From the NCBI RefSeq assembly GCF_000092425.1, contig NC_014221.1:1059001-1123000 (forward strand): a stretch of DNA of 64,000 bases. The letters are read 5' to 3'. A program made the translations under genes and the position numbers. The notes beneath the pieces are model-generated. The model saw only the letters and a list, made by a program, of their open reading frames with translations. It was not told the DNA's origin and did not search any database. This DNA comes from Truepera radiovictrix DSM 17093 (GTDB lineage: Bacteria; Deinococcota; Deinococci; Deinococcales; Trueperaceae). Every line of letters starts with the position of its first letter. The stretch's first letter is position 1. This document shows, in pieces, positions 1 to 64,000 of this stretch.

Positions 1-1
1 G

Positions 2-661
2 CTCGCCAAGTTCGACGCCATTGCCGAGGTGTGGCGCTTTGACACCGTGACCGAGACCTGGTCGGCGCTGCCGGATCTGCCGCAGCCGCGCGGTGCGGGG
101 GCGCTCGAGCTCGTCGGGCGCACGCTGCACTTTTTCGGCGGCACCGGCACCGACCGCTACAGCTCGGTCGGTGACCACTGGACGCTGTCGTTAGATGACG
201 TCGAGCGGGGGGGCGGCGTGTGGCAGGTCGCGGCGCCCTTGCCGAACCCTCGCAACCACTTGGCAGCCGTTGTATTAGACGGCAAAATCTACGCCATCGG
301 CGGTCAACACGGCCACAACGAAACGCTCGTGACCCAGCGCGACGTGCACGTGTGGGACCCCGCGCAGCCGGACCGCTGGCAGCAGGTCGCGAGCCTCCCT
401 CATGGGGTAAGCCACGCCGGCAATACGGCGCTCGTGTACGGGGGTAAGATCTACCTCGTCGGGGGGGAGGTCGTGCGCTTTAGGTCGTCCGATGCGGTTC
501 TCGTCTACGACCCTGCGGCCGACCGCTGGAGCGCGACGACGCCCTTTCCGAGCGCCGAGCACTCGCTTTTGGGGGGCGTGATCGGGGACGCGTTGATCGT
601 CACGGGCGGCTCGGACTTAAGCACGCGCACCCTGCGCGGCGAGCTGAGCGCGACACCTTGA
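2..661 (+). CDS. Kelch-repeat protein, C-terminal part (5' end outside window)
   Basis: The frame is open from the first bases of the window, so the start lies upstream. About 219 residues are visible and carry several kelch repeats: paired glycines preceding a hydrophobic strand and a later Trp, as in IYAIGG, IYLVGG and LIVTGG, with VWDP and VYDP-type turns between them. Such repeats form blades of a beta-propeller like that of galactose oxidase or N-acetylneuraminate epimerase. No catalytic residues can be assigned from the fragment, so the substrate or partner is unknown. It ends with TGA and is followed 79 bp later by a co-directional exported protein gene. Confidence 0.8.
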   Translation, partial: LAKFDAIAEVWRFDTVTETWSALPDLPQPRGAGALELVGRTLHFFGGTGTDRYSSVGDHWTLSLDDVERGGGVWQVAAPLPNPRNHLAAVVLDGKIYAIGGQHGHNETLVTQRDVHVWDPAQPDRWQQVASLPHGVSHAGNTALVYGGKIYLVGGEVVRFRSSDAVLVYDPAADRWSATTPFPSAEHSLLGGVIGDALIVTGGSDLSTRTLRGELSATP

Positions 662-740
662 GCACGACACCTCGGGGCAGAGCTTGGCCCCGCACCACCG
701 CTTGGTGTAGCTGCGTCCCCTACGCCCTACCGGAGGATAG

Positions 741-1316
741 ATGACCCTGACTCGCCCCCTCGCTCTCCGCGCCCTTTGTTTCACCCTCGCGCTGCTTCTG
801 GCCGCTGCGTGGGGCGGGGGCGCCCGCGCTCAGGACCTCGGTGCCTCGCCGCTACTGGGCGCGGTCTCCCGCGTGCCACTCAGCCTGCAGCTCGGCGACG
901 AAAACCTGTTCGGGCCGCGCGTGGGTTTTCGGGTCGGCGGCTCGCTCTACCCCGTACCGCTCCTTGTGCAGCGCGAACTCAATGTAGACGCCTTTGCCGA
1001 CCTCACCTACACGCTGCGCGCGTCGGCAGGGGGGGCGCTGGCGCGCGCGACCGCCGCCCTCTACGCCGGTGCGGGGCCGCGTTACCGCCTGGTTAACTCC
1101 GCGCTGCTATTCGAGGAGGCGCCCGGCGCGTTCTGGGGGGTCGGTGGGGTGGCTGGCGCCGAGTTCCGCCTAGGCGCGCTCGGCTTTCCGCTCGCGAGCG
1201 CCTTTGCCGAAGCGGGGAGCGACTACGTTTGGCGGCAGGGCGAGGAGATCGCTTCGGGTCGCTTTAGCCCGCGGGTGCGCGTCGGGTTGGGGCTCCCCTT
1301 CGTCGGCGCTTTTTGA
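741..1316 (+). CDS. Exported, possibly outer-membrane, protein of unknown function
   Basis: This 191-residue protein begins with a clear signal peptide: basic MTLTRPLALR, a Leu/Ala-rich core, and a probable cleavage after ARAQ at about residue 31. The mature part alternates hydrophobic and polar residues, is rich in Gly, Ala, Tyr and Phe, and ends in an aromatic residue (Phe). That pattern resembles a small outer-membrane beta-barrel. The start is an ATG preceded by GGAGG four bases upstream. I do not recognise a family. The neighbouring isoprenoid genes give no clear functional hint. Confidence 0.6.
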   Translation: MTLTRPLALRALCFTLALLLAAAWGGGARAQDLGASPLLGAVSRVPLSLQLGDENLFGPRVGFRVGGSLYPVPLLVQRELNVDAFADLTYTLRASAGGALARATAALYAGAGPRYRLVNSALLFEEAPGAFWGVGGVAGAEFRLGALGFPLASAFAEAGSDYVWRQGEEIASGRFSPRVRVGLGLPFVGAF

Positions 1317-1383
1317 CGAGCGGCACGGAACGCTTGCGGTAAGCTCGCCGCGCGAAGCGCCCCCGGGGAGCGGCGACTGCGGT

Positions 1384-2001
1384 ATGGTAAGCGGCGTGCC
1401 CGAGACAGCTGCGCCGCCACAAAAACGCACGCGCACCCGCAAACGCATCGTCGTAGGCGTGTCGGGTGGCAGCGGGATGCTCTACGCGCTCGACCTCCTC
1501 CGGACGCTGCGGCCCTTGCCGGTCGAGACGCACCTCATCGTCACGGGTGGGGCCAAGCAGGTGATCCCCACCGAACTCTCGGAGACGCTCCACGACCTCG
1601 AGGGGCTCGCGGACGTCGTGCACAAAGACCGCGACCTCGGCGCGCCGGTCGCCTCGGGCTCCTTTCGCGCCGCGGGGATGGTGATCGTGCCGTGCAGCGC
1701 GGGGACGCTCGCCAAGGTCGCCCAGGGCCTGACCGACAACCTGGTCTCGAGGGCTGCGCACGTGACGCTCAAGGAGCGTAGGCCGCTGGTCCTGGTGGTG
1801 CGCGAAGCGCCCTTTTCGCGCCCCATGCTCCAGAACATGCTCCTGGCGCACGACGCGGGCGCCGCCGTCTTGCCCGCGTCGCCCGGGTTCTACCACCGGC
1901 CGCAGACCATTGGCGAGCTCGTCGCCACGGTCACGGCGCGCGCGCTCGACCTCCTCGGGGTCGACAACGACCACGCGCCGCGCTGGAAGGAGGGGGCGTG
2001 A
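1384..2001 (+). CDS. ubiX: Flavin prenyltransferase, UbiX family
   Basis: The 205-residue product has the UbiX flavoprotein layout: an N-terminal VGVSGGSGMLYA loop for FMN phosphate at about residues 27-38, the VPCSAGTLAKVAQG segment, and REAPFSRPML followed by PASPGFYHRP near the C-terminus. UbiX joins dimethylallyl phosphate to FMN to make prenylated FMN, the cofactor of UbiD decarboxylases. ATG 1384 is chosen because the longer frame would run far into the upstream gene. The stop overlaps the ispD start as GTGA. Lying beside MEP-pathway genes fits its need for a C5 prenyl donor, although no ubiD is seen in the window. Confidence 0.9.
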   Translation: MVSGVPETAAPPQKRTRTRKRIVVGVSGGSGMLYALDLLRTLRPLPVETHLIVTGGAKQVIPTELSETLHDLEGLADVVHKDRDLGAPVASGSFRAAGMVIVPCSAGTLAKVAQGLTDNLVSRAAHVTLKERRPLVLVVREAPFSRPMLQNMLLAHDAGAAVLPASPGFYHRPQTIGELVATVTARALDLLGVDNDHAPRWKEGA

Positions 2002-2663
2002 GCGTCGCCGCGCTCATCCCCGCCGCCGGGTCGGGGGTGCGCTTGGGGCAGGGCCCCAAAGCGTGGGTGACGCTCGCGGGGGAGAGCCTTCTCAGCCGCG
2101 CCGTGGCGGCCTTTGAGGGGTGCGTCGACGAGGTGTGGGTGGGGGTCGCCCCGGCGCTAAGCGCGCGCGCCGAAGAGGAGCTTTCGGGGCGCGCCCGCGT
2201 GGTGTGCGGTGGCGCGACGCGGCAGGAGAGCGTCTACAACCTCCTGCGGGCCGCGCAGGCCGAGGTCGTGCTCGTTCACGACGCAGCGCGGCCTTTCCTG
2301 GAGGCGGCCGTGATCGAGCGCGTCGTCGCGGCGGTGAGGGCGCACGGCGCCGCCTCGGTGGTGACCGCCGTCGCCGACTCGCTCATCGAGGCCGCCTCGG
2401 GGCGGGTCGTCGACCGCGCCCCGCTGCGGGCGGTGCAGACGCCGCAGGGCTTTCGCCGCGAGCTCCTCTTGGCCGCTCACGAGCGCGCCAGAGAGCGGGC
2501 GCTCGAGGCCACCGACGACGCCGCGTTGGTCCGCGCCCTCGGGCACCCCGTCGCGCTCGTCGAGGGGAGCAGCTGGCTCTTTAAGGTCACCACCCCCGCC
2601 GACCTCGAGCTCGCCCGCGCGCTCGCCCCCTTGTGGGACGCCCGCTTGAGCGGGCCGAAGTGA
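1998..2663 (+). CDS. ispD: 2-C-methyl-D-erythritol 4-phosphate cytidylyltransferase
   Basis: IspD transfers CMP from CTP to methylerythritol phosphate, the third step of the MEP isoprenoid pathway. The 221-residue protein has the nucleotide-binding start IPAAGSGVRLGQGPKAW (residues 7-23), the HDAARPF motif, VQTPQGF and TDDAALV, all IspD hallmarks, and normal length. GTG 1998 overlaps the ubiX stop by four bases, and the stop overlaps the ispE start in the same way, so the three genes are probably translationally coupled. The usual middle partner ispF is not adjacent. Confidence 0.95.
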   Translation: MSVAALIPAAGSGVRLGQGPKAWVTLAGESLLSRAVAAFEGCVDEVWVGVAPALSARAEEELSGRARVVCGGATRQESVYNLLRAAQAEVVLVHDAARPFLEAAVIERVVAAVRAHGAASVVTAVADSLIEAASGRVVDRAPLRAVQTPQGFRRELLLAAHERARERALEATDDAALVRALGHPVALVEGSSWLFKVTTPADLELARALAPLWDARLSGPK

Positions 2664-3487
2664 CGGTGCAGCTCACCGCCCACGCCAAGGTCAACCTCGG
2701 GCTCTCGCTCCTGGGGCGGCGCGGCGACGGTTTTCACGAGATCGACACCGTGATGGTTCGCCTCGACCTCGGCGACCAGCTCACCGTCGCTCTGGGCGCG
2801 CCGGGGGTGCGGCTGCGCGTCGCGGGTGCGGAGCTCGGCATTCCGCCGGAGGAGAACCTCGTCTACCGCGCCGCGGAAGCCTATCTGGGGGCGTGCTCGA
2901 GCGCGTGCGGGGTCGACCTCACCCTCGTCAAACACCTCCCCGCCGCCGCTGGGCTCGGGGGCGGTTCGTCGGACGCGGGCGCGACGCTGCGGGCGCTCGC
3001 GCAGTTGCGCCCCGCCGCGGTCGACCTCGCTGCGCTCGCCGCCGCGCTCGGCTCGGACGTGCCCTTTTTCGCCCGCGACCTGCCGGCGGCGCGCGCGACG
3101 GGGCGCGGCGAGGTGCTGACGCCGCTCGAGCTCCCCCCGCTGCACCTGGTGCTCGCGAACCCCGGCGTGGCGGTGAGCGCCCGCGACGCCTACGGCTACG
3201 TCGCGCGTTACGGCGGCCCGCTCGACGTCCCCGCACTGGTAGCGGGGTTGGCGCGCTACGAGCCGGACTACCCCAACGACCTCGAGCCCGGCGTCATCGC
3301 GCGTGTGCCGGTCGTCGGGGAGGTGCTCGCGGCGCTTCGGGGGGCAGGGCTACGAGGCGTGCGGATGTCGGGGTCGGGTTCGACGTGTTTTGGCCTCGCT
3401 ACGAGCGCGGCGGCGGCGGCGCGCGCCGCCGCCGACCTCGCGCGCGCCCATCCGGCGTGGTGGGTGCGCGCCGCCAAGACCGGCTAA
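2660..3487 (+). CDS. ispE: 4-diphosphocytidyl-2-C-methyl-D-erythritol kinase
   Basis: IspE phosphorylates the 2-hydroxyl of CDP-methylerythritol with ATP. The GHMP-kinase signatures are present: AHAKVNLGLSLLGRRGDGFH at the N-terminus, the glycine-rich ATP loop PAAAGLGGGSSDAGA near residue 95, and a C-terminal MSGSGSTCFGL. GTG 2660 is preferred to a GTG at 2633 because it overlaps the ispD stop as GTGA, exactly as ispD overlaps ubiX, and gives the expected N-terminus of about 275 residues in total. Confidence 0.93.
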   Translation: MTVQLTAHAKVNLGLSLLGRRGDGFHEIDTVMVRLDLGDQLTVALGAPGVRLRVAGAELGIPPEENLVYRAAEAYLGACSSACGVDLTLVKHLPAAAGLGGGSSDAGATLRALAQLRPAAVDLAALAAALGSDVPFFARDLPAARATGRGEVLTPLELPPLHLVLANPGVAVSARDAYGYVARYGGPLDVPALVAGLARYEPDYPNDLEPGVIARVPVVGEVLAALRGAGLRGVRMSGSGSTCFGLATSAAAAARAAADLARAHPAWWVRAAKTG

Positions 3488-3490
3488 GCG

Positions 3491-3766
3491 CTACGGGCGG
3501 TCGGCGTGCCCCAGGTCGCGCTCGGGGTCGATGCGGTCGCGCACGAGCTGCTTGAGCTCCTTCGCCTCGGGAAAGCCGCCTTGCGCCTTGCGGTCCCACA
3601 CGAGCGTGCCATCGACGCGCACCTGAAAGACGCCGCCGGTGCCCGGGACGAGTGCGACCTCGCCGAGGTCGCCCCCAAAGGTGCTCAGCAGCTCCTGGGC
3701 GTACCAACCGGCCCGCAGAAACCAGCGGCACTGCATGCAGAAGAGGATTTCGACGCGAGGGTGCAT
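3491..3766 (-). CDS. SelW/Rdx-family redox protein with CxxC motif
   Basis: This 91-residue protein begins with a beta strand (VEILFC) and a CMQC redox motif at about residues 10-13, followed by a helix (AGWYAQELLSTFGGDLGEVALVPGTGG) and a VFQVRVDGTLVWDRK strand pair. This is the thioredoxin-like layout of the SelT/SelW/SelH (Rdx) family, in the Cys form rather than selenocysteine. Family members are small thiol-redox proteins without a settled substrate. ATG 3766 and an adjacent GTG 3769 are both possible starts. The gene is convergent with ispE, with only three bases between the stops. Confidence 0.8.
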   Translation of the reverse strand: MHPRVEILFCMQCRWFLRAGWYAQELLSTFGGDLGEVALVPGTGGVFQVRVDGTLVWDRKAQGGFPEAKELKQLVRDRIDPERDLGHADRP

Positions 3767-3823
3767 CACACTACCGTAGAGCTTTCTGAGCGGGATGGCT
3801 TCTTCTTGCAGTACATAGGACGC

Positions 3824-4010
3824 TTAGGGCTCTGGAACCGCGAGATCTCGACAGATTTTACAGGTCAGCAAGTCGTTAGACCTCGCGGTGCCTCGGTACC
3901 GCGGAGCTTCCGCCTGCTTTACGGTTGACGTAGACGGCGCAGCTGCTCCCTTCGCGCAAACGTTCGCAGCCTTGCGTTTCCAGATACTCGATGAGGTCAC
4001 GAGGCGTCAG
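3824..4010 (-). pseudogene. hicA: HicA-like mRNA interferase, frameshifted
   Basis: Directly after hicB on the same strand, a frame starts by overlapping the hicB stop (CTG at 4010-4008, an unusual start). It encodes a HicA-like sequence: TPRDLIEYLETQGC, then REGSSCAVYVNRKAGGSSA and VPRHREV, with the expected small basic fold. At 3876-3878 this frame meets TAA. Moving by one base restores NDLLTCKICRDLAVPEP and ends at TAA 3824-3826, the C-terminal pattern of the HicA subfamily with a KICRDL tail. One extra base near 3876-3881 therefore breaks the gene, unless it is a sequencing error. The usual catalytic His position is occupied by Cys in SSCAVYV. Confidence 0.7.
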
Positions 4011-4222
4011 GCAGACAGCGCGAAAGCCTCGAGCTTTTCCTCTGCGAGGAGGCGGTTAGCTTCCAAAACGAGCGCGACGGCTTTCTGTAGCTTCGTCCTG
4101 GCTGCTTCCAAAGTCGCACCTTGGGTGTGCGCGCCTGGCAGTTCCGCGACGAAAGTGACACAGCCCGCTTGAACCTTTTGAAAGACGGCGGTGAGTCGGG
4201 GGGCAGGTCTGTTACCTGTCAT
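4007..4222 (-). CDS. hicB: HicB-family antitoxin
   Basis: This 71-residue protein matches the HicB partial RNase H-like fold: a strand LTAVFQK, then CVTFVAELPGAHTQGATLEAARTKLQKAVALVLEANRLLAEE, where the ELPGAHTQGATLEEA-type turn is the family signature. HicB proteins bind and neutralise HicA and repress their own operon. No clear C-terminal DNA-binding domain is visible. ATG 4222 has GGAGG six bases upstream. The order antitoxin then toxin, with overlapping ends, is typical. Its partner hicA appears broken, so this may now be an orphan antitoxin. Confidence 0.75.
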   Translation of the reverse strand: MTGNRPAPRLTAVFQKVQAGCVTFVAELPGAHTQGATLEAARTKLQKAVALVLEANRLLAEEKLEAFALSA

Positions 4223-4282
4223 ACAACCTCCACAAGGTGGCTTTTCCAAGTCGAGGCGCCGCTCACCACCTTAGTCCGTCAG

Positions 4283-5974
<1,692 letters not shown>

Positions 5975-6079
5975 GGGGCCTCCGGGGGTAAGCCGCGCGC
6001 TGGGGCGCAGCGTTTAAGGTTCCAGTTTACCGGAGCCCCCCTGCGCGGCGAAAGCTAGAGGGGGCCCGCGCGGCGGCAG

Positions 6080-6085
6080 TAGGAT
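6080..6085 (+). promoter_or_regulatory. -10-like box TAGGAT six bases before the galT ATG
   Basis: TAGGAT fits TANNNT and ends six bases before the galT start, with no Shine-Dalgarno sequence between. This is the arrangement of leaderless promoters described in Deinococcus. No convincing -35 element is seen. It recurs before five other genes in the window. Confidence 0.45.
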
Positions 6086-6091
6086 AACCCC

Positions 6092-7141
6092 ATGGACCGC
6101 GCCACCCCCCCCAACGTCCCCCATCGCCGCCTCAATGCGCTCACGGGCAGGTACGTGCTCGTCTCCCCACACCGCACGCAGCGCCCGTGGCAGGGCAAGG
6201 TCGAGGCGCCAGTGCGCGAGACGCGCCCCACCTATGACCCGACGTGCTACCTCTGCCCCGGAAACGCGCGCGCGGGCGGCGTCCGCAACCCGCCCTACGA
6301 GAGCACGTTCGTCTTCGTCAACGACTTCGCAGCGCTGCTGCCCGACCCGCCCGCGTTAGAACCCCCTACGGGGGATCCTATCTTGCAGTGGGAGCCCGTC
6401 CGCGGTGAAAGCCGCGTGATCTGCTTTTCGCCGCGTCACGACCTGACGCTAGCGGAGATGGACCACGCGGCGCTGTGCGAGGTGGTCGCGCTGTGGGTGG
6501 AGCAGCTCGGGGAGTTGGGTGAGCGTTACCGCTGGGTGCAGATCTTCGAATCCAAGGGGGCCATCGTGGGGGCGTCGAACCCGCACCCGCACGGCCAGAT
6601 CTGGGCGAGCGACTTCTTGCCCAACGAGGCGCGCGCCGAGGACGCGCAGCAGCGCCGTTACTGGGAGGCGCACGGCCGGCCGCTCTTGGTGGACTACGCG
6701 GCGCTCGAGCGCGGCGGGGAGCGGGCCGTGGTCGAAAACGCGCACTGGCTGGTGGTCGTACCCTTCTGGGCGTACTGGCCCTTTGAGACGCTCGTCCTCC
6801 CCAAGCGCCACGTGCTCCGTTTGACCGACCTGACGGACGAGGAGCGGGGCGCGCTCGCCGACATTTTGAAGCGGATGCTCGTGCGCTTCGACAACCTCTT
6901 TGAGACCTCGTTTCCCTACCTCTCGGGGTGGCACGGGGCGCCGACGGGGGCAGGCTACGACGAAGACGTGCGCCACTGGCAGCTGCACGCGCACTTCTAC
7001 CCGCCGCTGTTGCGCTCGGCCAGCGTGCAGAAGTTCGTCGCCTCGTACGAGTGGCTCGCCGAGGCGCAGCGCGACCTCTCGGCCGAGGCGGCGGCCGCGC
7101 GGCTGCGCGAGCTGCCTGAGAGGCACTACCGCGCGCGGTAG
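6092..7141 (+). CDS. galT: Galactose-1-phosphate uridylyltransferase
   Basis: GalT exchanges UMP between UDP-glucose and galactose-1-phosphate in the Leloir pathway. The 349-residue protein has the zinc-ligand CYLCPGN near residue 53, the catalytic HPHGQ in [11 protein letters not shown] near residue 165 (the second His is the nucleophile), and later WHGAPTG and [11 protein letters not shown] segments that match family zinc and substrate sites. Length is normal. The gene stands alone, divergent from ilvD. No galK or galE is nearby. Confidence 0.95.
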
Positions 7142-7173
7142 CCGGCGGGGTCAGGGGCGCGGGGCCTGCGGCT

Positions 7174-7202
7174 GGTCACGGGCTACGAGCCTGGCCGTGA
7201 CC
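7174..7202. terminator. Hairpin between convergent galT and PKD lipoprotein genes
   Basis: GGTCACGG at 7174-7181 pairs perfectly with CCGTGACC at 7195-7202, and a smaller GGCT/AGCC helix can form inside. It lies between convergent stops and could act as a bidirectional transcript end. There is no T-run directly after it on either strand. Confidence 0.4.
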
Positions 7203-7228
7203 GCGTTGAATGACACTTGAGGTTTAAT

Positions 7229-7645
7229 TTAAAGGCCGTCTTCCTCGACGATGACGGTGACTTCGTCAAAAGCGTCGAGCTCGCCGTCGGAGACGGTCAC
7301 CTCGACGAGGTATTCACCTGGGTTCTCGAAGGTGTGCCGCTCGACGGGTCCCCCCGTAAAGCTGCGACCTTCGATCACCCACAAGTAGGTGAGCGGCGCC
7401 CCCTCCGGGTCGGTGGCGTTGGCGCGGAGTTCGACCTCTAGGGGGGCGGGGCCGATGTCGGGGAGGGCGACGAGGTTGACCTCGGGTCGCAGGTTGATCG
7501 GCTCGGGCTCGGGGGGTGGGGTGCGCTGGCACGCCCCCAAGAGCGCGGTGGCGATCGCCGCCCCCAAGATGTACCGCCCCCGCGCCGCGCTCTCGGGGGC
7601 ACGGCGCGCCCCGTGCGCGCGTGACGTGTCACGTGGTCTTACCAT
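7229..7645 (-). CDS. PKD-domain lipoprotein
   Basis: The 138-residue protein has an N-terminal basic stretch, a short hydrophobic segment and a lipobox LLGAC at about residues 33-37, so Cys would be lipidated. A Pro-rich spacer follows, then a single PKD-like immunoglobulin fold: VNLVALPDIGPAPLEVEL, ATDPEGAPLTYLW, HTFENPGEYLVEVTVSD. PKD domains usually mediate protein or carbohydrate contact at the cell surface. ATG 7645 is preferred to GTG 7648 because AAGGAG lies six bases before it. Binding partner unknown. Confidence 0.75.
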   Translation of the reverse strand: MVRPRDTSRAHGARRAPESAARGRYILGAAIATALLGACQRTPPPEPEPINLRPEVNLVALPDIGPAPLEVELRANATDPEGAPLTYLWVIEGRSFTGGPVERHTFENPGEYLVEVTVSDGELDAFDEVTVIVEEDGL

Positions 7646-7741
7646 CACTAGCTCCTTCTACTCAGCTTACCGCGTAGGGCTGCAAGTGGTGCTTTGGCAT
7701 CTGGCCTCGGGGCAAGCACAGTGCAAGCGCGCGACCCCAAC

Positions 7742-7783
7742 TTGCATAAAGACAAGGGGGTGTGTTTAGCTTATAGACACCGT
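7742..7783 (+). promoter_or_regulatory. Possible promoter and operator upstream of the DeoR gene
   Basis: TTGCAT at 7742-7747 could be a -35 box, with TTTAGC or TTAGCT 17-18 bases later as a weak -10. An inverted repeat, GGTGT at 7759-7763 and ACACC at 7777-7781, straddles that -10. This would suit autoregulation by the DeoR protein, but only as inference. Confidence 0.3.
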
Positions 7784-7865
7784 GAGAGTTGGGCGGCGCG
7801 CTTAAGAGGGCCTAGCCCAGGGTCGTCGCAAGCGCCACTGGACGCGCTCATGCGAGGGGGGAGAG

Positions 7866-8633
7866 GTGCTGGCGGCGGAGCGCCACCGAGTGATACTCGA
7901 CAGATTGGGCGAGGAGGGCGTGATTACAACGGCGGCGATCGCACAGGCTTTGGGAGTGTCCGAAATGACGATTCGGCGCGACCTCGCCGACTTAGAGCGC
8001 CGCGGTCTGCTGCGGCGCGTGCACGGCGGCGCTCAAGCGGCGCCCGGCGCCGAGATCCCCCCTTACGGTCAGCGGTCGCGGCGGCAACCCGCGGCCAAGC
8101 AGCAGGTCGGGGCGCGCGCCGCTGCGCTCGTGCGGGATGGTGAAACGCTCTTTCTGGACGCGGGGACGACCTGCATGGAGGTCGCGCGGGCCTGCAAAGA
8201 CCGTTCGCTAAAAGGGCTTCACGTCCTGACGCACGCCGTGAATATCGCGGCGGAGCTTGCGGGGCAGCCGGGCGTCACCGTTATCCAACTCGGCGGCGAG
8301 GTGATCGGCAGGACGTACGCCGCTACCGGGCCGATGACGGTGTCGGCCATCGAGCAGTTTTCGTTTGACCGCGCCTTCGTGTCGGCGCAGGGGGTGCACC
8401 CCAAGTTCGGACTCACCTGTAGCAGCCTGCTCGAGGTCGAGATCAAGCGCGCGGTGCTACGGCGTTCACGCTACAACGCGCTGGTGGTGGACTCGAGCAA
8501 GTGGAGCCGCCAAGCGATGATCCGCTTTGCCGCGCTCGGCGAGCTGCAGGCGGTGGTGAGCGACGCGGGTCTCCCCGAAGAGGCGCGGCGCTCACTAGAA
8601 GGTGCCGGGGTGGAGGTCTTTGTGCCGCCATGA
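7866..8633 (+). CDS. DeoR-family transcriptional regulator of the pentose operon
   Basis: The 255-residue protein has an N-terminal DeoR winged helix-turn-helix (HRVILDRLGEEGVITTAAIAQALGVSEMTIRRDLADLERRGLLRRVHGGA, residues about 6-56) and a C-terminal DeoRC sensor domain with the sugar-phosphate loop LDAGTTCMEVARAC near residue 98. DeoR proteins typically repress sugar operons until a phosphorylated intermediate binds. It is the first gene of the ABC importer and kinase cluster, so xylulose-5-phosphate or a related phosphosugar is a reasonable inducer, by inference. Start GTG 7866 has a GGGGAGAG tract just upstream. Confidence 0.88.
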   Translation: MLAAERHRVILDRLGEEGVITTAAIAQALGVSEMTIRRDLADLERRGLLRRVHGGAQAAPGAEIPPYGQRSRRQPAAKQQVGARAAALVRDGETLFLDAGTTCMEVARACKDRSLKGLHVLTHAVNIAAELAGQPGVTVIQLGGEVIGRTYAATGPMTVSAIEQFSFDRAFVSAQGVHPKFGLTCSSLLEVEIKRAVLRRSRYNALVVDSSKWSRQAMIRFAALGELQAVVSDAGLPEEARRSLEGAGVEVFVPP

Positions 8634-8772
8634 AGGCAGCCTTGGTGCAAGGCCGTGGCGCTGGCTTGGCCCGCGCCTTTCGTCCCCACCCTACGCGAAC
8701 GCTCTGCTAAGTGTGCTCGACTCCACCAGGGGTGAGCGCTCAAAACACGTGAATCTCACGAGGAGGCCTACC

Positions 8773-9705
8773 GTGCGCAACCAGACCCTCGCCCTACTCG
8801 CCGCTGGCGCCCTGATGGGCGCGGCCTCGGCGCAAGAACTCACCTCCGTCGGCGTGAGCGTCGGCGACCTCGCCAACCCCTTTTTCGTGCAGATCGGCGC
8901 CGGCGCGACCGCGAAAGCGCGCGAGCTCGGCGGCGAGAACGTTCAGGTCACGGTGGTCTCCGGCAACTACGACCTCAACACCCAAACGAGCCAGATCGAC
9001 AACTTCATCGCTGCCGGGGTCGACCTCATCTTGCTCAACGCCGTCGACTTCGAGGGCATTGCCCCGGCGGTGCGCCGCGCCAAAGAGGCGGGCATCGTGG
9101 TGATCGCCGTCGACGTCGGCGCCGAAGGGGGGGTCGACGCGACGGTGACCTCGAACAACGTGCAGGCGGGCGAGCAGGCCTGTCAGTACATCGTCGACCG
9201 GCTCGGCGGCGAGGGCAACGTGGTCATCATCAACGGTCCGCCGGTGACGGCGGTGATCGACCGCGTCGAGGGGTGCAAGTCGGTGTTCGCCGAGCACCCC
9301 GGCATCACCATCTTGTCGGACAGCCAAAACGCCGGTGGGAGCCGCGACGGCGGCCTCAACGTCATGAGCAACCTGCTCACCTCGTTCCCGGACATCGACG
9401 CCGTGTTCGCCATCAACGACCCTACCGGCATCGGGGCTGACCTCGCCGCGCGCCAGGCGCAGCGCACGGACTTCTTTATCGTCGGCGTCGACGGCGCGCC
9501 CGACGCCGAGGTGGCGCTCGCCGACGAGAACAGCCTGTTCGTCGCGAGCGCGGCGCAAGACCCCTTCGCCATGGCTGAACGCGCAGTCGAGATCGGCTAC
9601 GAGATCCTGCAGGGCAACGCGCCGGAGGAGGAGACGATCCTTATCCCGACGGAGCTGATCACCCGCGACAACCTCGACACCTACGAGGGATGGACGACCG
9701 AGTAG
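8773..9705 (+). CDS. Sugar ABC transporter substrate-binding protein, ribose-binding type
   Basis: The 310-residue protein has a signal peptide (MRNQTLALLAAGALMGAASA, cleavage before QE) and a Peripla_BP_4 fold like RbsB: NPFFVQIGAGATAKARELGG near the N-terminus, then IDNFIAAGVDLILLNAVD, and the hinge-side FIVGVDGAPDAEVAL. It would capture a pentose or similar sugar in the periplasm and deliver it to the permease encoded downstream. GTG 8773 is chosen because AGGAGG lies six bases before it and it yields a proper signal peptide; a longer in-frame start at 8602 lies inside deoR. Confidence 0.9.
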   Translation: MRNQTLALLAAGALMGAASAQELTSVGVSVGDLANPFFVQIGAGATAKARELGGENVQVTVVSGNYDLNTQTSQIDNFIAAGVDLILLNAVDFEGIAPAVRRAKEAGIVVIAVDVGAEGGVDATVTSNNVQAGEQACQYIVDRLGGEGNVVIINGPPVTAVIDRVEGCKSVFAEHPGITILSDSQNAGGSRDGGLNVMSNLLTSFPDIDAVFAINDPTGIGADLAARQAQRTDFFIVGVDGAPDAEVALADENSLFVASAAQDPFAMAERAVEIGYEILQGNAPEEETILIPTELITRDNLDTYEGWTTE

Positions 9706-9800
9706 GCGAATAGGGGTCGGCGCGTAAGTGGGTGGAAGCTCCAGGGCGCGCAGCGCGACGATATGAGCGGTTTGGGGGCCCGCGCGGATGGGCGCCCCGA

Positions 9801-9827
9801 AGCCTGCAGAGTGCTCCTCTGCAGGCT
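9801..9827 (+). promoter_or_regulatory. Perfect stem-loop between binding-protein and ATPase genes
   Basis: An 11-bp perfect stem (AGCCTGCAGAG with CTCTGCAGGCT, 9801-9811 and 9817-9827) closes a five-base loop. No T-run follows. Stem-loops at this place in binding-protein operons often block 3' exonucleases so that the binding-protein message outlasts that of the membrane parts. Confidence 0.6.
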
Positions 9828-9883
9828 CGCGCTTGCGCGTCCACACAGGTGTGTAACGTAAGTCCGTACGAAAGGCGTAGGCT

Positions 9884-11419
9884 ATGGTAGCGGTCAGCCA
9901 AAAGGGTGTAGCGGGGGGGGGCGAGCGCGCCCCCGTGCTCGAGATGCGCGGCGTCAGCAAACGCTTCCCCGGCGTTAAAGCCCTCGACGGTGTCGATTTG
10001 AGCGTCTACGCCGGTGAGATCCACGCCCTCATGGGCGAGAACGGCGCCGGCAAGAGCACCCTCATGAAGATCCTGGCGGGCGCCTACACGGCCGACGCGG
10101 GGGAGATCTTGCTGGACGGCCAGAGTGTGAGCATCCGCAGCCCGCAAGACGCCAAGCGGCTCGGCGTCACGTTGATCTACCAAGAGCTCAACTTAGCCCC
10201 TAACCTGACGGTCGCCGAGAACATCTTTATGGGCAGCGAGCTCGCGCGCGGCGCCCTCGTGCGCCGCGCCGAGATGCAGCGGCGCGCCGGCGAGGTGCTC
10301 CGCACGCTCGCGGCGAGTTTCGGGCCGCAGACGCTCGCGGGCAAGCTGTCGATCGCCGAGCAGCAGCAGGTCGAGATCGCGCGCGCGCTCCTCCACAAAA
10401 GCCGCGTGCTGGTCATGGACGAACCCACCACGGCGCTCTCGGACCGGGAGACGGAGCGTTTGTTCGCGGTGATCCGCCGCCTCAAAGCCGAAGGCTTGGC
10501 GATCATCTATATCAGCCACCGCATGGCCGAGGTGTACGAGCTCGCCGACCGCGTGAGCGTCCTGCGCGACGGCGCCTACGTGGGTACGCTGGCGCGCGCC
10601 GAGCTCTCCTCGAGCCGCTTGGTGCAGCTCATGGTCGGGCGCCCGCTCAAGGAGTTCTACCGCCACGAGCGCGCGACGGGGCGCGCCGAGGTGGTGCTCG
10701 AGGTGCGTGGGCTCGCGGGCGGCAAGGTCAAACCGACGAGCTTTGCGCTGCGCGCGGGTGAGATCGTAGGGCTCGCCGGGCTCGTCGGCGCGGGGCGCAC
10801 GGAGTTGGCGCGCCTCATCTTCGGCGCCGACCCCAAGTCGGCGGGCGAGCTGCACCTGTCGGGGCGGCCGGTGCGCGTCTCTAGCCCCGAGGACGCGGTG
10901 CGCGCCGGCATCGGCTACGTCCCCGAAAACCGCAAGGAGCAGGGGCTGTTTTTGGAGCTCTCGGCGCGGGAGAACATCACCATGAACGTGCTCGCCCAAG
11001 ACGGGCGGGCGGGGGTGCTCAACTTCCGCGCGCTGCGCGCGCGCACCGCCAAGGCCATCGGCGACCTGAACGTACGGGTGGCGAGTCAGGCGACAAAGGC
11101 CCTGAGCCTCTCGGGGGGCAACCAGCAAAAGCTTTTGGTCGCGCGTTGGCTCGAGATCGGCCCGCGCGTGCTGCTTTTAGACGAGCCGACGCGCGGGGTC
11201 GACGTGGGCGCCAAAGGGGAGATCTACCGCATCATGAACGAGCTCGCCGCGCGCGGGGTGGCGATCTTGTTCATCTCCTCGGAGCTGCCCGAGATCATCG
11301 GGATGAGCGACCGCGTGCTCGTGATGCGCGAGGGGGCGCTCGCGGGTGAACTGCGCGCGGGCGAGATTTCACAGGAGGCGATCATGACCCTTGCAACCGG
11401 GGCGACGGAGGTCGCATGA
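9884..11419 (+). CDS. Sugar ABC transporter ATP-binding protein, double-domain RbsA/XylG type
   Basis: This 511-residue protein holds two ABC domains in tandem. The first has Walker [10 protein letters not shown] near residue 48, a [15 protein letters not shown] signature and Walker [12 protein letters not shown]. The second has the altered Walker A typical of RbsA (GLVGAGRTE), a full [15 protein letters not shown] signature and [16 protein letters not shown]. It would energise uptake together with the adjacent permease, whose start overlaps its stop as ATGA. Sugar specificity cannot be read from the ATPase. Confidence 0.93.
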
Positions 11420-12384
11420 CGGGCGCAACCGCCAAACCGAACCGCCGCCAGGTGGTCTCGGATTTCGTCCAGGGGTTGGGCATTCTGCCCGTGCTGTTGG
11501 TGATCTGCGTGCTCTTCGCGCTGCTGACGCCCAACTTTTTAACGGCCAACAACCTTCTGAACGTGGTCCGCCAAGCCTCGATCAACATCGTGCTGGCTGC
11601 GGGGATGACTTTCGTCATCCTCACGGGCGGCATCGACCTCTCGGTTGGTTCGATCTTGGGGGCGACCGCCGTGGCCGGCGTTCTCGTCTCGCTGGTGCCC
11701 GAGTGGAGCTGGGCGGCGGTGCCCGTCACCCTCTTGGCGGGGCTCGCGATGGGGCTCTTTAACGGGGCGCTCGTCGCCTACGTCGGGCTGCCCGCCTTTA
11801 TCGTCACGCTCGGTTCGTACACCGGCCTGCGCGGCCTCGCCTACTTGCTCGCAAACGGAACGACGGTGATTAACAACAACCTCCCCTTTGCGTGGATCGG
11901 CAACGCCTACTTGGGGCCGCTGCCGTGGCTCGTGGTGATCGCGCTCGCTGTGGTCGCTATGAGCTGGTTTATCCTGCGCCGCACCGTCTTGGGGGTACAC
12001 ATCTACGCGGTCGGGGGGAACCTGCAGGCCGCGCGCCTGACGGGGATCAAGGTCGGTCTGGTGCTCCTCTTCGTCTACGGCTTTTCCGGGCTGATGTCGG
12101 GGCTCGGTGGGGTGATGAGCGCTGCGCGTCTGTATAGCGCCAACGGCAACCTCGGGCAGGGGTACGAGCTCGACGCGATCGCCGCGGTGATCTTGGGCGG
12201 TACGAGCTTCGTCGGCGGGGTCGGGACGATCATCGGCACGCTTTTCGGCGCGCTCATTATCGCCGTGCTCAACAACGGCCTGACGCTCATGAACGTGTCG
12301 TTTTTCTGGCAGCTCGTCGTCAAGGGGCTAGTGATTATCGTCGCGGTAATTATCGACAAGCTGCGCACGCGCCGGGCCGCGTAG
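11416..12384 (+). CDS. Sugar ABC transporter permease, RbsC type
   Basis: The 322-residue protein is a BPD_transp_2 permease with about 8-10 hydrophobic helices. It carries the family motif region [17 protein letters not shown] near residue 75, [22 protein letters not shown], and the cytoplasmic coupling region [19 protein letters not shown] near residue 195. It forms the membrane channel for the binding protein and double ATPase. The ATGA overlap with the ATPase gene and a 3-bp gap to the kinase gene mark one operon. Confidence 0.93.
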
Positions 12385-12387
12385 CGC

Positions 12388-13872
12388 GTGCTCTTAGGCA
12401 TCGACCTCGGGACGGGTTCGGTCAAGGCGCTCCTGCTAACGCCAGAGGGCGCCGTGCTCGCCGCGGCGTCGGCCCCCTACGAGGTAGCGGCGCCGCGCCC
12501 GGGGTGGGCCGAGACGGGCGCCGAAGCGTGGTGGCAAGCGACCGTGACGGCGGTGCGGGCGGCTTTGGCGGCCGCACCGCCGGCGCGGAGCGTGGCGGCG
12601 GTCGGCCTCTCCGGGCAGATGCACGGGGTGGTGCTCGCGGACGCGGCGGGGGTGCCGCTGCGGCCAGCGGTGCTCTGGGCGGACGCGCGCGCGGCGCCGC
12701 TTCTAGAGCCCTACCGCGAGCTCTTGGGGGGGCTCTGCGCGGCGCTCGAGAACCCCGTCGCGGCGGGGATGGCGGGGCCGACGCTGCTGTGGCTGCGGCG
12801 CTATGAGCCGCGGCTGTTGGCGCGCGCCCGCTGGGCGCTGCAACCCAAGGACTGGCTGCGGCTGCGCCTCACGGGGGAGGCCGCGGCGGAGCCCTCGGAC
12901 GCCTCGGGGACGCTCCTCTACGCCCTTCGCGAGGACGCGTGGCTGATAGCGGCCGCCGAGCGTTTGGGGCTCAACCCGGCGCTGCTGCCGCCTTTGGTGC
13001 CCTCGAGCGCCCCCGCCGGGACGCTGCGCCCCGAGGCGGCAGCGGCGCTCGGCCTCCCCGCGGGGGTGCGCGTCGTCGCCGGCGGCGCGGACACCGCCTG
13101 CGCCGCTCTAGGGAGCGGCCTCGTGCGCGCGGGCGAGGCGCAGCTCACGGTCGGGACGGGGGCACAGCTCCTCGTGGTGGAGCAAGAGGCAGCGGGGCGT
13201 GCGGCGCGCGGGGTGCACCTCTTCCGCACCGTATTAGCGCCCCCGCACGCGCCTTTTTACGCGCTCGGGGCGGTGCAGAACGCGGGGCTGGCGCTCGAGT
13301 GGGCGCGGCGCGCGCTGGGGGTGTCGTGGGAGCGCCTCGTCGCGCTCGCCTTCGCCGCCCCGCCGGGGAGCGGCGGGGTGAGCTTCGCGCCCTACCTGAG
13401 CGGCGAGCGCACCCCGCACCTAGACGCGAGCGTGCGGGGCGGCTGGGTCGGGTTGTCGCTCCACAGCGCGCCGGAGCACCTCGCGCGCGCCGCCTTCGAG
13501 GGGGTCGCGTTCGCCCTGCGCGACGCGCTCGTCGCGCTCGAGCTCCCCCCCGAGACGCCGCTCAAGCTCGCGGGGGGCGGCGCCGCGCAGCCGGCGTGGC
13601 GGCAGCTTCTAGCCGACACCCTGCGCCGGCCCCTTATCCCCAGCGCCGTCCCGGCGGCGTCGGCGCGCGGGGCGGCGCTCCTAGCGGGGTTGGGGGTGGG
13701 GCTTTACGAGGACGTGAGCGCCCTGCCGCCGCCCGGGCCCGCCGGTGAGGTCGTGACGCCGGCCCCCCCAGACGCGCGGCTCGAGGCGGCCTACGCGCGC
13801 TTTCGGGCGCTCTACCCGCGGCTGCGCGGCTGGCCGCCGGCTGATGAGACTGTCTTAAAGGAGACGCGATGA
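12388..13872 (+). CDS. xylB: FGGY-family carbohydrate kinase, xylulokinase-like (first copy)
   Basis: The 494-residue protein begins with the phosphate-1 loop LLGIDLGTGSVKALLL and has [11 protein letters not shown] near residue 72, [12 protein letters not shown] near residue 171, and the FGGY signature region (SGERTPHLDASVRGGWVGL, GGGAAQP). SGQMHG and the Asp in PSDASGT are xylulokinase-like. It would phosphorylate D-xylulose or a related ketopentose. It starts with GTG three bases after the permease stop and overlaps the isomerase start by four. Only moderately similar to the second kinase in this operon, so the two may differ in substrate. Confidence 0.85.
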   Translation: MLLGIDLGTGSVKALLLTPEGAVLAAASAPYEVAAPRPGWAETGAEAWWQATVTAVRAALAAAPPARSVAAVGLSGQMHGVVLADAAGVPLRPAVLWADARAAPLLEPYRELLGGLCAALENPVAAGMAGPTLLWLRRYEPRLLARARWALQPKDWLRLRLTGEAAAEPSDASGTLLYALREDAWLIAAAERLGLNPALLPPLVPSSAPAGTLRPEAAAALGLPAGVRVVAGGADTACAALGSGLVRAGEAQLTVGTGAQLLVVEQEAAGRAARGVHLFRTVLAPPHAPFYALGAVQNAGLALEWARRALGVSWERLVALAFAAPPGSGGVSFAPYLSGERTPHLDASVRGGWVGLSLHSAPEHLARAAFEGVAFALRDALVALELPPETPLKLAGGGAAQPAWRQLLADTLRRPLIPSAVPAASARGAALLAGLGVGLYEDVSALPPPGPAGEVVTPAPPDARLEAAYARFRALYPRLRGWPPADETVLKETR

Positions 13873-14411
13873 AGCGAACCGAATGGGAGCACTTTCGCAA
13901 CCTGGCGCTGCCCTACTTCGAGCGCGCCGGGATCTACCTCACCGAGGCCGAGAAGGCGGGGCTCGAGGTCGCCGACTTGGGGCTCGGCGAGTTTGAGACC
14001 ACGGGGCTTGTGCTCCACACGTACGTCAACACGGCGCGCGTCTGCGCCAAGGAGCTCGTGCTGCTCCCGCACCAGACCTGCCCGCAGCACAAGCACCCGC
14101 CCGTGGGCGACGACCCCGGCAAAGAGGAGACCTTTCGCGTCCGCTGGGGGACGCTCTACCTCTACGTCGAGGGGGAGCCCACGGAGGCGCCCAAGGCGCG
14201 CCCCCCCGAGGGGCGCCAAGGCACCTACACGGTGTTTCACGAGGTGGTGTTGGCGCGAGGGGAGCAGTACACGCTGGCGCCCGACACCTGGCACTGGTTT
14301 CAAGCGGGGCCGGAGGGGGCGGTGGTGAGCGAGTTCTCGACCCGCAGCCGCGACGAGCTCGACCGCTTTACCGACCCCGAGATCCGCCGCCTGCCGGAGG
14401 TGACGCCGTGA
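13869..14411 (+). CDS. D-lyxose ketol-isomerase, cupin type
   Basis: The 180-residue protein resembles the small cupin D-lyxose isomerases (EC 5.3.1.15), such as B. subtilis YdaE, which convert D-lyxose to D-xylulose and also act on D-mannose. Metal-ligand candidates are the His pair in CPQHKHPP (about residues 76-83), Glu in [11 protein letters not shown], and the later His in [31 protein letters not shown] at the N-terminus fits the family. It is overlapped on both sides by xylulokinase-like genes, which supports production of D-xylulose. D-mannose or another epimer as true substrate is not excluded. Confidence 0.85.
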
Positions 14412-15853
14412 CGGGGGAGAGGCCGCTCGCGCTCGGCCTCGACCTCGGGACGAGCGGCGTGCGCGCGGTCGCAGTCGACGAGCGCGGCGCGCTCGTCGCC
14501 GAAGCGACCCGCACCTACCCTTTGCTGACCCCGCGGCCCGGCTGGACGGAGCAGCGCCCGGAGGACTGGGTGGACGCCTCCCTGTCGGCGCTCGCCGAGC
14601 TCGCGGCGCAGCTGACGGGGGCGCCCGTCGCGCTCGGGTTGTCCGGGCAGATGCACGGCCTGGTCGCCCTGGACGGGGCGGGGGAGCCCGTGCGGCCCGC
14701 TCTTTTGTGGAACGACCAGCGCACGGGCGAGGCGGTCCGCGAGCTCGAGGCGGCGGTCCCCAAAGAGACGCTCGTCGCCCGCACCGGTAACCCCGCCATC
14801 ACCGGGTTTCAGCTCCCCAAACTCCTCTGGCTCCGCGCCGCCGAACCGGAGGCGTTCGCGCGCACGCGCCACGTGCTCTTGCCCAAGGATTTTCTCGGCT
14901 TCGTGCTCTCGGGCGAACGGGCCGCCGAACCGTCCGACGCCTCGGGGACGGGGTGCTTTCACCTGGAGACGAAGACCTGGGACGAGGAGGTGCTGGGCGC
15001 GCTCGGTCTGAGCGCGGACCTCTTCCCCCCCATCGTCCCGTCGCACGCGGTGGTCGGACGCCTCAGGGGCGCGCTCGCCGAGCGGACGGGGTTGCCGAAA
15101 GGGTTGCCCGTGGTCGCGGGCGCCGGGGACAACGCCGCGGCGGCCACGGGGCTCGGGCTCTCGAGCCGCACGCCGAGGCTCGGCAGCGTCAGCCTCGGCA
15201 CCTCCGGGGTGGTGTTCGCGCCCCTTAAGGCCCCGACGCCCGACCCGGGGGGGCGCGTGCACCTCTTCTGCCACGCCGACGGCGGTTACCACCTCCTCGG
15301 GGTGACGCTCGCGGCGGCGGGGAGCCTCGAGTGGTACCGCAAGACCTTCTGCCCGGAGCGCTCCTTTGGCGAGCTCGTCGCCGAAGCCGCCTCGAGCCCC
15401 CCTGGCGCTAGCGGCGTGACCTTCAAACCCTATCTGGCGGGCGAGCGCACCCCGCACCTGAACCCCGACCTGCGCGGCTCGTGGACGGGGCTAAGCTTGG
15501 CGACGCGGCACGCCGACGTGGTGCGCGCGCTCCTCGAGGGGGTCGCCTTTAGCCTCCGCGACGCGTACGACATCATCCGGCCGCTCAGCCCCCTAGAGCG
15601 GGCGCTCGTCACGGGCGGCGGCGCCAAGTCCGAGCTGTGGGTGCAGATGGTCGCCGACGTGCTGGAGCTGCCTCTAGCCAAACCCGAGCAGAACCAGGGG
15701 GCGGCCTACGGCGCGGCGCTCCTCGCGTGGCAGGGGGTCGGGCGCGTGGAGCACGCGGCGGACTTGGCGCGTACGGCGGTGGCCGCCGAGGTGACGCCCG
15801 CGTCGGCGGCGCCCTACGAGGCGGCGCTGAGGCGTTACCGAAGTGGACATTAG
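14408..15853 (+). CDS. xylB: FGGY-family carbohydrate kinase, xylulokinase-like (second copy)
   Basis: The 481-residue protein has [18 protein letters not shown] at the N-terminus, [13 protein letters not shown], the WNDQRT motif typical of xylulokinases, [31 protein letters not shown] and [20 protein letters not shown]. The GNxxxxGFxxPKLLWL and WNDQRT segments are closer to classical D-xylulokinase than those of the first kinase (there LWADARA). GTG 14408 overlaps the isomerase stop. It is the last gene of the operon. Confidence 0.9.
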
Positions 15854-15913
15854 AACCACAGGGTTCGAACGGCAACCCTAAACCGTTGCGGCCGAGAGAA
15901 TGCACAACGTCGA

Positions 15914-15943
15914 TGTATACAAACCGTGATACGATTTGTAACA
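15914..15943 (+). promoter_or_regulatory. Palindromic operator and -10 box of mazEF
   Basis: TGTATACAAA at 15914-15923 and TTTGTAACA at 15935-15943 form an imperfect inverted repeat. A -10-like TACGAT (15930-15935) lies inside it and ends seven bases before the mazE ATG. Binding of MazE or MazEF here would block the promoter, the usual autoregulation of this module type. Confidence 0.5.
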
Positions 15944-16191
15944 TGAAGGTGTCCATCAGTGCACGGGTCGATGAGGTGCTCCTTCGGTACCTCGACAGCT
16001 ATCAACGAGCGCACGCCCTCAAAAGCCGCAGCGAGGTGCTCGAGCAAGCCATCAAAGCGCTTCGGGAGCGGGAGCTGAGCGGGCAGTACGCACAAGCGAT
16101 GGCCGAGTGGGACGCCTCAGGCGACGCCGAACTGTGGGACCAGACCGCCGGTGACGGCCTACTCACCAAGGACGCCCATGAGGCGGGGTGA
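15943..16191 (+). CDS. mazE: MazE-like antitoxin with ribbon-helix-helix N-terminus
   Basis: The 82-residue protein starts with KVSISARVDEVLLRYLDSYQRAHALKSRSEVLEQAIKALRERE, the beta strand and two helices of a ribbon-helix-helix (CopG/Arc-like) DNA-binding dimer. An acidic, Trp-containing tail follows (AMAEWDASGDAELWDQTAGDG), typical of the toxin-binding part of MazE antitoxins. ATG 15943 is chosen as the start of the RHS strand; the frame runs open upstream into xylB. The gene overlaps mazF by 14 bases. Confidence 0.85.
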   Translation: MKVSISARVDEVLLRYLDSYQRAHALKSRSEVLEQAIKALRERELSGQYAQAMAEWDASGDAELWDQTAGDGLLTKDAHEAG

Positions 16192-16528
16192 CATCTACTT
16201 CGCCGACCTAGACCCGATCCGGGGCAGCGAGGCGAACAAAACGCGGCCCGTGGTGGTCGTGAGCCACGACGCTCTTAACCGCGTCGTCGAGGAGCGGCGG
16301 CGAGGCGTGGTGACGGTGGTGCCGCTAAGCAGCAACGTCGAGCGCGTCTACGCCTTTCAGGTTCTCTTGCCCGCCGAGGTGACCGGTTTGCCAAAGGACG
16401 CCAAGGCGCAAGCCGAGCAGGTTCGGGCCCTAGCGTATGAGCGCTTCGCACCTGCCCCTAAGGGCGTGTTACCCGAACGCTACCTGCAAGCGCTAGGCGA
16501 AGCGCTGAAGCTGCACCTGGCGCTTTAG
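16178..16528 (+). CDS. mazF: MazF/PemK-family endoribonuclease toxin
   Basis: The 116-residue toxin has MRRGDIYFADLDPIRGSEANKTRPVVVVSHDALN at the N-terminus, the conserved RGxIxxxxLdP..GsEqxktRPvvvls pattern of MazF. VTVVPLSSN supplies the catalytic Thr/Ser region and KAQAEQVRALAYERF completes the fold. MazF cleaves single-stranded mRNA at short sequence motifs. ATG 16178 gives the family N-terminus directly and lies within the mazE end, coupling toxin to antitoxin. The gene appears intact. Confidence 0.92.
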   Translation: MRRGDIYFADLDPIRGSEANKTRPVVVVSHDALNRVVEERRRGVVTVVPLSSNVERVYAFQVLLPAEVTGLPKDAKAQAEQVRALAYERFAPAPKGVLPERYLQALGEALKLHLAL

Positions 16529-16616
16529 GTGCACCCGTTGCCGTGCGCGTTGGGAGGAGTTGTGTGGCTCTGCGATGTTGATGAGCTGCATACTTTCGCG
16601 CCGCTTTGGTCGGGCA

Positions 16617-16739
16617 CCAATAGACCTCCTGCGAAAGTGGGAGGCGGGCGAACGCCCGGCTCCGGCTTTCGCCGAGTGGAGCGAGTATGAGCAGACGCGC
16701 TCAGTTGAAAAAACAGCACTTTTGCAGGAAGTCTAATGG
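16617..16739. mobile_element. MITE-like element with 23-bp imperfect terminal inverted repeats
   Basis: Between mazF and the end of tamB, 16617-16639 (CCAATAGACCTCCTGCGAAAGTG) and 16717-16739 are inverted copies matching at 20 of 23 positions. The roughly 77 bases between them encode no recognisable protein. Ends of the form AGAC-TTCCTGC-AAAAGTG are found on some IS5/IS4-like insertion sequences, so this is probably a small non-autonomous derivative. TA lies at both outer boundaries of the GAC...GTC core and may be the target duplication. The rest of the 16529-16790 gap shows nothing else I can support. Confidence 0.5.
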
Positions 16740-16790
16740 GAGCGCCTTGGCTGTGCCCCTGCTGCACCGTTTCGGGTTAGACGACAGCGT

Positions 16791-19700
16791 CTACCACGTA
16801 AAGCTCACCCCGAACCCGACCCGCGTGCGGCTCGTTTGCGTCGAGGTCTCGAGCGCCGCGTCTAGGCTCACGAGCGGGCTGAGGTTGTAGGCCAGCGACA
16901 GGTTGAAGTCGGTCACCGCCGTGAGGTTGGTGCGCCCGAGCAGGTTGACCCCGCCCGAGAGGTTGAGCTCCAGGGGGTCGAGCACGTAGCGGACCGAAAA
17001 CTCGTTGGAGAGGGCGTAGGCCTGCGTCGGGTCGTTCGCGCTGCCGACCAAGAGGCTGGCGAAGAGGTTGTCGCCTAGGTAGCCGCCGACGCGCACGGAG
17101 ACGCCGAAGGGGTCGGCGAGCTGGCCGTCTAGAAGCGTCGAGAGCGAGGTCGTGCGGATCTCGAAGAGGTCGACGCCGATCGCTTCGCCGAGAGCGCTCT
17201 GGAGCTCCGAGAGGACGAGCAGGTCGACGGCGGTGTCGAGCGCCGTCTCGGCGACCGACCCCGCGACGCCGCCGGCGCCCGTGAGGGTGGTGCCGAGCTG
17301 CAGGCGTCCGAGCGTCAGCAGCGAGACGAGCTCGGTCTCGGTGAGCGCGCGGGGGGCGGCAGCGCCCTCCTGGAGCTGGGCGTTGCTCGTCAGGGTGGGC
17401 TCGAGCTCCAACACGGTGCGCCCCGCGAGGTTCTCCTCGAAGCCGCCCGTGACCGCGAGCGTCACCTCGAAGGTCGGGCCGGGGGGGGCGACGAACTCGG
17501 CGCTCGTCTGCACCCCGAGCGCCCGGTTTTTGTCGAAGCTGGCCTGCGCTTCGAGCGCGAGCGTCGGGAAGGCCCCCTGGGCGGGGTCGAAGAGCGCGAG
17601 CCCCTGGGTCAGCACGAAGTCTTGCCCCGAAAAGCGGACCGTCCCGCGTAGGGCGCGCGCCTCGCCCGCCAAGCGCGGTTGGGCGGCGGTGCCCGTGACG
17701 GTGAGGTCGACGCTCAGCTCGGCGGAGCCGAACGCTTCGGCGAAGAGCACCTCGCGGGGGGCGCGCACGGTAAGGCCCTCGAAGCGCACCCGTTGGAGCA
17801 CCGGGTTGGGGGTGCGCGGGCCCGCCTCGAGACCCGCGCCTAGGGGCGTGGCGGGGTCCGGCACGGTGGGGTCCGTTAGGTCTGGCGCTACGCGTGGGAG
17901 CTCGAGCTGCGCGCCGTTTAGGTCGGGTGTGGCGAGGCTAGAGCGCAGCGCCAAGGCGTCCGTCTCCCCGCTCGTCGTAAGCGGGCTCACCGTACCGGTC
18001 GCCGAGAGGACTTCGGCGTCGGGGGGTGCGGCGCGCGCCGCCTCGCCGACCTCCTCGCCCGCCGTCTCGTCGTCCGCAGCGGTGGGGCCAGCGTCCGGTG
18101 CGCCGCCGCGCGCGGCCAGCGAGAGCTGCGCTTCGCGGGCAAACGCGCTCCCCGAGACGACGAACGCGCCCCCCTCGGCGCGGAGGTTGAGGTTGAGGTC
18201 GGTGTCGCTGCGCGCCAAAAAGAGCCGCTCGGCGCGCACGTCGAGCCCTTGGCCCTGGAGCGTGAGGTCGAGCGGGGTGAGCGACCCCGTCACGGTAAAG
18301 GGGTTGCCGAGCACCCCTTGCGCCTCGAGCTGCCAGTCGCGCAGCCCCGCCTGCGGGAAGAGGCGTCCGCGAACCTCGCTCACGGTCCCGACGGTGGGGA
18401 TCGCGGCGCTGCCGGCAAAGCGCAGCGCCACGTTGGAGGCGACGAAGGGGCTTAAGCTCACCTGACCGCTCCCCTGGACGACGAGCGCCCCCCCGATGGG
18501 GGAGACGCCGATGAGGTCGGCGCGCAGACCCAGCGCGCCCCCCGAGAGCGTGGCGGCGGTGTTGAGCGCGCGGTAGCTCGAGCCCGCTAGGTTCAGCTCC
18601 AACGCGGGGCTAAGGAGCGTGATGTCGGGCGCCGACGGGCTCCCGGCGGCGCGCAGGTCGAGCGACCCGCGCGCGCCGACGTCGAACGCGGCGAGCTGCG
18701 GGAAGAGGCTCAAGATCGGGGTGAAGTCGGCCGCTTCGGCCTCGAGGGTAAAGTCGAGCGCCTCCGGGGTGAGCTGGCCCTGGGCGCGCCAGAAGCCGTC
18801 GCCGCGAAACTCCGCGCGTTCGACGAACAGCGCGCCCCCCTCGAAGCGCAGCGCGACGTCCCCTTCGGTGACGGGGCCGCGGGGCGCAGGGCCCGTGAGC
18901 GCAATCGCGGGCGCGCTCGTGCTCGCGGGGGCGGCGACGCCGCTCTCGGCGCGCCGCAGGGTGAGGCGCTCGCTCGCGACCCGGACGTAGCTAGCGGCCG
19001 GGTCGTCGAGCGGCACCTCGAAGCGGGCCGCGCCGGTGGCCGCGGCCACGACCTGCGCCTCACCCAGCGCGGCCTCGGCAAGGGCGCCCAAGGGGAAACC
19101 CTCGAGCGTGGCGAGCCCCGCGACGACCCCCCGCCCCCCGCCGCGGGCGTCGTAGGTGGCATTCAAACGGCTGCCGGCGAGCTCGGCGCGCAGCGCGAGG
19201 CGCGAGAACGAACCGTTGAACTCAGCCGTCATGGGGAGCGGGGTGGCGCCGGCGCGCAGGTCGGGGGCCGTGAGCTGGCCGACGACCTGGCCCGGCCGGA
19301 GCTGCGCGACCCCGCTGACGGGCGCCTCGAGGTAGGGCAGGCGCCGCGCCACCCAGGGGACGGCGGCGAGCTGAAAGCGCTCGAGGCGCAGCGAGGCGTC
19401 GAGGACGTCGTCCGCCTCTGGCAGCAGCGCGCGGGTGAGCCCCGCGGGGAGCGCGCGCGCCCAACCGAGCGCGCCGCTCGCGCCCAAGCGCCCGCCCGCG
19501 AAGGCGAGGGTGAGCTCGCCCGCGGCGCCGCTCGGGTTGAGCTCGGCCGCGCCGCTTAGGAGCACCGTTTCGTCGCCGGCACGAGCGACCGGCAGCGCGG
19601 CGACCTCGAGGGTGCCCTCGGGGCCGCGCGCGCGCGCGTAGCGCAGCTCGGCGCCTAAGCGCCCCTCGCCGAGGGCGAGGTCGCTGCGGAGCGTCACCTC

Positions 19701-22700
19701 CCCCGCCCCCAGGTCGCCCTCGGCGGCGAGGGTGCCCGCGGGGCCGGTGCTGACGAGCGCCGCGGCGTCCCCGTCGAGGGTGAGCTTAAAGGGCAGCTCG
19801 AGCGCCGCCAGCCACGGCAGCGGCGCCCCGCTTAGGCCCACAAAGCGCCCGCTGAGCTCGCCGACGGGGCCGCCGTTCTCGAGCGCGAGCGCGCCGGTGA
19901 GCTCGAGCGCGCCCGCAGGGGCCGTCCAGCGCAAGCCCTGCGCTTCGGCCTCCCGCTCGGCCGGCCGCAGCAGGAGGCTCCCCTCGGTGCTCTCGGCGCC
20001 CACAAAGCGCACGCCGCTACCGAGCGCGCCCCAGGCGCTCAGCTCGCGCGGTAGGGTGCTCGTCAGGGCCAGGCCGGGCGCCGCGGGGGCGGCGACGGTG
20101 AGCGCCAGACCCTCCTCGCGCGCGCCCAGGCGCACCTCGGCGGGGCCGACCCCCAAGCGCAGCGACCCCTGCGCCTGCAGCGCGCCGCCCTGCAGCGTCA
20201 CCTGCAGCGCTTCCTCGGGACGCGCCGGCGTCCCGAGGCGGAGGTCGAGCGGGAAGCCGCTACCGGTGAGCGTCAGGGGCGCCTCCAGGGGGGCGGCGCT
20301 CAGCTCGGCCTCTAGCGCCGCCCCCTGCGGGCTCACGTCGAAGGTGCCCGCGAGGGCGAAGGGCGCCCCCGCGGCGGGGGTGGCGCGGCCGGCGAGGCGC
20401 GGCGCCCCGAGCGGCCCCGAGAGCGCGCCCGCGACCTCGACGGGGCCGCCGGTGAGGGTGACGGCGCCCTCCCACGCGGTCCCGTCGGTCTGCGCGCGGG
20501 CGCTCAGCGTCCCCCCCGGGAGGTCGCCGCGCGCGCGGAGCCCGAAGCCGTCCTCGCCGTAAACGGCGCTCAGCGGGAGCTCGGGCGCGCCGCCCTGGCC
20601 CAGCGCGAGCACCCCCTCTAGCGCCCCCGCCCGCCGGTCGCCGGCACCCGTGGCGCGCAGCGTGAGGTCGCCGAGCGGCAGCTCGAGCCGCTCGAGCCGC
20701 CAGGGGAGCGCCCCCGAGAGCGTCGCGGCGGCCTCGAGGGGCGCGCCGAACAGGCGCAGCTGCGTGCCCGCGAGCGCGAGCTCGAGGTCGCCGAGCTCGA
20801 GCCCCGGCGCCCGCACGTCGCGCACGCGGCCGCGCGCTTCGGCCCCGAAAAGCGTCCCCGTGAGCTCGAGGTCGCCGCTCACGGTGGGGGTGAGGGCCTC
20901 CAGGGGCCCCCGGAGGCTGAGGGCGGTGGTCCGGGGCTCGAGCGCCGCGCGCCAACCCGCGAGCCGGTCTTCGCCGACCAGCACGAGCTCCCCCGCCACC
21001 TCGTGGAGGCGCACGCCGAAGTCGCCCACGCGGGCCGTCCCCTGCGCCGTGAGAGCGGGCGTCGCTACGACGCTCAGGTCGGTCTGCAGCGCCCCCAGGC
21101 CGAGGTCGCTGGTGAGCGCGAAGCGGCCGCGCTGCGGCGCCGCGGTGAGCGAGACGCTGCCCGTCGCCTCGCCGGCGCCCGTCAGCTCGAGCTGCAGCGC
21201 CGGGTCGGCGAGGGTGCCGGTGAGTTCAAGCGCCCCGCCGAGGGTCCAGGCGCCGGTCGCGGGGCCGGCGCCGGTGAGTTCAAGCGCCGCTGCGAGCGCG
21301 CCGTCCGCGGCCCCCGACGCCTCCAAGCGCAGCGGGCCGGCGAGGCGCCCCCGCCAGGCCGGGTCGAGGTCGCTTAAACGAGCGTCTAGCTCGAGCGCCG
21401 CCGACGCGCCGCGCGGCCCGTCCCAGCGCGCCCGCCCCGAGAGCTGGCTGTCGCCGCTCACGAGCCGCAGATCAGTCAGGTGCGCGCGCGGCGCCTCGCC
21501 GAAGCGCCCCGCCACCCGCAGGGCGCCGCTCAGCGACGCCGCTTCAAGCGGCAGCGCCGCCGCGAGGTCGAGCGCGTCCGCGCTCAGCGTGAGGTTGTAG
21601 TTTGAGCGCGTGGCGGACGCCGCGACGCTGAGCCCCGGCCCCAGGAGCTGGAGGCGCCCGCCCCCGAGGTCCGCCTCCAGGGAGCCCGCCGCGCTTAGCG
21701 CCCCCGTGAGCGACAGCGGCCCCGCGAGCTGCGGGTCGTCCAGGGTCCCCGAGAGCGCGAGCGTCCCCGCGAGCGTCGCCGGCTCGCCCGGCCAGGCGGG
21801 TACGAGGTCGTGCAACGGGGCGGTGAGCTCGAGCCGCCCGACGAGCGCCCGGTTGCGCCACGGTTCGGCGGCGAGGGCGGCGCTCACGAGGGCGCGCGCG
21901 GCGCCGAGTTCAAGGGCGCCCTCCAGGGTGAGCGCCCCCTCGCCGGTGAGCGCGAGGTGGGCGCGGGGTGAGGAGGCGCCCCCCGCGAGCGCGGCGTCCA
22001 GGGTCGCCGCGCCCTCGAACCCGCGCCCCGCTTGCCACACCAGGTTGCTCGTCAGGGCGAGCGCGAGGGGCGCTTCCGGAAGCGCCACGGCGCGCTCGAG
22101 CGACCCCTCGAGCCGCACGCGCTGCGGCGTCAGGTCGCGCGCGAGCACGGCGCGCAGCTCGAGGTCCTCTTGCCTCAGGGCGGCGAGGTGCCCCGTCTCG
22201 AGGGGGGTGACGCGGAGCGCGAGGGGCGCGCCCGCCGCCGGGACGGCGAGGCGGCCCTCGAGCTCGGCGCGCCCCTCGTCCTCGCCCAGCGCGACGGTGC
22301 CCCCGAGCTCGAGGGTGTTCTCGCCCGCGGCGGCCTCTAAGTGAAGTGCCAAGCGTTCCGGCGCCCCCTCGAGCCGCACCTCGGCACTGACGGGGCCCCG
22401 CAGCGGCAGGCCGGGGAGGCCAGCAGGCGCGTCCAGGCGCCCCTGCACGCGCGGCGCGCCCCCCGTGGCCGCGCCAGCCAGCGTGCCGGTGAGGGAGGCC
22501 GCCCCCCACGACGCCTCGAGGCCGCCCTCCCCCCCGGCGGGGTCGAGCTGCGCGCGCAGCTCGAGCGCCTCCCCCTGGAGGGTGCCGGCGCCGGTGAGCC
22601 GAGCGGCCTCCCCGACGCTCAGGGTCGCCTCCAGGTCGAAGGGGACGCGCGGGTCGGCCGCGCTCAGCGTCCAGGGGCCGGTCGGCAGGGGGCCGCGCAG

Positions 22701-25700
22701 GGCGAAAGGCGCCCCCGCGAGCGTGCCGGTGGCCCGCACCCCCGCCGCGGGGTCGGCGCGGACCGTCAGGTCGAAGGGCGCCCCCAGGGCGTCGCCCGAT
22801 GCGCGCACGTCGACCTCGTAGAGCGCCTCGCCGGTGGCGGGGGTGCTGAGGCGCACGGTGCCCGACGCGGTGCCGGTGGCGGGGGTGAGCGCGGCGAGCT
22901 CAAAGGCGCGGAGCTCGAGGGTCGCGCGCGCCGCGCCCCCCTCGCCCGCGAAGCGCAGCGGCAACCGCTGCGCGGCGAGCTCGAGGGTGCCGGCGCCCTC
23001 GTAGCGCGTCCCCGCGCCGCTCAGCTCGGCGCGGAGGGTCACGGGCTGCCCCGCGAGCTGCGCCGTCTGGTCGATCGCGCCCCGCAGCGCCCACGTCCCC
23101 GTCGCGTCCCGCTGAGCGCTGAGGCGCGAGGCGCCGAGCGTCAGCGCGAGCCTCCCCTCGCCGAGGTCGCCGGTCACGCGCCAGGGTTGGGGCGCGACGG
23201 TGAGCCCCGCGCGGCTGAGCGCGGGCGTCTCGCCCGCCCCCGTGACGGCGAGGGCGCCGACGGGGCCGCGGAGCTCGAGGACGCCCCCGTCGCCGAGCTG
23301 CAGCGTGGCGTCCAGGAGGCTCTCACGCCCCCCCTCGGCGGGGACGGCGCGGCCGGTGAGGCGGAGCGCCTGGCCGAACGCCTCGGCCGCCCCGGCGAGC
23401 TCGAGCGCGTCCCCCGCGCCCGCCGCGCTGCCCGTTACGGGGACCCCGAAGGCTTCGCCCTCGAGGGCCGCCCGCCCCGTCAGCACCCCGCCGCGCCGCG
23501 CCAGGTCGGTCTGCACCCGCCCCGTCAGCGGCAGCCCGAGCGCCTCGCCGAGCCCCCCGAGGGGGAGCGTCCCGTCGGTCGTCCAGTCGCCGGGCTGCGC
23601 GCCCTCCCCGCCGAGGCGGGCGCGCAGGGCGCTCTCGCCGTCGCGCAGCGTGGCGTCGGCCTGGAGCGCGCCCGCCGCGTCCGGGCGCACCGCGAGCTCG
23701 AGCCCGACCGCGCCGAGCGCGCCCGCGAGGGCCGCGCGCCCCGCCCGCAAGGAGCCCTCGCCCGCGAGCGTCAGGGGCGCCCCGAGGGTGCGCCCCGCGA
23801 GCGTCGCGCCCGCTTCGGCCGCGAGCTCGAGCCCGAGCTGCGCCGCGTCGCCCGTGACGGTGAGCTGGGTGCCGGGAGCGCTCGCCCGGAGGTCGAGCGC
23901 CAGGGTGTCGGTGAGCGCCCCCAACGCCGCCTCCAGGGTCCCGGTGACGGCGAAGGTCTCGCCGAGCGCACCGACGGGGGTCCCCTCGAACGCGCCGCGG
24001 AGCCGCCCCGCCCCCAGCTCGAGCGCCACGCCCTGCGCGGGGTCGCGCAAGGTGGCGCTGGGCGCGTCCCCCCCGAGCGTCACGGTGAAGGGCGCGTCGA
24101 GCGTGGGGAGCGTCACGCCCGCGCCCCTTAGCCCCGCGCCCTGGAGGGTGCCGCGCGCCGTAAGCTCGCCGTCCGCGAGGGTCAGGGTCCCCCCCCGGAC
24201 GCCGACGCGCCCCGCCGCGCGCCCCGCAAGGGGGGTGGGCTCGAGGGTGTAGGCGAGTTCGCCCGCGCGCCCCGCGAGGTCGAGCGCGCCGGTGAGCGCG
24301 AGCGGGCCGAAGCGGCCGGTGAGGCCCTCCAGGGTCGTCCCGGCGAGGGTCGCGCGCGCGCTCCCGGAGAGGTCGTCGGCCAGCGTGACGCCCCCCGCGC
24401 CCAAGCGCACGCCGCTGTCGCCCGCGAGCTCGAGGGTGAGGGGGAGCGCCCCCAGGGGGCCGTCGGCGCGCAGGGTGGCGTCGACTGGAGCGGCCACGCC
24501 GGGCAGCTCGAGCGCTGAGACGCTCAGCGCGCCCGTGAGGGCCTCGCCCGCGAGCGTCGCCTCGCCCGCGAGGCGTGCCCCCTGCCCGTCGGCGCCGCTC
24601 GCCTGGAGGCGCCAGGTGTCCCCGTCGGCTTGGGCGCGCAGCTCGAGCTGCGCCTCGCGCCCGAGCGCCTCGCTTTCGAGCGCGAGCGCGGCGCCCCCCG
24701 TCAGCCCCGCCTCGCCGCCCGTGAGGTCGAGCTCCAGGTCGGCCGCCACGCCCGCCGCGAGCGGCAGCCCGGCGCCGCTCGCCCGCACCCAGAAGCCCTC
24801 GTCGGCGGGGGTGAGCGAGAAGCGAAAGGGCGCCCCGCCGAGGCGCCCCGTCGCCGACGCGCGGGCTCCCGTGGCCGTTTCAAAGCCGAAGTCGACCCGC
24901 AGGTCGCGCAGGGGCGCGCCGCGCAGCGCCCCCGCGCCTACCGCGGTGCCCGAGAGGGTCACGTCCTGCCAACCGCTCGCGGTGAGCGCCACGTCGGCGC
25001 GGCCCGAGAGGCCGAGCAGCTCGCCGAGGGCCTCCGGCGAGAGGGGCGCGCGCCCCGCGGCGAGCCACGCGGCGGCCTCCGCGAGGGCGGCGTCGCCCGT
25101 CACCGCCGCCTCCCAGCGCTGCGCCTCTAGGTCCACCGCGGCGGTGCCCGAAAGCGGCCCGCCGAGCGCGCGGCCGCTGAGCTCGGCCTCGAGCGCCCGG
25201 CCGCGCAGCCGCACCGGCCCCGAGACCCCCTCGAGCTCGATCCCGGCGAGCGTCACCGCGCCGCCCTCCAGCCTCAGCTCGCCCGTCGCCCCCCCCTCGT
25301 CGACGCGCACGGTGCCGGCGAGCGTGCCCCCCTCAAGGCCGTCGAAAAAGGGCCGAGCGAGCGCGACGTCGGCGTGCACGTCGGCCTCGAGGGTGAGCGG
25401 GGCGAGCGTCCCGCTGCCCCGCACCGACGCGCGCGCCTCGCGCTCGGGGTCCTCCCCCGCGGTGAGCGCGGCGCCGAACGCGACCCTCTCCCCCCGCTGC
25501 TGCACCGTCAGGTCCGTGAGGCGCAGGTCGGCGACGTCCAGCGGGGTACCGTCGACGGTGAGCGCGACGTCGGCGACCTCGGCCCGGCGCAGCACGGGGG
25601 TGACGCGCAGCGGCCCCCGCGGGGCGCCCGTCTCCGCGCGCAGCGCGTCCGCGAGCGCGCCGACGTGCAGGTCGCCGCGCACCCCCGAGAGCTCGAGCCC

Positions 25701-26033
25701 GAGCGGCAGGGTGCCCGTCGGGAGCGCGCCCAGCGCGTAGCCGAGCGCCACGCGCTCCAATTCGGCGTCGACGCCCGGCCCCGTCACCCGCACCCCCGAG
25801 AGCGTCAGGCCGTGCCAGAGGTTGCCGGCGCTCCTTTCGAAGCGCACCGTAAAGCCCGTGCGGCTAGCGGCGTCTTGCGCCAGCCCGAGCAGCCACGCGC
25901 GCACCGGCGGTAGGAGCGGCAGCGCGTAGAGGCTCAAGAGGAGCGTGGCAAGCGTCAACACGACCACGAGCGCGCGCCGCGTGCGGCGGCGCTCGGTGGG
26001 CTGCGTGGCGGGGTGCGGGCGTTCGTAGGCCAT
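16791..26033 (-). CDS. tamB: Very large TamB/DUF490-family translocation or lipid-transport protein
   Basis: The product is about 3080 residues, more than twice E. coli TamB. It has one N-terminal membrane anchor (RALVVVLTLATLLLSLYALPLL, about residues 20-41) after a short basic cytoplasmic tail, then an AsmA-like GFTVRFERSAGNLWHGLTLSGVRV stretch. Most of the length is Ala/Gly/Leu-rich alternating beta-strand repeats with periodic L-x-G-x-L patterns, consistent with the hydrophobic-groove bridge of TamB-like proteins. The C-terminal TamB domain follows (RGTVRFSGQDFVLTQGLALF, LELEPTLTSNAQLQEG) and the chain ends in an aromatic. Such proteins span the periplasm and move phospholipid or help insert outer-membrane proteins. 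ATG 26033 is chosen because it precedes the anchor closely. No tamA/BamA gene is adjacent. Confidence 0.9.
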   Translation of the reverse strand: MAYERPHPATQPTERRRTRRALVVVLTLATLLLSLYALPLLPPVRAWLLGLAQDAASRTGFTVRFERSAGNLWHGLTLSGVRVTGPGVDAELERVALGYALGALPTGTLPLGLELSGVRGDLHVGALADALRAETGAPRGPLRVTPVLRRAEVADVALTVDGTPLDVADLRLTDLTVQQRGERVAFGAALTAGEDPEREARASVRGSGTLAPLTLEADVHADVALARPFFDGLEGGTLAGTVRVDEGGATGELRLEGGAVTLAGIELEGVSGPVRLRGRALEAELSGRALGGPLSGTAAVDLEAQRWEAAVTGDAALAEAAAWLAAGRAPLSPEALGELLGLSGRADVALTASGWQDVTLSGTAVGAGALRGAPLRDLRVDFGFETATGARASATGRLGGAPFRFSLTPADEGFWVRASGAGLPLAAGVAADLELDLTGGEAGLTGGAALALESEALGREAQLELRAQADGDTWRLQASGADGQGARLAGEATLAGEALTGALSVSALELPGVAAPVDATLRADGPLGALPLTLELAGDSGVRLGAGGVTLADDLSGSARATLAGTTLEGLTGRFGPLALTGALDLAGRAGELAYTLEPTPLAGRAAGRVGVRGGTLTLADGELTARGTLQGAGLRGAGVTLPTLDAPFTVTLGGDAPSATLRDPAQGVALELGAGRLRGAFEGTPVGALGETFAVTGTLEAALGALTDTLALDLRASAPGTQLTVTGDAAQLGLELAAEAGATLAGRTLGAPLTLAGEGSLRAGRAALAGALGAVGLELAVRPDAAGALQADATLRDGESALRARLGGEGAQPGDWTTDGTLPLGGLGEALGLPLTGRVQTDLARRGGVLTGRAALEGEAFGVPVTGSAAGAGDALELAGAAEAFGQALRLTGRAVPAEGGRESLLDATLQLGDGGVLELRGPVGALAVTGAGETPALSRAGLTVAPQPWRVTGDLGEGRLALTLGASRLSAQRDATGTWALRGAIDQTAQLAGQPVTLRAELSGAGTRYEGAGTLELAAQRLPLRFAGEGGAARATLELRAFELAALTPATGTASGTVRLSTPATGEALYEVDVRASGDALGAPFDLTVRADPAAGVRATGTLAGAPFALRGPLPTGPWTLSAADPRVPFDLEATLSVGEAARLTGAGTLQGEALELRAQLDPAGGEGGLEASWGAASLTGTLAGAATGGAPRVQGRLDAPAGLPGLPLRGPVSAEVRLEGAPERLALHLEAAAGENTLELGGTVALGEDEGRAELEGRLAVPAAGAPLALRVTPLETGHLAALRQEDLELRAVLARDLTPQRVRLEGSLERAVALPEAPLALALTSNLVWQAGRGFEGAATLDAALAGGASSPRAHLALTGEGALTLEGALELGAARALVSAALAAEPWRNRALVGRLELTAPLHDLVPAWPGEPATLAGTLALSGTLDDPQLAGPLSLTGALSAAGSLEADLGGGRLQLLGPGLSVAASATRSNYNLTLSADALDLAAALPLEAASLSGALRVAGRFGEAPRAHLTDLRLVSGDSQLSGRARWDGPRGASAALELDARLSDLDPAWRGRLAGPLRLEASGAADGALAAALELTGAGPATGAWTLGGALELTGTLADPALQLELTGAGEATGSVSLTAAPQRGRFALTSDLGLGALQTDLSVVATPALTAQGTARVGDFGVRLHEVAGELVLVGEDRLAGWRAALEPRTTALSLRGPLEALTPTVSGDLELTGTLFGAEARGRVRDVRAPGLELGDLELALAGTQLRLFGAPLEAAATLSGALPWRLERLELPLGDLTLRATGAGDRRAGALEGVLALGQGGAPELPLSAVYGEDGFGLRARGDLPGGTLSARAQTDGTAWEGAVTLTGGPVEVAGALSGPLGAPRLAGRATPAAGAPFALAGTFDVSPQGAALEAELSAAPLEAPLTLTGSGFPLDLRLGTPARPEEALQVTLQGGALQAQGSLRLGVGPAEVRLGAREEGLALTVAAPAAPGLALTSTLPRELSAWGALGSGVRFVGAESTEGSLLLRPAEREAEAQGLRWTAPAGALELTGALALENGGPVGELSGRFVGLSGAPLPWLAALELPFKLTLDGDAAALVSTGPAGTLAAEGDLGAGEVTLRSDLALGEGRLGAELRYARARGPEGTLEVAALPVARAGDETVLLSGAAELNPSGAAGELTLAFAGGRLGASGALGWARALPAGLTRALLPEADDVLDASLRLERFQLAAVPWVARRLPYLEAPVSGVAQLRPGQVVGQLTAPDLRAGATPLPMTAEFNGSFSRLALRAELAGSRLNATYDARGGGRGVVAGLATLEGFPLGALAEAALGEAQVVAAATGAARFEVPLDDPAASYVRVASERLTLRRAESGVAAPASTSAPAIALTGPAPRGPVTEGDVALRFEGGALFVERAEFRGDGFWRAQGQLTPEALDFTLEAEAADFTPILSLFPQLAAFDVGARGSLDLRAAGSPSAPDITLLSPALELNLAGSSYRALNTAATLSGGALGLRADLIGVSPIGGALVVQGSGQVSLSPFVASNVALRFAGSAAIPTVGTVSEVRGRLFPQAGLRDWQLEAQGVLGNPFTVTGSLTPLDLTLQGQGLDVRAERLFLARSDTDLNLNLRAEGGAFVVSGSAFAREAQLSLAARGGAPDAGPTAADDETAGEEVGEAARAAPPDAEVLSATGTVSPLTTSGETDALALRSSLATPDLNGAQLELPRVAPDLTDPTVPDPATPLGAGLEAGPRTPNPVLQRVRFEGLTVRAPREVLFAEAFGSAELSVDLTVTGTAAQPRLAGEARALRGTVRFSGQDFVLTQGLALFDPAQGAFPTLALEAQASFDKNRALGVQTSAEFVAPPGPTFEVTLAVTGGFEENLAGRTVLELEPTLTSNAQLQEGAAAPRALTETELVSLLTLGRLQLGTTLTGAGGVAGSVAETALDTAVDLLVLSELQSALGEAIGVDLFEIRTTSLSTLLDGQLADPFGVSVRVGGYLGDNLFASLLVGSANDPTQAYALSNEFSVRYVLDPLELNLSGGVNLLGRTNLTAVTDFNLSLAYNLSPLVSLDAALETSTQTSRTRVGFGVSFTW

Positions 26034-26196
26034 ACGGGTCGGGGTAAACAGGGCAAACGCGCCCCGAGGGCGCGCGTAACCCCTAAGATAGCACCCACGG
26101 GTGAGGAGGGCTGTGCCGCCTCTTAAGGGGCGCTCATGAGGTGCGCTGCGGACCCTTGTGGGCGCCCGCACCCTATACGCGCGTCCATGGGCGCGC

Positions 26197-26202
26197 TAGA
26201 GT
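26197..26202 (+). promoter_or_regulatory. -10-like box TAGAGT six bases before the acyP ATG
   Basis: TAGAGT fits TANNNT and ends six bases before ATG 26209, with no ribosome-binding site, as in leaderless genes. The divergent spacer to tamB (26034-26208) holds nothing else I recognise. Confidence 0.45.
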
Positions 26203-26208
26203 GCAGCT

Positions 26209-26508
26209 ATGAAGCAGCGGCATGAGAGTGGGACCCCCGAGCGCCTGCGGCTCAGCGCCCTCGTCTCGGGGAGCGTGCAGGGGGTCGGTTATCGCGCCTT
26301 CGTCCGCCGCCTGGCGCTCGACGCCGGGCTCTGCGGCTACGCTGAGAACCTAGACGACGGGCGGGTCGAGGTGGTCGCGGAGGGGGAGCGGGGTGAGCTC
26401 GAGGCGCTCTTGCACCAGCTTAGGCGCGGTCCGGCACACGCCGAGGTGCGCGCCGTCGACGTGACCTGGGGGGAGGCGAGCGGGCTTGAAGGCTTTCACA
26501 CCTTCTGA
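26209..26508 (+). CDS. acyP: Acylphosphatase
   Basis: The 99-residue protein hydrolyses acyl phosphates. It has the family signatures [18 protein letters not shown] (catalytic Arg in the GYR loop, about residue 28) and [17 protein letters not shown] (catalytic Asn, about residue 46). The C-terminal end GLEGFHTF is normal. Its 3' end overlaps the proposed trpC start by 23 bases, which suggests translational coupling. Confidence 0.93.
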
Positions 26509-27361
26509 CGCGCCCGCTGGCGCGCTCGCCGGTGACGCGCTCGCCGAGGCGCTCCCCGCGCCCCTCGGCGCCGAGCAGGCGGCGGCGGTGCCGGGTGTGC
26601 TCGGCCGCATCGCGGCGGAGCGGGTGGCGGCCTACGCGGGCGCGGACGTGCCGCTGCAGGAGCTCAGCGTCCCGCAGCGCCCCCCCTTCGCGGCGGCGCT
26701 GCGCGCGCCCGGCCTGAGCCTCATCGCCGAGGTCAAGCGCAAGAGCCCGTCACAAGGGGAGATCGCCCCGCTCGAGCCCGCCGCGGCGGCGTCCGCGTAC
26801 GCCCGCGGCGGCGCGGCGGCTATAAGCGTCCTCACCGAACCCGCGCACTTCGGCGGCGCGCTCGAGCACCTGGAGGCGGTCGCCAAGGCCGTCTCGCTGC
26901 CGCTGTTGCGCAAGGACTTCACCGTGCACCCCGCGCAGCTCGTCGAGGCGCGGCGCGCCGGCGCGAGCGCCGCGCTCCTCATCGTGGCCGTCTTGGGGGC
27001 GCTGACGGGGCCGTACCTGCGCTTTACCGAGGCGCTCGGCCTAGACGCCCTCGTCGAGGTGCATAGCGAGCGCGAGCTCGAGCTTGCCTTGGCGGTGGGC
27101 GCGCAGCTCATCGGGGTGAATAACCGCGACCTCACGACCCTGCAGATCGACCTCGCGACCGCCCCCAGGCTGATGGCGCGGGCGCGCGCGTCGGGGTTTA
27201 CGGGGCTCCTGGTCGCCGAGTCGGGCTACCGCGACGTGGCTGAGCTGGACGCCGTGCGCGACCTCGCCGACGCCGTGCTGATCGGCAGCAGCGTGGCGGG
27301 GAGCGGCGACCTCTCGGGGGCGGTGCGCCGCTTCGTGGCGGCGGGTGGCGTCGGTGGCTAG
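26486..27361 (+). CDS. trpC: Indole-3-glycerol-phosphate synthase
   Basis: TrpC closes the indole ring of tryptophan from carboxyphenylamino-deoxyribulose phosphate. The TIM-barrel motifs are clear: [95 protein letters not shown] and AVLIGSSV. The phrase VPGVLGRIA at the N-terminus matches Thermus TrpC. TTG 26486 has GGGGAGG about ten bases upstream and gives 291 residues; GTG 26588 would give 257, closer to the family norm, so the start is uncertain. Confidence 0.93.
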
Positions 27362-28079
27362 CGCCTCGCCCCTAGCGGGCAAGCGCGCCGTGGTCACGGG
27401 GGCAAGTAGCGGCATCGGGCGGGCGGTGGCGCTCGAGCTCGCCCGCCAGGGGGTGACGCTGCACCTGTTGGGCCGCCGCGAGGGGGCGCTCGCCGAGGTG
27501 GTGCGGCAGGTGCAGGGCTGGGGGGGTGCGGCGCGCGCTTACCCCGTCGACCTCACCGACGAAAGGGCGCTCCGCGAGGTCGGCGCGGAGCTAGGGGAGG
27601 GCGGCTTGGACGTGCTCGTGCACAGCGCCGGTACGGTCTCGCTCGGCCCGGTGCTAGAGGCGAGCGTGGCGGACTTCGACCGACAGTACGCCCTCAACGT
27701 GCGCGCGCCCTTTTTGCTGACCCAGCTCCTCTTGCCGAGCCTTAAGCGGGCGCGCGGCCAGGTGGCCTTTCTCAACTCGGGCTCCGGGCTCGTGGCGCGC
27801 GCCTCGTGGAGCCAGTACGCCGCCACCAAGCACGCGCTTAAGGCCCTCGCCGACGCCCTGCGCGAGGAGGTCAAAGCCGACGGGGTGCGGGTGGTGAGCG
27901 TCTACCCGGGGCGCACCGCGAGCCCCATGCAGGCGCGGGTCCACGAGCTCGAGGGCCGCGCCTACGACCCCGCGCGCTTCGTGCAACCCGAGTCGGTCGC
28001 CGCGATGATCCTCGCGGCGCTCGCCCTGCCGCCCACGGCCGAGGTGACCGACCTCTCCGTGCGGCCAGGGCCCGGTTAG
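27345..28079 (+). CDS. Short-chain dehydrogenase/reductase
   Basis: The 244-residue protein has the classical SDR layout: nucleotide loop [11 protein letters not shown] near residue 18, HSAG (NAG-like) near residue 92, Ser in LNSGSG and the catalytic YAATK near residue 147. The C-terminal GRTASPMQ segment resembles reductases of the YdfG/SerDH-like group. Cofactor preference may be NADPH because of LGRREG after strand 2. The substrate cannot be read from sequence. GTG 27345 overlaps the end of trpC by 17 bases. Confidence 0.88.
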
Positions 28080-28125
28080 GGGGCGCTAGGGGCGCTCCGA
28101 GACGCGCCCGTTGCACGCCCCGGAC

Positions 28126-28131
28126 TATACT
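28126..28131 (+). promoter_or_regulatory. -10-like box TATACT seven bases before the first M16 gene
   Basis: TATACT, a near-consensus -10, ends seven bases before ATG 28139, with no Shine-Dalgarno sequence. This is the leaderless pattern. No -35 at the usual distance is apparent. Confidence 0.55.
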
Positions 28132-28138
28132 GACGGGA

Positions 28139-29410
28139 ATGGACCCGGAACCCGTCATCCATACCCACACCTTCGAGAACGGCCTTACGCTGGTGCTCGA
28201 GCCCATGCCCTGGCTGCCCTCGGCCGCGTTTGAGCTGCTGCTGCCCTTTGGCGCCGCGACCGACCCGACCGGGGCTGCGGGGAGCGCGACCGTGCTCCAC
28301 GACTGGCTCTACCGCGGGGCGGGGGGGCGCGACTCGCGCGCCTTTAGCGACGCGCTCGACGCGCTCGGCGTGCGCCGCGGCGGGGGGGCAGGGCGGGAGA
28401 GCAGCTCGTTCTCCGGTTCGCTCCTCGCCGACGCGCTCCCCGAAGCGCTCGGCCTCTACGCCGACCTCGTGCGCCGGCCGCACCTCGAGAGCGGCGAGTT
28501 CGAGGGGGCGCGCGCCCTGGCCCTGCAGGAGCTCGCCTCGCTCGACGACAGCCCGACGGAGCGGCTCTTTATCGCCCTCACGGAGGCGCTCTTCGCCTCC
28601 CCGCACGCGCGCAGCCCCTACGGCGAGGAGGCTGAGCTGAGGGCGCTGACGCCGGAAGGGGTGCGCGCGGACGCCCGACGCCGCCTCGCGCCGCGCGGCG
28701 CGGTGTTGAGCGTCGCGGGCGGGGTGGCCTGGGAGCCCCTCAAGGAGACCGTGGCGGCGCTTTTCGGCGACTGGCAAGGCGACGGGGTCGCGCTCCCCGA
28801 GGTCGCCTTGAAGGCGCCCCGCCGCGCGCACGTGGCGGCGCCCACCGCGCAGACGCAGATCGGCGTGGCCTTTGCGGCGCTCCCGCCCGGCGACCCACAC
28901 TGGTATCACAACGCGCTCGCCGTCGGGGTGTTAAGCGGCGGGATGGGCTCGAGGCTATTCAGTGAGGTGCGCGAAAAGCGGGCGCTCGTCTACAGCGTCG
29001 CGGCGGTGAGCCGCACGGTGCGCGGTTTCGGCTACACCCTGGGTTACGCCGGCACCACCCCCGAGCGCGCCGACGAGACGCTGCGGGTGCTCTTGCGCGA
29101 GCTCGAACGGCTCCGCGAGGGCGTCACCGAGGACGAGTTGGAGCGCGCCCGCACGGGGCTCCTGTCAAGCCTGGTGATGCAGGGCGAGTCGAGCGGCGCC
29201 CGCGCGAGCGCCCTCGCGCGCGACCTCTTCTTGCTGGGGGCGCCGCGCACGGTCGCTGAGGTGCAAGCGGGGGTCGAGGCCGTGACGCTAGAGAGCCTCA
29301 ACCGCTTTCTCGCAAACCAACGGGCGCCGCGTTTTACCGTCGTGACCCTCGGCCCGAAGCCGCTCGCCGCCCCGAGCACCCCGGACGCCCTGGAGGGGGC
29401 GCGCACATGA
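28139..29410 (+). CDS. M16-family peptidase-like protein lacking the zinc motif
   Basis: The 423-residue protein follows the M16 (pitrilysin/MPP-like) fold, but where the zinc motif HxxEH should stand it has TVLHDWLYRGAGG, so it is probably non-catalytic. The C-terminal half keeps the family substrate-cleft segment GGMGSRLFSEVREKRALVYSV near residue 265 and a GYAGTTPE turn. In paired M16 systems one subunit carries the zinc site and the other the R/Y substrate-binding pair, which fits the next gene. The two genes overlap by four bases (ATGA). There is no signal peptide, so a cytoplasmic location is likely. Confidence 0.88.
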   Translation: MDPEPVIHTHTFENGLTLVLEPMPWLPSAAFELLLPFGAATDPTGAAGSATVLHDWLYRGAGGRDSRAFSDALDALGVRRGGGAGRESSSFSGSLLADALPEALGLYADLVRRPHLESGEFEGARALALQELASLDDSPTERLFIALTEALFASPHARSPYGEEAELRALTPEGVRADARRRLAPRGAVLSVAGGVAWEPLKETVAALFGDWQGDGVALPEVALKAPRRAHVAAPTAQTQIGVAFAALPPGDPHWYHNALAVGVLSGGMGSRLFSEVREKRALVYSVAAVSRTVRGFGYTLGYAGTTPERADETLRVLLRELERLREGVTEDELERARTGLLSSLVMQGESSGARASALARDLFLLGAPRTVAEVQAGVEAVTLESLNRFLANQRAPRFTVVTLGPKPLAAPSTPDALEGART

Positions 29411-30630
29411 CCTTTTTCGAGACGACGCTGGACAACGGCCTGACCGTTATCGGCGAACACAACCCGCGCGCGCGCTCGGTCGCAGCGGGCTACTTCGTCC
29501 GCACGGGGGCCCGCGATGAGGCGCCGGAGGAGGCCGGGGTCTCGCACTTTTTAGAACACATGATGTTTAAGGGGACCGAGCGCCGCAGCGCCGAGGCGAT
29601 CAACCTGGCTTTCGACGCGCTGGGCGCCAACTACAACGCCTACACCTCCGACGAGCGCACCGTCTACTACGGCGCGGTGCTGCCCACGCGCCTCGAGGCG
29701 CTCTTAGACCTCCTCACCGACATGATGCGCCCCGCGCTGCGCGAAGAGGACTTCGCGCTCGAGAAAAACGTGATCCTAGAGGAGATCGCCATGTACGAAG
29801 ACCGCCCGAGCTTCAAGGTCTTCGAGGAGGGGAACGCCCGTTTTTACCGCGGGCACCCCCTGGGCAACGCGGTGCTCGGGTCGGCCGACTCGATCCGCGC
29901 GCTGACGCGCGAGCAGATGATGGCCTACTTCGAGGCGCGCTACGCCGCCGACAACCTCTTTTTGGCGCTCACCGGCCGCTTCGACTGGGACGCGGTGCTC
30001 AGGCAGGTCGAGGCGCTGACGAGAGGTTGGCGCCCGAGCGGGGCGACGCGGCGCTACCCAGAGCTTGAGCCGGCCACGGGCGACGTGCGCCTCGAGCAGC
30101 CGCCCCTCGCCCGCACGCACACCGCCCTCTACGCCCCCGGCGTGAGCGCGCAGGACCCCTTGCGGAGCGCGGCGGGGGTGCTCGCCAACCTCTTGGGCGA
30201 CGGCAGCGGCAGCCGCCTCTACTGGGCGCTCGTCGACCACGGCCTCGCCGAGAGCGCGTCCTTGTCGCACGACCCCGCCGACGGGGCGGGGGTGTTCGTC
30301 GGTTACCTGTCGACGGGGCCCGAAGCGCACGAGGAGGCGCTGGCGGTCTTTAAGCGGACGCTCCAGGAGGTCCAAACGAGCGGCGTCGGGGACGAGGAGT
30401 GGCGGCGCGCGCAGCGCAAGCTGGCGACGCGGCTCACCCTGCGCGGCGAGACCCCCTTCGGCCGGCTTATGTCGCTGGGGGTGCGTTACGAGTACGACCG
30501 GCGTTACGCGTCGGTGCAGGAGACCATCGCCGAGATCATGGCGGCGACCCCGGACGACGCCCACAAGCTCCTGGCCAAGCGCCCCTTCGACGCCCTATTT
30601 AGCCTGACGCTGGCGCCCGCGGCCTCCTAA
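29407..30630 (+). CDS. M16-family zinc metallopeptidase, catalytic partner
   Basis: The 407-residue protein has the inverted zinc motif HFLEHMMFKGT (HxxEH, residues about 44-54) and a downstream glutamate in EKNVILEEIAMYED that supplies the third zinc ligand. The C-terminal half has SRLYWALVDHGLAESASLSH, in which the substrate-binding Arg/Tyr region is degraded relative to the upstream partner. A heterodimer with the upstream protein is therefore the likely active form. Family members degrade oligopeptides or misfolded peptides. No signal peptide is seen. Confidence 0.9.
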   Translation: MTFFETTLDNGLTVIGEHNPRARSVAAGYFVRTGARDEAPEEAGVSHFLEHMMFKGTERRSAEAINLAFDALGANYNAYTSDERTVYYGAVLPTRLEALLDLLTDMMRPALREEDFALEKNVILEEIAMYEDRPSFKVFEEGNARFYRGHPLGNAVLGSADSIRALTREQMMAYFEARYAADNLFLALTGRFDWDAVLRQVEALTRGWRPSGATRRYPELEPATGDVRLEQPPLARTHTALYAPGVSAQDPLRSAAGVLANLLGDGSGSRLYWALVDHGLAESASLSHDPADGAGVFVGYLSTGPEAHEEALAVFKRTLQEVQTSGVGDEEWRRAQRKLATRLTLRGETPFGRLMSLGVRYEYDRRYASVQETIAEIMAATPDDAHKLLAKRPFDALFSLTLAPAAS

Positions 30631-30685
30631 AGGCCCCCTTAAGCCGCGCCGTGCGGCCCAAGGACCCTTCTCATACGTCGCGGCG

Positions 30686-30691
30686 TAAACT
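30686..30691 (+). promoter_or_regulatory. -10-like box TAAACT seven bases before the LptC-like gene
   Basis: TAAACT ends seven bases before ATG 30699 without a Shine-Dalgarno sequence, again the leaderless arrangement. It would start a transcript for the three envelope genes that follow. Confidence 0.45.
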
Positions 30692-30698
30692 CTAGAGC

Positions 30699-31418
30699 AT
30701 GCGTTTACGCCGCTCTCTCCTCCGCGGTCTCTGGCTCTACGCCGCGCTAAGCGCCCTCAGCCTCGCCGCCCCCGCCGAACCGCGCGCGCCGCTCGGCACC
30801 GAGGCCGACTTCGCCGCGCTCAGCGTGCGCCCCTACGGCGCGCAAGACCTCGACCTCGCGACGGGCATCACCACCCTCCCCGACGGGGGCGAACTCAGCC
30901 TCCGCGACCTCGAAGTCACCCTCGCGGGGTCGTTCGTGCGCTTTTTGGAGGGCGACTTCGTCGAGGTCGCGGGGGCTACCGTGACGGGCGCCTTCGGCCG
31001 TTTGGAGGCGCCCGCGCTGCACTTCGAGGTCGCCTCGCAGACGCTGCGCGCGGAGGGCGGGGTGCGCTTCGAGAGCGCCCCCGAGGGTGACGCTGAAGGC
31101 ACCCCTGAGAGCGCCTCCGAGAGCACCGTCACACTCGCGGCGGAGACCGCGACGGTCTTTCTCGAGCAGGACGTGGCCGTGCTCGAGGGGGAGGTGACGA
31201 GCAGCGCGCCGGCGCTCTCGGGCGCGCGCGCTTTCGTCGACCTCGCCGCGCCGCAGGCGCTGTTGGTCGGCCCCTACACCTACCAGGAGGGGCCGGTGAC
31301 GCTGCGCGGCGCCGCGGGGGAGACGTTGGCTCTTAGCTGGGACGAGGCGGGCGCCGTGAGCGCCGACACGGAGGTGCCGCCGGCGCTTCTGGAGCGCTTC
31401 GCCCCGCACGGGTTGTGA
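30699..31418 (+). CDS. LptC/LptA-like (OstA-type) periplasmic protein
   Basis: The 239-residue protein has a signal peptide or anchor (RRSLLRGLWLYAALSALSLAAPA) and then repeated short beta strands of the OstA/LptA jelly-roll type: GGELSLRDLEVTLAGSFVRFLEGDFVEVAGATVTG, LEAPALHFEVASQTLRAEGGVRFE, VAVLEGEVTS. Such folds carry lipid chains across the periplasm. Family assignment rests on strand pattern and on the next two genes, which look like LptD and LptF/G. Individual residues do not allow LptC and LptA to be separated. Confidence 0.6.
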   Translation: MRLRRSLLRGLWLYAALSALSLAAPAEPRAPLGTEADFAALSVRPYGAQDLDLATGITTLPDGGELSLRDLEVTLAGSFVRFLEGDFVEVAGATVTGAFGRLEAPALHFEVASQTLRAEGGVRFESAPEGDAEGTPESASESTVTLAAETATVFLEQDVAVLEGEVTSSAPALSGARAFVDLAAPQALLVGPYTYQEGPVTLRGAAGETLALSWDEAGAVSADTEVPPALLERFAPHGL

Positions 31419-31472
31419 GGCTCTCGTGAGCTTCGCTCGGGTGACGCCGCGCCTGAGGCGCGCGCCTAGGCT

Positions 31473-33500
31473 GTGAGCCGCTGCAGGGCCGCGCTCGCCC
31501 TCGTGCTCGCGCTCTTGAGCGGCACCTGGGCGGCTGCTTGCAACGCGGCCGACTACCCGCAGGCGCTCGAGCTCGAGGGCCTCGGGACGGTCTTTGTGAG
31601 CAGCTTGCGCTTTGAAGCGGCGCGCGACCGCGCCGAGCTCTCCGGCGGGCTCTGCTTCGTCTCCGCAGCGGACGAGGTGCTCACCGTGACGGCGCCGCGC
31701 ATGGTGGTCGAGCGCCTAAGCGCCGACCCGCGCGTCTCGGTCGAGGCGGCGACGCTGCGCTTCGGGGAGGTCACGGTGTTCGCCGAGCACCTCGGCAGCG
31801 CCGAGGGCGGCTTCGCCCTGCGCGGCGTCGCGGTCAGCAGCCCGCAGGCGAGCGGGAGCGCCCGCAGTGCCCACTACACCCTCGCGGACGGGCGCACGGC
31901 GCTTAGCGAGGTCACGCTGCGGCTCGGCAACTTCCGGGTGCAGAGCGTCGGGGCGACCTTGACGGGCGGGGCGCTCGTGCTGCGCGAGGCGAGCGCGACG
32001 ACCTGTGCGTGCGAGGAGGGGGGGCTCTACCTGCTGCGCGCGCCCTCGGCCCGCGTGGACTTTGTGAGCGGCGTCGTGCAGGTCCGCGACGGGGTGCTTG
32101 AGACCCTGGGGTTGCGCGTCGCGCTCAACCCCAACTTGCAGCTGCTGCTCGACGGCCCCCCACAACCCGGTGGCCCGGGGCTCAGCGTGGGGGGCGCGCG
32201 GCTCTTGCCCTCGCCGGCCGCGCCCGAACCGGTCGGGGAGACGCTCGACGAGGGGACCAAGGTGAGCGTGCCGATCCAGCTGCTGCCGGAAGCCTCGCTC
32301 GAGCTCGGCGTCGCGGGGCTCGACGAGGGGCGCCCGCTCGGCCTGGTGTCGCTGCTGAGGCTCGGGCGGGGGAACGTGCGGGCGGCGTTTGGGCGCGCCG
32401 GGCCGGGGCTGCGCGCCGACCTGCTGCTGCGGCGCCCCGTAGCCCCCGGCGTCGCTTTCGACTTTAGCTTGACCAACCGCCACTGGGCCGAGGAGGGCTT
32501 TTTGCACGAGGGCGCGCTCGCTTTGCACGCGGGGCGCCGTTTGACGGAGGTGCTCGCGCGGCTGCTGCCGCAGGCCGCCCTCGCGCAAGACACCCTCGCG
32601 CTGAGCGCTAGGGCCTTTACCGCCTTTTCGAGCCAGCGCCTCCCGAGCGGCCCCGTGCTCTCACCGCGCCTAGGGGTGCAGGGGAGCGCCGTCTACACCC
32701 TGCCGCCGCTCCCGGCGGGCACCTTCGCGCTGCGCACCGAGAGCACGCTGACGCACTACCCGAGCGTCCGCGACGAGTTGGGGAACGCGGCGGCGCAGTT
32801 TAGCCTGCGCTTCGTGCCGTCGTGGCGCGGGGTCTACGGGCCGCTGACGGCGACGGTGAGCTTCGAGCGGCAGCTCGTGCTGGGGGGCTCGCCCTTTTCG
32901 GCGCGACTCGACCGTTTGGAGCCGCGCAGCCTCGTAAGTGGCAGCGCCGAGCTCGCCCTCCCCCCCTGGCGCTTCGGGGTGCAGGCGCGCTACAACCTGC
33001 TCGCCGCCGCCGAGGGGCGCAACCCCGTGCGGCGGCTCCACGCGAGCGCGCGGCGCGACCTTAGCTGGGCGGGGGGGCGCGCGGCGGCGCGCGCCGAGGT
33101 GGAGCTCGCGGGCCTGCTGGGGCCGCCGGAGCCGAATGTGGACGCCTTCGTGCGCTTTGTCGGCGACGCGGCGTGGGAGGAGCTGGGGCTCGAGCTCGGC
33201 ACCCAGCTCCGCTACAACCTAGCGCGAGCGGCGACCGGCCTCGAGCTGCTCGAGCTCTCGGCGAGCTACCCCGTGACGCTCTCCGACGTCACGCTGCGCC
33301 CCTTTTTGGCGCTTAACGCCGCCCCGCTCCTCACCGGCGCCCCCCTGGAGGCCCCGACGGACGCCGTGTCGGGCTACGGGCTCGAGCTCGCGGTGAGGAG
33401 CTGCTGCGGTACACTGATCGCGTCCTACCGCCTCCACGACGGGGCGGTGAGGACCGCTTTCGACGTGCAGATCGTCCCCGCCTCCGAGGTTCAACCATGA
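31473..33500 (+). CDS. LptD/OstA-like outer-membrane assembly protein
   Basis: The 675-residue protein has a signal sequence, an N-terminal OstA-like region (residues about 30-200) and a long C-terminal part of amphipathic strands typical of a beta-barrel (RLGVQGSAVYTLPPL, LRFVPSWRGVYGPLTATVSFER, FGVQARYNLLAAAEG). Cysteines fall at 23, 61, 178, 180 and as an adjacent pair at 644-645 (RSCCGTL). E. coli LptD likewise has an adjacent C-terminal Cys pair that forms disulfides with two N-terminal cysteines. GTG 31473 is a start without a strong ribosome-binding site. In E. coli LptD inserts LPS; the cargo here is unknown, since this lineage is not expected to make LPS. Confidence 0.7.
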   Translation: MSRCRAALALVLALLSGTWAAACNAADYPQALELEGLGTVFVSSLRFEAARDRAELSGGLCFVSAADEVLTVTAPRMVVERLSADPRVSVEAATLRFGEVTVFAEHLGSAEGGFALRGVAVSSPQASGSARSAHYTLADGRTALSEVTLRLGNFRVQSVGATLTGGALVLREASATTCACEEGGLYLLRAPSARVDFVSGVVQVRDGVLETLGLRVALNPNLQLLLDGPPQPGGPGLSVGGARLLPSPAAPEPVGETLDEGTKVSVPIQLLPEASLELGVAGLDEGRPLGLVSLLRLGRGNVRAAFGRAGPGLRADLLLRRPVAPGVAFDFSLTNRHWAEEGFLHEGALALHAGRRLTEVLARLLPQAALAQDTLALSARAFTAFSSQRLPSGPVLSPRLGVQGSAVYTLPPLPAGTFALRTESTLTHYPSVRDELGNAAAQFSLRFVPSWRGVYGPLTATVSFERQLVLGGSPFSARLDRLEPRSLVSGSAELALPPWRFGVQARYNLLAAAEGRNPVRRLHASARRDLSWAGGRAAARAEVELAGLLGPPEPNVDAFVRFVGDAAWEELGLELGTQLRYNLARAATGLELLELSASYPVTLSDVTLRPFLALNAAPLLTGAPLEAPTDAVSGYGLELAVRSCCGTLIASYRLHDGAVRTAFDVQIVPASEVQP

Positions 33501-33523
33501 CTTACCCCCCCTTAGCGCCGTGA
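33497..33523 (+). other. Eight-codon mini-ORF bridging LptD-like and LptF-like genes
   Basis: ATG at 33497 overlaps the LptD-like stop (ATGA). It opens an eight-codon frame (MTYPPLAP) whose TGA overlaps the next gene's ATG 33523 as TGATG. The chain of overlaps could carry terminating ribosomes from one gene to the next. Confidence 0.35.
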
Positions 33524-34647
33524 TGCGCCTCGACCGTTACCTGCTGCGCGAGTGCCTGCCGGCGCTCCTCTTTAGCCTCTTGCTCTATAGCGGCCTGGCG
33601 GTGACCAGCGCGAACTTTCCGCGCCTGCAGTGGATCATCGGCACGCCCCTCTGGGGGATGCTCGGTTGGTTGGCGCTGCAGCTGCCCACGGCGATTGTCC
33701 AGACGCTGCCGATCGCGCTGCTTCTAGCCGTGCTCCTCACCTTCGGGCGCCTCGCCGCGGCTAACGAACTGCTCGCGGTGCAAGCGGGCGGGGTGGCGCT
33801 GCGCCGCCTGAGCGCCCCCATGCTCGCGCTCGGGCTGCTCGCCGCGGGGTGTGCGCTCGCCATGAACCAGTGGGTCTTGCCGCGCGCTAACGTGCGGGTC
33901 GGCGCGCTCTGGTGGGAGCTCACAAGTGGCGGCAGCGGGCTTTTCCGGCTCGAGCGCCAGAGCATCCCCTTGGGGGAGTTTTCGCTCTCGTTTGCCGCGA
34001 CCGACCGCCGCACCGACGACCTCTTCGGGGTGCGCCTGGAGGCCTGGCGCGGGCGCCAGCTGAGCGTGGTGCTCGCCGAAAGGGCCCGCTTCGTCGAGGG
34101 GGGGCTCGAACTCTACGGCTACCAGAACGCCGTTTTGGACGTCGGCAGCTTGCGCGACGGCGCTGGCACCCCCGAGGCGCAGCTCCAGGCGCTCGTGCGG
34201 CTGCATAACCGCGCCCCCTCGCCCGACGCACCGCTGCGCATCACCTTCGCCGAGGACGTCGACGAACTCATCACCCGCTTTTCCGGCGGCGGCTTCGAGG
34301 ACACCCGTTCGGTGACCCGCACCCTAAGAGACGCCAACGACCCGAGCCTCAGCGCCGCCGAGCGCCGCGCCGCGGCCGTGCTCTTTCACCGCAAGTTGGC
34401 CGAGCCCTTTGCCAACCTCACGCTGCTCGCGGTCGCGCTGCCGCTGGCGGTGCTACACGCCCGCAGCCGCAGCGTCGCCTTCGGTCTATCGCTCGCCGTG
34501 ACGCTCGCGTGGTATCTGCTCCTCACCCTGGGGCAGCTGCTGGCCCAAGCGGGGGTGCTGCCGGTATGGCTGGGGTTGTGGTTCGGCAACGCGCTGCTGT
34601 TGCTCTTGGGGCTCTATCTGCTCTACGCGAGGACCAACCTCAGGTAG
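33523..34647 (+). CDS. LptF/LptG-family (YjgP/YjgQ) permease
   Basis: The 374-residue protein has the LptF/G layout: an N-terminal MRLDRYLLRECLPALLFSLLLYSGL, two more helices (PTAIVQTLPIALLLAVLLTFGRLAAANELLAVQAGG and a helix near residue 105), a periplasmic beta-jelly-roll of about 170 residues, and three C-terminal helices preceded by the ELxxxx cytoplasmic HRKLAEPFANLTLLAVALPLAV segment. These permeases work with an LptB ATPase to extract lipid from the inner membrane. Only one permease is present here and no lptB is in the window. ATG 33523 is preferred to GTG 33520. Confidence 0.88.
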   Translation: MRLDRYLLRECLPALLFSLLLYSGLAVTSANFPRLQWIIGTPLWGMLGWLALQLPTAIVQTLPIALLLAVLLTFGRLAAANELLAVQAGGVALRRLSAPMLALGLLAAGCALAMNQWVLPRANVRVGALWWELTSGGSGLFRLERQSIPLGEFSLSFAATDRRTDDLFGVRLEAWRGRQLSVVLAERARFVEGGLELYGYQNAVLDVGSLRDGAGTPEAQLQALVRLHNRAPSPDAPLRITFAEDVDELITRFSGGGFEDTRSVTRTLRDANDPSLSAAERRAAAVLFHRKLAEPFANLTLLAVALPLAVLHARSRSVAFGLSLAVTLAWYLLLTLGQLLAQAGVLPVWLGLWFGNALLLLLGLYLLYARTNLR

Positions 34648-34689
34648 CGGCGTCAGCACCGGTGCGACGGGGTCGTGCGCGCCCCGCAA

Positions 34690-34865
34690 CGCCACTCGTT
34701 CGCAACCGAGGCGGTGCGGCGGGGGGCGAAGGTCTACGGCCTCAAAAAGGTGCTGGGGCACGCGTCGATTGCGACAACGGGGGTAACCTGCACGCGGACG
34801 AGCTCGAGCAGATGGCGGCGGTTGCCGAGTGTGCTTTAGCAGGGCTGACGGTACAATGGCACTGA
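34690..34865 (+). pseudogene. Remnant of a tyrosine recombinase (XerC/D, phage-integrase family)
   Basis: From 34690 the DNA encodes RHSFATEAVRRGAKVYGL, then KKVLGHASIATTGV, the C-terminal catalytic boxes of a tyrosine recombinase (RHxFAT and LGHxSxxTT). One base is then missing at about 34792; the other frame continues as [19 protein letters not shown], the normal tail. The missing base falls at the codon for the nucleophilic Tyr. The N-terminal domain and the catalytic Arg-I region are absent. It borders the restriction-modification genes and may be the tool that brought them in. Confidence 0.7.
34852..34857 (+). promoter_or_regulatory. -10-like box TACAAT seven bases before the methyltransferase ATG
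   Basis: TACAAT, near consensus, ends seven bases before ATG 34865. This favours that ATG over the upstream in-frame ATG 34856, which overlaps the box, and suggests a leaderless message. Confidence 0.5.
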
Positions 34866-36580
34866 TGACTTCACATCCGGCTCCTTTGTTTGATCTTCCC
34901 GAGGTAAGAAGCCCTGACCTTTTAGAGGCTATCGCGCTGCTGTCGGAGGCCGGAATTGAGGAGCGTGGTGCAGTTTTTACCAACCCTGAGGTTGTTCACT
35001 TCATGCTCGACCTGGTGGGTTACACCGCTGAACATGATCTAACCCAGCTACGCATCCTGGAGCCATCCTTTGGAGACGGTAGTTTTCTTCTGCCGGTGGT
35101 AGACAGGTTATTAGCTTCTTGGAAGCGCCATCATCAGAGTCGTGAACCCTATAGCGTCCTCAAAAACAGTCTAAGAGCAGTAGAGTTACACCGTGATACG
35201 GCTCGGGCGACTGAGCAAAAGGTGATCGCCAAGCTAGAAGCCGCCGGGATCAAAGCAGCTACTGCGCAGGACTTGACTAGAGATTGGCTATTGCAAGATG
35301 ATTTTCTTGCAGCATCTATAGAGGGTAAATTTACACATATTGTCGGTAATCCCCCGTATGTCCGCCAAGAGCTTATTTCGGCACCACTGATGAAGTTTTA
35401 CCGTAGCAAGTACGCGACGGTTTATGATCGAGCCGATCTCTATGTCCCATTCATCGAGCGCGGTCTGAGATTGCTAGAGCCGGGCGGCAAACTCTCCTTT
35501 ATTTGCTCAGATCGATGGATGAAGAACCGCTACGGTAGACGGCTCCGTAAGCTTGTGGCCGACAACTACCACCTGAAGCACTACGTTGACATGGTAGGTA
35601 CTGACGCCTTCAGAACCGAAGTGGCTGCATATACCTCAATCACGACCATCGTAAATGATCGGGGTGACACGACTGCGATAGCCAAGCGCCCGAAGTTGGA
35701 TGCCGCTTATCTAAAGGAATTGGCTGTGCAGCTTAATAACGAAGATCGTGCTGAGGGCGCCCCAGTCGAGGTGATATCCAACGCAGTCAATGGAGATGAG
35801 CCGTGGCTACTGGACTGTGCGCCGCAGCTTCAGCTTATCCGTGCTATCGAACGGGCTTACAAGCCGCTAGAAGAGGCCGGGGGGCGTGTGGGTATTGGAG
35901 TTGCTTCCGGCTGTGACCGGGTGTACATAGCGCCTTACGACGCGCTAGACGTGGAGCCGGAGCGCAAGTTGCCTATTGCGATGGCGCAAGACCTGGCCAG
36001 TGGCCAGTTTGTCTGGGGCGGCAAGGGCATTATCAATCCCTTTGAGGCCGACGGGCAGCTAGCAAATCCCGACCACTATCCCAAATTCGCTGCTTTCCTC
36101 GAGGCTAACCGTAAGACGATAGCTGAACGGCACGTTGCACGGAAAAACCCTTCTGGCTGGTTCCGGACGATCGACCGTATTTATCCGCACCTCGCTGGAG
36201 AAAAAAAACTGCTCATCCCCGATATTCGGAACGAGCCGATTGTGGCTTACGAAGAGGGAACCGCCTACCCGCACCACAATCTCTACTGGGTGACAAGCCG
36301 GACATGGGATCTGCGGGCGCTCCAAGCCGTCCTGCGTTCAGATATAGCGAAGCTATTTGTCTGGGCCTATTCAGTCAAGATGCGGGGTGGCTGGTTGCGT
36401 TTCCAAGCGCAAAACCTGCGCCGCATCTGCCTTCCGGTTTGGGAAACTGTAAGCGAGCAGATGAGGGAAACGCTTATCGAACTAGGCGGTGGCAACGACC
36501 ATGCCGCAATTAACGCAGCTGTGTTCGAGCTTTACAATCTCGACTGGCGCGACATCGAAATAATTAAATCCATCAACTAA
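34865..36580 (+). CDS. Type II N6-adenine DNA methyltransferase, PaeR7I/XhoI-like system
   Basis: The 571-residue protein has the gamma-class order: AdoMet motif [16 protein letters not shown] near residue 60, then catalytic GNPPYVRQE (NPPY, about residue 160), and a C-terminal part likely to contain the target-recognition region. NPPY marks N6-adenine methylation. The adjacent nuclease looks like the XhoI/PaeR7I family, so the expected target is CTCGAG, by inference. Base composition is visibly lower in GC than the flanks, with many A/T third positions, which supports recent transfer. Its stop is 23 bp from the nuclease start. Confidence 0.85.
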
Positions 36581-36603
36581 CACACAGATGGTATGTGTTT
36601 GGG

Positions 36604-37286
36604 ATGGCTCTCGACCTCGCTAATTATCAGGACAAAGTGGCTTCGGCAGTAAAGCGGTTCTGGCAAACCCGCATAAGCTCCGGTGACAATCGGGCTAGCG
36701 TTGTGCAAGGCAAGCACCTTGACGGCTTTTTCGACCTTATTACCGACCTCGCCACCGCGAACGGCCTACCCGCTAGCAGTGTTCGCTCAAAGGGCGACGT
36801 CGTTCTGCCAGGCTACTTCCGAGCCACGAAAACCTGGGACGTGATTGTCGTGCATAAGGAAAATCTGATCGCAGCTTTCGAGTTTAAGTCCCAAGTTGGC
36901 CCTTCTTTTGGTAACAATTTCAATAATCGCTTGGAAGAGGCGATAGGAAGCGCGACAGATCTATGGAGGCTTTCCGAGAGGGAGCTTTTGGCATGGTGCC
37001 ACGCCCGTTTCTAGGCTATTTGGTGCTACTGGAAGACTGCGAGGCGTCAACGAAGCCGGTGAAGGTGGACGAGCCGCACTTTTCCGTGTTTCCAGAGTTT
37101 AGGGGTGCGAGCTACCTCGAGCGCTACAGATTGTTGTGCGAAAAGCTGATGACGGAGCGAATTTATGATTCCGCGACACTGCTTTACTCAGAGCGTACCG
37201 CTGCCAGAGACGGTAGTTATGCCGAATACTACCTCCACGATTTCGTGAGTGGCTTTGCTAGTCACGCGGCAAAGGCTGCCACTTAG
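36604..37286 (+). pseudogene. XhoI/PaeR7I-type restriction endonuclease, frameshifted
   Basis: The first frame gives MALDLANYQDKVASAVKRFW, then VVQGKHLDGFFDLI, KTWDVIVVHKENLIAAFEFK (the Asp and Glu-x-Lys of a PD-(D/E)xK nuclease), SQVGPSFGNNFNNR and ATDLW. At about 36964-36968 one base is missing. The next frame carries on with EAFREGAFG, RPFLGYLVLLEDCEAS, EPHFSVFPEFRGASY and ERYRLLCEKLM, all like PaeR7I. Restoring one G would give about 227 residues, close to the family size. As read, the product stops at residue 136, having the catalytic core but not the C-terminal half. It shares the island's lower GC. Confidence 0.8.
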
Positions 37287-37429
37287 ATAGAGGTAGGTTT
37301 ATGGATCGCGGTCGTATGGGCAAGAACACGACTATAGAGTGTAATTGAGCGCACAAAAAACTAAACAACAGATCGCGGTAGTGCTCGGCTTGTTTAAAGG
37401 TCTTTGTCAACTTGGGTTAGCGCGTCTCT

Positions 37430-37858
37430 TTTACTCTTTCGTCGTTGTCTGCCGCTCTTCTTCGCGAGCAACACCACCTCGAGCGTCACCCCCCGCGTCG
37501 TCACCTCCGTCAGTTGCACATCCGACACGAGCTCCGACACGGGCGCTTTGACCTACTGCTTCTCAAGCTCCCCTCCTCGACCCGGTCGCTCACGGTCACC
37601 ACCAAACCCGAACCGCTTGGCAGGTCGGGGATCTTGAGCGCGTGCGAGCGCACCGCCGGGGTGCGGGTCGCCACGGAGAGTTTTCGAGCGCCGGGGAGCC
37701 CGGGCTGTATTCGGCGCGGATGACCGCTGAGCCCTGGTCGATGGCGAGGTGCGCGAGCGCTTGCAGGTCGCCCACCGTCGCGCTCCGCAGCCGGCAACGG
37801 GTTGCCGGAAGCTTCCCGTCGGCTCTTTTGTCAGCCGAAAGGCGTCTGTATGCTAGAT
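37430..37858 (-). pseudogene. Degenerate reading frame of unrecognised family next to relA
   Basis: On the minus strand, protein-like sequence continues through three frames. It runs GDLQALAHLAIDQGSAVIRA and YSPGSPALE, then after a missing A near 37683 continues LSVATRTPAVRSHALKIPDL and SGLVVTVSDRVEEG. A further shift near 37570 and an in-frame TAG are followed by VSELVSDVQLTEVTTRGVTL and EVVLLAKK. The strand and helix patterns look genuine, but I cannot name the family. The rest of the gap from 37287 to 37869 shows only low-GC DNA without a supported gene. Confidence 0.35.
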
Positions 37859-37869
37859 TAGAAAGTCTG

Positions 37870-40059
37870 ATGGACGCGCCGCAGAGCCTGCTCGACAAAA
37901 CCTCCTACCTGAGTGACGCCGCCAGGGCGCGCCTGTGCGAAGCCTACGCGCTCGCCGAGGCGGCGCACCGCGGTGTGACGCGCCGTTCGGGGGAGCCCTA
38001 CATCACCCACCCGGTCGCCGTCACCGAGCTTTTGGCCGAGATGCACCTCGACGTCGACGCTCTCATCGCGGGGCTGCTGCACGACACCGTCGAGGACACC
38101 GACGTGACCTTCGAGGAGATCGAGGCGCGTTTCGGCGCCCCCGTGCGCCGCATCGTCGAGGGTGAGACGAAGATCAGCAAGCTGAAAATCCGTCAGCTCG
38201 AGGCGGGGGCGGAGGAGGAGCAGGCCGAAAACCTCCGCCAGATGCTCCTGGCGATGGTCGGCGACGTGCGCATCATCCTCGTCAAACTCGCCGACCGGCT
38301 GCACAACATGCGCACGCTGCGGCACATGCCCCCCGAAAAGCAGCGCCGCATCGCCCGCGAGACCCTGGAGATCTTTGCGCCGCTCGCGCACCGCCTGGGG
38401 ATCAACCACATCAAGAGCGAGCTCGAAGAGCTGGGGTTTTTCTACCTCGAGCCTGAACGCTACCGCGCCCTGCAGCGGCAGGTGCGGATGCGCCGCGCCG
38501 AGCGCGAGGCGTACGTGCAGCGCTCGATCGCCCTTTTAGAGGAGCGGCTCGCCCAAGAGGGGCTCACCTTCGAGATCTCGGGGCGGAGCAAGGGGCTCTA
38601 CAGCGTCTACCGCAAGATGCAGCGCGACGCTAAAAACTTGGACCAGATCTTCGACCTCATGGCGATCCGTGCGATCCTCACCCCGACGGGGGGCGGGGAG
38701 AGCGTCGAGGATGAGGAAAAAGCGATCTGCTACCGCGCTCTGGGGATCATCCACTCGATCTGGACGCCGATCCCGGGCCGCTTTAAAGACTACGTGGCGG
38801 TGCCCAAACCGAACGGCTACCAGTCGCTGCACACGACCGTCATCGGCCTCCAGGGCCAGCCCATCGAGGTGCAGATCCGCACGCGCCGAATGCACGAGAT
38901 CGCCGAGTACGGGGTGGCGGCGCACTGGGCGTACAAGCAGGGTTTTGGCGACCCCTCGCAGCTCCAAGCACGCCTGACCTGGATGAAGCAGCTTCTAGAC
39001 GTCAACAACACCGCCGAGAGCGCGGGCGCCTTTATCGACACCGTCAAGAGCGACTTCCTCTCCGAGCGGGTGCTCGTCTTTACCCCGGCGGGCGACGTGG
39101 TCAACCTGCCTTTGGGCAGCACCCCCATCGACTTTGCCTATCACGTGCACACCGAGGTCGGGCACCGCTGCATCGGCGCGCGCGTAAACGGTGAGATCGT
39201 GCCGCTCTCCTACGCGCTGCAGACGGGCGACCGGGTCGAGATCCTCACAAACCGCGGCGCGCAGTATGGGCCGTCGCCCGACTGGTTGAGCATCGCGGTG
39301 ACGCGCGGGGCAAAGCAGAAGATCCGCCACTACTTCCGGCAGCAGGAGCGCGAAGGGGTCCTGGAGAGCGCGAAGCGCACGCTCGAGCGTGCCTTGCGCC
39401 GCAAAAACCTCTCGGTCGCGCACTACACCGGCAAAAAGCTCGAAGTCGCCGCCAAAAAGCTCCTAAACGCCGACTCGGTCGACGAACTCTACCTCGCGCT
39501 GCACGCCAAGCGCCTGACGACCAAGCAGATCCTCGCCGAGCTCGTGCCGAGCACCCCCAAGGGGCCCGACCCCAAAACGCCTCCGAAAGCGCGGCACGGT
39601 ACGGGGGGCATCTACGTCGACGGGCTCGACGCGCCCGCCAAGCTGGCGCAGTGCTGTAGCCCCGTGCGCGGCGACGACGTCGTCGGCTACGTCACGCGGG
39701 GGCGCGGCGTGACGGTGCACCGCTACAACTGCCCGAACGTCAAGCACCTGCTGCGCAAAGAGAGCGAACGCCTCGTCAACGTCACCTGGGACGCGCCGAG
39801 CGGCGAGGTCTACCCCGTGGACTTCGAGGTCATCGGGGTCGACCGCCCCGGGCTGCTGATGGACGTGCTCGACGTCATCGCCTCGATGAACAAGTCGGCC
39901 TCGCGGGTAACGGCCGACGTGCAAGACAGCACGAGCGCGCGCATCCACTTTCGCATCGACGTCAAGGATCAGAGCGAGGTCGACCGGGTCAAAGACACCG
40001 TGCTGCGCATCGCGGACGTGACCCGCATCTACCGCTCGAGGCCGGGGCTCAAGGTGTGA
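37870..40059 (+). CDS. relA: Bifunctional (p)ppGpp synthetase/hydrolase, RelA/SpoT family
   Basis: The 729-residue protein makes and may degrade the stringent-response alarmone. It contains the HD hydrolase domain (HPVAVTELLAEMHLD..LLHDTVEDT, residues about 45-80, HD intact), the synthetase domain (GRSKGLYSVYRKM, YQSLHTTVIG, EVQIRTRRMHEIAEYGVAAHW), a TGS domain (VFTPAGDVVNLPLGSTPIDFAYHVHTEVG), and a C-terminal zinc-finger-like CCSP region and ACT domain. Because both catalytic domains look intact it should be a Rel-type bifunctional enzyme. ATG 37870 is chosen over longer starts that have no similarity. TAGATT ten bases before the ATG may be its -10. Confidence 0.95.
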   Translation: MDAPQSLLDKTSYLSDAARARLCEAYALAEAAHRGVTRRSGEPYITHPVAVTELLAEMHLDVDALIAGLLHDTVEDTDVTFEEIEARFGAPVRRIVEGETKISKLKIRQLEAGAEEEQAENLRQMLLAMVGDVRIILVKLADRLHNMRTLRHMPPEKQRRIARETLEIFAPLAHRLGINHIKSELEELGFFYLEPERYRALQRQVRMRRAEREAYVQRSIALLEERLAQEGLTFEISGRSKGLYSVYRKMQRDAKNLDQIFDLMAIRAILTPTGGGESVEDEEKAICYRALGIIHSIWTPIPGRFKDYVAVPKPNGYQSLHTTVIGLQGQPIEVQIRTRRMHEIAEYGVAAHWAYKQGFGDPSQLQARLTWMKQLLDVNNTAESAGAFIDTVKSDFLSERVLVFTPAGDVVNLPLGSTPIDFAYHVHTEVGHRCIGARVNGEIVPLSYALQTGDRVEILTNRGAQYGPSPDWLSIAVTRGAKQKIRHYFRQQEREGVLESAKRTLERALRRKNLSVAHYTGKKLEVAAKKLLNADSVDELYLALHAKRLTTKQILAELVPSTPKGPDPKTPPKARHGTGGIYVDGLDAPAKLAQCCSPVRGDDVVGYVTRGRGVTVHRYNCPNVKHLLRKESERLVNVTWDAPSGEVYPVDFEVIGVDRPGLLMDVLDVIASMNKSASRVTADVQDSTSARIHFRIDVKDQSEVDRVKDTVLRIADVTRIYRSRPGLKV

Positions 40060-40069
40060 CGCGCAGGTT

Positions 40070-40099
40070 TTGACGCGGCGGCGGCGGCCGTGTTAGACT
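40070..40099 (+). promoter_or_regulatory. Promoter of the SRP RNA gene
   Basis: TTGACG at 40070-40075 and TAGACT at 40094-40099, 18 bases apart, form a good sigma-70-type promoter. It would start transcription at about 40106-40107, the 5' end of the SRP RNA. Confidence 0.6.
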
Positions 40100-40106
40100 C
40101 GCTCTT

Positions 40107-40206
40107 GTCCCGTCGGCTCAGCGCGGTGGCGACCCTCGAACCTGGTCAGGTCGAAAGAAGCAGCCATAAGGGGTGATCGTCAGGTGCCGCTGAATCCCGG
40201 CGGGGC
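40107..40206 (+). ncRNA. ffs: Signal recognition particle RNA, small bacterial (4.5S) type
   Basis: The apical hairpin is unmistakable: GGTCAGGTCGAAAGAAGCAGCC (split 40144-40165), with the AGG/AGCAG asymmetric loop bound by Ffh, capped here by a GAAA tetraloop instead of the common GGAA. The outer ends CCCGTCGG (40109-40116) and CCGGCGGG (about 40198-40205) pair to close the rod. Total length is about 100 bases, the short form without an Alu domain. It works with Ffh to direct membrane and secreted proteins to FtsY and SecYEG. It stands between relA and the ABC-SARP gene. Confidence 0.9.
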
Positions 40207-40212
40207 TTTTTT
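40196..40212 (+). terminator. Rho-independent end of the SRP RNA
   Basis: The GC-rich closing stem of the SRP RNA is followed at once by six T residues (40207-40212), so the RNA's own terminal helix can serve as terminator. Confidence 0.6.
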
Positions 40213-40340
40213 GTCACGCCTCGGCATCTCCCGTGAGCACGGTGCCGTGCGGGGCCGCGCCGGTTTTCAAACGACACACCTACGCGCTCAGCGCCGCTCT
40301 TACCTCTAGGTGCTACACTGCCGTTATCCGGGTCGAGGTG

Positions 40341-41600
40341 ATGAAGGCGCCTTACATAGCGCTCGAGGGTGTGAGCAAAGCTTACAAAACCCGCGAGGTG
40401 TTGACGTCTATCTGCCTCGAGGTCGACCGAGGCGACTTCGTCGCCATCGAGGGGGGACCCGAGTCGGGTAAGTCCACCCTGCTCAGCCTTATCGGCCTGC
40501 TCGACACGCCTAGCTCGGGGGCCTACCGCTTAGAGGGGCGCTCGGTCGCTGGGCTTTCCGATACCCAGCGTGCAAGGCTGCGCAACCGGACCTTCGGTTT
40601 CGTCTTTCAAACGCCGACGCTGCTGCCGCAGCTCAGCGCGTGGCAGAACGTCGCGAGGCCGCTGCTCTACGCCGGTGTCGCCCGACGCGAACGGCAAAGA
40701 CGCGCGCTGGAGCTTCTGGAAGCGCTGGACCTCGCCGACCGGGCGCACCTTCGGCCCGCCCACCTCTCCTTCGAGGCGCAGAGGCGCGTCGCGCTCGCCC
40801 GGGCGCTGGTCAACGACCCCCCCATCCTCTTGCTCGACGAGCCGACGAGCCGACTGACAGCAGCGCAGTGGGAGCCGCTGCTCAAGCTCGTCGAGGCGCG
40901 TCACAGAGCGGGCGCGACGGTGCTTCTGACCACGCGCGACCCCGCCGTCGCGGCGCGCTCGAGCACGCGGTACGTGCTCGATGGTGGTCGGCTCGAGCCG
41001 GTGGCGCCGGAGGGGACGGGCGGCACCGAAACGCCCAGCGAGGCGCTAAGGCTCTACGCCCTGGGGAGCCCGCAGGTCTTCTACCGGGGACGACTCTCCC
41101 TCGCGCCCCGCCAGCTCGACATCCTAGCGCTGCTAGCGGCCCACCCCGAAGGGCTGAGCGGCGAACGGCTCCTGCTCCTGACCTACGGCGACGCGGGGAA
41201 GATGGCGACGCTGAAGGCCTCGCTATCGCGGCTCCGCCAGAGCATCCCGATCACCAACCGCCCCTACCGCCTCGGGGTGGCCTGCTACGTCGACTTCACC
41301 GAGGTGACCGAGCTGGTGAAGCGGGGCGAGGTGGCCGCCGCCGTGCAGCGCTACCGGGGGGACTTGCTCCCCGCGTCGGACGCGCCGGGGGTGGTCGAAC
41401 TGCGCGAGACGCTGCTCGAGGCGCTGCGCCAGGCCGCGCTAGCGTCAGAGGATGCCGACGCGGTGTTCGCCCTCGCCGAAACCCAAGGCGACGACCTGGA
41501 GCTCTGGGAAGCTGCCCTTGATCTTCTACCGACCGATAACCCAAAGGTCGCGTTGGCTCAGGCGCATCTCAAGCGGGTTGAGAAGGCGTGGGAAGACTAG
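40341..41600 (+). CDS. Fusion of a LolD/MacB-type ABC ATPase domain with a SARP-like regulator
   Basis: Residues 1-220 of this 419-residue protein form an ABC nucleotide-binding domain: Walker A GGPESGKST (38-46), Q-loop Gln90, Walker B ILLLDEP (162-168). Three active-site elements are altered: the signature is LSFEA (142-146) rather than LSGGQ, the D-loop reads SRLT, and the H-loop His is Arg199 (TTRD). Residues about 235-315 look like an OmpR/SARP winged helix (LSLAPRQLDILALLAAHPEG, LKASLSRLRQSIPITNRPYRL), and 318-415 like a BTAD helical repeat (VDFTEVTELVKRGEVAAAVQ). This pairing of domains is unusual. It may be a nucleotide-sensing regulator derived from a transporter ATPase. ATG 40341 has a GAGG just upstream. 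A conventional exporter operon follows. Confidence 0.8.
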   Translation: MKAPYIALEGVSKAYKTREVLTSICLEVDRGDFVAIEGGPESGKSTLLSLIGLLDTPSSGAYRLEGRSVAGLSDTQRARLRNRTFGFVFQTPTLLPQLSAWQNVARPLLYAGVARRERQRRALELLEALDLADRAHLRPAHLSFEAQRRVALARALVNDPPILLLDEPTSRLTAAQWEPLLKLVEARHRAGATVLLTTRDPAVAARSSTRYVLDGGRLEPVAPEGTGGTETPSEALRLYALGSPQVFYRGRLSLAPRQLDILALLAAHPEGLSGERLLLLTYGDAGKMATLKASLSRLRQSIPITNRPYRLGVACYVDFTEVTELVKRGEVAAAVQRYRGDLLPASDAPGVVELRETLLEALRQAALASEDADAVFALAETQGDDLELWEAALDLLPTDNPKVALAQAHLKRVEKAWED

Positions 41601-41603
41601 GGT

Positions 41604-41627
41604 ACGGGAGACACGGTCGTCTCCCGT
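41604..41627 (+). terminator. Perfect hairpin after the ABC-SARP gene
   Basis: ACGGGAGAC (41604-41612) and GTCTCCCGT (41619-41627) form a nine-base perfect stem with a six-base loop, starting three bases after the stop. There is no proper T-run, so it may be an attenuator or RNA-stabilising end rather than a full terminator. Confidence 0.45.
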
Positions 41628-41645
41628 TCGCCAACGTGAGCGTGC

Positions 41646-41714
41646 GGCAACCGTAAAGCAACCTTCACGCGCGCGTGTGTAACGCCAGTTTTGCTGGGCA
41701 ACCTTTCGGCAACC
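41646..41714 (+). promoter_or_regulatory. Two pairs of heptamer direct repeats at 11-bp spacing, candidate SARP operator
   Basis: GGCAACC (41646), AGCAACC (41657), GGCAACC (41697) and GGCAACC (41708) are direct repeats. Within each pair the starts are exactly 11 bp apart, giving a seven-base unit plus four-base spacer. SARP-family activators are known to bind such heptamer repeats. They lie between the ABC-SARP gene and the ABC exporter operon. No clear -10 at the usual distance could be fixed. Confidence 0.55.
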
Positions 41715-41747
41715 CCCGCTGTGCTCGAGTAGCAGAGGGAGGTGCGC

Positions 41748-42602
41748 GTGGGGCTGCAAACGTCACTCGCCATTAGAGACCTTGGGTACCGCTACGGCCC
41801 TCGCTGGGCGCTCCGCGGTGTGAGCGCCGCGTTGCAACCTGGCATCACCGGCCTTTTGGGGCCCAACGGCGCGGGCAAGACCACGCTGATGCGGCTCTCG
41901 GTGGGGCTTCTCTCGCCCGACGAGGGAGGGGTCTCCTTGCTAGGTGGCGACCCCTACGAGCACCCTCACCTGCGCTCGCGCGTGGGCTACTTGCCGCAGC
42001 ACTTCAGCCCCCCCAGCTCGATGCGGGTGGGGGCGTACCTCGAGTGCCTCGCGCTGCTTTCAGGCCGGAGTGCGCGGGAGGCGCGTTCCGGCGTCGCCGA
42101 AGCGCTCGCTGCGGTCGGTCTGAGCGACCGCAGCCGCAGTACGCTCGGGTCCCTCTCCGGCGGGATGTTGCGGCGCGTGGGGGTCGCTCAAGCTATCGCC
42201 CACCGCCCGCAGCTTCTTATCGTCGATGAGCCGGCGGCTGGGCTCGACCCCGAAGAGCGCGCGCGCCTCTACCGCAGCTTGAGGGACGCGGCGGCGGAGC
42301 GGCCCGTGCTGGTGTCGTCTCACATGGTGGACGAGATCGAAAGAGAAGCCGACGCCGTGTGGTTTTTGCGCAGAGGTGAGCTCGTGTGGACGGGCCCCGT
42401 GGAGGAGGCTCTGGCGCAGATGGCTGGGCGGGTGAGGGAAGGGGAGCTGCCGCGGGGTGCGGCGCCAAGAGGCGTCGTCGTCGCCGAAAAGCGGACTGCG
42501 GGCGGCACCCATTGGCGCGTGATCGGCGAGGACGGCAGGCTAAAGGTTTGTCAGCCGACCTTGCTCGACGCCTACCTCGCGCACGTGGGTCAGGGTACTT
42601 GA
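41748..42602 (+). CDS. ABC transporter ATP-binding protein (CcmA/ABC-2 exporter type)
   Basis: The 284-residue protein has all canonical motifs: Walker A LLGPNGAGKTTLMRL near residue 37, Q-loop region VGYLPQHFSPPSSMRVGAYLECLALLSG, full signature LSGGMLRRVGVAQAI, Walker B LLIVDEPAAGLDPEER, and H-loop VLVSSHMVDEIE. The shape is that of ABC-2 exporter ATPases, like those for drugs, peptides or sodium. GTG 41748 is favoured over GTG 41742 by the GGGAGG placed five bases before it. Four bases separate it from the next gene. It is the catalytically normal counterpart of the altered ABC domain encoded upstream. Confidence 0.88.
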   Translation: MGLQTSLAIRDLGYRYGPRWALRGVSAALQPGITGLLGPNGAGKTTLMRLSVGLLSPDEGGVSLLGGDPYEHPHLRSRVGYLPQHFSPPSSMRVGAYLECLALLSGRSAREARSGVAEALAAVGLSDRSRSTLGSLSGGMLRRVGVAQAIAHRPQLLIVDEPAAGLDPEERARLYRSLRDAAAERPVLVSSHMVDEIEREADAVWFLRRGELVWTGPVEEALAQMAGRVREGELPRGAAPRGVVVAEKRTAGGTHWRVIGEDGRLKVCQPTLLDAYLAHVGQGT

Positions 42603-42608
42603 GCTGTG

Positions 42609-44390
42609 ATGAGGCCGCATTTTTTTAGGACGCTCTGGCTCGGTGCGAGGCTCGAGTGGCTGCGCCTGAGGGCAAACCCGGCGAGTTGGCCTCTCGCGGG
42701 GCTCCTCATCGCCGGGGGACTCATCGTCGGACGCCTGGACGCTGCCAGCTTTGGGCTGCACAGCCTGTTCGACACCTTGCAGCTCGCGATGTTTTTAACG
42801 GTCGTTTCGGCCTTCTGGGGGTGGCAGGCGACCGCAGCGGCGGTTCATCCGCGGGCGAGGGAAGTTTTAGCTGCAAGAGCCGTCGACGAGTGGACCCTGC
42901 AGGGGGCTCGGGTCGCCGTGACGGGGCTCTACGGTGGCCTGATCACCTTCCTCGCCTTTCTGGCTCTGGCCGTGCCGCGCTACTACCTCCTAGCGCCCTG
43001 GTGGGTGGGGCTGCGTTGGCTCCCCGTGATCGTTCTCGCCCACACGCTGGCGGCGTCCCTAGGAGGGCTAGCTGCTCTCCTTTCTGTACGTAGACCGGGT
43101 CTCGGCGTGCCCCTCACCCTAGGGCTGTGGGGTGCCTGGGTGGGGCTCGCGCCGGTGTTCGGCCCGCTGTGGCCCGACCTCTTCTTGCGGGTGCTGCGTT
43201 GGAACGACGTGCTGCAAGACGCGGCCATCGAGCCCTTGCGTTGGCCCTTGCTCGTCAGCTTTGCCTTGGCAACCCTGGTTACGCTTACCCTCGGCACCTC
43301 GCTGCTATGGGGGCTCGAGCGCCGACGTTTGGCCGTGACGAAACCTCCCGCCATGCGCTCGGCAGCGCTTCTGGGGGTGGTGCTGGCCTTGGGGGTGGGC
43401 CTGCTGGGTTTGGGGAGCGCCTGGGCCGCTAGGGAACGGGCGCTCACGCTCGCAGCGCCCCGCCAGGGCAGCGCCGCGCGTAGCCTCTTTTGGAACCCGG
43501 CGCGCTTGACGCTCTCGGTAGAGCGTGAAGCCAACCGTGAAAAGCTTCGTGGACCCGCTCGGCCGACCGCCGTCGCCCCCCGCGACTTCATGACCTTCGC
43601 CCCCTATATCGGTCGGCACGGCGTCGTCTTGCCGATAGGCCGCGTTGAAGCGGGTCGTTACGACTTCACCGTATATCCTTCGTCCGGCTGGGAGCTTTAC
43701 GGGTGCTCCCGGGTGGCTCCAAACGGCGAGGGGGTGCGGTGTGCGGGGGCAGACGCCGAGGCGGACTGGTTGCTGATCTTGCCGGAAGGCGCGCTCGAGA
43801 CGGCGGACCGGGCGATGCGCGCGCTCGACCCGACGCTTTACGAGGCGAAAGCCCTCTACGACGCCTCGGTGCGCGCTGCGCTCGCCAAGCTGGAGCGACC
43901 TGTTCCGGAGATCCTACCGTTTGGTGGCAGTGGGTCGCTGTGGTTGGGCGAGAAGACCCTTGCGGGCGCGACGGTGTTCGGCGAGCGCGCGCTGATGCGG
44001 CGCCAAGCGGTGCATGAGGCGGCGGTCACCGTAGCGGCGAACCTGCTCGGCGTGAGGAAGCCCAACGAGGCGCTCTATTCGGCGCAGAGCCCGTTGGAAC
44101 CCAATGTGCCGCTCGCGCTCGTGGCAGTTCTCGACCGGCTGCTCTTGGAGGGCGCCGACCTCGAGCCGGCAGAAGCCGCGGTTCGCGGCGGGGAGGAGGT
44201 GGCCCTAGCTGACCGGCGCTATCCCCTCTACCCCTTTGACGACGGTAGGCGCCCGGAGTACAACACGTGGTGGCTCTCAACCCACGACCGCCTTGCGCAG
44301 GGTGTGCCCGAGGGGGAGCTGTGGGCCGCCCTTCGCAACGTTACAGATTGGAACGGCGTCGAGTCGTGGAACGACCTCCTGCGCCGCTAA
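42609..44390 (+). CDS. Membrane protein, probable ABC-2-type permease with a large extracytoplasmic domain
   Basis: The 593-residue protein has about seven hydrophobic helices in its first 275 residues (for example PLAGLLIAGGLIVG, LAMFLTVVSAFWGW, VTGLYGGLITFLAFLALAV, LLVSFALATLVTLTLGTSLL, LLGVVLALGVGLLGLG), then roughly 310 soluble residues predicted outside. Within that part, HEAAV in RRQAVHEAAVTVAANLLG resembles a metallopeptidase HExxH missing its second His, as if derived from the M1-like domain found on some ABC permeases; this is weak. Start ATG 42609 (GTG 42606 also possible). It is co-transcribed with the ATPase and the next membrane gene. Confidence 0.65.
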   Translation: MRPHFFRTLWLGARLEWLRLRANPASWPLAGLLIAGGLIVGRLDAASFGLHSLFDTLQLAMFLTVVSAFWGWQATAAAVHPRAREVLAARAVDEWTLQGARVAVTGLYGGLITFLAFLALAVPRYYLLAPWWVGLRWLPVIVLAHTLAASLGGLAALLSVRRPGLGVPLTLGLWGAWVGLAPVFGPLWPDLFLRVLRWNDVLQDAAIEPLRWPLLVSFALATLVTLTLGTSLLWGLERRRLAVTKPPAMRSAALLGVVLALGVGLLGLGSAWAARERALTLAAPRQGSAARSLFWNPARLTLSVEREANREKLRGPARPTAVAPRDFMTFAPYIGRHGVVLPIGRVEAGRYDFTVYPSSGWELYGCSRVAPNGEGVRCAGADAEADWLLILPEGALETADRAMRALDPTLYEAKALYDASVRAALAKLERPVPEILPFGGSGSLWLGEKTLAGATVFGERALMRRQAVHEAAVTVAANLLGVRKPNEALYSAQSPLEPNVPLALVAVLDRLLLEGADLEPAEAAVRGGEEVALADRRYPLYPFDDGRRPEYNTWWLSTHDRLAQGVPEGELWAALRNVTDWNGVESWNDLLRR

Positions 44391-44407
44391 AGCTTACGCG
44401 CGCTCGG

Positions 44408-45049
44408 GTGCCGCCGTGGTCGCGCGTGGAGGGTGCGCTCCGGTTGGCGCTGCTCCTCAACCGCCCCCTCCTGCTGAGCTACCTCGTCGCCGTGCCCACG
44501 GCCCTCTACCTGCTCACGCTGATGTCCGACGTCGCTGCGGAGCGGTGGCTCGTCCTGGAGGTCTTGTTCATCCCCTTGGGCGTCGTTTTCAGTGCGGATA
44601 CGTTTCTAGGACGCTACGAAAGGGGGGAGCTCGAGCTCCTGCTAGCGCGCCGTTCGGCCCGTGCGCTCTTCGTGTGCCTCGTTGCGCCTAGCGTCGCCCT
44701 GCTGCTCCTCGGCAGCGGAAGTATCAGCTTGTTGGTGTCGCAAGGGGGTCCGCTCGCTGCGCTCGCTCGCGCAGCGTTGCTGCTCGGCGCGACGCATCTC
44801 TTGCTCGTTCTCACGCGTAGCCGTCCGTTCGCCCTGTCGCTCTTCGGCCTGTGGTGGCTTACTGGCTTCGCCTTTATGGTGCCCTGGGTTGAAGCGGCGC
44901 CTACAGCGCTGCTGCTCCTGCACCCCATGCGCCTCAGCGGGGGTGGGGCGATGGACGCGGGCCTTGAGGGCGCTACGCTGCTCGTGGGTGTCGGTTCGTT
45001 CGTGGCCGCTTGGTGGGCGGTTGGCCGCGCGAAGCGGTGGGTGACCTGA
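44408..45049 (+). CDS. Small ABC-2-like membrane protein
   Basis: About 213 residues with six hydrophobic segments: RLALLLNRPLLLSYLVAV, WLVLEVLFIPLGVVFSADTF, LFVCLVAPSVALLLLGSGSI, ALLLGATHLLLVL, FALSLFGLWWLTGFAFMVPWV and GATLLVGVGSFVAAWWAVG. The GRYERGELELLLARRSA stretch resembles the cytoplasmic coupling loop of ABC-2 permeases, which often reads ExxxGTlelLLarP. It is the last of three genes of this exporter operon. GTG 44408 is chosen as start, but no ribosome-binding site decides it; GTG 44366 within the previous gene is possible. Confidence 0.6.
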   Translation: MPPWSRVEGALRLALLLNRPLLLSYLVAVPTALYLLTLMSDVAAERWLVLEVLFIPLGVVFSADTFLGRYERGELELLLARRSARALFVCLVAPSVALLLLGSGSISLLVSQGGPLAALARAALLLGATHLLLVLTRSRPFALSLFGLWWLTGFAFMVPWVEAAPTALLLLHPMRLSGGGAMDAGLEGATLLVGVGSFVAAWWAVGRAKRWVT

Positions 45050-45152
45050 GGCGCGCCGCCCTGCGGGAGCGCTCCCTTGGCGTTTGCGCGACCGGTTACC
45101 GGCCGGTCGCTGTGACGGTGACAGGCGTTTTGCCGCTAGGTGTTCCGCGGCG

Positions 45153-46133
45153 CTATGGCGCCAGCGTGAGGTGTGCCGCAACTTGCTCGAGCCCCGCGAC
45201 GCCTTCGATGTCCCGCGCAAAGAGCGGAACGTGTAGCTGGGGCCAGTTGGCGAAGCGGGTTGCAATCTCCCCGAGGTACACCCGTTCTTGCGCCCGTCGG
45301 GTAGCCCAGAACGGCCCCTCGGCTTCGGCCGGTAGCACGCGGTTGACGACGAGCCCAGCGACCGGCACCCGAAAGCGTGCAAGCGTGTCGAGCGCTTTGG
45401 CGCTCTCCAAGATGGGCAGCTTTTCAGGGGTCAACACGAGCACGAAGGCGCACCGATCGGCGTCTAAGAGCAGCCTGCGGGCGCGGTGAAACTTGCGGCG
45501 GCGGGCGAGGAGTACGCTAGTGATGCGCCCCTCGCGGCTGTCGGGGAGTGCGTCCGGATCGTCAAAATAGGTGAGGTCGCTCCCCTTGCCGCCGAGCTGA
45601 GCGAGCATCCTGCCCAACCGGCCGCTGCGCTCGCGCTGCTGCAGCATCCCGTCGACCCAGGCACCCATCACCTCGGGGAGCGACAGGAGCCGCATGGTGT
45701 GGCCCGTCGGTGCGGTATCGAAGACGACCCGGTCGTAACCTTCGCTCGCCGCCTCCATAACGTCGGCGACGCGTTCTAGCAGCGCCGCCTCGAGCGCCCC
45801 CGGCGCCTGACGGGTCATGCGCATCTGCCGGTCGATTTCACCGTAGAGGTGAGGGGGCATGAGGGTGCGCAAGGTGCGGCTAACGCCGGCGACATAACGA
45901 TCGGCTTCCCCTTCGGGATCGATTTCAAGCCCCCACAACCCGTCTGCTAAGGGGTACTCGCGTTCACCGAGCTGGCAACCGAAAAGGTCGCCGAGCGAGT
46001 GCGCGGGGTCGGTTGAGACGAGCAAGCAGCGTTCACCGCGCCGCGCCCACTGCAGCGCGAGCGCGGCGGCGGTGGTGGTTTTGCCGACCCCCCCCTTGCC
46101 CCCTACGAAGACGATGCGCTGCTGCTCGAGCAC
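45153..46133 (-). CDS. ArsA/Get3-family ATPase
   Basis: The 326-residue protein has the deviant P-loop GGKGGVGKTT (residues about 11-20), the Switch I STDPAHSLGDLF, and Switch II DTAPTGHTMRLLSLP. There is one ATPase domain, as in Get3-type proteins, not the doubled ArsA of enterobacteria. No arsenic-binding cysteine trio and no arsB or arsC are nearby, so arsenite export is unlikely. It follows a small protein and cstA on the same strand (12-bp gap), pointing to a membrane-protein-related or chaperone role for this module. Confidence 0.85.
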   Translation of the reverse strand: MLEQQRIVFVGGKGGVGKTTTAAALALQWARRGERCLLVSTDPAHSLGDLFGCQLGEREYPLADGLWGLEIDPEGEADRYVAGVSRTLRTLMPPHLYGEIDRQMRMTRQAPGALEAALLERVADVMEAASEGYDRVVFDTAPTGHTMRLLSLPEVMGAWVDGMLQQRERSGRLGRMLAQLGGKGSDLTYFDDPDALPDSREGRITSVLLARRRKFHRARRLLLDADRCAFVLVLTPEKLPILESAKALDTLARFRVPVAGLVVNRVLPAEAEGPFWATRRAQERVYLGEIATRFANWPQLHVPLFARDIEGVAGLEQVAAHLTLAP

Positions 46134-46145
46134 GTCGCAAGTACT

Positions 46146-46403
46146 CTAGCAGCACCTGAAGTGGTCTAGAGGCGAGCGTTCCATCCCCATCCGGGTGTGC
46201 CACGCGTGAAAACGGTCGTAGAGCAGGGGTTGTAGCTCGAGGGTGTAGTAGGTGGCGGGGTTTTCGACGCCTAACAGCTCGGCGAAGACCATCAGCATAA
46301 ATAGGTCGTCTTGGTCGCGTTTGGCTCTCGCCACGGCGCTGCGGTAGGGGGCTGCGTAAAACTCGCTTAAAAAGTCCTGTACGGTTTTGAACGTTGCGCG
46401 CAT
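46146..46403 (-). CDS. Small protein ending in Cys-Cys, resembling the cory-CC-star family
   Basis: This 85-residue protein (MRATFKTVQDFLSEFYAAPYRSAVARAKRDQDDLFMLMVF at the start, split here as FKTVQDFLSEFY and DDLFMLMVFAELLGVENP) is mostly helical and ends in HFRCC. It resembles the small family named cory-CC-star for its C-terminal Cys pair; the name is from memory and not a search. Its ATG overlaps the cstA stop, and an ArsA-like ATPase follows within 12 bp. The terminal Cys pair could bind metal or be modified. Function unknown. Confidence 0.6.
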   Translation of the reverse strand: MRATFKTVQDFLSEFYAAPYRSAVARAKRDQDDLFMLMVFAELLGVENPATYYTLELQPLLYDRFHAWHTRMGMERSPLDHFRCC

Positions 46404-48079
46404 CAGTCCCCCGGTTGGGTGGCGCCCTGGCGGGCGCGGTAGAAGGCGGAGAACGACTCGAGGCTCACCCAGATCGCCGCGATAAGGATCAGCGTGCCCA
46501 TCGAGACGAGCAGCCAGTTCTGCTGCTGCCAGAAGGTGCCGAGCTGGATAAAGAGGGCCATCACCGTCATCACCACCAGGAAAACCATCGGCAGCAGGGT
46601 GTAGATCGTCGGCCTGCCTAGCTTGCGCAGAAAAACGGTGATGACGAGCAACGTAAGGCCGGCGAGAAGCTGATTGGTGGCGCCGAAAAGGGGCCAGATG
46701 ACGAGCCCCCCGGTGCCGCCCCCCTCACCCGCGCCGAACGCTAGCGCCACGCAGGCTGCAACGGCGAGCCCGGTGGCGACCCAGCCCTTGCCGAGTACGG
46801 GCAGGTTGTAGATGGTGCCCCACTCCTGGATGATGTAGCGTTGTAACCGCACCCCCGTGTCCATCGTCGTGGCGGCGAAAAGCACGACCATCACCGACAG
46901 CAGCGTAGCGGCGAAAGCGGTCGGGATACCGAGCCCCTGGTTGATGATCGCAGCGCCTCCTTGCACGAACGTGCTCGCCCCACCGGCAGCGAAGCTGCTG
47001 TACACCCCCTCCCAGTCGCCCAGCGAAGCGAAACCTGCGGTGCACGCGATGACCGTCGCGAGCGCCAGGGCGCCCTCGCCCGATGAGCCTAAGTAACCCA
47101 CAAAGCGCGCGTCGGTCTCCTTGTCGAGCTGTTTCGAGGTCGTGCCCGAGGCGACCAGCCCGTGAAAACCGGAGATGGCCCCGCAGGCGATGGTGACGAA
47201 GAGCAAAGGGACCAAAGGGGGTACGTCGGTCGGCGGGTTGGGGTTGATGGCCGGGGCGACGACCGTGGGGTTGGCCAGCAAGATGGCGAGGTAGAGGATA
47301 CCGAGGCCGATGAAAAGCTGCAACCCGTTGACGTAGTCGCGCGGTTGCAGCAGTAGCCAGACCGGCAGCAGCGAGGCGATAAAGGCGTACGTAAAGAGCA
47401 CGATGACCCACAACCCGTTGGGAGCGAGCCCGAAAACCCCGTCGGGGAGCGAGATGGGTAAAACCTGGCCGACGCCCAAAAACAGGTACAACACGACGAG
47501 CGCGCCCACAGAAGGCCAGAGCAGCCCTACCCCACGGCGGTAGAGCAAGTAACCCACGACGAGGGCCACGGCGATCACGATCCACGTCGGGGCGACCGAG
47601 GAGGGGAAGTCCACGAACAAGTTGGCGATGACGATCGCGAAGACCGCGTTGACCATGAGCAAGACGAGAAAGATAACGATCATAAACAGGCTTCTCGCCC
47701 GTTTACCGACGATGTCTTCGGTGAGCGCGCCGACCGAGCGGGCGCGGTTGCGGACGCTCGCCCAGAGGGCCCCGAAGTCGTGCACACCGGCGAAAAAGAT
47801 GGTGCCCAGAACGACCCATAAAAAAGCCGGCAACCACCCCCAGATCACGGCGATAGCGGGCCCGACGATGGGCGCTGCGCCCGCGACCGACGTGAAGTGG
47901 TGCCCCCACAACACGAAGCGGTTGGTCGGGACGTAGTCTACGCCGTCCTCGAGCTCGTGGGACGGCGTTTTAAAGTTGGGGTCGAGTCGGTAGATGGTGG
48001 TGGCGACGAACCTCGAGTACACCCCGTACCCGATGGCAAAGGCGGCCAATCCGACAACGGCTAAAAGAATGGCGTTCAT
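46403..48079 (-). CDS. cstA: CstA-family carbon starvation protein / pyruvate transporter
   Basis: The 558-residue membrane protein has about 14-16 helices and the CstA hallmarks: the TNRFVLWGHHFTSVAGAAPIVGPAIAVIWGWLPA region (residues about 45-78; note VLWGHHF and IVGPA), HDFGALWASVRNRARS, CGAISGFHGLVASGTTSKQ, and the C-terminal WPLFGATNQLLAGL. Family members import peptides or pyruvate under carbon starvation. ATG 48079 is preceded by GAGGGGAC at proper distance. It overlaps the next small gene by one codon, forming an operon with the CC-protein and ArsA-like ATPase. Confidence 0.92.
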   Translation of the reverse strand: MNAILLAVVGLAAFAIGYGVYSRFVATTIYRLDPNFKTPSHELEDGVDYVPTNRFVLWGHHFTSVAGAAPIVGPAIAVIWGWLPAFLWVVLGTIFFAGVHDFGALWASVRNRARSVGALTEDIVGKRARSLFMIVIFLVLLMVNAVFAIVIANLFVDFPSSVAPTWIVIAVALVVGYLLYRRGVGLLWPSVGALVVLYLFLGVGQVLPISLPDGVFGLAPNGLWVIVLFTYAFIASLLPVWLLLQPRDYVNGLQLFIGLGILYLAILLANPTVVAPAINPNPPTDVPPLVPLLFVTIACGAISGFHGLVASGTTSKQLDKETDARFVGYLGSSGEGALALATVIACTAGFASLGDWEGVYSSFAAGGASTFVQGGAAIINQGLGIPTAFAATLLSVMVVLFAATTMDTGVRLQRYIIQEWGTIYNLPVLGKGWVATGLAVAACVALAFGAGEGGGTGGLVIWPLFGATNQLLAGLTLLVITVFLRKLGRPTIYTLLPMVFLVVMTVMALFIQLGTFWQQQNWLLVSMGTLILIAAIWVSLESFSAFYRARQGATQPGD

Positions 48080-48365
48080 GGTGTCCCCTCTCACGGCCCT
48101 GACGGGGTGGTCCGTAACCTCGGCGCCTTTAGGACAGGTTGCTTGACGTTCAGTATAAAGGTTAAAGCGTAACGGTGCTGCAACCCTAACCGCCGTACGC
48201 TAGGGATAGGGCGACCGAGGGCGTAGCCTACGCCCACAACGCCCACCGTCGGGTGCGCCTTAGCTAAGGCTGGACGGTGTTACGCGGTGCGTTCGGCGCG
48301 ACTAGAAGAGGCGCCGCGGGAGGGGCTAGCGTGTCGCCTCGCTCTCGCGGACGCGCCGAACACAG
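48080..48365. other. Divergent intergenic region between cstA and the FtsX-type permease
   Basis: No gene is supported here. On the minus strand TATACT (complement of 48152-48157) could be the cstA -10. One GCAACC occurs on the plus strand at 48180-48185 and one inverted at 48138-48143, the same core as the heptamer repeats near 41.65-41.71 kb, but not as an 11-bp pair. The remainder shows only GC-rich sequence. Confidence 0.3.
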
Positions 48366-48427
48366 GTGGCGTTGGCCGCTTTGAAAGAGCGGCGGGAAAG
48401 GGGTAAGCGCTGCGGTTCACGCTCGCC

Positions 48428-50752
48428 ATGTCGTCCTTCCTGCTCGCACTCATCGTCGGGCTGGGTGGCTGGCTGCTGGTCTTTGGCGCGCGCGCGGTCC
48501 GCTGGGTGGAGGGGAGTTCGCGCGACTATGTGGTGGGGCGAGACCCGACCCTCGAGCCCCGTAGCGACGCGAACCTTTCGCTCAGCCACTTCGGGGAGGC
48601 GCTGAGGGCGCTGCAGCGCAGCGTCCCCGGCGACTACCGCGCTTACGCCAAAACGTCGCTCACGGGGCGGCGTATCGAACTGGAGGACGGCGCCAGCTTC
48701 CCGCTCTTTAGAGAGCTGTATGTGAGCGCTACCTTCTTCAGTGCTAGGGGGGTGGAGGTGCAGCGTGGTCGCCTGTGGGACGAGGCGGAGGGGGGCGCTG
48801 CCGTCATCGGCTACGGGCTCGCCCGGAGGCTTTTCGGCGCGGCGCAGCTCGCCGTAGGGAAGCGCGTCCGGCTCTACGCTCCGGGGGCGGTGACAAACAC
48901 CGAAGAAAAGGTCATCGTCGGGGTTTTGGGGCCGAGCCCCTCTCAAGACCCCGAGCTCGACGCCGACGACGCGCTCGTGTTGCCGCTCGCGAGGCGGCTG
49001 GAGGAGGAGCAGGGAGAGCCCCTTTACCTCTTCGTCCGCTTTGAAGGCGCTTCTGAGGCCGAGCGGGTCGTACCCCACATGCGCGCTTGGTCGGAGGCGC
49101 ACTTTGGCCCGGAGGGTATCGCCGAACCGATAGATAACCTCGTGCAGGAGCGGGGCCGCTTTGCCGAGGACGCCTTGGAAAGTCTAGCGGCTAGGCGCAT
49201 TACACTCGTCACGTTTACCGTGCTGCTCACCCTTGCTATGGTCACGACGCTCTACACGCACCTCGGTTGGTCGTACGCGCTCGAGCGGCGCCGCTTGGGG
49301 CTCGAGCGCGCGCTGGGAGCGTCACGCGTAGGGGCGACGCTCGCCTTCGCCAAGGGCCAGCTCTTGTGGAGCCTCATCGGGGGCGGCGCAGGAGGTATCG
49401 GCTTGTGGCTGCTTGGGCCCAGGTTGGGGGCGCGTTTGGGCAGCTTGGAACCCCCGCTGCTCCTCCTCGCGGCGCTGGTTCCTTCACTGACGCTGCTCCC
49501 GCTCCTCGTGGCGACCCTCGCACCCCTGATGCGTCAGCCCGTGGCCGTCTCGCTGCGGCCTCCGCGACCTCGCGGGTGCGCTCGCCTCCCCATCTACCTG
49601 GCGTACGGCGGGCTCTCGTTGGCGCTTTCGGGCGGGATTGCGGCGACGCAGGTCTACCTGCACCTGCGAGGGGAGGCGTCCGGCTTAGAAGCGCGCTTTT
49701 CGAGGCTTTATACCCTCCAGACGGGCGCGAGCGTGCTCGACTTTCGCGCCGAACGCGCCCTCGAAGCGCTTCAAGCCGTCCCCGCTTTTGGTGGGGAGGA
49801 CGTGAGGGCGCTGACGTCGCTCCCAGGGGTCCGTCGGGGGAGTTTGGCGCAAACGCTGCCACACCTGACGGTCAGCTCGGGTGGGCGGCAGCTCTCCGCG
49901 TGGACCGTCGTGGCCGACGGAGCCTACATGGGGCTGTTGGGGCTGAGCTACGGGGAGGGGACGGGTGCGCCGGAGGGGTGCGCGGTGAGTCGGCGCGTGG
50001 CTGACGCGTTGAGGGTCGGGATCGGCGCGCGCCTCGAGCTGTCGGGGAGGGGGGGTGTAGCGACCTGCGTCGTCAGCGGCACCTTGGCGCCCCCTCCCGC
50101 TCACTGGGGGTGGCTGATCGCCGACCTGCCCGAGGTCGTCGTGGCGCCCGCAGCGGGCCGCGGTTTGACGGGTGCCGTCTCTGCCGAGGCCCCCTTTCGC
50201 TCGACGCGGGTGCTGCTCGAGCTCGCCTCGCCAGAAGCTGCGCAGGAGGTCGAGGCGTGGCGCGTGCGGTCGCGGCCCGAGGTGCGAGCGGAGCTGCTGC
50301 CGCACGTCCCGGACGTCCAGGTGCTGCTTTCGGCGTGGCGCGCCGAGGTGCGGCTGGCCCTCCTCATGGCCCTACTCGCCCTGGGCGTCGGGGTGACGGG
50401 CGTCTTGAGCGGCGGGTTGCTTTTTGTACGCCGCGAACGGGCTCGTGTCGCGCTGGACCGGGCGCTGGGCCTGTCCGCGCGTCGCCTCACCCGACTATGG
50501 TGGCTGCAGACGCTCGGTCTGGGGCTGCTCTGCGTCTTGGCCGGTGGGTCGGTCGGATACGCGCTCACCATTAGGCTCTACAACGCCCTGAGCCTCGCTG
50601 CGCCGGGCTGGCCTACGCTCGAGGCTGCCGTGCTGCATCCGGGTCTGGTGCTGTTAACGGTTCTGGTACTTTTAGCCGCCAGTACGGCGGGCGTTCTTTT
50701 GGCGGCGCGTTGGGTGCGGCGGCAGGCGCTCCTCCCCCATGAGGGCCGTTAA
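48428..50752 (+). CDS. FtsX/MacB-type ABC transporter permease, N-terminus possibly frameshifted
   Basis: The 774-residue protein has the FtsX plan: a first helix (SSFLLALIVGLGGWLLVFG), a periplasmic MacB-PCD-like domain to about residue 255, three helices (LVTFTVLLTLAMVTTLYTHL, then two more to residue 370), another helix and soluble domain, and three C-terminal helices (LLMALLALGVGVTGVLSGGLLF to the end). The frame starts at ATG 48428, but VALAALKERRERGKR encoded one base out of frame at 48366-48410 looks like the missing cytoplasmic N-terminus (next residues LRFTLA in the main frame). One deleted C at about 48410 would explain this. No ATPase gene is adjacent; the LolD-like partner type occurs only in the ABC-SARP fusion. 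Confidence 0.8.
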   Translation: MSSFLLALIVGLGGWLLVFGARAVRWVEGSSRDYVVGRDPTLEPRSDANLSLSHFGEALRALQRSVPGDYRAYAKTSLTGRRIELEDGASFPLFRELYVSATFFSARGVEVQRGRLWDEAEGGAAVIGYGLARRLFGAAQLAVGKRVRLYAPGAVTNTEEKVIVGVLGPSPSQDPELDADDALVLPLARRLEEEQGEPLYLFVRFEGASEAERVVPHMRAWSEAHFGPEGIAEPIDNLVQERGRFAEDALESLAARRITLVTFTVLLTLAMVTTLYTHLGWSYALERRRLGLERALGASRVGATLAFAKGQLLWSLIGGGAGGIGLWLLGPRLGARLGSLEPPLLLLAALVPSLTLLPLLVATLAPLMRQPVAVSLRPPRPRGCARLPIYLAYGGLSLALSGGIAATQVYLHLRGEASGLEARFSRLYTLQTGASVLDFRAERALEALQAVPAFGGEDVRALTSLPGVRRGSLAQTLPHLTVSSGGRQLSAWTVVADGAYMGLLGLSYGEGTGAPEGCAVSRRVADALRVGIGARLELSGRGGVATCVVSGTLAPPPAHWGWLIADLPEVVVAPAAGRGLTGAVSAEAPFRSTRVLLELASPEAAQEVEAWRVRSRPEVRAELLPHVPDVQVLLSAWRAEVRLALLMALLALGVGVTGVLSGGLLFVRRERARVALDRALGLSARRLTRLWWLQTLGLGLLCVLAGGSVGYALTIRLYNALSLAAPGWPTLEAAVLHPGLVLLTVLVLLAASTAGVLLAARWVRRQALLPHEGR

Positions 50753-50761
50753 CCGCGTTAA

Positions 50762-50785
50762 GAGGCGGGGCCAGGGCCCCGCCTC
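50762..50785. terminator. Strong hairpin between convergent permease and pullulanase genes
   Basis: GAGGCGGGGC (50762-50771) pairs perfectly with GCCCCGCCTC (50776-50785) around a CAGG loop. It lies between two convergent stop codons and can work as a shared transcript end, though no T-run follows. Confidence 0.5.
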
Positions 50786-50809
50786 GAGTCGCCAGCTTGC
50801 TCCCTAGGT

Positions 50810-53845
<3,036 letters not shown>

Positions 53846-53942
53846 AAACCTCCTAAACGCTGCTTGTGAACTTCCCCTTAGCTTACCCCGTCAGCAAGGT
53901 GCGAGCGGGTACGAGCGGCGGCTGGCGCAGGGTACAACGCAC

Positions 53943-53966
53943 AAAAAAAGCGGGCCGAAGCCCGCA
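53943..53966 (-). terminator. Rho-independent terminator of the Alternative Complex III operon
   Basis: On the minus strand GCGGGC, a TTCG tetraloop and GCCCGC form a six-base stem followed by seven T residues. It lies 26 bases beyond the stop of the cytochrome c gene. It is the clearest intrinsic terminator of the window. Confidence 0.9.
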
Positions 53967-53991
53967 CAGCCAAGCCGAGAGGAGAAGAGCG

Positions 53992-55287
53992 CTACTCGCT
54001 CCCCGACAGGCCGAGCTGTTGGCGCAGCGCGTAGACGTCGTTGCTCGAGCGCGCTGTGGCGCGCTGCTCGGCGACCTCGGCGGTCGCGAAGGGGGTGAAG
54101 CCCTGGAGCTGCTGGTTGCCGTCCCAAGCGGTCACGACGTAGTTGAGGATGTTCGCGATGTCGTCGTCCGAGAGCTGCTGCCAGGGGGGCATGACGCCGT
54201 TGTAGGTCTGCCCCTCGACCTGAATCTCGCCCTGCAGGCCGTAGAGCAGGAGGTTGATGAGGTAGGCGCGGCCGCCCTCGGCGTTGTAGAGCGAGGCGGC
54301 GTGCCCGGCGACGGGCGGGAAGGCGCCTGGGATCCCCGCGCCGTTGACCTGGTGGCACGACGCGCAGTTGGCTTCGTAAGCCGCTTGACCGGCCGTGAGC
54401 ACCTCGGGAACGCCGCCCGCAGGGGCCGCTTCGGCGCTCGTCTCACCCGCGCCCGCAGCTTCCGCCGGGGCCTCTGGCGCGGCCGGGGGCTCCTGCGCGG
54501 GCGCTTCGGCCATCGCTTCGGGGGCTGCTCCCTCGGCGGGGGGCGCCTCGGCGGTTGGGGGCGCTTGCGCGTCAGCCGGCGCTTCGGCGACGCCTTCTTG
54601 CGCTGCGCCCGCGGCGGGCGCCGTATCGGCCGGGGCGGCGGCGAGCGCGGTGCTCACCTCGTCAAGACCCCGCTCGGCAAGGAGCGCCATCGCCTCCTCG
54701 ATGGGGATGCGGGCGGTTTGGCCGTCGCCGTTAAGCTCGAGGGCGCCCAGGCGCTGCGTGGCCTCCTCGAGCGTGCGCTGGTGCTGCGTGTTGTCAGCAG
54801 GGGTGTAGCGCGCGCGGTTGGTCGACGAGGCGAGCGTCAAGATCACCGTGATGACCAGAGCGGCGAGGATCCCGCTCGCGATAAAGAGGTTGCGCAGCGT
54901 GTTCGCCGAGACGAGGTAGTCGCGCGGCGCCGGCTCGCGGCGCGGGCGGGGGGGTTCGTCCGCCGCGGCGGCGTTTGCCGCTTCGTCGGACGCGTCCGCC
55001 TCGACGCGGTCGACCATGGCGTTGTCCTCGGCGTCGGTGAGGGGCCGGTGCTGGCGCTCCTGCTTGTCGAGCTCGCGCTCACCCTCGGCTTCAAACTCCT
55101 TTTCGAGGAGGTTGTCGCGCTCCTCTTGGGCGCGCGTGTCCTCGTTGGGCCGCAGCGCCTTGGCCTCCTCCTGCGCGTCGCGCGGGTTGTCGCCCGGGTG
55201 GAGGTCGCTGAGGTCGCGGTGTGGGGTGTCCTGACCGGCGTCCGCGCCCTCGGGCTGGCGGTCGTCGGGGTTTTTGGGGTTAGTCAT
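53992..55287 (-). CDS. Membrane-anchored cytochrome c with a long Ala/Pro/Glu linker
   Basis: The 431-residue protein has an acidic, charged N-terminal half of cytoplasmic type (residues 1-130, many Glu/Asp/Arg), one transmembrane helix (LFIASGILAALVITVILTLA, about 136-155), a low-complexity Ala/Pro/Glu linker (about 230-310) and a C-terminal cytochrome c domain with heme motif CASCH near residue 325 and a PPW or GVMPPWQQLSDDD Met-ligand segment. It overlaps the actF stop by eight bases and closes the operon, so it is probably the electron acceptor or tethered shuttle for Alternative Complex III. The long cytoplasmic extension is unusual and I cannot assign it. Confidence 0.85.
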   Translation of the reverse strand: MTNPKNPDDRQPEGADAGQDTPHRDLSDLHPGDNPRDAQEEAKALRPNEDTRAQEERDNLLEKEFEAEGERELDKQERQHRPLTDAEDNAMVDRVEADASDEAANAAAADEPPRPRREPAPRDYLVSANTLRNLFIASGILAALVITVILTLASSTNRARYTPADNTQHQRTLEEATQRLGALELNGDGQTARIPIEEAMALLAERGLDEVSTALAAAPADTAPAAGAAQEGVAEAPADAQAPPTAEAPPAEGAAPEAMAEAPAQEPPAAPEAPAEAAGAGETSAEAAPAGGVPEVLTAGQAAYEANCASCHQVNGAGIPGAFPPVAGHAASLYNAEGGRAYLINLLLYGLQGEIQVEGQTYNGVMPPWQQLSDDDIANILNYVVTAWDGNQQLQGFTPFATAEVAEQRATARSSNDVYALRQQLGLSGSE

Positions 55288-56461
55288 GCGCAGCAGCTCC
55301 TGCGAGTTCGGGTTGTAGCCTCGGGTCGTTCGCCGGCAGGATCGAACGGGCTTTGAGGCGCGCGAAAAAGAAGCTCAGCCAGATACCGCCCAGCGCGAGC
55401 ACGACGACGAGGTCGAGCAGCCGGAGGGCGAAGCCTTCGCGGTTAAAGGTCGGCACGATGATCCAATAGATGTCGACGAGGCGCATAAAGAGCATCCAGG
55501 CGGCGACCCAGACGAGCGCGCGCGCTTTTTGTTTGACCCAGCGGGAGAAGAGGATCAAAAAGGGTACGGCGAAGTGGAAAAGGAGCAAAAACGCGCTTAC
55601 CCACACCCAACCGGTCGCTAGTCGGGTGACGTACCAGGTGTTGGTCTCGACGACGTTGTTCGACCAGAGGATGATGAGCTGCGACGCCTGGACGTACGCC
55701 CAGAACATGGTAAAAGCCATCAGGAAGTTGCCGAAGTCCTGCAGCCGCACCGGCGTAAAGACCGTGGCGAGGGGTTCGACGTGGCGAAAAGCCACGAGCA
55801 GAAGGATCATCAGCGCCACCGCCGAGAGCGCCTGGCCGATCATGAAGATGACCCCGTACATCCCCGAAAACCACTCGGGCGTCAGCGACATCCCCCAGTC
55901 AAAGGCGGCGAAGGTCATCGTCGCGACGTAGAGGATGATGCCTAGAGCGCCGGCGTTGCGCATGTGCTGCGCCAGATCCTGGCCCTCGTCTTGGCGCCGC
56001 GACCAACGCTGGAAGAGCAGGGCCAGGATGATCCAGGTCGTGAAGTAGATGACGCTGCGGGTGACGAACGCCGGCACGTTGAGGTAGAGCGTCTTGGCAG
56101 CGACGATGGGGTGCGCCTCGAGGTATGCCGGGTCGCTCCAGGGATACAGGCTGGTGATGCCGAAAAGCAGGGGGAGGAAAAGAACCGCCATAACGACGAC
56201 GTTAGCGCTGCCCGCCTCGAGAAAGCGGCGCACCATCGCCCCCCAGGGGCCGCCGGCGAGGTGCTGGATCATCAGCAGCGCCAAGCAGCCCAGCGAGAGC
56301 CCGACCCAGAAGATGTAACCAAACAGGTACGACTGGTAAAAGGCGCTGAGCCCGCCGCTAAAGGGGATCAGCAGGAGCAGCAAAAAGGTGCCGACGACCG
56401 CGAGCGAGGTCGCCGCCCGCTGCCAGCGAGCGAGGCTTTTGGCGTAGAAGTCGTGTGTCAC
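55280..56461 (-). CDS. actF: Alternative Complex III subunit ActF
   Basis: The 393-residue membrane protein has about ten helices (for example LAVVGTFLLLLLIPFSGGLSAF, FGYIFWVGLSLGCLALLMIQHL, VMAVLFLPLLFGITSLYPW) and typical ActF segments such as WGMSLTPEWFSGMYGVIFMIGQ and TMFWAYVQASQLIILWSNN. ActF resembles NrfD-type subunits and helps bind menaquinol or carry protons. Its start overlaps the actE stop by four bases. Confidence 0.88.
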   Translation of the reverse strand: MTHDFYAKSLARWQRAATSLAVVGTFLLLLLIPFSGGLSAFYQSYLFGYIFWVGLSLGCLALLMIQHLAGGPWGAMVRRFLEAGSANVVVMAVLFLPLLFGITSLYPWSDPAYLEAHPIVAAKTLYLNVPAFVTRSVIYFTTWIILALLFQRWSRRQDEGQDLAQHMRNAGALGIILYVATMTFAAFDWGMSLTPEWFSGMYGVIFMIGQALSAVALMILLLVAFRHVEPLATVFTPVRLQDFGNFLMAFTMFWAYVQASQLIILWSNNVVETNTWYVTRLATGWVWVSAFLLLFHFAVPFLILFSRWVKQKARALVWVAAWMLFMRLVDIYWIIVPTFNREGFALRLLDLVVVLALGGIWLSFFFARLKARSILPANDPRLQPELAGAAAHD

Positions 56462-57093
56462 TGCGCGTCTCCTTGCGTAAGCACGGTGTTGCTGGGTGCG
56501 CCTTGCGCGTGGCTCGAGGCGGCCTGGAGCCGCGCCTGTAGGTCGGCGGGCAGGTCGGCCACCGTCGCGCTCTGCGAAAGCTGCAGCGCCCGGATATAGG
56601 CCGAGATGGCCCAGCGGTCTTCGGGGGGGATGCGCGAGGCGTACGAGTACATGCGCCCGAAGCCGTTGGTGATGGCGTTGTAGAAGTAGCCGACCGGCGC
56701 CGCGCGCAGCCGGGGTTCGTGGAACGAGGCGGGCCGCACGAAGCCGCGCTGGACGATGATGCCGCCGCCATCGCCCGAGTAGTTGTGGCAGACCGCGCAG
56801 TAGATGTTGTAGCGCTCCTGGCCGCGCTCGAGGACCGCTTGGGTGAGGGGGATCGGCAGCTCGGTCAGCAGCCCGTTTTCGTCTTGGCCGGTAAAAAAGC
56901 TCTCGGCGATAGCGCCGCGTTCGCGCGAGACGGTCCCCTCGGGGATGGGGCGGGCGGAGGTGCCGTCGGCGAAGAGCGACGAGGGTTCGTAGGACTCGTA
57001 GCGGGCCTGGTCGTACATGTTGCGCCCGCAGCCGCTTAAGAGGAGCGCGGCAATGAGGGGGAGCAGCCGCGCGCGCCTTAAAAGGGGCGTCAC
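56458..57093 (-). CDS. actE: Alternative Complex III subunit ActE, monoheme cytochrome c
   Basis: The 211-residue lipoprotein has a lipobox LLLSGC at about residues 17-22, then a cytochrome c domain with one CAVCH motif near residue 100 (NIYCAVCHNYSGDGGG) and a GRMYSYASRIPPEDRWAISAYIRALQ C-terminal segment (Met ligand). ActE passes electrons from the complex toward soluble or oxidase-bound acceptors. Four-base overlaps tie it to actD and actF. Confidence 0.9.
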   Translation of the reverse strand: MTPLLRRARLLPLIAALLLSGCGRNMYDQARYESYEPSSLFADGTSARPIPEGTVSRERGAIAESFFTGQDENGLLTELPIPLTQAVLERGQERYNIYCAVCHNYSGDGGGIIVQRGFVRPASFHEPRLRAAPVGYFYNAITNGFGRMYSYASRIPPEDRWAISAYIRALQLSQSATVADLPADLQARLQAASSHAQGAPSNTVLTQGDAQ

Positions 57094-57650
57094 GCTTCGA
57101 CCTCGGAGACGCGCACCGGCCCGAGCTTTTCGAGAAAGCGCGCGGTCAGCCCCAGATCGAACTCCGGGTCGCTCGCCTCGATGCAGAGAAAGAAGCGGTC
57201 GCGGGTCGCCGCCTCGAAGTTGGGGGTGTTGAAGATCGGGTGGTAGGGGCGGGGGAGACCGTTGCGGGCCAGCATAAAGAGCCCGGCGGTAAAGGCCGAC
57301 AGGAGCACGGTGACCTCGAAGGTGATGACGATGTAGTTGGGCCAGGCGTTGAGCGGGCGGCCGCCGATGTTAAGGGGGTAGTGGACGACCTGCGCAAACC
57401 ACTGCATGAAGAAGGCCGAAGCGCCCCCCAAAAGCCCCATGATCAGCACCACCCAGCCCAAGCGGGTGTTGCTCATCCCGAGCGCCTCGTCGAGGCCGGT
57501 GACGGGGAAGGGGGTGTAGGCGTCCATCTTGGTGTAGCCCTCCTCACGCGCCGCGTTGGCCGCCTCGAGAAGCGCCTCGGGGGTTTCGAACTCGGCGACC
57601 AACCCGTAGAGCTCGGGCTCGGCGGTGGCCGCAGGGACGGCGTGGGCCAT
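57090..57650 (-). CDS. actD: Alternative Complex III subunit ActD (DUF3341)
   Basis: The 186-residue protein has the DUF3341 N-terminus (ELYGLVAEFETPEALLEAAN, YTKMDAYTPFPVTGLDEALG) and two membrane helices (LGWVVLIMGLLGGASAFFMQ and VITFEVTVLLSAFTAGLFML), ending with a soluble CIEASDPEFDLG segment. It is a structural subunit without cofactors. It overlaps actC by one base and actE by four. Confidence 0.9.
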   Translation of the reverse strand: MAHAVPAATAEPELYGLVAEFETPEALLEAANAAREEGYTKMDAYTPFPVTGLDEALGMSNTRLGWVVLIMGLLGGASAFFMQWFAQVVHYPLNIGGRPLNAWPNYIVITFEVTVLLSAFTAGLFMLARNGLPRPYHPIFNTPNFEAATRDRFFLCIEASDPEFDLGLTARFLEKLGPVRVSEVEA

Positions 57651-59074
57651 TAGCTTACCTCCGGTTGCGCGCGGTGGGTGGGGGCGTCGTGGTCGTCGTC
57701 GTGCCCCGAGTGGTGCATGTCGTGGTGCACGAGCTCCTTGATTTCAGACGTGGCCACGGTCGGCAGCAGGCGGATAAAGACGAACCAGAGCGTCAGGAAA
57801 AGCCCCATCGAACCGATAAAGAGCGACCAGTCGAAGACCGTGGGGTAGTAGTTGCCCCACGACGAGGGCAGAAAGTCGCGCATCAAGGTGACGATGACGA
57901 TGACGTAGCGCTCGAGCCACATCCCTACCGAGACGATCAGCGAGATGATAAAGAGCGCCACCTGCGACTGCCGCACCCGCCGCGACCAGAGCGGCTGAAT
58001 CGCCACGGCGTTGCAGAGAATCAGCGCCCAGAAGGCCCAGGCGAAATCGCCGAAGAGGCGGTTGTAGGCCATGTAGCGCTCGAACTCGACCCCCGAGTAC
58101 CAGGCGATAAAGAGCTCGATGATGTAGCCGTAGACGACGATCATGCCGGTGGCCAGCATCACCTTGGCGCAGTTGTCGAGGTGCTTTTTGGTGATCAGGT
58201 TTTGCAGCCCGAAAGCGTAGCGCAGCGGGATGGCCAAAATGAGCACCATCGCGAACCCGGCGAACACCGCCCCCGCGACGAAGTAGGGGGGCATGATGGT
58301 GTTGTTCCACCCCGGCACCTGCGAGTAGGCGAAGTCGAGGGCGATGGTCGAGTGGACCGAGAGCACGAGCGGCGTGGAGAGCGCCGCGAGCAGCAAGTAG
58401 GCGCGCTGATAGCGCTGCCAGTGCTTCGCCGAACCGCGCCAGCCGAGCGCCAGGGTGCCGTAGAAAAGTTTGACGAAGCGGTTTTGCGCCCGGTCGCGCA
58501 GCGTCGCGAGGTCGGGCACCAGCCCGATAAACCAGAAGAGCGCCGAGACCGAAGCGTAGGTCGAGATAGCGAACACGTCCCAGTCGAGCGGGCTCCTAAA
58601 CTGCGGCCACATCCCGTAGGTGTTGGGGTAGGGGAAGAGCCAGTAGAAGAGCCACGGCCGCCCGAGGTGGAGAATCGGGTACATCCCCGCGCACACCACC
58701 GCAAAGAGCGTCATGGCCTCGGCGAAGCGGTTGATCGAGGTGCGCCAGTCCTGCCGGAAGAGCAGCAAGATGGCCGAGATGAGCGTCCCCGCGTGGCCGA
58801 TCCCGATCCACCAGACGAAGTTGACGATCGGCATCGCCCAGGCGACGGGGACGTTGTTCCCGAAGATGCCGACCCCGCGGATGATCAGGGTGGTCACCGA
58901 GTAGAGGTAGACCATGAGGAAAAAGAACCCGACCCCGAACCCCAAAAACCACCAGATGGGGGAGCGGGTGAGGTTTTGCAAGATGGGCCGGTTGACCCTG
59001 TCGTCGACGCCGGCGTACGTCTGCCCGGGGGCGATGACGCGGTTTGTCTCCTGAATCCCTCTGCGTACGGCCAT
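57650..59074 (-). CDS. actC: Alternative Complex III subunit ActC, NrfD-like quinol-binding membrane protein
   Basis: The 474-residue protein has about ten helices and belongs to the NrfD/PsrC group, here the quinol-oxidising membrane subunit. Segments such as NFVWWIGIGHAGTLISAILLLFRQDWR and GWNNTIMPPYFVAGAVFAGFAMVL are close to known ActC proteins, and the His in HAGT is part of the quinol site. The C-terminus is His- and Asp-rich (HHDMHHSGHDDDHD). It shares one base with actB and actD. Confidence 0.93.
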   Translation of the reverse strand: MAVRRGIQETNRVIAPGQTYAGVDDRVNRPILQNLTRSPIWWFLGFGVGFFFLMVYLYSVTTLIIRGVGIFGNNVPVAWAMPIVNFVWWIGIGHAGTLISAILLLFRQDWRTSINRFAEAMTLFAVVCAGMYPILHLGRPWLFYWLFPYPNTYGMWPQFRSPLDWDVFAISTYASVSALFWFIGLVPDLATLRDRAQNRFVKLFYGTLALGWRGSAKHWQRYQRAYLLLAALSTPLVLSVHSTIALDFAYSQVPGWNNTIMPPYFVAGAVFAGFAMVLILAIPLRYAFGLQNLITKKHLDNCAKVMLATGMIVVYGYIIELFIAWYSGVEFERYMAYNRLFGDFAWAFWALILCNAVAIQPLWSRRVRQSQVALFIISLIVSVGMWLERYVIVIVTLMRDFLPSSWGNYYPTVFDWSLFIGSMGLFLTLWFVFIRLLPTVATSEIKELVHHDMHHSGHDDDHDAPTHRAQPEVS

Positions 59075-62000
59075 CAGTGTGCTCCTGTAGCGCGCTCGGA
59101 AAGTGCCGGGTGGGGGTTCGTGAGCTTCGCGAGGTAGGTGGTGCGCGGGTGCGTGTTGAGTTCGTCCAAGAGGCTGTAGTTCAGCACCGACCCCCGAAGC
59201 TGCGCCACGCGGCTTTCGGGATCGTTCATGTCGCCGAAGACGATGGCGTTGGTTGGGCAGGCGGCCTCGCAGGCGGTGACGATCTCGCCGTCGCGCACGG
59301 GGCGGTTTTCGTTACCGGCGCGGATGGTCGCCGCTTTGATGCGCTGCAAGCAGTAGGTGCACTTTTCCATCACACCGCGGCTGCGCACGGTGACGTTGGG
59401 GTTGGCGAGCATCGCGAGGCTGTTTTCGTCGAGCTCGGCGTACTGCAAGAAGTTAAAGCGGCGCACCTTGTAGGGGCAGTTGTTCGAGCAGTAGCGGGTG
59501 CCGACGCAGCGGTTGTAGACCATCACGTTAAGCCCCTCGTGGTCGTGGACGGTCGCGGCGACCGGACAGACGGGTTCGCAGGGGGCTTTTTCGCAGTGCT
59601 GGCACATCATCGGCTGGTGGTAGAACTCGGGGTCGTCGACCGAACCGCCGAAGTAGGCGTCGACGCGGATCCAGTGCATCTCGCGGCCGACGCCGACCTC
59701 GCGTTTGCCGACGATCGGGATGTTGTTCTCCGCTTGGCAGGCCGTGATGCAGGCGTTGCAACCGGTGCAGACGTTCATGTCGACGACCATCGCCCACGCC
59801 CGGCCCTCGTAGGTCCAGTCGGGGTAGAGGTCGGACGCGTGGTGCGCGACCGGGTGCACGAAGTGCGGGTGCTCGGGTTCGGCTTTGAGCTCCTCCAAGG
59901 TGCCGTGGCGGATGATGTGGCGGTTGCGCACCCCGTCGGTGTCGAGCGCGTGGTGCAAAGCGGTGCTCACGAGCCGGTAGCTCCCTCGAGCGCGGCTCAG
60001 CTGGACGTTGCCGGTGTGCCAGAGCCCGGCGGAGGTGCGCAGGAGGTAGCTGTTAAAACCCGCGCCGTTGCCGATGCGCCCGGCGTACTCGCGGCCGTAG
60101 CCTAGGTGCAGCACCACGAGGCCGTCCGCCTGGCCGGGCATGATCCAGATGGGCACCTCGAGGCTGCGCCCGTCGACCCCGAGCGTGATGAGGTCGCCAT
60201 TCGAGAGGCGCTGGCGTTCGGCGAGCGCGGGGGCGACCAAAGCGGCGTTGTCCCAGGTGAGTTTGGAGAAGGGTTTGGGCAGCTCCTGCAGCCAGCCGTT
60301 GTTCGCGTAGCGGCCGTCGAGGACGTTCGGATCGAGCCTAAAGGCGAGCTCGAGGCCCTCGACGGGGGCCGCGGCGGGGAGCTCTTGCAGCGCGCCCGCT
60401 CGGAAGCTGACCTCTTTGGGCTCGAGGCGGGTGCCGTTAATCACCCCCGCGTAGACCGTCTGACGCCAGAAGCTGTCGACCCCCCCTTCGGCGAGCGGTT
60501 CGTAGGTCGCCCGCACCACGGCGTAGGCGGTGGCCTCGGGGTCGCCGAGGAGCGCGGCGAGCAGCTCGTGCGGCGAGACGCCGTTGTAAAAGGGCTCGAT
60601 CAGGGGTTGCATGATGCTCGCGGTGCCGTCGAAGGCGCGCGCGTCGCTCCAGGCCTCGAGCTCGTGCGTCATGGGGACGTGCCAGGTGGTGCGGGCCGAG
60701 GTCTCGTCGAAGTAGAGGCTGAGGTGCGCGCTAAAGGGGACGTTGGCGAGCGCCTCGGCGAAACCGAGCTCGCTGGGGGCGGTGTAGACCGGGTTCCCCC
60801 CCAAGATCAGGAGCGCTTGTACGCTGCCCGCGCGCATCCTTTCCACAAGACCCTGCAGCGAGGTGAGCTGGTTTTCGGGGCGCGCGACGACGGGGTCGGT
60901 GTAAAAGACCGTCGTCCCGACGCTTCCCAAAGCGGCGTTGATCGCGTGCGCGAGGACGTGCACGGCCGCCCCCTGAGCGTCGCCGGGGACGACCACGCAG
61001 CGGCCGCCGGCGTTTTGCAGGTCCTCTACAACGGCCTCGAACCACGCTTCGGGGACCCCTTCGGGGAGCTCGCCGCTCACCCCCGCCACCCCGAGGCGCG
61101 CCGCGAGCGCGCGCGCGAGCGCCTCGACGCGGCTCGGGCGGAGCGCCAAGCGGTGGTCGGCCATGCCCCCCGTGATCGTCGGCACGCCCTCGACGACGTA
61201 GAGCCGGTTCATGGTGTCCTCTGCGCTATGCACCCGCCGCCGGTCGGAGAACGCGCGGCTGTAGGCGAGCTTGCCAGGGCCTTCGCCCAAAAAGTCGGCG
61301 TCGAGCGACAGGATCACGTCGGCCTCGGCGAAGTCGTAGCGGACGGCGACGTCCTCGCCGAAAGCGAGCCGCGCACCCTCGAAAGCGCCCGCGCTCCACA
61401 GCGGGTCGAACTGGTGCCACTGCGCCTGCGGGTAGCGCTGCAGAAGCTGCGCGAGCTGCCGCGCGAGCGTCGGTGAGGTCACGGTTTCGGTCAGGATGTG
61501 CAGGCCCGCGCCCCCTTGGAGCCCGTTAAGTGCCGCCGTCGCGGCCTCGACAAAGGCGCTGAAGGTGGTCGCGTTGCCCACGTTGCGCACGACTTGGGAG
61601 CGATCGGGGTCGTAGAGCGCGAGCGTCGCCGCCTGCATCTGGGCGTCCGTGGCGCCGAGGCTCGCGGGGTGGTCGGGGTTGCCCTCGATCTTGGTGGGGC
61701 GCCCCTGGTGGCTCTCGACGAGCACGCCTTTGGCGTAACCGCCCTCGGTCAGCGCGCTCGCGTAAAAGTTGGGTACACCCGGGATGAGCTCCTCGGGGGC
61801 GCGCACGTAGGGGAGGATCTTCTCCTGCTGGTAGGGGCGGACGCACGAGGTGAGCCCGGCGAGCGCCAACGAGGCGCCGAGCAGCTTGATAAAACCGCGG
61901 CGGTCGACGGCGGAGAGCATGGGCGCCGCCTGACGCGGGAACTCCTTATGCAAAAACTCCTCGAACTCGGGCGTTTCGGCGAGCTCCTCGAGGCTGCGCC

Positions 62001-62133
62001 AGTAGGCCTGGCCGCGCTTCTCGGCGAGCCGAGCGCGAATGTCTTGCAGGTCGAGGCGGGTCGTCTGGGCGTCGCTGGGAGTCGGCGTAGCGCTTGTGGC
62101 ATCCATAGTTTGCGGTGCGGCACCTTTCGTCAT
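59074..62133 (-). CDS. actB: Alternative Complex III subunit ActB, molybdopterin-like and iron-sulfur protein
   Basis: The 1019-residue protein joins an N-terminal part that resembles molybdopterin oxidoreductases, though without a functional cofactor in known homologues, and a C-terminal ferredoxin part. A twin-arginine export signal lies internally (DRRGFIKLLGASLALAGLTSC, near residues 73-93). Four Cys clusters are visible: CTGCNACITACQ, CQHCEKAPCEPVCP, CVGTRYCSNNCPYK, and CTYCLQR with CEAACPTN, enough for four clusters. They form the wire from quinol to the heme subunits. The start ATG is six bases after the actA stop. Confidence 0.93.
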   Translation of the reverse strand: MTKGAAPQTMDATSATPTPSDAQTTRLDLQDIRARLAEKRGQAYWRSLEELAETPEFEEFLHKEFPRQAAPMLSAVDRRGFIKLLGASLALAGLTSCVRPYQQEKILPYVRAPEELIPGVPNFYASALTEGGYAKGVLVESHQGRPTKIEGNPDHPASLGATDAQMQAATLALYDPDRSQVVRNVGNATTFSAFVEAATAALNGLQGGAGLHILTETVTSPTLARQLAQLLQRYPQAQWHQFDPLWSAGAFEGARLAFGEDVAVRYDFAEADVILSLDADFLGEGPGKLAYSRAFSDRRRVHSAEDTMNRLYVVEGVPTITGGMADHRLALRPSRVEALARALAARLGVAGVSGELPEGVPEAWFEAVVEDLQNAGGRCVVVPGDAQGAAVHVLAHAINAALGSVGTTVFYTDPVVARPENQLTSLQGLVERMRAGSVQALLILGGNPVYTAPSELGFAEALANVPFSAHLSLYFDETSARTTWHVPMTHELEAWSDARAFDGTASIMQPLIEPFYNGVSPHELLAALLGDPEATAYAVVRATYEPLAEGGVDSFWRQTVYAGVINGTRLEPKEVSFRAGALQELPAAAPVEGLELAFRLDPNVLDGRYANNGWLQELPKPFSKLTWDNAALVAPALAERQRLSNGDLITLGVDGRSLEVPIWIMPGQADGLVVLHLGYGREYAGRIGNGAGFNSYLLRTSAGLWHTGNVQLSRARGSYRLVSTALHHALDTDGVRNRHIIRHGTLEELKAEPEHPHFVHPVAHHASDLYPDWTYEGRAWAMVVDMNVCTGCNACITACQAENNIPIVGKREVGVGREMHWIRVDAYFGGSVDDPEFYHQPMMCQHCEKAPCEPVCPVAATVHDHEGLNVMVYNRCVGTRYCSNNCPYKVRRFNFLQYAELDENSLAMLANPNVTVRSRGVMEKCTYCLQRIKAATIRAGNENRPVRDGEIVTACEAACPTNAIVFGDMNDPESRVAQLRGSVLNYSLLDELNTHPRTTYLAKLTNPHPALSERATGAH

Positions 62134-62139
62134 CGTGTC

Positions 62140-62793
62140 CTACCGGTGGCAGATCGAGCAGTTGGCGAGGGCGTCGGCGTTGATGTTGTACGCCTCGACC
62201 AGCTGGGCGCCGATCTCGAGCTGATTGGCCGGGTATTCGTAGGCGAGGTTAAAGACCTCTTCGCGCGGGCGGACGTAGCGAGCGGGGTTGCGGTGGCACT
62301 CCAAGCACCACCCCATCGTCATCGGCTCCGCTTTCCAGATCGCCGACATCTGGTCGACGCGGCCGTGGCAGTGGTTGCAGCCGATGCCGCTATTGATGTG
62401 AGCGCTATGGTTGAAGTAGACGAAGTCGGCGAGTTTGTGCACCCTGTTCCAGGCAATAGGCGTCCCCGTCTCCCAGCTTTCGTACACGGCGGCGAGCTGC
62501 GGCGTACCGACGCGGATCTGCGAGTGGCAGGTCATGCAGACCTCAGTGGGCGGGACGTGCGAGTAGGCCGAGACCTCGACGACGTTGTGGCAGTAGCGGC
62601 AGTCGATACCGAGCTCGCCGGCGTGCAGCGAGTGCTGAAACCCGACCGGTTGCGCCACGGGTACCCCCACGCGGTTTCGGGAAATGCGCGCGAAGGCGGT
62701 CAGTGAGATGACCAGCAAGATGACGAAGATAACACCTCCGATAATCGTCCAGCGGGCGAAGGTGTTGGCGTTCGGGGGGAGAATCTGTGGCAT
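62140..62793 (-). CDS. actA: Alternative Complex III subunit ActA, pentaheme cytochrome c
   Basis: The 217-residue protein has one N-terminal helix (WTIIGGVIFVILLVISLTAF) as membrane anchor and exactly five heme-binding motifs: CRYCH, CMTCH, CNHCH, CLECH and CSICH. Additional His residues supply the second ligands. ActA is the multiheme electron-transfer subunit of the complex, at the periplasmic face. AGAGGA eight bases upstream supports ATG 62793. It is the first gene of the operon actABCDEF plus cytochrome c. Confidence 0.94.
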   Translation of the reverse strand: MPQILPPNANTFARWTIIGGVIFVILLVISLTAFARISRNRVGVPVAQPVGFQHSLHAGELGIDCRYCHNVVEVSAYSHVPPTEVCMTCHSQIRVGTPQLAAVYESWETGTPIAWNRVHKLADFVYFNHSAHINSGIGCNHCHGRVDQMSAIWKAEPMTMGWCLECHRNPARYVRPREEVFNLAYEYPANQLEIGAQLVEAYNINADALANCSICHR

Positions 62794-63544
62794 CAGCGGT
62801 TCCTCTTAAACGCAGCGCGCGCTGCGGGCGCAAGACCGTGCTTGGCGCAGCGCGTAGCCGTGAGAGACGCGAACCCGGCGGTGGCGAACGAATAGCGACG
62901 TCACAAAATAGGCACCTTTCACTAGCGCGAACCGGTTCGTGAGCCGAGGCCGATATACCGGTGCCGACGCCGGCCCCCCAAAAAGCCCCGCTGGGCGACG
63001 GTGAGCCGACCCGACCCCGGCCGGGGTAGCCACGAGGGTTCTACATGAAACGATCCCGACAACCACGTACCTCCTTTGAAGAGCGGCGGTCACGCCAAGA
63101 GCGCTGCCGAGTGGAAGCTTCCAAAGCCTGCGCCCGTAGGGTGCCGAGCCCCAAAGCCCCAGCACCCTACCGCTCGCACCCTGCGTCTAGACGAGGCCAC
63201 ATTAAAGGTATCACACGGCCCAAAAAGCCCTGACGGGACATTTGTCCTGTGCGTCTAGAACGGTATAAATCCGACCTCAACGGGGGACAATGAGGTCCGC
63301 AGAATGTTCTACGGAGTTTACGTTACACATCATTTCACATCAAGGGCTAACGTCCCTCTAAGCGCCGTGAGAGCCTCGGCGTCGCAGCGTCGCTGACGCG
63401 TTTGTCGGCGGCGGCGCATCGACTGGGCGCGTTGCGACGCCAGCTTTAGCGGTGCAGCGACCGAGCCGTTTATACTTTCTGGAGGCGCGGGGTTTTGGTC
63501 CTCGTCGCTGCGTCTGCGGACGCCAGGGGAGACACGAAACGGCT
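62794..63544. other. Long divergent intergenic region upstream of actA
   Basis: About 750 bases hold no gene I can support. The plus-strand side has TATACT at 63471-63476, a possible -10 for the following gene. The minus side holds a candidate promoter at 63262-63290 and palindromes near it. An 86-codon minus-strand frame from GTG 63066 to 62806, preceded by AAAGGAGG, has no recognisable product and Arg-rich composition, so I treat it as doubtful. Confidence 0.4.
63236..63297 (-). promoter_or_regulatory. Candidate actA promoter with nested inverted repeats
   Basis: On the minus strand TTGTCC (complement of 63285-63290) and TATACC (63262-63267) are 17 bases apart. GACCTCA (63273-63279) and TGAGGTC (63291-63297) form an inverted repeat covering the spacer and -35, and GGACATTTGTCC (63236-63247) is a second palindrome just downstream. 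These look like regulator sites. If used, the actA leader would be about 460 bases. Confidence 0.4.
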
Positions 63545-64000
63545 TTGGCTCGTACACACCCAGTTTCACCGCAGCACCTCACCGAGGCAGCAGAGGCGCT
63601 TCGCCAGGGGCGTCTGGTCGCTTTCCCGACCGAAACCGTGTACGGTCTCGGGGCCGACGCGCGCAACGAGGCGGCCGTGCGCGAGATCTTCCGGATCAAG
63701 GGGCGCCCGGCGGATCACCCTGTGATCGTGCACCTGCCCTCGGCTGCGCACCTAGAGGCGTGGGCGGTAGCGGTGCCGGAGCTCGCCTACGCGCTCGCCG
63801 AGCGCTTCTGGCCGGGGCCGCTCACGCTCGTGTTGCAGCGGCACCCATCGGTGCTGGACGCGGTGACGGGTGCGCAGGCGACCGTAGGGCTGCGCGTGCC
63901 GGGGCATCCGGTGGCGCTCGCGCTGCTCGACGCCTTCGGGGGTGGGGTGGCGGCGCCCTCGGCCAACCGCTTCGGCCGCATCTCGCCGACCACGGCCGAG
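63545..64000 (+). CDS. Threonylcarbamoyl-AMP synthase, Sua5/YwlC/TsaC family (3' end outside window)
   Basis: From TTG 63545 the frame is open to the window end and encodes 152 residues. It reads LTEAAEALRQGRLVAFPTET, VYGLGADARNEAAV, IFRIKGRPADHPVIVHL, FWPGPLTLVLQ, VGLRVPGHPVALALL and APSANRFGRISPT. PTETVYGLGADA, KxR (KGRP), the WPGPLT and APSAN motifs are the ATP/threonine-binding signatures of YrdC/Sua5. The enzyme makes threonylcarbamoyl-AMP for the t6A modification of tRNAs at position 37. No ATG or GTG precedes it in frame within reach, so TTG is taken as start, with GGGGAG about 13 bases upstream. Confidence 0.9.
   Translation, partial: MARTHPVSPQHLTEAAEALRQGRLVAFPTETVYGLGADARNEAAVREIFRIKGRPADHPVIVHLPSAAHLEAWAVAVPELAYALAERFWPGPLTLVLQRHPSVLDAVTGAQATVGLRVPGHPVALALLDAFGGGVAAPSANRFGRISPTTAE

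Follow-up and report, generated by a model that had tools for sequence, protein, structure and literature searches.

Truepera radiovictrix is an extremophile bacterium, and the genome of strain RQ-24T, a single contig of 3,260,398 bp, encodes a protein whose architecture poses a question: why should the nucleotide-binding domain (NBD) of an ABC transporter be joined, in one polypeptide, to a DNA-binding module like that of SARP transcription regulators? The gene lies in a stretch of 64,000 nucleotides, here called the window, in which Truepera features are numbered. We propose that its product, P0001, is a pathway-specific transcription activator derived from a transporter ATPase. Its degenerate NBD would dock on P0002, a MacB-like permease without an NBD of its own, and relay the state of the permease to a SARP-like activator of an exporter promoter. 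We assign this model as a whole a probability of about 0.5. The gene, its parts and its immediate surroundings are as follows.

40110-40206: bacterial small SRP RNA (RF00169, 54.8 bits)
40341..41600, plus strand: P0001, fusion of an ABC NBD and a SARP-like module, 419 aa (open reading frame, domain matches, motif alignment)
40341..41015, plus strand: MacB/LolD-type ABC domain, residues 1-225 (ABC_tran 1.6e-24; motif table; pLDDT about 90)
40452..40478, plus strand: P-loop GGPESGKST with Glu for the fourth-position Gly (motif alignment)
40764..40778, plus strand: signature motif LSFEA in place of LSGGQ (motif alignment)
40935..40937, plus strand: switch residue Arg199 (CGC) in place of His (motif alignment)
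41016..41084, plus strand: linker between the halves, flexible and of low confidence in the structure model
41085..41300, plus strand: OmpR-type winged helix, Trans_reg_C-like (Pfam, family profile)
41301..41597, plus strand: BTAD-like helical tail (weak Pfam support; helices in the structure model)
41604..41627, plus strand: perfect inverted repeat after the stop codon, possibly the transcript end

The frame runs without interruption for 419 codons from the ATG at 40341 to the stop codon at 41598-41600, as the earlier note on this DNA had read it. Since similarity to other NBDs begins at residue 4-6, this ATG is favoured over a GTG upstream at 40233. The SRP RNA stands between relA/spoT and the P0001 gene and is accompanied by a terminator-like stem, so that the gene is probably transcribed apart from relA/spoT. 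An artefactual joining of two genes by a sequencing error, which the earlier note had named as a finding that would overturn its reading, was rejected as unlikely: the DNA belongs to a finished genome, read to 70.6x by Illumina and 82.5x by pyrosequencing and published with the same length of 3,260,398 bp (PMC3072082), no stop codon interrupts the frame, and a like fusion occurs in a second genome, G088. Elsewhere in the window, an XhoI-family restriction endonuclease gene (36595-37286) next to an Eco57I-type methylase gene (34829-36580) is split over two overlapping frames, which cover profile positions 11-105 and 106-191, and is probably a frameshifted nuclease.

Judged by its sequence, the N-terminal half of P0001 is an ABC NBD by descent and of the MacB/LolD type, as a whole-domain match indicates. 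Residues 23-170 match ABC_tran of Pfam with 1.6e-24, the closest solved relatives are MacB and LolD chains (1e-38 or better), and the nearest subfamilies are MacB, LolD and FtsE; the NBD proposed by the earlier note is thus confirmed. The structure model is confident for this domain and flexible beyond residue 223. The nearest NBD to that of P0001, with 51% identity (G092, L086:8237-9061), has canonical motifs except for the D-loop GNLP and no permease gene alongside, and is possibly an orphan NBD of the same kind.

Alignment with 21 other NBDs shows which catalytic elements of P0001 have changed. The signature reads LSFEA, the D-loop SRLT, and Arg199 occupies the position of the switch His, all three as the earlier note had stated, while Gln90 of the Q-loop and the complete Walker B motif LLLDEP with its Glu are present, again in agreement with it. 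Its statement that Walker A is kept holds for Lys44 and Ser45 only: where GxSGxGKS (GxxGxGK[ST] as the general form) is expected, P0001 has GGPESGKST, and the glycine replaced by glutamate is found in 20 of the 21 aligned NBDs. We then counted columns with a 60% consensus among canonical NBDs, excluding residues 175-195 and 203-220. P0001 keeps 26 of 40 such columns in the catalytic motifs vs 46 of 55 in the other summed regions, and 10 of 10 in the helical segment presumed to face the permease. ABC ATPases are normally conserved above all in their catalytic motifs, so that the greater alteration of these motifs here looks like selective loss. Since hydrolysis by ABC ATPases in general depends on the signature glycines and the switch His, it is very likely impaired in P0001; nucleotide is probably still bound.

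The C-terminal half is best recognized through its family. Alone, this part of P0001 matches Trans_reg_C with 0.004, below the Pfam cut-off; among 20 aligned family members, 11 match Trans_reg_C (best 1e-5), and the profile built from their alignment finds OmpR-type winged helices in the PDB. At the family level the module is therefore an OmpR-type winged helix, as far as profile matches can tell, and the domain searches the earlier note had called for bear out its ABC half directly and its OmpR/SARP-type half via the family. The BTAD-like repeat it had also described stands on weaker ground, with matches in 5 of the 20 members (best E 0.014) and none past the Pfam threshold. The structure model of this half, built from two sequences, is of moderate confidence (pLDDT 67), and a Foldseek search with it returned nothing significant. 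The module occurs in 83 of 111 Deinococcota genomes, a set from which Deinococcaceae are possibly absent. The N-terminus was inspected for about 75 listed matches, the rest having frame lengths of the STAND-like or TPR class, and the module is preceded by TPR, STAND-like plus TPR or GAF-like parts, by a short N-terminus or by ABC, most often by TPR, STAND-like or GAF; "STAND-like" and "GAF-like" are readings of the sequence, and Pfam confirms only the TPRs. T. radiovictrix itself has four copies, with ABC, TPR, STAND-like and GAF-like N-termini. On this sequence record, the module is an exchangeable output unit widespread in Deinococcota.

SARP binding sites are direct repeats 11 or 22 bp apart, with the 3' repeat 8 bp from the -10 element (PMC10936776; PMC10972967). 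Two repeat pairs of the 11-bp kind lie in the 142-bp gap behind P0001 and are directed at the neighbouring exporter operon.

41646..41663, plus strand: box 1, GGCAACC-N4-AGCAACC, predicted operator
41697..41714, plus strand: box 2, GGCAACC-N4-GGCAACC, predicted operator
41751..42602, plus strand: exporter ATPase, DrrA/GldA-like NBD with canonical motifs, predicted target; the start may be GTG 41742
42606..44390, plus strand: 594-aa exporter membrane protein without Pfam match, predicted target
44330..45049, plus strand: third exporter gene, multi-TM membrane protein of uncertain start, predicted target

Exactly two copies of the pattern RGCAACC-N4-RGCAACC, with its period of 11 bp, are found in the 3.26-Mb genome; both lie in this gap, and the backward-read control does not occur at all. 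As the boxes were first spotted by eye, post hoc, the pattern was tested at other module loci. In 195 kb flanking 70 module genes there are seven GCAACC pairs at 11 bp where about 0.05 are expected, and none at the remaining spacings of 6-27 bp; five of the seven come from genomes other than Truepera. When hexamers are ranked at 11-bp spacing, GCAACC comes first, followed by CAACC variants. The predicted DNA target is thus well supported, and P0001 itself is likely to be the protein that binds the boxes. By-eye reading found TCTAAT 8 bp beyond the repeat at a radical-SAM gene in G096 and no clear -10 element 8 bp from either Truepera box. Hand sums across the class give roughly 105 sites for GCAACC-N5-GCAACC vs roughly 58 for its backward control, so that most lone sites not near a module gene are background. 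A wider box regulon in Truepera is not indicated either, one-mismatch sites numbering 34 vs 26 in the backward control, which is no clear excess.

The earlier note had suggested that the fusion activates the exporter encoded next to it. The two genome-unique SARP-type pairs aimed at this operon speak strongly for that claim, as predicted sites, and P0001 probably acts as an activator rather than a repressor. A search of the other 110 genomes with the 594-aa exporter protein gave a single match, weak and partial, in G031 (E 6.8e-4), and with so few relatives conservation of gene order cannot serve to link exporter and P0001.

Similar boxes stand near module genes in other Deinococcota. In G096, a STAND-like module regulator of 825 aa (L173, G096:C89:5000-18500, 2782-7548) adjoins a likely RiPP cluster with a radical-SAM/SPASM maturase related to TIGR04463, an M16 peptidase, an MFS exporter and a small peptide-like ORF; GCAACC or GTAACC boxes precede three transcription units of this cluster, namely the maturase, peptidase and small peptide-like genes. 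A regulator of the same type, found by protein similarity alone, is encoded on a Deinococcus sp. KNUC1210 plasmid (L185, NZ_CP092194.1:215367-221924) with a 57%-identical radical-SAM gene alongside, an MsnO8-like oxidoreductase and short peptide ORFs. The divergent promoter of the plasmid cluster is occupied by GGCAACC and GTAACC pairs with the 11-bp spacing. The box thus marks radical-SAM peptide clusters in Deinococcota, the regulation of which becomes directly testable. In four Trueperaceae genomes (L169, L170, L172, L174), boxes precede a small LuxR/GerE-type gene of 179-213 aa that runs convergently to the module regulator gene, as GCAACC in G106, G108 and G099 and as GTAACC in G093. PimR-PimM is a two-step cascade, and the box-preceded LuxR/GerE gene and the module regulator may form a similar one. 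Behind the Truepera TPR paralogue (L088:8422-10128), a GTTACC-type repeat appears four times at an exact 11-bp period (10306-10344), the fourth copy being incomplete; the following 2 kb or so hold no assigned gene and no Rfam match. Two GAF-like module genes (L098 and L099, in G097 and G098) have AGGTTGG pairs at 11 bp upstream, a CAACC-like element. For this large family of Deinococcota regulators, apparently uncharacterised so far, GCAACC-N5-GCAACC is a predicted DNA site.

The second fusion bears on the input side of P0001. Among the 111 genomes, G088, of the same family as Truepera, is the only other one with an ABC-module fusion, so that the genome survey the earlier note had suggested added one case; pattern scans of species genomes and tblastn of plasmids added none, and we found no ABC-SARP fusion in open-access papers. 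The ABC half of the G088 fusion matches the ABC domain family weakly (3.4e-4) and has lost the P-loop Lys, the Gln, the signature, the Walker B DE and the switch His. The best trees, in which the branch of the G088 NBD is very long, place the two fusions apart, and an AU test does not reject a single clade (p 0.36). At the G088 locus no GCAACC box was found; its 11-bp repeats amount to one TGCAGC pair upstream of the presumed operon, within chance. Just upstream of the fusion, a secreted or lipoprotein-like ORF of 281 aa (L073:5632-6477), without family match, may belong to the same operon. The fusion gene overlaps the next gene, which encodes a MacB-like permease (MacB_PCD 9.4e-15).

In Truepera, the proposed counterpart lies 7 kb from the P0001 gene.

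48428..50752, plus strand: P0002, MacB-like permease without adjacent NBD, proposed membrane partner (MacB_PCD 1.7e-20)

P0002 was chosen for its lack of an NBD before its distribution was known. A search of the 111 genomes with P0002 found only itself and the G088 permease (1.5e-15, reciprocal), a match that the other Truepera MacB permeases do not share; most of them have an NBD of their own adjoining. The chance that two traits placed randomly in 2 of 111 genomes coincide is 1.6e-4. As in BceAB-type systems, a MacB-type permease is thus tied to the regulator, with MacB_PCD in both permeases and gene adjacency only in G088. Against the partnership, the genes of P0001 and P0002 do not share an operon, and a further two FtsX-type permeases of the Truepera genome (2068k and 3086k) also lack an adjacent MacB-type NBD. 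Among the non-ABC relatives of the module, the only link seen to a MacB permease is a MacB cluster near one of them (G096:C48, L085). On balance we lean towards docking of the P0001 ABC half on P0002. The idea of the earlier note that a transporter ATPase was turned into a state sensor remains plausible in this form, with the shared rare permease pointing to P0002 as the partner and not to the adjacent exporter.

We therefore hypothesize the following mechanism. The large extracytoplasmic domains of P0002 would sense a signal. On the cytoplasmic side, the MacB/LolD-type domain of P0001, which would bind nucleotide and no longer hydrolyse it efficiently, would dock on the permease, and docking or the dimer state of the NBD would gate the DNA-binding half. 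The winged-helix/BTAD-like module would then bind the two 11-bp direct-repeat boxes and drive the three-gene exporter operon. In G088 the ABC half is wholly non-catalytic, and hence only the docking and relay role could remain there.

The ABC half could instead work as a soluble switch, with a stand-alone ATP-binding half controlling DNA binding without any permease, like the NOD of AfsR. The intact Lys44/Ser45, Walker B and Gln90 of P0001 would suit such a switch, as would the TPR, STAND-like and GAF input domains of the module relatives and the absence of a MacB-type permease gene adjoining P0001. Yet the nucleotide site of G088 is wholly gone, so that nucleotide sensing cannot be the function common to both fusions, which share a rare permease family; the presumed docking segment of P0001, moreover, keeps every consensus residue. 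We consider a soluble switch unlikely.

Two further readings have less in their favour. MalK, an ABC ATPase subunit, informs the transcription activator MalT of the state of its transporter, and P0001 might combine both tasks in one polypeptide, as a working or regulatory NBD of the adjacent exporter, or of another transporter, that feeds back on the operon. The exporter operon does adjoin P0001 and carry the boxes, and P0001 retains the Walker A Lys and Walker B. However, the exporter comes with a canonical NBD, which belongs to another subfamily (DrrA/GldA-like), P0001 is without the signature glycines and switch His needed for hydrolysis, and its MacB/LolD type does not fit the non-FtsX membrane proteins of the exporter, which makes a dual role improbable. 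The proposed docking model has its own weak points, as the fusion is known from two genomes only and any of the three other Truepera module copies might bind the boxes. On that account another regulator, for instance the STAND-like or GAF paralogue, could own the sites and P0001 be an accident of evolution whose ABC half is decaying, to which the rarity of the fusion, its motif losses and the four module copies would conform. We give this little credence: P0001 has an unbroken frame and keeps consensus positions outside the catalytic motifs, the only exact boxes of the genome lie directly behind it, just as boxes accompany module genes in other genera, and the G088 fusion retains the same permease partner.

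Among known regulators, AfsR, composed of SARP, NOD and TPR parts, is similar to P0001 in that an OmpR-type winged helix followed by BTAD-like helices is joined to a P-loop NTPase, and in that AfsR-type SARPs have 11-bp direct-repeat sites before their targets, which the predicted sites of P0001 resemble (PMC10936776, PMC10972967). The NTPase of AfsR, however, is a STAND/NB-ARC domain and that of P0001 an ABC transporter NBD, and the DNA-binding module is N-terminal in AfsR-type SARPs and C-terminal in P0001, where the match to BTAD falls short of the Pfam threshold. The Deinococcota STAND-like/TPR and GAF proteins share the C-terminal winged-helix module with P0001 (35-51% identity) and, in several genera, have GCAACC boxes nearby as P0001 does; they differ in their input half, which is STAND-like plus TPR, TPR or GAF and not an ABC NBD. 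The difference from MalK is that the latter is a working ATPase contacting a separate regulator, whereas P0001 is one chain with ATPase motifs lost. Rather than carrying substrate through the membrane, MacB-type proteins transmit conformational changes across it, and their relative BceAB senses antibiotics together with a two-component system (PMC5985334; PMC7828314). In BceAB-BceRS, too, a MacB-type (type VII) permease with its NBD serves as sensor for gene expression, as proposed here; it relies on an active ATPase, a histidine kinase and a response regulator, in contrast to the degenerate NBD of P0001 joined to a DNA-binding module (PMC5985334, PMC7828314). By its sequence features P0001 resembles both an NTPase-switch SARP and BceAB-type sensing, and it is assigned to neither, given the altered LSGGQ and switch His, the reversed domain order and the weak BTAD match. 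Our results suggest that the T. radiovictrix fusion is a variant of transporter-coupled regulation in which a transporter would be wired directly to a promoter. Only tentatively do we see in it a new signalling class, which would lead from an ATPase-less MacB-type permease through a pseudo-ATPase NBD-SARP-like fusion to the promoter, with no kinase, response regulator or ATP hydrolysis. If this is correct, it would represent a route from transporter to receptor, along which the ATPase decays into an adaptor with a promoter-binding module, and transporter-coupled sensing as in BceAB and MalK would be shortened to two proteins.
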